Origin: a virus
Strand: one strand, 5' to 3'
Virus record (IMG/VR): IMGVR_UViG_3300012017_000065
Coordinates: 1 to 24,874 of that record
Length of the DNA: 24,874 nucleotides
How positions within the stretch are numbered: the stretch's first letter is position 1; every line of letters starts with the position of its first letter. A program made the translations under genes and the position numbers. Shown here piece by piece: positions 1-24,874 of the stretch. A model generated the notes under the pieces. It was not told the DNA's origin, did not search any database, and was given only the letters and a program-made list of their open reading frames with translations.

Positions 1-263
1 GCGTACATCTGCGCAAGCAGTCGGTCATTGGCACCGTTCAGCGCTGAGTTGCTTAGGTACTGCGCGAAGACATCATCGCGCACGTTCAGCTGTGCGACGA
101 GGCCGAGCGGATAGGCCGGAGCAGAGGCAGCCTGCGCAGCGTTGAGATACAGCGCGAGGTAACCAAGTGCGCTGCCGAGGTTGCGGTCCCACTCGACGCT
201 AGTCAGTCGGAGGTAGTCGCCAGTCGCGCCGTTCGGAAGGGTGATGGAAAGTTCAAGTGCCAT
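1..263 (-). CDS. Small unknown phage protein downstream of the tail-tip gene (partial, N-terminal 87 residues)
   Basis: Reading on the minus strand from the ATG at 263, the frame stays open to the window edge, so the C-terminus is missing. The start lies three bases after the stop of the J-like gene (TAA-CCT-ATG), as expected for the next gene of the same operon. The protein begins MALELSITLPNGATGDYLRL and is rich in Ala, Leu and Asn; no signal peptide or membrane segment is apparent. Small proteins of this general look often follow tail-tip or fibre genes in siphophages, but I do not recognise a defined family and assign no function. I am confident it is a gene because of the open frame, tight spacing and lack of any competing frame. 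Confidence 0.7.
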   Translation of the reverse strand, partial: MALELSITLPNGATGDYLRLTSVEWDRNLGSALGYLALYLNAAQAASAPAYPLGLVAQLNVRDDVFAQYLSNSALNGANDRLLAQMY

Positions 264-266
264 AGG

Positions 267-3200
267 TTACGGAACGAGGCCGTGGTGCTGCAGTGCGGAG
301 ATGACTTCGTTAAGCGTCGTTGGAGTTGTCGCGTACCGGGTGGATACTACCTTACTAGACTGGACGTAAAGTTCGCCTGTCGCGTTATCGACGCGAAACT
401 TTTGAGTGCTGGTGTTATCGTACACGCGGAGGTTGACCGCGTACACGTCCACAGCCGTCGTTTCGTTGGCCTCGAGGCCGCGATACTGCGTGCCCGATAC
501 CGTGATCGGCACCTTGACCTTGGTCGCCGTAATCGACACGGCGTTCATGGTTACGCTGGCGACCGTGCCGCCCGTTACGTCGACATCGTTTGCATTCTGG
601 CCGGCGAGGTTACCGGTGCCGATTGATGAGTTGCCAATCGAGTTGGCATTTCCCAGAGACGCCCAGCCAGATGCCACGCCAGCACGGTTTACCGCACGGA
701 CTCTAACATAACCAGCGCCGAGTGTCGCGTTGTATAGGAAGCAGGTGGTGTTGCGCGTCTGAACTATGCTATTTGCCCCATCGTAGGGCGTCCACGAATA
801 ATTGGTTGCGCTGTCCGAATCGGTGGTCGTTGCCTTGACCTCGTAGTAAGCCAGATCTTTTTCGGTGTTAGGTGACCAGCCAACGCGAGTGCCGAACAAA
901 AAGACCTCGGTGCCGGGAAAGTACTTAGGCGCAACTCCATCGCCGCTTAGATTGCCGCCCGTAGGAGTCGCAGGCGCAGACGTAGACGTGATCGCGAGAT
1001 ACGGCGAGAACGCAGCCGTCACCACGTTGCTCGGAATGTTCGTAAACGACCAAGCCTGCGATGCGATGTCGTAGGTGACGCCAGGCGTCAGGTCATCGAG
1101 GACCGCAGAGATGGCGCCAGAGTTTCCAAACTGGCCGGCGATCTCGTAACCAGTCGCAGCGCCTTGCTTCCGGTAGACGATGTTCTGAATGCGAGCGCCG
1201 GACGGCAGCGCGGCAACGGTCACGGTGACGAGAACGCGAGCGCCACCATCGCTGGCGAGATAGATGCTGTCGCTGATCTTGGTCAGCGCAGTCGGATCTG
1301 AGGGCGCCGTGGAGTCAATCGAGCCAGACGTGACGACAACCGGCGTGGCGTTGACCGAGGACGAGAAGGCCGAATAGTTCTCGGTCGCGTCAATCGCATT
1401 GACCCAGTAATAGTACGTCGTTGCAAAGTTGACCGTCGTGTCGACGAAGCGGTCAGCGCCGACCTCGGCAATCTTGTTTGTGGCAGTCGTTCCCGGCGTC
1501 ACTCCGGTCGTGTTGCGGTACACGCCGTACTCAAAAATGTCGTTCGCCGTGACTGCCGTCCACGAGAGGGAGACCGCTCGGCCCGTACCCACCGCGGCAT
1601 TGAGTCCGGTTGGTGCATTAGGCGCGATTGTGTCGCTCGGTGCTGTCCGAGTTAACGCGGTCGAAACTGTGGAGAAGATGCCGGCGGTGTTCACTGCACG
1701 ACACGCGAACTCGTAACTGATTCCCGGCACCAAGTCGTCGATCTCAAAGGCAGTGGCCGTTGCCGAATCGACTTGGCCCTCGGTCTTGTAGCCGTTGGTT
1801 CCGCTGATGCGGCTCAAGATATCCAGCGCGATACCTCCAGTCGGCAGACCAGGAACAGTGATCGAGATCGCGGCGCTTGTCGTGCCGTCGCTAGACTCGT
1901 AGACGCGCTCGCTGATGAAGGTCGGAGCGCTCGGCGTATTAGGCGGCGTTAGGTCAGGCGAAGACGTAATAGCCTGCGGCGTCGCTTGCGCACGGTTGGA
2001 GAAGCCGGACACGTTCTCCAGGCGATCATAAGCGTTTACCCAGTAGTAGTACGTCGTACCAACGCTGACCTCGGCATCGAAGAACCGCGAGCTGCGCGCC
2101 TCGGCAATCTTGCTGAACGTAGCACTGGCCGGCGTGACGCCAGTTGTGTTGCGGTAGATGCCGTATTCGGAAAAGTCCGGAGCGGTTACATCGTCCCAGT
2201 CTAGGCTGACCGCCTTGCCGCTGCCGATGTTGGCGGTGAGGCTGGTCGGCACTGAGGGAGCGGTCGTGTCTGGCGCAACGGTGACGCTGCCGAGAACATA
2301 GCTCGACGAAACCTTGAAGTATGACTCGCTGTAAACGCGCACGTTGTAGTTCGTGCCGATGCGAACGTCGCTTGAAATGTACTCCAGCGTCTGGTCTCCA
2401 GGCACGCGCGCCCACTGCAAGTATGTCGTCGCGGTGCTCTCCTTGTACTCAATGCCAACGAAGCCGCCCGACTGCACGAACTCCTCAGACGGTGCAGACC
2501 AAGACACTTGAATGCGTGGCAGTGCCGTACCATCTGCTTGGTACTGCTGAGTCGTGCCATCAGCAACCAGCGTAAGGTTGGTCGGCGCGGTGATGCTGAA
2601 AGGATTCGGCAGCGTCGTGTTCGGTGCCTGCGTCACCGCGATCTCGTCCGAGACGGTATAGCTGTAAACAGTCGAATCCATTTCGCGCAGCGTCATGTCG
2701 ACCGCCAGCTGTGGCGGCTGACCATCAGCCACAAAGGTCCACTCCATCACTTCAAAAACCTTGTTCGTCCAGCCCAGCTTGGTGTTGGAGATCATCACCG
2801 TCTCTCCGGCGCGTAGCTGCATTGCTTCTAGTCGGAAACGAGCAGTCAGGATGATCTCTTGACGTGCGCGTCGCAGTTCGATGACCGCCAGTCGCTGGGC
2901 GCACGACGGCGAGATCGTAAACGGCAGCGATACGTCGCGCGTGTACTTGATGCCGTTGTCCTCGGTGACGTAGGTCGTCGACGTGATGACTGGGAAGTCG
3001 GCCGGCTGCCACTGGTTCTCGGACGAAACGTAAACGCCCTTGACGGTGTTGACTCGATCTCGCGCGCTCGTGCGAGTGGTAACTGACATTGGCCCGACGA
3101 AGTGCTTCTCGTTCAGGCTGATCGTCGGAATCTGATACGTCGCAGCGTACATCACCACCTTGCCGGATGAGTACGCAATCAGGCCGCCCATCGCGGAGAG

Positions 3201-4076
3201 CAGCTTTGCAATCGCGGCGTCCGGTGCCTCGCTGGTCGTAATGCTGCCGTGTGCTTCGTAGCGGTTCTCGTAGGTAGCCGGAGACAGTGGCAGAATCTGC
3301 ACCTGCTCGTCGCAGACATTGGCTGCTACGTTGCAGGCGGTGTCGTCGATTTCGGCACTCGCCATCGCTAGACCAAGCGAAGACGTGAGGTAGTCACGCA
3401 AGCACAGCGCAGGATTGGCAGAGTATGCCGTCGTCGCTGTGCGAGGATCGTAGACCTTCTTGCCCTTCACGATGAAGGACACGTTGGGAATGCCACCAAC
3501 GAACACCTCGGTGTTCCACTTCAGCCGAACGTAAACGCAAGCGATGCCGGTCAGCTTGTGCGCGCTGGTCCACTTTCCATCGGTCAGCGAGGCGGTGTCG
3601 GTGACTAGCGTTGAGAAGGCGGTCTGTCCGGATGCGCCCAGCTTCTTGTAAATGTCCGCGTAGCCGGTGTACTTTCCGGTCGCGCTACCATCCGCCGATC
3701 CAGTCAGCACCAAGTCCTCATTAAAGTAAACGTCGCCGATCTCCTGCACCTCATGGCCTGCAACGGCGATCACCATGTGCAGATATTCATTCTTGGTTCC
3801 AGTAACCGAAAGATAAACGACCGTGCCAGACAGCTTGCTCTGGCCGTAGATGATCTGACGCGCCGAGATTGGTGAGCGCACCATCTGACCGCGAGAGCCG
3901 AGCGAATCGGCCATGCTCGGCATTTTCGGCGTAAGCAGCTTTGAGGCCGCCATCGAAGCGCCCACCACTGCCACAGTCTTGACGATCCAGATCGCTGCTG
4001 TCTGCGAAATTGCGATGCCTGCCGTCTGTAGGCCAAGCCAGAGATAGTACGCGGCATTTACAATCAGATTCGGCAT
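267..4076 (-). CDS. Tail tip / central fibre protein, lambda J-like, with fibronectin type III-like modules
   Basis: A 1269-residue protein, similar in size to lambda gpJ (about 1130 residues), in the J position at the end of the tail gene run after a K-like gene. Residues 1-50 are hydrophobic and Ala-rich, resembling an I/J-type N-terminus. Residues about 60-480 form the conserved baseplate-hub-like part (R-S-P-I-S-A-R-Q-I-I-Y-G near 67-78). After residue 500 come beta-rich fibronectin III-like modules with the usual T-A-P-x-x-P-T-x-L openings and Y-x-x-W-V-N-A strands. Residues 606-816 and 818-1026 are a duplicated pair of modules. The last 120 residues are Thr/Val/Asn-rich and probably receptor-proximal. 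By analogy with gpJ it would close the tail tip and bind the host; the binding specificity cannot be read from the sequence. Start: ATG four bases after the previous stop. Confidence 0.88.
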   Translation of the reverse strand: MPNLIVNAAYYLWLGLQTAGIAISQTAAIWIVKTVAVVGASMAASKLLTPKMPSMADSLGSRGQMVRSPISARQIIYGQSKLSGTVVYLSVTGTKNEYLHMVIAVAGHEVQEIGDVYFNEDLVLTGSADGSATGKYTGYADIYKKLGASGQTAFSTLVTDTASLTDGKWTSAHKLTGIACVYVRLKWNTEVFVGGIPNVSFIVKGKKVYDPRTATTAYSANPALCLRDYLTSSLGLAMASAEIDDTACNVAANVCDEQVQILPLSPATYENRYEAHGSITTSEAPDAAIAKLLSAMGGLIAYSSGKVVMYAATYQIPTISLNEKHFVGPMSVTTRTSARDRVNTVKGVYVSSENQWQPADFPVITSTTYVTEDNGIKYTRDVSLPFTISPSCAQRLAVIELRRARQEIILTARFRLEAMQLRAGETVMISNTKLGWTNKVFEVMEWTFVADGQPPQLAVDMTLREMDSTVYSYTVSDEIAVTQAPNTTLPNPFSITAPTNLTLVADGTTQQYQADGTALPRIQVSWSAPSEEFVQSGGFVGIEYKESTATTYLQWARVPGDQTLEYISSDVRIGTNYNVRVYSESYFKVSSSYVLGSVTVAPDTTAPSVPTSLTANIGSGKAVSLDWDDVTAPDFSEYGIYRNTTGVTPASATFSKIAEARSSRFFDAEVSVGTTYYYWVNAYDRLENVSGFSNRAQATPQAITSSPDLTPPNTPSAPTFISERVYESSDGTTSAAISITVPGLPTGGIALDILSRISGTNGYKTEGQVDSATATAFEIDDLVPGISYEFACRAVNTAGIFSTVSTALTRTAPSDTIAPNAPTGLNAAVGTGRAVSLSWTAVTANDIFEYGVYRNTTGVTPGTTATNKIAEVGADRFVDTTVNFATTYYYWVNAIDATENYSAFSSSVNATPVVVTSGSIDSTAPSDPTALTKISDSIYLASDGGARVLVTVTVAALPSGARIQNIVYRKQGAATGYEIAGQFGNSGAISAVLDDLTPGVTYDIASQAWSFTNIPSNVVTAAFSPYLAITSTSAPATPTGGNLSGDGVAPKYFPGTEVFLFGTRVGWSPNTEKDLAYYEVKATTTDSDSATNYSWTPYDGANSIVQTRNTTCFLYNATLGAGYVRVRAVNRAGVASGWASLGNANSIGNSSIGTGNLAGQNANDVDVTGGTVASVTMNAVSITATKVKVPITVSGTQYRGLEANETTAVDVYAVNLRVYDNTSTQKFRVDNATGELYVQSSKVVSTRYATTPTTLNEVISALQHHGLVP
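999..2261 (-). repeat. Tandem duplication of a two-module unit (about 212 residues) inside the J-like gene
   Basis: Protein residues 606-816 and 818-1026 align along their length with an offset of about 212 residues. The first module of each copy shares G-x-G-(K/R)-A-V-S-L-x-W, Y-R-N-T-T-G-V-T-P and T-T-Y-Y-Y-W-V-N-A. The second modules share the pattern Y-x-(S/A)-S-D-G, L-P-(T/S)-G and D-D-L-(V/T)-P-G-(I/V)-(S/T)-Y. The copies have diverged, so this is an old internal duplication of tail-tip immunoglobulin-like modules rather than a recent DNA repeat. Confidence 0.75.
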
Positions 4077-4079
4077 GGC

Positions 4080-4496
4080 TTAAAGTTTCCAGAAACGAGC
4101 GTCTGCTTGAAGGCCAGTTGGCAAAAATTCTAGGCCGTGCTTTGCCACGAATGCGGACTGCGCACCGAGGACAATTCCGATACAATCACCGTCGCCCGAA
4201 TCCCGCACGATCAGATCGCCGGCGGTCGCCTCGCTCACTGAGGCAGGCCGAGCAACTTCTTTCAGACAGTGGTTCACGAACGGCACTAGGCCGCCAAGAG
4301 AGGCGGTGAGACGATGCGCACCGAGTGCCGAGTTGTACCGTCCGCGGAATCCATCTGCGAGATCGTATCCAGTTGCTGTCTTGATCCAGTCGGCAGCGAA
4401 CAAGCAGCAGTCATGGCTTCCCCACTCAAACGCGCGGTCGCGACGTTCGTCGATAAACTGCGCGAGAAGCGTGCGCCAGTTGTCGACTCGGCTCAT
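4080..4496 (-). CDS. NlpC/P60-like tail assembly protein (lambda K-like position; DUF6950-type)
   Basis: A 138-residue protein located just before the J-like gene, where lambda-like phages carry gpK. Residues 24-31 contain W-G-x-H-D-C-C, with Cys30 in the position of the NlpC/P60 nucleophile; residues 93-111 carry the G-D-L-I-V ... I-G-I-V-L-G strand pair of the fold. In classical NlpC/P60 peptidases a His precedes the V-G-I strand; here that position appears to be Cys105, so catalytic competence is uncertain, although His120 lies nearby. The family resemblance is to the phage proteins now called DUF6950. Possible roles are peptidoglycan cleavage at entry or tail-tip assembly. Its ATG overlaps the stop of the upstream gene as ATGA, suggesting translational coupling. 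Confidence 0.75.
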   Translation of the reverse strand: MSRVDNWRTLLAQFIDERRDRAFEWGSHDCCLFAADWIKTATGYDLADGFRGRYNSALGAHRLTASLGGLVPFVNHCLKEVARPASVSEATAGDLIVRDSGDGDCIGIVLGAQSAFVAKHGLEFLPTGLQADARFWKL

Positions 4497-5140
4497 ATAA
4501 TGCGGTCTGGATTGCGATCAATTTCTGGCGCGTCATTGCCGCCGTTCCACAGACCAGGATTGGTCGGATTAGGACTGCCCCAGTAAATGGTTTTTTCCTG
4601 AATCGCCGTGACGAATTCTAGACCCTTGTCGGTCGGATCAATGGCGGTCTGTTCCTCGTCGGTGTAGCGACTCTCGCGGACACGTCGAAAGTCGATCAGT
4701 CGCGATTCAGCGCTCATCGTAATCTGCGCTTGCTCGCCATCGTCCGAGATAGCCATCACGTCCATCTTGCCGACAAACACAGTCACAGGTGACGCGATCA
4801 GCGAGGCCGTCGTCGACAGCGCACCGAGCATGATCGAGCAGTTGCGGCCTTGGTAGTCCTCGTTGAGTGCAAGAGAAATGTACGCAGTCGGAACTCCGGA
4901 AAGCTGGAACGTGACTCCACGCGCCGACAAGTCCGTCGTCTCCTCAATTGGTGCGACGTTCCCGAGATCTCCCAGACCAAGATACCCCTTGCCTGCATAG
5001 GTCAGCGTTCCGTATCCAGTCCACAGGTAAACAGGTGTCGAAAACTCCATGTCCACCATAAGAATTGGTGACAGCTGCGCAGTGGTGACCTCGGCCACCA
5101 TGCCAGCCGTCATGGTCCTGCCTGCTGCGGTAATGCTCAT
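4493..5140 (-). CDS. Minor tail protein (lambda L-like position)
   Basis: A 215-residue protein between the M-like and K-like genes. The middle of the chain shows D-M-E-F-S-T-P-V-Y-L-W-T-G-Y-G followed by Y-A-G-K-G-Y-L-G-L-G, then A-E-S-R-L-I-D-F-x-R and R-Y-T-D-E-E-Q; this combination is common in a phage minor tail family found next to tape-measure and NlpC-like genes. By position it should belong to the distal tail ring or tip complex. The C-terminus is an unusual Asn/Pro/Gly-rich tail (about residues 186-215), probably disordered. The start overlaps the upstream stop (ATGA), and the stop overlaps the next start the same way. The role is inferred mainly from gene order. Confidence 0.68.
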   Translation of the reverse strand: MSITAAGRTMTAGMVAEVTTAQLSPILMVDMEFSTPVYLWTGYGTLTYAGKGYLGLGDLGNVAPIEETTDLSARGVTFQLSGVPTAYISLALNEDYQGRNCSIMLGALSTTASLIASPVTVFVGKMDVMAISDDGEQAQITMSAESRLIDFRRVRESRYTDEEQTAIDPTDKGLEFVTAIQEKTIYWGSPNPTNPGLWNGGNDAPEIDRNPDRII

Positions 5141-5718
5141 TGTGGAATCTCCTCGACGATAGAAAACGACACGCCGTAGATGCCGGCCAATTCAATCGAC
5201 CAGTCAGTCTGATTGTTTCCTAGGCGAAACACACCTTTAGGACTTGAGGTCACAATCGACGTGCCGCCTGAGTAGCTAGCGCGCAGCACTGGAAACACGT
5301 CAACAGAACTCGATGAGTTCACCTGAATGACCTTGTAGAGTGACGTTGAGATTTGCAGCCAGTCGCCAACGGCAAAGGTGCCAGTCGCGCCAGAGATGCC
5401 TAGCGTCGTTCCGTTGGCCGTGGCACTCGCCACCGTCAGCGTGCCGGTGACGTTGCCTCGCGGCGCGCTGTTGCTGTAATCGCGAAAGTAAAATGTCCCA
5501 CGCTGTGCAGCCAACAGAAACGCGATGACCTGCTCGGCATCTGAGCGCACCATCGGAGGACATTCGACTGAGCCAAGCCAGCCCTGCCCAGGCCAGTTGT
5601 ACTGCTGCACCTGAAACGTGAATGGCGACACCGAGCGTGAACGCGCCGAGACTCCGGTCAGCGATAGCTTGCTGACCTTGAACGGCGAAGGCGGCGTAAG
5701 TGGATAGGAGATCGGCAT
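5137..5718 (-). CDS. Minor tail protein after the tape measure (lambda M-like position)
   Basis: A 193-residue, beta-rich protein starting MPISYPLTPPSPF, immediately after the tape measure gene. The N-terminal half, with V-Q-Q-Y-N-W-P-G-Q-G-W and F-Y-F-R-D-Y-S, resembles phage distal-tail or M-like proteins. A Gly/Thr/Ser-rich stretch at about residues 88-150 may be an inserted beta domain. By position it would cap the distal tail and connect tube and tip. No catalytic motif is visible. The start lies three bases after the tape measure stop, within TAAGCCATGCC, a junction also seen before the J-like gene. Function is assigned by position, not by recognised homology. Confidence 0.65.
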   Translation of the reverse strand: MPISYPLTPPSPFKVSKLSLTGVSARSRSVSPFTFQVQQYNWPGQGWLGSVECPPMVRSDAEQVIAFLLAAQRGTFYFRDYSNSAPRGNVTGTLTVASATANGTTLGISGATGTFAVGDWLQISTSLYKVIQVNSSSSVDVFPVLRASYSGGTSIVTSSPKGVFRLGNNQTDWSIELAGIYGVSFSIVEEIPQ

Positions 5719-5721
5719 GGC

Positions 5722-7290
5722 TTAGGCAAAGGCGCTCCGGTAGGAACCACCGCGGCGCACAAGGTCGGGAATCTCGACACGCAGACGCTTGCGCTCATTA
5801 TCAAGGATCGGCTGCAACTCAGCCCGAGATACGCCGGACTGGATATTGTAAGAGATGTTGATCGTTGGACCGCCGGCCGCGCTGCCCATTTGTCCCATCC
5901 GGTCGTTAGGAATCACGGTGCCGCTGGTCCCAGAGATAAAGAGTTCTGGTCCGCGTTCCCCAACTACATAAGGCGAGCCGGCCTTGGCGGGTCCACCTTC
6001 AGCCAAGAAGCCAAGACCAGCATTGATGAAATTACCAATGGACGACGCCAGCGGAGCCGTAATGACGTTGCGAAAGATCAGCCGCATCAGATCCAGCGCA
6101 AGGTTCTTCAAAACATCGGACAACTTCTCGCCGGCAAAAATAGCATCTTCAAAGCCCATCGCAATCATCGCGCCGGCTTCGTTGCCAAGGCGACGCTGCT
6201 CCTCAAGCAGCGGCAACATATCCTTGTAAACGGCGACCAGTTCCTTTTGCAGCTTGGTTCGGTTCTCCAGATCGCCAGCACCAGTGGCGGCGAGTTTAGC
6301 CACTAGCTCAGTCTCTCTCGCCTTTAACGCATTCAGCTGCTCGCCGTCTGATGCTTGCCGACCAGAAACCAGCGCCCGCATCCTTTCAAAGTCTTCGAAC
6401 GATGCGGTATAGTCCTCCATCGCCTTGCGTCCAGACTCGCCAGACGCTTCTACAATTTGCTTGATGCGACGCTCTGCTTCTTCGCTTGTCAGGAGCTGCT
6501 TGTGCTTGAGTCCGATGACGAGATCAATCTGCCGTGCGTACTCTCGCATCGGGTCCAACATATCCTTTTCACGCTCAGCAAGCCCGACCATCATTTGATC
6601 CGCCGAAATTCTTGCCTGCTCTGACTCGTCATTTGTTCGGCGAACAGCGTCGATCAGCTGCTCAAATTCATCGGTAACTTTACCGACTGCTTTGCCGAAG
6701 TCATCGGCTCGTTTATCAAATCGAGCGCCCGTGATCTGCGAATCTAGTTTTGAGATCTGAACATTTAGCTTTGCGTATTCAACATCCAGTTCTTTTAGGC
6801 GATTGGCTTCTTCAACAGTAGCTGCACTATCAAACGTGGTGACAGTTCGCACCCTACCAGTGCGATCCATCGTCATTGTTTCTTTTGTGACGACCGCAGT
6901 CTTCTTCCTAAGCGACTCAATCTCACGTTCCATCTCGATGCGTTTTTGCATCGCAGACTTGAGCTGGCCTTCCTGCGTTAATGCCTCAAAAGCGGCCGTG
7001 CCGTAAATCTTTTTAACTTCCTCTGCGGTTTCTTTGACGATCTTTTTAACGTCTTCAAATCGCGTGATAAGTTTTCCTATGGCGTCGACTGCTTTATCAA
7101 TCGCAGCAGTGAGCGAAACGCCCAGAGCAGAGGCAAGGCCAAAACCGAGCGCCTTGGGATCGAAAGCGCGCTTCATGAAAGCCGCCGCCGCCGACGACGA
7201 CTGCTTCAACTGAGCAAGCGAGTTTTGGATATTACCAAACGCTTGTCGAGTCGCGTCAACTGCGCGGATAATGAATGAGGCTTCAGCCAT
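5722..7290 (-). CDS. Tail tape measure protein (short, 522 residues)
   Basis: The N-terminus is Ala-rich (about residues 1-80), followed by long charged heptad-like helices (about 85-400) typical of tape measure proteins. Residues 429-463 carry the hallmark C-terminal segment L-A-E-G-G-P-A-K-A-G-S-P-Y-V-V-G-E-R-G-P-E-L-F ... V-I-P-N-D of many siphophage tape measures. It follows the G/GT chaperone genes, the universal order. The ATG at 7290 lies inside the end of the frameshifted GT frame. The protein sets tail length; with the usual rule of about 1.5 angstrom per residue, 522 residues would give a tail of roughly 75-80 nm, short for a siphovirus. It is much smaller than lambda gpH (853 residues). 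Confidence 0.9.
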   Translation of the reverse strand: MAEASFIIRAVDATRQAFGNIQNSLAQLKQSSSAAAAFMKRAFDPKALGFGLASALGVSLTAAIDKAVDAIGKLITRFEDVKKIVKETAEEVKKIYGTAAFEALTQEGQLKSAMQKRIEMEREIESLRKKTAVVTKETMTMDRTGRVRTVTTFDSAATVEEANRLKELDVEYAKLNVQISKLDSQITGARFDKRADDFGKAVGKVTDEFEQLIDAVRRTNDESEQARISADQMMVGLAEREKDMLDPMREYARQIDLVIGLKHKQLLTSEEAERRIKQIVEASGESGRKAMEDYTASFEDFERMRALVSGRQASDGEQLNALKARETELVAKLAATGAGDLENRTKLQKELVAVYKDMLPLLEEQRRLGNEAGAMIAMGFEDAIFAGEKLSDVLKNLALDLMRLIFRNVITAPLASSIGNFINAGLGFLAEGGPAKAGSPYVVGERGPELFISGTSGTVIPNDRMGQMGSAAGGPTINISYNIQSGVSRAELQPILDNERKRLRVEIPDLVRRGGSYRSAFA

Positions 7291-7764
7291 GTTTTTTGGT
7301 CACTTGCTGCTGATGGTGAAAATAGGCGAGCCAACCAGTCAATTCCTGAGCCGGCATCGCCATGACCTCATGCGCAAACTTGCCGAGCTTTTCCGCTAAT
7401 GCATAGATGGCGAGGAGGTCGGCACCCTCGCCACCGTGGATCAGTTTTTTAGCTCTTCAACTGGCGGCGCAGCCTCCGACAGAATGAAGTTGGCGACACG
7501 CGCAATGAGATTTGAGTCGGCCTTGTGCAGCAGGGTCATCTTGTGGTCAGCGTTGAACAGCTTGTTGCCGTCCTTGTCTGCTGCCTTTAAGATTAGAACA
7601 TCGACTAGAAGCTCCATGTCGTTGTCCTTGGCCTTGCGGTAAAGCCGATTTTTCTCCGCCAGCGTGACTGGCGTTGCGTAGATCGTCAGCTTCCACTCGG
7701 GCACCTCAATTGAGCGGGTGCCGAGCGCGGCGAAGTGTTCGCGTACTAGGTCGATTGCTTCCAT
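7283..7764 (-). CDS. Tail assembly chaperone GT fusion, made by -1 ribosomal frameshift (160 residues)
   Basis: If ribosomes slip back one base at the A-AAA-AAC heptamer (7450-7444), translation avoids the TGA at 7443-7441 and continues for 53 further codons to a TGA at 7285-7283. The extension reads L-I-H-G-G-E-G-A-D-L-L-A-I-Y-A-L near its start and contains M-P-A-Q-E-L-T-G-W-L-A-Y, like the T domains of phage GT proteins. The frame is open up to the tape-measure start and ends eight bases inside it. In lambda the G:GT ratio is needed for tail assembly, with T contacting tube subunits. The extension fills the otherwise empty 150 bases between G and the tape measure. The frameshift itself is inferred, but all three signs (heptamer, open frame, location) agree. 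Confidence 0.85.
7441..7764 (-). CDS. Tail assembly chaperone, lambda G-like (107 residues)
   Basis: A short acidic-ended helical protein between the tail tube gene and the tape measure gene, where siphophages encode the chaperone that coats the tape measure during tail assembly. The sequence V-P-E-W-K-L-T-I-Y at residues 21-29 and the helical K-N-R-L-Y-R-K-A-K segment resemble G-type chaperones. Its ATG overlaps the tail tube stop (TAATG). The last codons CTA-AAA-AAC-TGA contain the slippery heptamer used for the longer GT form. The protein is expected to act only in assembly and not to remain in the virion. Confidence 0.85.
   Translation of the reverse strand: MEAIDLVREHFAALGTRSIEVPEWKLTIYATPVTLAEKNRLYRKAKDNDMELLVDVLILKAADKDGNKLFNADHKMTLLHKADSNLIARVANFILSEAAPPVEELKN
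7444..7450 (-). promoter_or_regulatory. Programmed -1 frameshift slippery site A-AAA-AAC
   Basis: The heptamer has the X-XXY-YYZ form in the correct register for the G frame (last A of CTA, then AAA, AAC), and the zero-frame stop TGA follows immediately. The -1 frame is open for 53 codons. No downstream pseudoknot was established by eye. Confidence 0.85.
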
Positions 7765-8150
7765 TAGACCGTAACGGTGCTCAGAGCGCCGTTCCCTTCG
7801 ATGGAAATTGCAGATTCTACCATCCCGTCAAACGCGGCACTGATATCAAACTTGGTCACGATGCCGCCGCCAGTATAATAGGTAGAAGTCGAAGCGGTTC
7901 CTTCCGGATAAAGATTGACCGTAACAGAGGAGCCGATGGTCAGCGAAAGCTGGCCGGCATCAGTCTCGTCCCAGTACAGATCGCCCGAAACCGACCAAGT
8001 CTTCATGGTCGCCTTGCGGCTGCGGTATGTATCTCCGATGGTTGAGTCCTCGACGACATCCGACGAATGCGCCAACGAGTAGTTCCGCAATTCGCCAATG
8101 GTGGTGCTGCTGATTCGAACGGTGCCTTCGCGGCCCAGGTGGTTTGCCAT
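7764..8150 (-). CDS. Major tail tube protein (128 residues)
   Basis: A compact beta-rich protein placed directly before the G/GT chaperone genes and after the tail terminator, the normal site of the tube subunit. It starts MANHLGREGTVRI, contains a W-S-V-S-G-D-L-Y-W-D-E-T-D-A-G-Q-L strand-turn and G-G-G-I-V-T-K-F-D-I-S-A strands, and ends with an acidic G-N-G-A-L pattern, all common in small tube proteins of the gpV/Mu-like superfamily. At 128 residues it lacks the extra immunoglobulin domain of lambda gpV. The ATG follows the previous stop by one base (TAA-T-ATG). With no sheath gene nearby, it forms a flexible non-contractile tube. Confidence 0.82.
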   Translation of the reverse strand: MANHLGREGTVRISSTTIGELRNYSLAHSSDVVEDSTIGDTYRSRKATMKTWSVSGDLYWDETDAGQLSLTIGSSVTVNLYPEGTASTSTYYTGGGIVTKFDISAAFDGMVESAISIEGNGALSTVTV

Positions 8151-8151
8151 A

Positions 8152-8586
8152 TTAGTCAGTGGTTAGATAAATGCAGTTGAAAGTATGACGCGCGACGCCC
8201 CAGCGCTTGTCCTCGTCGTCCTCCATCACATATTGCACAGATGTCAGATGTAGGTCGTCGCAGACACCACCTAGCGTGACATCCTCCAAAACCGCGGTCT
8301 CGACCGCAGCCGAGCCGCTGTCAAAGAGGTCGTCAATGTAGGTCACTCCGGTTTGCGCGGTAAAATAGTCAACGTGAACTGAAAGTTGCCGGTATTGTAC
8401 ACGATTGCTTGGCGCTAGCGAACGCACTTCAATTTGCTCGTCGACGGCATAGACTGCCGCCGCCGGAAACGACATTGAGGTTAGGGTGTTATTCCGACCT
8501 CTTAACAGGTTAGCGGTCGGCACGATTGCACCGCCAGCAGTTAGCTTGGCAGCAATCGCGTTGCGAATTTGTGTGCGTGTGCTCAT
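8152..8586 (-). CDS. Tail terminator protein (lambda U-like)
   Basis: A 144-residue protein between the Z-like gene and the tail tube gene. It starts MSTRTQIRNAIAAKLTAGGA, the helical opening usual for U-like terminators, followed by alternating strands with R-Q-L-S-V-H-V-D-Y-F and an acidic segment, and it ends with aromatic and hydrophobic residues. Proteins in this position form the hexameric ring that stops tube polymerisation and joins the head. The ATG overlaps the upstream stop as ATGA. Assignment rests on the order Z-U-V plus fold-like features; the sequence alone is not diagnostic. Confidence 0.72.
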   Translation of the reverse strand: MSTRTQIRNAIAAKLTAGGAIVPTANLLRGRNNTLTSMSFPAAAVYAVDEQIEVRSLAPSNRVQYRQLSVHVDYFTAQTGVTYIDDLFDSGSAAVETAVLEDVTLGGVCDDLHLTSVQYVMEDDEDKRWGVARHTFNCIYLTTD

Positions 8587-9410
8587 GCAGAGAGAAGCGG
8601 AGGTGTGGCGGCCGGAGGAAGTCGGTCACCTTTAACTCGTACAAATCCAAGATTGACTGCGTGCCCAGCCAAAACACGCTGAAGTTTTCGTTCAGTGACG
8701 GCAATGCGTCCACTCAATGCAGGACGGACAACGATTTGCTGGTATCGCGGAATCTTGACGTTCAGATTTCGCGCGATGATAAACGGATTTTTACTGGTAT
8801 AATCATACGTCACGACGCCTGCCTTGTTCGCCAGCTTTTCCGCAAACTTCTTATACTTGGCTCCAGTCGCCTTTGCTGTAGGGATCCAGCCGGCCAAATG
8901 CCAGCCAACGCGCGAGGCCAAACCTACCTTTTCCTTGTTTCCGATCAACGTGTTGAAGTCCTTACGGTAGGCTGCAAACGGTCTATTCGCTCTGATTCTG
9001 CCGAACCTATCACGCAGCGCAACATGCTTTGCGGCCAGTTCTTGATACGAGCCGAGCATCACCTTCCCATGTAGCCAACTTAGCGAGGCAAGATTGGGAA
9101 GTCGGAACAGTTCATTAAGTTTGTCAGTGTTGCGCCTTCTGATGTAGCCAGCAATTGATTTGTAGAAACCGCCCTTCGTGGCTCGGCTGTTGAAGTAGTT
9201 ATAGTCAAGCGGGACCGCCAACTTGCGAATATCGACCTGCATATTTTGCACGCCGTCTTTCCGCTGTTTTGGCCGCGTAAACTTCATGATGTGCTGTGTG
9301 ACGTACTTAGCCTCCTCCTTAATTACCATGCCGTAATCAACGCCAGCAGCCGACGCCAAACGACCGAGCGCCATTTCCAGTTCTCGGGTTCTTGCCTCAA
9401 TGGCGATCAT
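8583..9410 (-). CDS. Minor tail / tail completion protein (lambda Z-like, HK97 gp10-like position)
   Basis: A very basic 275-residue protein between the head-tail joining gene and the tail terminator gene. The N-terminal part (residues 1-60) is helical with L-E-M-A-L-G-R-L-A-S-A-A-G, as in tail completion proteins of the gpZ/HK97 gp10 type. The remainder is longer than the usual 150-200 residues and rich in Lys, Arg and Tyr (residues about 70-250), which may be extra DNA- or head-contacting sequence. ATGA overlaps link it to the genes on both sides. The function is inferred from position and general character. Confidence 0.62.
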   Translation of the reverse strand: MIAIEARTRELEMALGRLASAAGVDYGMVIKEEAKYVTQHIMKFTRPKQRKDGVQNMQVDIRKLAVPLDYNYFNSRATKGGFYKSIAGYIRRRNTDKLNELFRLPNLASLSWLHGKVMLGSYQELAAKHVALRDRFGRIRANRPFAAYRKDFNTLIGNKEKVGLASRVGWHLAGWIPTAKATGAKYKKFAEKLANKAGVVTYDYTSKNPFIIARNLNVKIPRYQQIVVRPALSGRIAVTERKLQRVLAGHAVNLGFVRVKGDRLPPAATPPLLSA

Positions 9411-9724
9411 ATCGACTTGCGAACCTCGATCTGAACTCCGGTGCCCTCGGCATCAAACTCCATGTTCTCGATGAAGTACGTTACCCCAGCACGCACGACG
9501 GTCGTCGTCAGCTGCGGAGCAGTCACGACCTGCGACGCCAAGAAAAATACCGTGAAGCGCCCCTCGTCTCGGCGCTGATCTTCGAACGACTGGAACATAT
9601 TCCGCGAGTTGTTCCAGACGCCGGTGATAACCGTGTTGAAGATGCTAAACGTGATGCCGGCCTGATCTTGAATGGCCGAAAAGTCCGCCTCTAGGCGCAC
9701 TGGATCAAAGTCTCGGACGGTCAT
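9407..9724 (-). CDS. Head-tail joining / stopper protein candidate (FII-like position)
   Basis: A 105-residue protein with a beta-rich C-terminal half (T-T-V-V-R-A-G-V-T-Y-F-I-E-N-M-E-F then V-Q-I-E-V-R-K), starting MTVRDFDPVRLEADF. It is the first tail-connector gene after the glycosyltransferase block and directly precedes the Z-like and U-like genes, so it most likely encodes the head completion or stopper ring. It overlaps both neighbours through ATGA. No family-defining motif was recognised. An alternative is a small tail completion protein. Confidence 0.6.
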   Translation of the reverse strand: MTVRDFDPVRLEADFSAIQDQAGITFSIFNTVITGVWNNSRNMFQSFEDQRRDEGRFTVFFLASQVVTAPQLTTTVVRAGVTYFIENMEFDAEGTGVQIEVRKSI

Positions 9725-10434
9725 ACTAATGGCTCAAATGTCACAACCTTGGACTTGGCGGTGATCGTATCATCCTGCGGCGTGCCCGAGGGAATGTGCC
9801 AGTAGGACGAGCGGACGGCATTGCAAATGATGGCAGGTGCTGAGTTAACGGTCATCACCTGCCGAGCGTCACGCAACATCCGGATCAGGTCAGGAATCGA
9901 CCGTGCCGTGAGAAACAGAGACTCAGACCAGCCGGCGGCAATGCACGCCTCGGCCTGCCGCTCCTCGGCCAAGATGCGCATCGGAGCGCCGAAGGTCTGG
10001 AAGGCGTACTGGCAGATCAGGTGCGGAGCGATCTTGACCGTCTGGCTATAGCCAAAAGGCGAAACGATGGCAGTCTGTGGACCGTACAGGTGGTCCTCCA
10101 CGGCCGACGTGCTAGCTACGCGGTCAAAGACGATTGAGCGATCCAGGCCATCGCACTCTGGCAGCAGCCCGTACACGAAGTCTTCCCACGACTTCCCACT
10201 AGCGCGGAAAGCAACGTACTTATCCGGCCAGATCTGCAGGTCGATGCGCCGTGCCTTGAGGTCACGCCCAGGCGATGTCGGGCGCGCGTAGCTGACGGCC
10301 TCAAAGACGCCGTAATACTGAGGAAGGCACTCGATGGCTACGTCGTATCCCATCGACGCAAAGTGCCTCGCTATTGGCAAGCAGCGGAGAATATCGCCCA
10401 GCCGCTCGTGGTAGACTAAGACAATGGTCTTCAT
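9721..10434 (-). CDS. GT9-like (heptosyltransferase-like) glycosyltransferase, short form
   Basis: A 237-residue protein starting MKTIVLVYHERLGDILRCLP. The R-L-G-D motif at residues 11-14 after a first beta strand is the signature of family 9 glycosyltransferases of the GT-B fold (lipopolysaccharide heptosyltransferases), and T-V-N-S-A-P-A-I-I-C-N-A near residue 195 matches their C-terminal S-(A/G)-P-x-H-x-A-A region, with the usual His replaced. At 237 residues it is shorter than typical GT9 enzymes (about 320-350), so it may be reduced or have altered specificity. The ATG at 10434 overlaps the previous stop as ATGA, which is why I prefer it over upstream ATG codons. It is the third consecutive glycosylation gene in the virion operon; donor and acceptor are unknown. 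Confidence 0.65.
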   Translation of the reverse strand: MKTIVLVYHERLGDILRCLPIARHFASMGYDVAIECLPQYYGVFEAVSYARPTSPGRDLKARRIDLQIWPDKYVAFRASGKSWEDFVYGLLPECDGLDRSIVFDRVASTSAVEDHLYGPQTAIVSPFGYSQTVKIAPHLICQYAFQTFGAPMRILAEERQAEACIAAGWSESLFLTARSIPDLIRMLRDARQVMTVNSAPAIICNAVRSSYWHIPSGTPQDDTITAKSKVVTFEPLV

Positions 10435-11021
10435 GGCAGCAGGCGGTTGTACTGGTCGGCCGTCTTGCCGGCGACCCAGCCGTGGAAGCCAAAAGAGCAG
10501 GCAGGTCCGCAGTCGCCTTCCTCGATGTAGTGCTCCCACGCAAACTTAGCGGCAACCTCGACTGGCGCGTACTTCATGCCCAGTTCAGTCAGCGGCCGGT
10601 TCAAGACTTGGCAGGTAAACACGTCGCCGTTCTGACCAGCCCAAAGCGGAATCGCTGCGGCCGTAGCCTCAAGGAAACGCTTAGAGCGTAGGCAGAATCC
10701 TGTGTTTCCCACGCGATGCTTCGTGCCCCAGGCTGCCGGCCAAGGTGCGCCGATCATATCATACTGCAACCAGTCATCGTTCCACAGTTGAGGGTTGATG
10801 ATCCAGCCATCGTGCGAGACGAACAGGGCGTGCGAGGTGTGAACGTGGCACGCCAGTTCCTCGATCTCGCAGCGCATCGCATCTTGATAGTTCTTCGGCG
10901 TGTCGATCAGCACCGAGGCTGCAAAGCCAAACATTCGTTCGCAGTGACGCATGACGCGAGCGGTCCGCTCTGGATTAGCTCCATCCGTCGCGATCAGCGT
11001 GACATCCTTCAGCGTCTTCAT
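10431..11021 (-). CDS. DUF5672-type glycosyltransferase-like protein
   Basis: A 196-residue protein showing the DUF5672 pattern: F-V-S-H-D-G-W-I-I-N-P (residues 67-77), W-L-Q-Y-D-M-I-G-A-P-W-P (84-95), and R-V-G-N-T-G-F-C-L-R-S-K-R (103-115). This family is considered a glycosyltransferase-like, metal-using group found in polysaccharide and phage gene clusters. His70-Asp71 may replace the usual D-x-D-like acidic pair. The C-terminal G-D-C-G-P-A-C-S-F-G-F-H-G-W also matches the usual F-x-F-H-G-x ending. It overlaps both glycosyltransferase neighbours by ATGA, implying co-translation and a joint pathway. The glycan made is not predictable. Confidence 0.75.
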   Translation of the reverse strand: MKTLKDVTLIATDGANPERTARVMRHCERMFGFAASVLIDTPKNYQDAMRCEIEELACHVHTSHALFVSHDGWIINPQLWNDDWLQYDMIGAPWPAAWGTKHRVGNTGFCLRSKRFLEATAAAIPLWAGQNGDVFTCQVLNRPLTELGMKYAPVEVAAKFAWEHYIEEGDCGPACSFGFHGWVAGKTADQYNRLLP

Positions 11022-12733
11022 GATGCCTCCTTGGTCACCGCGTCCGGATTGCGCAGCTGAAACAGAGCACGTCCTCGCTCGTATCGCTCGCTCTGGTTAT
11101 TGTGCTTATAGGTCGCATCTAGTTGACCATGACCGAATTGCGGATGCGCGTGGACAAAGGTGATACGGTCGCGTGCATCAATCACGACGCCATCCTTCCA
11201 GGCTCGATGCGAAAACTCGTTATCCGAGAAGACCGACTCGTAGTCAGCGTAGAACATATCGCCCTGCTTCTCCCAGCGGCCGCGCGACATAATCGCCATG
11301 CACAGCAGCGAGTCCTTACGCGCGCCGTCGTTGATTGCGATGACGACTTCTTCCTTTGCCAGATCGCGGTTCGCGACTAGCTCAAGCAGTCGCAAGTCCC
11401 AGTGCAGCGGAGGCAGCCAATCATCGGATAGCTGAATGATGAGATCGCCAGACGCCTTGCGCGCTCCCTTGTTCCAAGCCGCGACGCAGCTGCGCTGATC
11501 TGAAACGACGTGTTCGAACTGCTGCGACATCTCCATTGATACTTCATCGTCGAGGTCGACACAGAAGATGTGCTCCACGTTGGCTGGATTGAAGGCGCTT
11601 TGAAGGAACGCATCACGGCACGCCACGGCCTTGCTGGATCGACCGCGGGTCGCATGGATCAGCGAGATCGTCGGCCGCGAGTGATTGTGAAACATGGCCT
11701 GCAACTCAGCCGCACGGTCCATCTTGCCGGCGTAACGCGCTGCACGCGCGGCGAGGTCGATGCCATACCATCCGTAATGCTTGGCCTCGTGCGTCCACGG
11801 CCGAATATCGTCTGGCGGCTCCGGTCGCAGCAGCGCCTGCTCGGCCCAGTAGAACGCGCGTTCCTTGTCCTGCTTTTCAAAGTAGAGAAGGACAAGCGAG
11901 GTCAGCGCCTCGCGACACCAGGGAAACACGCCGTGCGCCTCGAGGCAGTAGCGAATGGCGTCGCGGTGATTGCCGCAGCAGCGCGCCAAGTTGAGCAGCG
12001 CCTCGTACTTGAACGAGTCCATAAGATTCGGCATGGACAGCGCAATCTTAGCAAACTCCTCCGCGGCCTTGTAGTTGCCCGAGCAGTAGTGCTCTTGGTG
12101 GAGGTAAAAATACTGCGCGGCCGTGTCGCGAACCGAGTTGCGCAGGATCCTCAGATTGCGCGTGCGGTTCTCCCGCTTGACCTCGAGCGGTGCGTGGACC
12201 CAGACCGGATCGTTAAGGTCTTGGTGCTTGTCTCCGGCAAGCAGGAGCAGGTTCTCGTGGACATCGTGGTGCCACTTGCGGCCAGCGTGGAAACTTGCAC
12301 GACGCATGGCCCGTTCACGATATAGCTTCTTATTCGTACCGCGGACATCGTAGAGGAAGCGCACCATTGCCACCTCTGCCGCGACGCCTGCCAGCGTTTC
12401 GCGCAGACGGTCGGCGCCGTCCATGATGTCGTCACAGTCGGCCCAGATCAGCCAGTCTCCCGTGCCCTGCCGGAATGAATCGTTGCGCGCCTCGCCGAAG
12501 CTGTCGACGTGCTCCCACTTCTCGGCGCCGTACTGGTTCTGATGCTCGGAAAAGATGAACAGTTTTCCGTTGTTCTCGCACCAATAGCGAGCAATGGACA
12601 GCGTAGCGTCGGGTTTCCGCGAGCCGATGGCTCGGACTAGAGACAGTTCGTCGAAGGCCGGAGCGAATGAGTCCAGCATCCGGCCGATGTGGTGCTGTTC
12701 GTTCCCGCAGATGACACAGAGCGAAATGCGCAT
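11018..12733 (-). CDS. Two-headed glycosyltransferase: GT2 domain, helical-repeat middle, second GT-A-like domain
   Basis: With the ATG at 12733 the protein has 571 residues. Residues 1-130 form a GT-A family 2 domain (M-R-I-S-L-C-V-I-C-G-N-E opening; W-L-I-W-A-D-C-D-D at 94-102 as the D-x-D metal site). Residues about 200-350 are paired helices resembling TPR repeats (Y-F-Y-L-H-Q-E-H-Y; E-A-L-L-N-L-A-R-C-C-G). Residues 353-540 look like a second GT-A domain (R-P-T-I-S-L-I-H-A-T-R-G-R, C-V-D-L-D-D at 391-396, Q-L-S-D-D-W at 435-440). A GT2-TPR combination is known in some protein glycosyltransferases such as SunS, which makes a protein acceptor plausible but unproved. An upstream in-frame ATG at 12769 lies inside the terminator hairpin and is unlikely. 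Confidence 0.82.
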   Translation of the reverse strand: MRISLCVICGNEQHHIGRMLDSFAPAFDELSLVRAIGSRKPDATLSIARYWCENNGKLFIFSEHQNQYGAEKWEHVDSFGEARNDSFRQGTGDWLIWADCDDIMDGADRLRETLAGVAAEVAMVRFLYDVRGTNKKLYRERAMRRASFHAGRKWHHDVHENLLLLAGDKHQDLNDPVWVHAPLEVKRENRTRNLRILRNSVRDTAAQYFYLHQEHYCSGNYKAAEEFAKIALSMPNLMDSFKYEALLNLARCCGNHRDAIRYCLEAHGVFPWCREALTSLVLLYFEKQDKERAFYWAEQALLRPEPPDDIRPWTHEAKHYGWYGIDLAARAARYAGKMDRAAELQAMFHNHSRPTISLIHATRGRSSKAVACRDAFLQSAFNPANVEHIFCVDLDDEVSMEMSQQFEHVVSDQRSCVAAWNKGARKASGDLIIQLSDDWLPPLHWDLRLLELVANRDLAKEEVVIAINDGARKDSLLCMAIMSRGRWEKQGDMFYADYESVFSDNEFSHRAWKDGVVIDARDRITFVHAHPQFGHGQLDATYKHNNQSERYERGRALFQLRNPDAVTKEAS

Positions 12734-12751
12734 GGCATGGTTGAGAACGTC

Positions 12752-12789
12752 AAAAAAGAAAAACCCCACCCAGCCGAAGCCGAGTGGGG
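12752..12789 (-). terminator. Rho-independent terminator after the major capsid gene
   Basis: On the minus strand, CCCCACTCGGC-TTCG-GCTGGGTGGGG (12789-12764) folds into an 11-base-pair stem with two G-U pairs and a UUCG tetraloop. It is followed by TTTTTCTTTTTT (12763-12752). It lies 28 bases after the capsid stop and 18 bases before the glycosyltransferase start. It should end or attenuate late head transcription before the glycosyltransferase and tail genes. Confidence 0.93.
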
Positions 12790-12816
12790 CGTGAACACAA
12801 CGACCCCTAACAAATC

Positions 12817-13782
12817 TTAGCTATACTGAGTCCCGATCAATTGCGCACTATTCGTGTTCACGACCTTCTCGGCAACGTAGTGCGAAGCACGCACGATGTT
12901 GCTCTTGATGGCCTCGTCACGGTAGGTAAAGACGCCGGTCGGGCTGCCGTACTCGGACCAGTTCAGCGTGAAGCCAGCGCCACCGCCGAAGTAGCCGGAG
13001 GATGCATCGGTCACGGAACCGACCCAGATGTAGTCATTCGACCACGCCTGAGCGGAGGAGAACGCCAGACCTTCCTTCGCGCTGTCATAGCTGGCACGAC
13101 CGATGAGCGTCTCGGCAACGCCGAAGACCTCAGAGGCAGCCTGCTGCGAAGCGTTGAGGATGGTGTCCGTCGAAAGGCCCGTACCGCGGAGGCGGTTCTG
13201 GAACTTCGTGGACGCCTTGATGCGGGTCCAGACCGGGTTGCTCATGACAACGCGGAGGTTGTCGCGGCTTTCGCCCAGCGCCAGGAGGCGGTCAATCGCG
13301 GACTCGACATCGAGACCCACGTCGAACGTCGCGAGATTCGCGGTCGTGTACGCGGTGCCCGAGTTCGTCGAGGTGAACGTCGACGCGTTAAAGATCGCGC
13401 TTGAAACGCGGAGTTCGTGCGCGAGGAGCAGCTTGCGGAGGCACAGCTTGGTCGCAACGACTTCGGCGTCGAAGAAGCGCGACACGTCCAAGGCCACCGT
13501 ATCGTCTACGGCCTCTTCGTAGCCGTACTCCAGCGCGGTGTACGTCTCCTGCGTGAAGGCGCGCGTGCCGCGAGCGTAGGTCGCATACGGCGAACGGTTC
13601 TTCACGTCGCTCTTGAGCAGCTGGCCCTCCTTCAGCTTGAAGGAAGGATACTGGCCGGCGCGGACGGGAACATTGAGAATGGGCATTACGCGGGTGCCGA
13701 TCAGGTTGGACTCAAAGTCCTTGGCCTGTTCAACAACACCGGCGAGATCGCCACGGAAAATTGCAGCAGCGTTCGTATACAT
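12817..13782 (-). CDS. Major capsid protein (HK97-fold, lambda E-like position)
   Basis: A 321-residue protein directly after the decoration gene and before a strong terminator, the usual place and size of a lambda-like major capsid protein (gpE is 341 residues). The sequence has an N-terminal arm, V-P-V-R-A-G-Q-Y-P-S-F-K and a glycine- and aromatic-rich region (Y-F-G-G-G-A-G-F-T-L-N-W-S-E-Y-G) as in E-like and Mu-like capsid families. C-terminal strands end with V-A-E-K-V-V-N-T-N-S-A-Q-L-I. No long N-terminal scaffold arm is present, consistent with the separate nested scaffold upstream. The start ATG is preceded by a short leader almost identical to that of the decoration gene, without a Shine-Dalgarno. 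Confidence 0.85.
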   Translation of the reverse strand: MYTNAAAIFRGDLAGVVEQAKDFESNLIGTRVMPILNVPVRAGQYPSFKLKEGQLLKSDVKNRSPYATYARGTRAFTQETYTALEYGYEEAVDDTVALDVSRFFDAEVVATKLCLRKLLLAHELRVSSAIFNASTFTSTNSGTAYTTANLATFDVGLDVESAIDRLLALGESRDNLRVVMSNPVWTRIKASTKFQNRLRGTGLSTDTILNASQQAASEVFGVAETLIGRASYDSAKEGLAFSSAQAWSNDYIWVGSVTDASSGYFGGGAGFTLNWSEYGSPTGVFTYRDEAIKSNIVRASHYVAEKVVNTNSAQLIGTQYS

Positions 13783-13799
13783 GGTGGGTGCTATTAGAG
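13783..13799 (-). promoter_or_regulatory. Leader CTCTAATAGCACCCACC before the major capsid ATG
   Basis: This junction contains the stop of the decoration gene (TAA) and runs straight into the capsid ATG. It matches the decoration gene leader except for an inserted AG, and holds CACCCACC just before the ATG in place of a Shine-Dalgarno. Its role is unknown; it could be a translational signal for highly expressed virion genes. Confidence 0.45.
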
Positions 13800-14147
13800 G
13801 TTCTTAGCGATGAACTCGATGATCGAGCCATCGGTGCCGGCGGTCGTAAGCGACTTGCCGACGGTTACGCTCCCGGTGGGGCTGATTTGGCCTGACGCGG
13901 CAAGATATAGCGTGTCGCCAACCGTTACGGGACCAGTGACCAGCGTACCCTTCTGGGTGCCGCCGTTGTTCAAGAACTTCACGGTGACGTAGTCGCCGGA
14001 AGCTGCGTCGATCTGCGCGATGCCGTCAACGCTGCCGGTAGAAGCAGCGAGACCGACAGAACCGTTCGTGGAGATCACCACAGCGCGAAATGCGGTGATG
14101 GTCGCGTTGGCAAGGAACGAGCCCGTGCCGAAGTATTGGGTGCTCAT
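13794..14147 (-). CDS. Head decoration protein, DUF2190-like
   Basis: A 117-residue, Thr/Gly/Ser-rich beta protein between protease and major capsid protein, the classical place for the capsid-stabilising decoration protein (lambda D position). It has the repeated pattern of DUF2190 proteins: A-F-R-A-V-V-I-S-T, G-I-A-Q-I-D-A-A-S-G-D-Y-V-T-V, V-T-V-G-D-T-L-Y-L-A-A-S-G and V-G-K-S-L-T-T-A-G-T-D-G-S-I-I-E-F, ending in the common (I/V)-x-F-I-x-K form. It should bind the expanded capsid surface. The family name is from remembered patterns; the location supports it strongly. Confidence 0.82.
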   Translation of the reverse strand: MSTQYFGTGSFLANATITAFRAVVISTNGSVGLAASTGSVDGIAQIDAASGDYVTVKFLNNGGTQKGTLVTGPVTVGDTLYLAASGQISPTGSVTVGKSLTTAGTDGSIIEFIAKNL

Positions 14148-14162
14148 GGTGGGTGATTAGAG
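14148..14162 (-). promoter_or_regulatory. Leader CTCTAATCACCCACC before the decoration gene ATG
   Basis: It spans the end of the protease gene and the nine bases up to the decoration ATG. It is identical to the capsid-gene leader apart from a two-base gap. No Shine-Dalgarno is present. The same CACCCACC-ATG arrangement in front of the two most abundant head proteins suggests a shared translation signal or a duplicated junction. Confidence 0.45.
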
Positions 14163-14444
14163 TTTCACGATCTCGCCGGCCTGAACGCGGGTGCGGTAGG
14201 CAGCGTACTCGTTCTTGTGATTCTGGACGCAGAACGCGATGGCCGCGCTCTTGCTCTTAAGTTCCGTCGCCTTGGCGGCAACCAACTCCTCGAACTTCTG
14301 CGCAGCGGCAGGAGCAGGAGCAGCTGGAGCTTCGGAGGCGATGGCCTTGGTTACCGGAGCGCCAAAGGACTTGGCGAACTCCTTGACAGCGGCGAGACCA
14401 GCAGCCTCAGCGGCCAGCTTGATTTCGTCGTTACGGGAGGCCAT
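14157..14444 (-). CDS. Nested in-frame scaffold protein candidate (95 residues; lambda Nu3-like)
   Basis: Inside the protease gene, the ATG at 14444 (M209, starting MASRNDEIKLAAEAA) is preceded by AAGGAGG with five bases between, the best Shine-Dalgarno seen in the window. Translation from it gives a helical, Ala/Lys-rich 95-residue protein equal to the C-terminal part of the protease. In lambda, the scaffold Nu3 is produced in this way from within gene C. The window has no other scaffold gene. The motif also codes for K-E-V in the full protein, so chance cannot be excluded. Confidence 0.55.
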   Translation of the reverse strand: MASRNDEIKLAAEAAGLAAVKEFAKSFGAPVTKAIASEAPAAPAPAAAQKFEELVAAKATELKSKSAAIAFCVQNHKNEYAAYRTRVQAGEIVKL

Positions 14445-15068
14445 AGCGACCTCCTTGTCTTCAGGCTTCGGCAGCATCGACTCCAGCTTGGAGAGACGCT
14501 CGCCCAGGCCCATCATGGCCGACTCAATCATGCCGGCGATGGCTTTCTTGTCTTCGTCGTTCATAGGGGAAAGTTCTTCGGATTTCATCGAAAACAGCCC
14601 GTCGGCATTTGCCGCGGGTTCGCTGACCAGATCGCAAGAGTAGATTTCCGAGCAGCGTTGAAGGACCGTTTTCTTGTCGTTTGCAAGTTCGGTCGGACCG
14701 CTGAAGGCGATGGACATTCCGAACGTGTCCGGAATCTTCTCGGCGATCTCAAAGATGTAGGCGCGGTGCGGCGTGTTCTGCAGAACGTGGAAGTTGGCGA
14801 TCAGCTTGTTGCCGGCGATGCGGAAGTCGGTCAGATAGCCGACGATGTCGGCAGCACCGCCGCCGTGATCCATCTTGACCTTGAGGCCACCAGAGTAGGT
14901 TTCGGCCTGCGACTTGACCTGCTCAAGCGTCGTGGCGTCGATCTGTACACCGTGGCCCAGTGCGCGTCCTTCGGTGATGACGGCAACGTCGTGAATGACT
15001 CCGGTCGATTCGTCGATCTGCCCGACAAAGCCACGGGCAAAGTAGCAGGGGAACGCTTCGGTCATCAC
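14157..15068 (-). CDS. Prohead protease with C-terminal scaffold region (lambda C-like arrangement)
   Basis: A 303-residue protein. The first 160 residues match a herpes-type prohead protease: H68 in K-M-D-H-G-G-G, a serine in D-T-F-G-M-S-I-A-F-S-G (S119 the likely nucleophile), and C-D-L-V-S-E-P-A-A-N at 145-154, a hallmark of these proteases. Residues about 165-303 are helical, Ala/Lys/Glu-rich with an A-P-A-A-P-A-P-A-A-A linker (247-256), like a scaffold domain. The protease should cleave scaffold and itself during prohead maturation. An internal start at residue 209 probably yields scaffold alone. The first two codons are both ATG; either could start. It is followed by decoration and capsid genes. 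Confidence 0.82.
   Translation of the reverse strand: MMTEAFPCYFARGFVGQIDESTGVIHDVAVITEGRALGHGVQIDATTLEQVKSQAETYSGGLKVKMDHGGGAADIVGYLTDFRIAGNKLIANFHVLQNTPHRAYIFEIAEKIPDTFGMSIAFSGPTELANDKKTVLQRCSEIYSCDLVSEPAANADGLFSMKSEELSPMNDEDKKAIAGMIESAMMGLGERLSKLESMLPKPEDKEVAMASRNDEIKLAAEAAGLAAVKEFAKSFGAPVTKAIASEAPAAPAPAAAQKFEELVAAKATELKSKSAAIAFCVQNHKNEYAAYRTRVQAGEIVKL
14450..14456 (-). promoter_or_regulatory. Internal Shine-Dalgarno AAGGAGG
   Basis: AAGGAGG lies five bases upstream of the internal ATG at 14444, near optimal spacing, whereas most gene starts in the window lack such a site. It supports a nested scaffold start. Confidence 0.55.
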
Positions 15069-15087
15069 AATTACCGCAAGCGTAAAA

Positions 15088-15285
15088 TCACAGACCGTCG
15101 TTGTCCTTCTTATTCAGGCCGTTGACCTTCTTGTGCAGCCAGATCATCGACAGAACGGACACGCCGATTGAGGCCAGACCGGAGAGAATGGCGATAACCA
15201 CCTGCACGTTTTGCAGGCTGATGATCGTGCCGACCCATGCGCCGGCGTTGGCGAACAACAGTTTAACTCCGGCGTGGTCGTTCAT
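15088..15285 (-). CDS. Small membrane protein, holin-like candidate (65 residues)
   Basis: A 65-residue protein with one clear hydrophobic segment (about residues 26-50, V-Q-V-V-I-A-I-L-S-G-L-A-S-I-G-V-S-V-L-S-M-I-W-L) and a basic/acidic C-terminal tail (H-K-K-V-N-G-L-N-K-K-D-N-D). A weaker amphipathic stretch precedes the segment. One-span small proteins with a charged tail are common among phage holins and spanin-like proteins, but no family is recognised. It overlaps the previous membrane-protein gene as ATGA and is the last of three consecutive membrane proteins before the protease. Confidence 0.68.
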   Translation of the reverse strand: MNDHAGVKLLFANAGAWVGTIISLQNVQVVIAILSGLASIGVSVLSMIWLHKKVNGLNKKDNDGL

Positions 15286-15494
15286 TTGCGTCGAATTCCA
15301 GAAAGATAACCAACAGCACCGCCGACCAGCGAAGAACCCAGAGCCGTCAGGAGTTGCGTCGCTGCGTCACTGATTGGGTGATCTTCGCCCAGTCGGTAGG
15401 CAAGATAGAAGGCGCGGCCAAAAGCGCCGAGTGCAATCGTCAGCACAAGCACGACAGCGCCTAGCGCCAGGATGATTGCGACTCGATCTCTCAT
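15282..15494 (-). CDS. Small membrane protein, holin-like candidate (70 residues)
   Basis: The start at ATG 15494 overlaps the preceding stop as ATGA, giving 70 residues. Residues 5-27 form a strong transmembrane segment (V-A-I-I-L-A-L-G-A-V-V-L-V-L-T-I-A-L-G); residues 45-65 (A-T-Q-L-L-T-A-L-G-S-S-L-V-G-G-A-V-G-Y-L) may be a second one, before a basic end (R-R-K). Two-span small proteins of this type are frequent in phage lysis modules. No endolysin is adjacent, so a role in lysis is only a possibility. Confidence 0.68.
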   Translation of the reverse strand: MRDRVAIILALGAVVLVLTIALGAFGRAFYLAYRLGEDHPISDAATQLLTALGSSLVGGAVGYLSGIRRK

Positions 15495-15925
15495 TTGCGC
15501 GGCGGCGGCGAGATTTGGCTGGTCATGCGCGAACCGAACCACCACGCGACTGAGGTTCCGGCGAGCATTTGAAAGGACTGGAGTGCGTTGGCTTGCACGA
15601 CCGGGTCGTCAATGATCAGCACAGCAACAAACGCACCGACGACGAGGAATGCGGTTAGGATAGGACGAGTCACCGCTCGAACGTTGGCGGCCCAGGTTGC
15701 CACCTTCTCGCTCATATCCGCGGCACTAGCAGTCTGCGATGCCGTGAACGCTTGCCATGACGAGACGGCCTCGGCGCTGGCTGCTTGCTTGTCGAGCAAT
15801 TCCAACTGGAACTGGTTGTCTACCTTCTTCTCGCGCAGGCGCATCCAGGTCGTCGCGAGGCTGCCGACCATGCCGAACAGACCGCCAGAGCCAGCGTTAA
15901 AAAGCAGTTCCGTTATCCAACTCAT
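15491..15925 (-). CDS. Holin-like membrane protein, possibly of the three-transmembrane GTA-holin type (144 residues)
   Basis: Reading from the ATG at 15925 gives 144 residues. Hydrophobic stretches are at about residues 12-27 (weak, Gly-rich), 87-106 (strong: R-P-I-L-T-A-F-L-V-V-G-A-F-V-A-V-L-I-I) and 117-131 (F-Q-M-L-A-G-T-S-V-A-W-W-F-G-S-R). The A-x-x-R-x-x-T-R-P-x-L entry to the second span and the W-W-F-G-x-R motif resemble the GTA-type three-span holin family. A charged helical middle (30-80) separates the first and second spans. No obvious Shine-Dalgarno; an upstream in-frame start would overlap the previous gene. It heads a run of three membrane proteins. Confidence 0.72.
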   Translation of the reverse strand: MSWITELLFNAGSGGLFGMVGSLATTWMRLREKKVDNQFQLELLDKQAASAEAVSSWQAFTASQTASAADMSEKVATWAANVRAVTRPILTAFLVVGAFVAVLIIDDPVVQANALQSFQMLAGTSVAWWFGSRMTSQISPPPRK

Positions 15926-15947
15926 CAAAAAAGGCGCTGGCGTTAAA

Positions 15948-16355
15948 CTAGATCTGCGCAGCTTGGCGGAATACCTCGTCGATCTGTTCTGCTGTGAGAC
16001 TGAAGGCAGAGCCAAAGGAGAGAACCAGAGGATGCGTGCGCTTAATCTCTGCCGCGTATTCCCACAAGATCTCGGCCTCGGCTTCCTTGTCGACGTCCTC
16101 GATGGCAGCGATCAGAGCGAGCACGTCGTTCGGCTTGATGTTGTGCAGACGGCGCAGCGCGATCCGCAACTGCGCAGGACCAACCGCTTCTGGAACAGGC
16201 CCAGGAAGCGGCGGCGGAGGCGGATTGTCAGCACGCCACGTCGCGAAGTCTACCTCGTTGAGCAGCAGCCAACCAGCAGCTACAGGATACGGCGATGCAC
16301 CGTCCCACAAGATGCAGTTTACCTCCTTTTCCGGAGAAATCAAAAAGTGTCTCAT
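15948..16355 (-). CDS. Tail fibre-associated small protein (possible fibre assembly chaperone)
   Basis: A 135-residue protein that starts at an ATGA overlap with the fibre gene. Residues 1-41 (F-L-I-S-P-E-K-E-V-N-C-I-L-W-D) resemble a short adaptor; a proline run (45-54) links to a helical C-terminal domain (60-135) with A-Q-L-R-I-A-L-R-R-L, W-E-Y-A-A-E-I-K-R-T-H-P-L-V and Q-I-D-E-V-F-R-Q-A. This helical domain is frequent in small genes directly after phage tail fibres. Translational coupling to the fibre suggests that it assists fibre folding or attachment, but this has not been shown for the family to my knowledge. Confidence 0.68.
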   Translation of the reverse strand: MRHFLISPEKEVNCILWDGASPYPVAAGWLLLNEVDFATWRADNPPPPPLPGPVPEAVGPAQLRIALRRLHNIKPNDVLALIAAIEDVDKEAEAEILWEYAAEIKRTHPLVLSFGSAFSLTAEQIDEVFRQAAQI

Positions 16356-19300
16356 AGGTAAGTAATCACGATTACCGCGCCGTCGCCACCGTTGCCGCCT
16401 GCTCCGGAGTCAACAACGGCGTTGACTCCCGCGCCACCGCCACCGCCTCCGCAACCACGACCGCCAGCGCCGCCAGCTCCAACCGGTCCGGTCGTGGTAG
16501 CTGATCCGCCTCCGCCTCCGTTTCCGCACAGAGAGTACGTCGGACCGGCTCCGGCTGATCCATTTCCGCCAGATGTACCTCGCGCACCACCGCCTCCAAC
16601 TGCATAAAAGCCTCCTTGTCCTCCAGCAGCACCTTGTACCACAATATTTGTGTCAGTAATTCCCGCTCCTGCGCCGCCACCAGAACCGCCATAAATTGAA
16701 CTTCCAGCACCAGTCATTGTGCTGAGGTTTGAAGCACCGCCGGAAGCACCTCCCCACTCAGTAGATAAGCCTGCGGTTGCCGATCTCCTACCTACTCCGC
16801 CACTTTGTGTAACAGTTGTGGAATTGGTTTGAAAGTTAGCTTGATCCCCGCGCGTGACGCTTCCACCATCGCCACCTTCCCGTGATGAGGCGACAATTCC
16901 TCCGATTCCGCCGCCGCCGCCACGCGCTATGATCCAATTTCCGAAGCTAGAATCGCCGCCAGTATTGCCAGCGTTGCCATTAGTACTGCTTGCAGTAACT
17001 GCTGCTCCACCTGTTCCGCCAGCTCCAACCGTAACCGTTTCAGACGCGCCAAGCAAATCCGCATTGAAGGTGTTTTTCGCACAAGCGCCACCACCTCCAC
17101 CGCTACCACCTAGTCTTGTACTAGATGCAGCGCCTTTACGACCAGAAGCACCACCGCCGCCACCACCAATACAGATCACCTCAACGACCTTAGCGCCAGT
17201 TGGCTTCGTCCACGTCGTGCTTGATGTGTAAACAGTCACGGACACCCCACCGCCGCCAGCAGCAGCACTGATCCAGGTTGTGCCGTTGCTTTGTAAAACG
17301 TTGCCGCTAGTACCAGGCGCGACGGTAAGAAAACTCGTCGTGCCGTTCCCAAGGATAACGTTGTTAGCCGTAACCGAAGCCAATCCAGTTCCGCCATTCG
17401 CTACCGGCAGCGTCCCAGTCACCGACGCCGTCAGCGAAACATTGCTGACCACGATAGGAACATTTGAGGCCGCCGTGATGCGTCCTTTTGCGTCAACCGT
17501 GATTGAGGCAACCGAGCTTGCTGATCCGTAGTTACCTGCCGTGACGCTCGTATCAGTCAGCGCGAAGTACAGCGTGCCAGTCGTCGTGATCGGACCTCCC
17601 GTTACCGAGATGTCAGCGCTGCCCTGCGCCGTCACGCTTGTGACCGTGCCTGTGTACTGGTCGGCCGAGTTGATCGTGAAGTTCGGATACGTTCCGGTCA
17701 CGCTTGTCGTGCCCGTGCCCGTCAGCACAACGGTCTGATCGGGTGCCGTGTTGATGACTTCGATTGCACCACTGCTTGTGATCGGACCGCCCGAGATCGA
17801 GATTCCCGTTCCTGCGGTCAGGGAAACGCTCGTGACCGTTCCGACGTACTGGTCGGCCGATGAGATCGTGAAGTTGGGATAAGTGCCCGTGATCGTAGTC
17901 GTTCCGCCCTGCGTGAGAACAACGGTCTGATCCGGAGCCGTGTTGGTCACCTCGATGGTGCCGCTTGACGTAACCGGACCGCCAGAAATGGAAATGCCAG
18001 TTCCGGCCGTCAGCGAAACGCTCGTCACGGTGCCGACGTACTGGTCGGCGCTGCTGATCGTAAAGTTCGGGTACGTCCCAGTGATCGTCGTTGTGCCGCC
18101 TTGCGTAAGGACGACGGTCTGGTCTGGCGCGGTATTCGTGACCTGAATGCTGCCGCTCGAAGTAATCGGCCCACCAAAAATCGAAATGCCCGTGCCTGCC
18201 GTGAGCGCGACGCTCGTGACCGTTCCGCCAACATCCAGCGAAGACAACGTGCCGCCAGTGTAGGTAAGGCCAGTGCCAATGGTAACAGACGAGAATCCGC
18301 CCGAACCGTTGCCGGCCAGAATCGCCGTGCCGGTCGTGGCAGGTGCGAAGTACGTTGTGGACTCAAACGCAGCGCTGCCCAGGCCTGACACTTGACCAGC
18401 GGTTATGGCAATCGGTACAGCCGCGGCAGCCGTCATTCGTCCCTTTGCGTTCACCGTAAACGATGCAACGCTGCCAGCCGTACCATAGCTGCCAGCCGTT
18501 ACGCTCGTATCGCTGAGTGAAAAGTACAGCGTGCCACTGGTAGTGATCGGTCCACCAGTGACCGAGATGTCAGCGCTTCCCTGCGCAGTGACACTCGTAA
18601 CTGTTCCGGTATACTGATCCGCACTTGAGATTGTGAAGTTGGGATAAGTGCCCGTGATGCTCGTCGTCCCAGATCCACTCAAAACCACAACTTGATCGGG
18701 CGCGGTGTTGATAACCTGAATCGTTCCGCTTGAAGTCACCGGACCGCCACTGACAGAAATTCCAGTTCCGGCCGTCAACGCGACGCTCGTGACAGTGCCA
18801 ACGTATTGATCGGCACTGCTGATGGTAAAGTTCGGATAGGTTCCGGTGATGGTCGTCGTACCACCTTGCGTAAGAACGACGGTCTGATCCGGTGCCGTGT
18901 TCGTGACCTCAATGGTTCCGCTGGTTGTGATCGGCCCACCGCTGATGGAAATTCCGGTTCCTGCCGTCAGCGCCACACTGGTCACGGTGCCGCCACCGCC
19001 TCCACCCGTTGCAGCCAGCGTGCCTGCGCTGAACGTAAGTCCAGTCCCGACCGTGACAGAAGCAAAGCCACCGCTGCCGTTCCCGTAGAGAATCGACGTT
19101 CCAACCGTCGCAGGAGCAAAGTAAGTCGTCGATTGCAACGCAGCACTGCCCAAGCCAGACACCTGTCCAGTCGTGATGCTGATGTTGGCATCGGACGCTG
19201 CGGTCAACCGACCTTGCGCATCGACCGTGAACGTGCCGACCTTGTTAGACGCACCGTAGCTGCCAGCGGTTACAGCCGTACTCGCGAGCGCCAGAGTAAA

Positions 19301-20140
19301 GGTGCCACTGGTCGTGATGGGACTGCCTCCGACCGTGATCGCGCCATCTCCCGTGGCTGCAACCCTTGTGACCGTACCGCCTCCGCCTCCGCCACCAGTG
19401 GCTGCAATCGTAATATTTCCGGCGGTGTTCGTGATCGTTACGTTCGACCCAGCGGTCAACGTGTTCAGCTGGAAGTCGCCGCCGTTACCGATGAGCAACT
19501 GACCAGCCGCCGGCGTTCCCGTCAGATCCGTCAGCGAGTTAATATTCGAACCACCGCCGCCAGCACCGCGTGCAGCCAAGAGCGTCCAGTCCTTTGCTGA
19601 CCTGCTCGGCTTCTCCCGCGTCGCACGGTTCGCAATGTAGGAATCACCGTTAATCGAAACGACATCGAGCGCTTCATATTCGCCGGCCGTCCACTTGCCG
19701 AGCGGCGTGAGCGTCCGAGGCGCGGCAAACTCCTCGCGCGCCTTGATCTGCTCATCGAGAATCCGCGTGACCGTCTCCGGCAGTTCAGCGGTAGCCAAAA
19801 GGATTCGCTGCTCCGCAACCTCCAGCAGCTGCGCGTTCTTCTCGCGCTCTGCCATCAGCGCGGAATATTTCGCGCCAACCGACAATTCAAGTTTTGAAAG
19901 CAGGTCCGAAATCTTCGCTCCGATTCGTCCCTCCAGTTGTTGAACTTCATTCTGCGCCGACTTCGCGCAAAACTCCGCAAGTTCAGACCGCAGCTGCGGC
20001 TCGATGTCCTCAATCGCGAGCGCTAGCTCATCTCGCATCTGCGACTTGAGTTGCGGAAGCGTCGCAACGATGCGCGACAATTCTCCGCGATGCTCAATCG
20101 CCAACTCAATGAGGTGGTCGATCTGCTTTTGCGTGTCCAT
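16352..20140 (-). CDS. Large modular tail fibre / adhesin with glycine-rich tip (1262 residues)
   Basis: Residues 1-140 are helical and coiled-coil-like. Residues 141-192 (L-G-K-W-T-A-G-E-Y-E-A-L-D-V-V ... D-W-T-L-L-A-A-R-G) match the small carbohydrate-binding-like domain common near fibre N-termini. Residues 255-962 are repeat modules in the order B-A-A-B-A-A-A-B, where A is exactly 64 residues and B is about 130, each opening G-T-V-T-(S/R)-V. After a short V-A-N-G-G-T-G-L segment (913-920), residues 990-1262 form a poly-glycine-rich domain like those at the tips of T-even gp38-type adhesins. No S74 chaperone domain was seen. The location between portal and protease is unusual for a fibre. 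Start ATG is three bases after the portal stop. Confidence 0.85.
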   Translation of the reverse strand: MDTQKQIDHLIELAIEHRGELSRIVATLPQLKSQMRDELALAIEDIEPQLRSELAEFCAKSAQNEVQQLEGRIGAKISDLLSKLELSVGAKYSALMAEREKNAQLLEVAEQRILLATAELPETVTRILDEQIKAREEFAAPRTLTPLGKWTAGEYEALDVVSINGDSYIANRATREKPSRSAKDWTLLAARGAGGGGSNINSLTDLTGTPAAGQLLIGNGGDFQLNTLTAGSNVTITNTAGNITIAATGGGGGGGTVTRVAATGDGAITVGGSPITTSGTFTLALASTAVTAGSYGASNKVGTFTVDAQGRLTAASDANISITTGQVSGLGSAALQSTTYFAPATVGTSILYGNGSGGFASVTVGTGLTFSAGTLAATGGGGGGTVTSVALTAGTGISISGGPITTSGTIEVTNTAPDQTVVLTQGGTTTITGTYPNFTISSADQYVGTVTSVALTAGTGISVSGGPVTSSGTIQVINTAPDQVVVLSGSGTTSITGTYPNFTISSADQYTGTVTSVTAQGSADISVTGGPITTSGTLYFSLSDTSVTAGSYGTAGSVASFTVNAKGRMTAAAAVPIAITAGQVSGLGSAAFESTTYFAPATTGTAILAGNGSGGFSSVTIGTGLTYTGGTLSSLDVGGTVTSVALTAGTGISIFGGPITSSGSIQVTNTAPDQTVVLTQGGTTTITGTYPNFTISSADQYVGTVTSVSLTAGTGISISGGPVTSSGTIEVTNTAPDQTVVLTQGGTTTITGTYPNFTISSADQYVGTVTSVSLTAGTGISISGGPITSSGAIEVINTAPDQTVVLTGTGTTSVTGTYPNFTINSADQYTGTVTSVTAQGSADISVTGGPITTTGTLYFALTDTSVTAGNYGSASSVASITVDAKGRITAASNVPIVVSNVSLTASVTGTLPVANGGTGLASVTANNVILGNGTTSFLTVAPGTSGNVLQSNGTTWISAAAGGGGVSVTVYTSSTTWTKPTGAKVVEVICIGGGGGGASGRKGAASSTRLGGSGGGGGACAKNTFNADLLGASETVTVGAGGTGGAAVTASSTNGNAGNTGGDSSFGNWIIARGGGGGIGGIVASSREGGDGGSVTRGDQANFQTNSTTVTQSGGVGRRSATAGLSTEWGGASGGASNLSTMTGAGSSIYGGSGGGAGAGITDTNIVVQGAAGGQGGFYAVGGGGARGTSGGNGSAGAGPTYSLCGNGGGGGSATTTGPVGAGGAGGRGCGGGGGGAGVNAVVDSGAGGNGGDGAVIVITYL
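17651..18226 (-). repeat. Three tandem 192-base A modules in the fibre gene
   Basis: Residues 639-830 consist of three exact-length 64-residue units with near-identical sequence, each running from G-T-V-T-S-V through N-T-A-P-D-Q-T-V-V-L to I-x-S-A-D-Q-Y. Differences are mostly synonymous or conservative, pointing to recent duplication or recombination among copies. Confidence 0.92.
18608..18991 (-). repeat. Two tandem 192-base A modules in the fibre gene
   Basis: Residues 384-511 are two 64-residue A units of the same family as those at 17651-18226, separated from them by one B module (residues 512-638). Identical unit length without indels argues for strict structural register, probably one trimeric shaft segment per unit. 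Confidence 0.92.
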
Positions 20141-20143
20141 GAA

Positions 20144-22327
20144 TTAGGAGGTCGGATTCAGTTGACGCTGGCAAACTGCATAGCGCTGAGATTCGTCGGG
20201 AAACTCACCGACCATCTTTGAGTCGCTCATGCATCGTGCAAGGAACTCCTCGCTGTTTTCTGCGATAGCAGGCGTCGGTAGAACAAACTGCTTGTTTTGC
20301 TCAAGTTCGCGTCGATACGAAGCAAGTGACGCGAGCCAGTCCTTGCTGCTTAATTTGCTTGATGCTTCCTGACGTTGGTTCAGCCGCTCGACGATAGCGT
20401 TGGCCCACGTCTGGCCGGCGTCACCGCCCCAGCCGTTCCAGGCCTGCCACCCTTTCCCCTGCTGGTCCCAGGTCGCACCCTTCTTGTCGACTTCGTGGCG
20501 GTCAAAGTACGCCTTCATGCGGCGCACCGTGTCCTCTGACAGCGCACGCTTGTTGATGATGTCTCGCGCGCGAGCGATACCCACCGAGGTCATGCCACGC
20601 TGGCTAGCCGGCTTAGACTCGCGGACCTCCAGCGCGCGTTTCGCGTTGGCTACCATTGACTCGTTTGGAACGTAGCCATCCTCGGCAAAGTCGATGACGA
20701 TACGGTTATCGGATAGTTCAGAATCTGCTTCTGATGCTTGAGGCGCAGCGTCGGTGCTGCTTGCAACCTGTGCGGCCGCAGCCTCTGCGCCGACCTTCTC
20801 GCCCGTAGCCGCGGCAGCTGCCGGCGTGCTGGGAAGCGCATTGGTGACCAAGCGAATCGCCGTTTCCGGCACGTTGTATCGCTGCGCCAGTTCGGAAACG
20901 AAAGACGCCTCAATGGCGATCTGCTCAAGACGACCAAACGCATCGGTGCCCTCCTCGGCTGCGATCTCCTGCAACGACTTCGCGCCCTGCCTGTTCTCGT
21001 TCAGGTTGGCTGCGGACTCGCGGCCGATGTCAATCGTGAGCTTGGCCGGAAAGCGCCACTCACCGCGGGTCGCGCGCTTCATGGCCTGCACCACCGTCTC
21101 GCCATCACGGCGCGGAGGAGGCGGAATCAAGTCACGCGCAATCGCGTCTAGAATCACTTGGTTCTTGATCGGATCGAGCACCTTGTCCTGCAAGATCCCT
21201 TGATGGCGGGTGAACACTCGATCCGCCGCGGCAAAGTCTGCACGCACGCTCGGCCCCTTGTAGTTCTGCGTTCCAAAGAGAACGCCCTCCGGAATGCCGA
21301 CGCCGATGGCAATCTCGTGCATCAGGTGCTGGACAAATCCTTCGAACGCAGCACTCGGTCGCGAAGGCATTACCTCGACCTTGTCCGCAGTCCCGAAGTA
21401 CCGTATCTGACCTATTTGCGACTCCTCGTTTTTCTGCGTTTGCCCGTTCGCGAGCGTTTGCGCGGGATTAGGCGTAAACAAGTTTCGTGGGTTGGCAGTT
21501 CCTCGGTCGGAAAATACGAGGGCGGCCTGCTGACTAGCAAAGCGGACACCAACCTTTTCAGCTTCGAGAATCTCGTAGAGCATCCGAGCCGTGCGGATTG
21601 CAGCGTGGAAGTCAGTGATTCCGCGATACTGGTCCACGCGGAACGGATCGAAGTAATGACAGAAAAACTGAGCTTCAATATCTTCTGGATCATAATATAC
21701 TCCCTCGCGCGTCACGCGGAAGATGCGGTAGGCCACCGGCCGACCGAACTCATTCGTGAACACTCCTTGGAAATAGTTGTTCGGTTCCGAGCCGAGCAGG
21801 TTCGGATTGCCGATGCGCGTTCCAGGCACCAGCTGAATCTTCAGTTCGCCATCCACGCGGCGAATCACGACACCGCAATCACCATCAACCGGACGCTGTT
21901 CTGCCGCCAGCTGGATAAGTTTCTTGAACGTGTGCCGACCGGTCACGTCGCACGTCTTGCACCACTCGTGGAAGTACTCCGCGACGATGGCATTATACTC
22001 GCGGTCGCCGGTCGTCGGGCTGTACTCGTGCGGCGTAAGGTAGTTGCCGAACTTGCGGCTGATCTCGCGCGCCTCTGGAAAGTTCTCCACGAGGTCGCGG
22101 CTTTCCCACATCATCACGATGCGGTCGCGCACCGTCGTCGACGACTCGCTCGGCAGACCGTACTGCTTCGGAGCGTACAGCCGATTCGTCATGGCCGCGT
22201 TGTAGTTGAACAGCGCAGCCTGCACGCGCGACTCCATGCGCTTCAAGCCCCAGGCCGGAGCGATGGCCGAGATGGCCTTGTCATACCAAGGCGCAGAACT
22301 GATGACCTTTGAAGCGTCGAAGTCCAT
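20144..22327 (-). CDS. Portal protein, lambda family, with two extra C-terminal modules (727 residues)
   Basis: Residues 1-495 form a lambda-type portal: W-G-L-K-R near 26-30, D-R-I-V-M-M-W-E-S-R-D-L-V, R-P-V-D-G-D-C-G-V-V, F-D-P-F-R-V-D-Q-Y-R-G (226-236), and G-I-P-E-G-V-L-F-G-T-Q-N-Y-K (344-357). Lambda gpB is 533 residues. After an Ala-rich linker (502-535), residues 553-649 form a module with R-G-M-T-S-V-G-I-A-R-A-R-D, Y-F-D-R-H-E-V-D-K and W-x-x-W-G-G-D-A-G, and residues 692-719 a second with E-E-F-L-A-R-C-M-S-D-S ... Q-R-Y-A-V-C-Q; I recall both as small modules attached to various phage head proteins. The portal forms the packaging and exit ring for DNA. It lies one base after the gpW-like stop. 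Confidence 0.87.
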   Translation of the reverse strand: MDFDASKVISSAPWYDKAISAIAPAWGLKRMESRVQAALFNYNAAMTNRLYAPKQYGLPSESSTTVRDRIVMMWESRDLVENFPEAREISRKFGNYLTPHEYSPTTGDREYNAIVAEYFHEWCKTCDVTGRHTFKKLIQLAAEQRPVDGDCGVVIRRVDGELKIQLVPGTRIGNPNLLGSEPNNYFQGVFTNEFGRPVAYRIFRVTREGVYYDPEDIEAQFFCHYFDPFRVDQYRGITDFHAAIRTARMLYEILEAEKVGVRFASQQAALVFSDRGTANPRNLFTPNPAQTLANGQTQKNEESQIGQIRYFGTADKVEVMPSRPSAAFEGFVQHLMHEIAIGVGIPEGVLFGTQNYKGPSVRADFAAADRVFTRHQGILQDKVLDPIKNQVILDAIARDLIPPPPRRDGETVVQAMKRATRGEWRFPAKLTIDIGRESAANLNENRQGAKSLQEIAAEEGTDAFGRLEQIAIEASFVSELAQRYNVPETAIRLVTNALPSTPAAAAATGEKVGAEAAAAQVASSTDAAPQASEADSELSDNRIVIDFAEDGYVPNESMVANAKRALEVRESKPASQRGMTSVGIARARDIINKRALSEDTVRRMKAYFDRHEVDKKGATWDQQGKGWQAWNGWGGDAGQTWANAIVERLNQRQEASSKLSSKDWLASLASYRRELEQNKQFVLPTPAIAENSEEFLARCMSDSKMVGEFPDESQRYAVCQRQLNPTS

Positions 22328-22328
22328 G

Positions 22329-22568
22329 TTAGTTGCCGTTGAAAGAAACGAAAGTCTGATCGGTCGTGCTGCCGGCCTGATAGTCGATGGCCGACTGAAT
22401 CTGACCGAGCATGATGTTGAGGCGGGTCAAATCCGCACGGGTCACGCTTTTTCCGTTCAGGCTGTAGGACGAATTCACCAGCACGGCTCGGATGGCTGCG
22501 ATGGTCTCAGTCTTCAGCGTTGCCAACGTCGCGCTATCCAGTCCTTCGAACGGATTATCGTTGCCCAT
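22329..22568 (-). CDS. gpW-like head-tail connector protein (79 residues)
   Basis: A small helical protein between terminase and portal, where lambda has gpW. Starting from ATG 22568 it has 79 residues with an N-terminal helix (A-T-L-A-T-L-K-T-E-T-I-A-A-I-R-A-V-L) followed by a strand-turn S-Y-S-L-N-G-K-S-V-T-R-A-D-L-T-R-L and a second helix, the order of a gpW fold. Lambda gpW is 68 residues. A TTG at 22589 is a possible longer start. It should stabilise packaged DNA and provide the tail-binding platform. Confidence 0.72.
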   Translation of the reverse strand: MGNDNPFEGLDSATLATLKTETIAAIRAVLVNSSYSLNGKSVTRADLTRLNIMLGQIQSAIDYQAGSTTDQTFVSFNGN

Positions 22569-22621
22569 GTAAAAGCGGCAACTGTCCAACCTTTTGACGG
22601 TGGACCGCGCTAGCGTTAATC

Positions 22622-24406
22622 CTATTTATCCGGAGGCGGCGTGTACCGAATGACGCCGGCGATGGTCGCCATACAAAGCAGCATGGCCGACGTGTCCAGG
22701 CCGTGGTTGGGCGCGTTACTGCGCACCTCGCGCCACTCCCAAACGCCGGATCGGACCTCTACCTTCGATTCGCCCTTGAGGTGCTCGAGGTAGAGCGGGT
22801 TCGCGTCGGTGGGAATTTCCCACTTTAGATCGCCCTTACCATCCAGAGCCACCGCTAGCGTATCTTTGAAGTAGTCGCCGGACCACTCGTAAAAGTAGAC
22901 ATCGCCTCCGCGGTAGTCACTCACGCGCGGCTCTGAAAACGGAAAGTTGACCAGCTTGTCGCTGTGCTCGTCGCGCATGGTCCACGTCTTGCGACCATAG
23001 CCACGCATTCCTCGCCAGCCAAACTCGGCGCAATCGCGGTCCACATCGCTCGGCCGATATCCTCTGTCCTGCGCCACGCACGCATCCTGTACTTGATAGA
23101 CGCGCTGCATCTCGCGCAGCTGGTCCCGCGTGTCGATGCGGCCAAACCATAGCTGGCGATAGCGCGGACCAGTCGCCGTGCTGAACGCGCCGATCTCGCA
23201 CCACCAATGATCCAGCTGACGATCCAACGCCATAAACCGGATGACCTCGTTGTCGATCTTCTCGCCGGCACGATATTGCGCCGTCGTGTAGCCAGAGTCC
23301 TTCAGGAAAAGGTTGATCGTTTTCTTTGTAACCAGCCACGGCTTGGCCTCGCGCTTCGTTCGAAAGTCGATGCGCATCTGATCGTCGCCAGTCCGCAGTG
23401 AATGGTTCTCGGCCTCGCACCAGTCCTCCACTAGCAGGCGCATAGGACGCGAGACTAGCGCTTCGATGCGAAAGGATTGGACCTCTGCCGTGGCGTCCGG
23501 TCGCTGCGGCACATAGTGGCCGGACTTCTTCCATGCCTCGCGCGTAGCATCGGAGTCGCTCGACTCATAGCCGCAGTGAATGCAACGGAAGCGGCACGAC
23601 TCCACCGCGCGGGCCACGTCCCACGAGTTATCGTCGCGCTTCGCTGCTCGGTCCCAGACGACGCCGGCGCGATTGCTACCGTCCACTTGATCGAACGCGA
23701 TGACGTGCGGCTTGTGGCAGCTGGGACACTCTGCGTGCCACTCCTGCTGGTTGCCGGAAGTGTAGCTCGCGTGCTCCACGTTGCCGGTCTGCTCGTCCAT
23801 GATCGGAGCCTGCGACACGTTGTAAACCTTGGAGCGCCCGACCTCCTCAAACTTACTCACGCGCGCGATAGCGTGACCGTAAGTCTCTTGCCAGCGTGGA
23901 AGCCAGATCTCGTCGTTGATTTTGTAGCGGATGCTCTGGCTTTGCTGCGTCGACAGATTGGCCGCGTTTAAGGTCAGGAAGAAGCCGCCGAAGTAAATCT
24001 CGGTCGTCGTGCGGTGCGGTCCAGGTTTGGGAAGCATAGCAGCCACTGGCCGGCAACGCTCAAGCAAAGGCCAGAGCCGCGTCTTGGCGTGACGCTCTAC
24101 CATGTCGTCGGTCTGCATCGTCCAGCTGATCGGTCCCGGATCGTTCGCGATGATCCACGGCAGCCAGACATCAGCGACCAGCGTGCCGCCGATTTGAACT
24201 GCTTTGCGGAAGTGTACGCGCCGGATCAGCGGATTCTGCAGCGCCTGAAAGATTGGCACCAGCCACGGCGACAGCCGCACGTTGAATGGTCCAGGCGTGG
24301 CGTAACTCTCCGGCAGCTGCACGTTGCGACGTGCCCAGTCGTAGATTGGCGCGCGGTCGGGCTGCGAGAGTTGGAAGTCGGTTAGTAGATTTTCCTCGGC
24401 GCTCAT
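22622..24406 (-). CDS. Terminase large subunit, GpA family
   Basis: With the ATG at 24406 (ATGA overlap with the upstream gene, GGGGAG seven bases before it) the protein has 594 residues, a little shorter than lambda gpA (641). The packaging ATPase part includes F-R-K-A-V-Q-I-G-G-T (66-75) in the Walker A position and Y-K-I-N-D-E-I-W (161-168) as the Walker B-like strand. A four-cysteine set typical of GpA sits at C227-x2-C230 and C275-x2-C278. The nuclease part carries acidic residues at A-Q-D-R-G-Y (445-450) and N-H-G-L-D (567-571). It cuts and translocates DNA at the portal. No small terminase subunit is visible in the window; it is probably beyond the right edge. Confidence 0.92.
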   Translation of the reverse strand: MSAEENLLTDFQLSQPDRAPIYDWARRNVQLPESYATPGPFNVRLSPWLVPIFQALQNPLIRRVHFRKAVQIGGTLVADVWLPWIIANDPGPISWTMQTDDMVERHAKTRLWPLLERCRPVAAMLPKPGPHRTTTEIYFGGFFLTLNAANLSTQQSQSIRYKINDEIWLPRWQETYGHAIARVSKFEEVGRSKVYNVSQAPIMDEQTGNVEHASYTSGNQQEWHAECPSCHKPHVIAFDQVDGSNRAGVVWDRAAKRDDNSWDVARAVESCRFRCIHCGYESSDSDATREAWKKSGHYVPQRPDATAEVQSFRIEALVSRPMRLLVEDWCEAENHSLRTGDDQMRIDFRTKREAKPWLVTKKTINLFLKDSGYTTAQYRAGEKIDNEVIRFMALDRQLDHWWCEIGAFSTATGPRYRQLWFGRIDTRDQLREMQRVYQVQDACVAQDRGYRPSDVDRDCAEFGWRGMRGYGRKTWTMRDEHSDKLVNFPFSEPRVSDYRGGDVYFYEWSGDYFKDTLAVALDGKGDLKWEIPTDANPLYLEHLKGESKVEVRSGVWEWREVRSNAPNHGLDTSAMLLCMATIAGVIRYTPPPDK

Positions 24407-24874
24407 GCAATCGCTCCCCACTGTTCCGCCATCGCTTCAGCGATGCCAGAATAAGTCTTTGAACGTATCGCCCACCGATTCGAACTCGGCCCCAATTTGT
24501 TCTGACCACTCGGCGTTTGGTTATCCCATCGACCACTTGCCGGCATCGGCAAAACATTGGTCGGCTTTAGCAGCGGAAGATCTTTGAGCCAAAGACAAGT
24601 GCCCTTGCTTTCAGGATGACCGAACTGCCACGGCTGAATCGTTTGATCCGGCTTCCGGATCTTTGTGGAGATGCAGCCAACCGGATTCTCCAAAGCGATC
24701 TTTTCAATCGGCGCATTCAGCAACTCACGCACGAAGTCCAGCGCGCGATCTGTCTCTTGCTGCCGGCCGGAAACGCGCTTGTTCCAATGCAACCCAGAGG
24801 AACACAGATAAGTGCAAGGCGGATGTGCTATCATCAGATCCCAATGTGGCCGATCTTCTGGCCTACCCCAAAGC
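24403..24874 (-). CDS. C5-cytosine methyltransferase-like phage protein (partial, lacks N-terminus)
   Basis: The frame is open through the right window edge, so the start is missing; 156 residues are visible. W-D-L-M-I-A-H-P-P-C-T-Y-L is the motif IV-like P-P-C-T site. I-A-L-E-N-P-V-G-C-I-S is a motif VI-like E-N segment, and F-G-H-P-E-S-K-G-T-C-L-W-L-K follows. This set is characteristic of a short methyltransferase-like family found in many phages, often annotated DNA cytosine methyltransferase. It may modify phage DNA against restriction, but its activity is not certain. The stop overlaps the TerL ATG. An internal ATG at 24834 is not the real start, because family residues continue upstream of it. 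Confidence 0.68.
   Translation of the reverse strand, partial: LWGRPEDRPHWDLMIAHPPCTYLCSSGLHWNKRVSGRQQETDRALDFVRELLNAPIEKIALENPVGCISTKIRKPDQTIQPWQFGHPESKGTCLWLKDLPLLKPTNVLPMPASGRWDNQTPSGQNKLGPSSNRWAIRSKTYSGIAEAMAEQWGAIA

Follow-up and report, generated by a model that had tools for sequence, protein, structure and literature searches.

The window studied here, a stretch of 24,874 nucleotides of viral DNA, carries a gene that would encode an assemblin-like head maturation protease, a linker and a helical scaffold, and we consider it quite probable that a nested scaffold of 135 residues is initiated inside this protease gene at ATG 14564 (codon 169). The first-pass annotation had also put a scaffold start within the protease gene, at ATG 14444; the nesting is well supported by our results, while the start at ATG 14444 is not.

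From the observations given below, we infer the following sequence of events. A low G content and a lack of structure in the mRNA at ATG 14564, as also found where the cement and capsid genes start, would let ribosomes locate this codon without a Shine-Dalgarno (SD) sequence. This second initiation would yield a free scaffold, presumably exceeding the fusion in amount. Within the prohead, the free scaffold would then co-assemble with the protease-scaffold fusion, both to be removed later by the protease.

Table 1. Coordinates of the protease-scaffold gene, its parts and the neighboring head genes
Feature	Position	Strand	Description	Basis
Protease-scaffold gene	14157..15068	-	303 codons from GTG 15068; ATG 15065 alternative start	PHROG head maturation protease matches; relatives
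Predicted protease domain	14619..15020	-	residues ~17-150, assemblin/gp21-like fold	AlphaFold2, fold comparison, profile match to named phage homologues
Hypervariable disordered linker	14565..14618	-	residues 151-168	indels among relatives, low pLDDT
Proposed nested scaffold ORF	14157..14564	-	135 aa	helices 171-197, 209-235, 259-296
Proposed nested start codon	14562..14564	-	ATG, codon 169	ATG in 80/80 rows and 29/29 further loci
Unstructured G-poor start region	14538..14588	-	-24 to +27 around ATG 14564	mean MFE -2.9 kcal/mol, z +1.36; G z -2.0
AAGGAGG	14450..14456	-	probably chance Lys-Glu-Val reading	
ATG, codon 209	14442..14444	-	probably internal Met only	ATG in 73/80 rows; MFE -13.0, z -0.39
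Cement/decoration gene (Phage_cement_2, DUF2190)	13794..14147	-	SD-less real start	
Major capsid protein gene	12817..13782	-	SD-less real start	

Relatives and samples

Searching with the window protein gave 39 viral contigs, and a profile search gave 124 relatives, 80 of which were used, plus one genome contig. The 80 aligned rows are full-length and count the window itself; the incomplete L027, L029, L034, L035 and L036 were dropped. A search with the scaffold part yielded 221 relatives, of which 80 were used; among the resulting 31 rows, L110, L112 and L145 end early. Folding was scanned in 40 of 50 representatives. Two duplicates were noted: L111 is a copy of L073, and L085 (VGHX01000030.1) is probably one of viral contig L022, whose length it shares. 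L085, the sole genome match, is a contig in a betaproteobacterial MAG; it is probably a mis-binned phage contig and was not used for host assignment.

Layout and fold of the gene

AlphaFold2 models (mean pLDDT 61 and 66) show a protease domain, a disordered linker and then three helices. Thus, a single ORF is predicted to combine an N-terminal protease with a C-terminal helical scaffold, as in the nested protease/scaffold genes of the Mu I/Z type. The modelled protease domain has an assemblin/gp21-like fold, aligning, among the folds listed, with T4 gp21 (5jbl) at a VIA Z of 8.5 over 134 residues (rmsd 4.0) and with herpesvirus assemblins at Z ~5. Foldseek assigned the same fold with a probability of 0.98-0.99, yet with an E of only 0.004-0.013, and many of the predicted viral structures that match the domain are annotated as prohead proteases. 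Pfam gave no match for the protease of the window gene and none in 16 members at E<=1 (S49 included); a PDB sequence search likewise returned no match.

Conservation at the linker/scaffold junction

ATG 14564 lies 120 bases upstream of ATG 14444, in the same frame and at the junction between linker and scaffold. Codon 169 is ATG in all 80 aligned rows, and also in all 30 further rows spanning it that the scaffold-part search provided, one of which duplicates an earlier contig (29/29). The adjacent linker is rich in substitutions and indels, the residue before the Met being P, E or A in the 80 rows; M169 and N170 are each conserved in 80/80. As the Met at codon 180, in a structured region, is likewise found in 80/80, Met conservation at codon 169 alone proves little, and we rejected it as sufficient proof of a start.

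The synonymous-rate profile shows a weak dip immediately before codon 169 (z ~ -2) and none at codon 209. Synonymous change is lower over codons ~250-303 (14157-14320, minus strand), at 0.12 vs ~0.23 in the protease part; this confounds the profile, and the dip is therefore not used as main evidence. Anti-SD pairing at ATG 14564 is -1.0 and does not go beyond -3.0 in any of the relatives, i.e. the SD of the Mu I/Z type is lacking. Among the 28 rows extending far enough upstream (including L111, which repeats L073), no scaffold-only gene without protease was found.

Structure and base composition of the mRNA around the proposed start

Codon 169 was chosen from conservation before a 51-nt region was scanned for folding in the 40 relatives. 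With a mean of -2.93 kcal/mol, the codon 169 region ranks first in openness among 284 columns. It is less structured than synonymous shuffles in 39/40 relatives at a mean z of +1.36, a shuffle score that is modest per sequence and comes from relatives that are not independent. The codon 209 region has a mean fold of -13.0 and a mean z of -0.39, i.e. it is on average more structured than its shuffles. In 16 relatives outside the scan set (L111 removed as a repeat of L073), codon 169 again showed a mean of -2.3 and z > 0 in 14/16. The 20 nt upstream of codon 169 contain a G fraction of 0.10 vs a gene mean of 0.30 (z -2.02), second lowest among 287 columns by either measure; upstream of codon 209 (ATG 14444) it is 0.34.

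As a control, the capsid gene was scanned in 37 relatives. Its most open internal column reaches -6.8, and its highest internal mean z values are 1.28 (column 10, near the gene start) and 1.18 (column 40). The z at codon 169 is thus not unique by itself; its combination with openness is. Downstream of ATG 14564, codons 190-197 (~14480-14501, minus strand) are structured beyond synonymous shuffles, with means down to -25 kcal/mol and z down to -2.3.

Comparison with the cement and capsid gene starts

Two starts that are certain to be real, those of the cement gene and of the capsid gene, served as a yardstick. An anti-SD value of -6 or lower was found at these real starts in 0/59 distinct contexts for cement and 0/58 for capsid; in other branches, motifs resembling AAAGGA, at about -5.5, precede many of the capsid starts. 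As these starts in the phage family have no strong SD, the SD is a poor guide to starts. In agreement with the remark of the first-pass annotation that most starts in the window lack an SD, 4/24 listed ORF starts reach -6 kcal/mol.

The real starts are open (mean fold -3.9 for cement, -1.7 for capsid) and poor in upstream G (0.04 and 0.07). ATG 14564 resembles them in being SD-less, open and G-poor, and ATG 14444 does not. A study of Bacteroidetes describes low structure as what sets real starts apart from internal Met codons when SD pairing is absent (PMC3155529). An A at -3 occurs in 44/52 cement and 38/38 capsid starts, while ATG 14564 has C or G there, which counts against it; such an A is described in another study as helping initiation in Bacteroidetes (PMC6847099). 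The start of the protease gene itself lies in a structured region (-10.5), its position being uncertain in many relatives.

The cement gene matches Pfam Phage_cement_2 slightly under the cut-off. The first-pass annotation had further claimed that the window lacks a second scaffold gene; among the ORFs scanned, the one family match of this kind was that of the cement gene to a scaffold-labelled PHROG. The PHROG in question, 673, carries the label head scaffolding protein, as does the gene in the DUF2190 position in two named phage records; in the case of the cement gene family this is probably a mislabel. The cement and capsid genes also share a near-identical SD-less leader (13783-13800 and 14148-14165) ending in CACCCACC before the ATG.

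Junction ATGs in distant named phages

Direct searches with the window protein or the scaffold part matched no named phage; distant matches were obtained via L037 and L058 only, the L037 protein weakly matching Bacillus phages (27%). At the profile level, hhalign linked the protease domain to the named phage homologues (96.3%, E 1.7e-9), the match stopping short of the scaffold. Of 35 named phage records, we retrieved 15 and scanned 14; L153 was omitted as near-identical to L151. The order protease-scaffold, Phage_cement_2/DUF2190, capsid is shared by these phages and the window.

In 13/14 scanned phages, mostly of Bacillus, an in-frame ATG lies at the junction (codon 154-168) with an anti-SD of -9.2 to -13.3, and in 12/14 it is the strongest internal SD site. 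In phiT1, no junction ATG with SD was found. The gene as annotated in GBK1 has a longer 5' part; here the strongest SD, at codon 141, seems to mark the true gene start, and the junction ATG comes second. With the peptide fixed, each junction SD recurred in a fraction of 0.02-0.31 of shuffles; seven lineages combined by hand (Fisher) gave ~0.01. For this shuffle test, the inner start was taken as the beginning of the gene in GBK1 and Glittering, and phiT1 was left out. Junction SD and ATG are kept between lineages although the surrounding peptide differs.

We lean towards the following view of the family as a whole: its scaffold would arise from an SD-less internal start known by an open, G-poor patch, its distant relatives, in SD-using hosts, would mark the junction by an SD, and the nested gene would have been kept through this switch of start signal. 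If true, the same nested gene outlived a change in its start-site signal. Bacillus phage 056SW001B, which grows on a B. subtilis laboratory strain, is a named relative in which this idea is testable.

The junction could also be read at the protein level. Self-cleavage near the MN junction, with M169/N170 as cleavage site or helix cap, would free the scaffold without any internal start, and the presence of a protease, the disordered linker and the full conservation of both residues are consistent with this. It leaves unexplained, however, why the mRNA is open and G-poor beyond synonymous shuffles, and why the distant homologues, whose peptide there is unrelated, carry a strong-SD junction ATG in 13/14 cases. 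We consider self-cleavage unlikely.

The AAGGAGG motif before ATG 14444

The start at ATG 14444 would give a product of 95 residues. Its letters were confirmed: AAGGAGG stands five bases (spacer TCGCT) before this ATG, in frame with the 14157-15068 ORF. Motif and spacing are perfect, the ATG is kept in 73/80 rows, and the pairing (-12.1 kcal/mol) is the strongest among the in-frame start codons of the gene, the next being -5.2. The window contains three AAGGAGG-N3-9-ATG sites vs 0.18 in dinucleotide shuffles. Among 20 genes tested, 14444 is the single internal in-frame site of this kind, with synonymous shuffling giving a mean of 0.40 (P = 0.40); in the protease-scaffold gene, an SD of equal strength recurs at ATG 14444 in 38% of synonymous shuffles with the peptide fixed. 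In the window genes, AAG makes up 82% of Lys codons and GAG 66% of Glu codons. AAGGAGG thus reads as Lys-Glu-Val in the usual codons of the phage, and the motif is probably a chance SD.

The first-pass annotation had named conservation in relatives as a check on its start and synonymous loss as speaking against it, and such loss was observed. AAGGAGG occurs in only 16/80 aligned rows. K-E-[V/A]-A-M is preserved in 32 rows, of which 16 spell the Glu as GAG and the other 16 as GAA, so that the SD is gained or lost synonymously; the AAGGAAG version in relatives is still a weak SD (-5.5 to -6.3). The ATG itself is lost in 7/80 rows, replaced by TGC in four, GCC in two and GCG in one. The region is also structured, its upstream G content is unlike that of the real starts, the synonymous-rate profile has no dip there, and in the structural model the product would miss the first scaffold helix. 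ATG 14444 was therefore rejected as the nested start, and we regard a scaffold beginning there as very improbable.

Similarly improbable is that the full-length fusion alone serves as protease and scaffold and that the mRNA feature has another cause: in HK97, the scaffold is described as being part of the major capsid protein, where it forms a domain, but a protease-scaffold fusion of this kind would place one protease on each scaffold copy and, like self-cleavage, leaves the open mRNA and the junction SD of the homologues unexplained.

Comparison with known nested scaffolds

Returning to initiation at ATG 14564, several known systems can be compared. Nested scaffolds are usually spotted through an internal SD. 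In lambda, the Nu3 scaffold is nested in the protease gene C, whose product is an S49 (ClpP-fold) protease, and in herpesviruses the UL26.5 scaffold uses a separate promoter. With lambda C/Nu3 the window gene shares a protease with a probable nested scaffold, and protease, decoration and capsid genes follow each other in the same order; its fold match, in contrast, is to assemblin/T4 gp21. C is referred to as the protease and Nu3 as the scaffold in a passage of PMC3224144. The likeness to herpes UL26/UL26.5 lies in the assemblin-fold protease (Z ~5) and in the scaffold nested in the protease gene, whereas our proposal for the window gene is that translation starts internally on one mRNA. UL26.5 is described, in a passage of PMC12474303, as read from a gene beginning within the protease gene UL26.

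In the case of Mu I/Z and of gene 27 of the Mu-like PaMx73, the likeness is the in-frame scaffold start within the protease gene; for PaMx73, PMC4378225 places this start at codon 177. Their internal start has an SD, unlike ATG 14564, and the searches run showed no sequence match to Mu. Having neither the SD of Mu I/Z nor the separate promoter of herpesviruses, the window gene would be a variant rather than a plain member of these systems. The Andromeda-like phages of Bacillus and their relatives share with it the homologous protease domain, the gene order and the junction ATG; they differ in the strong SD at that ATG, and the profile match does not reach the scaffold.

Our literature searches, an Andromeda-like phage paper included, brought up no recognised description of the nested start of this phage family, which is not proof of its being unpublished. 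These results suggest that, in phages whose head genes have SD-less starts, nested scaffolds may be overlooked or assigned to the wrong position, and that start-site openness together with codon-level conservation may pinpoint the right codon.

Neighboring genes

Two further genes were noted around the head genes, both on the minus strand. Between the portal and protease genes lies an ORF of 1262 aa with a glycine-rich C-terminal domain (16352-20140), and a two-domain glycosyltransferase gene (11018-12769) is located between the head and tail genes.
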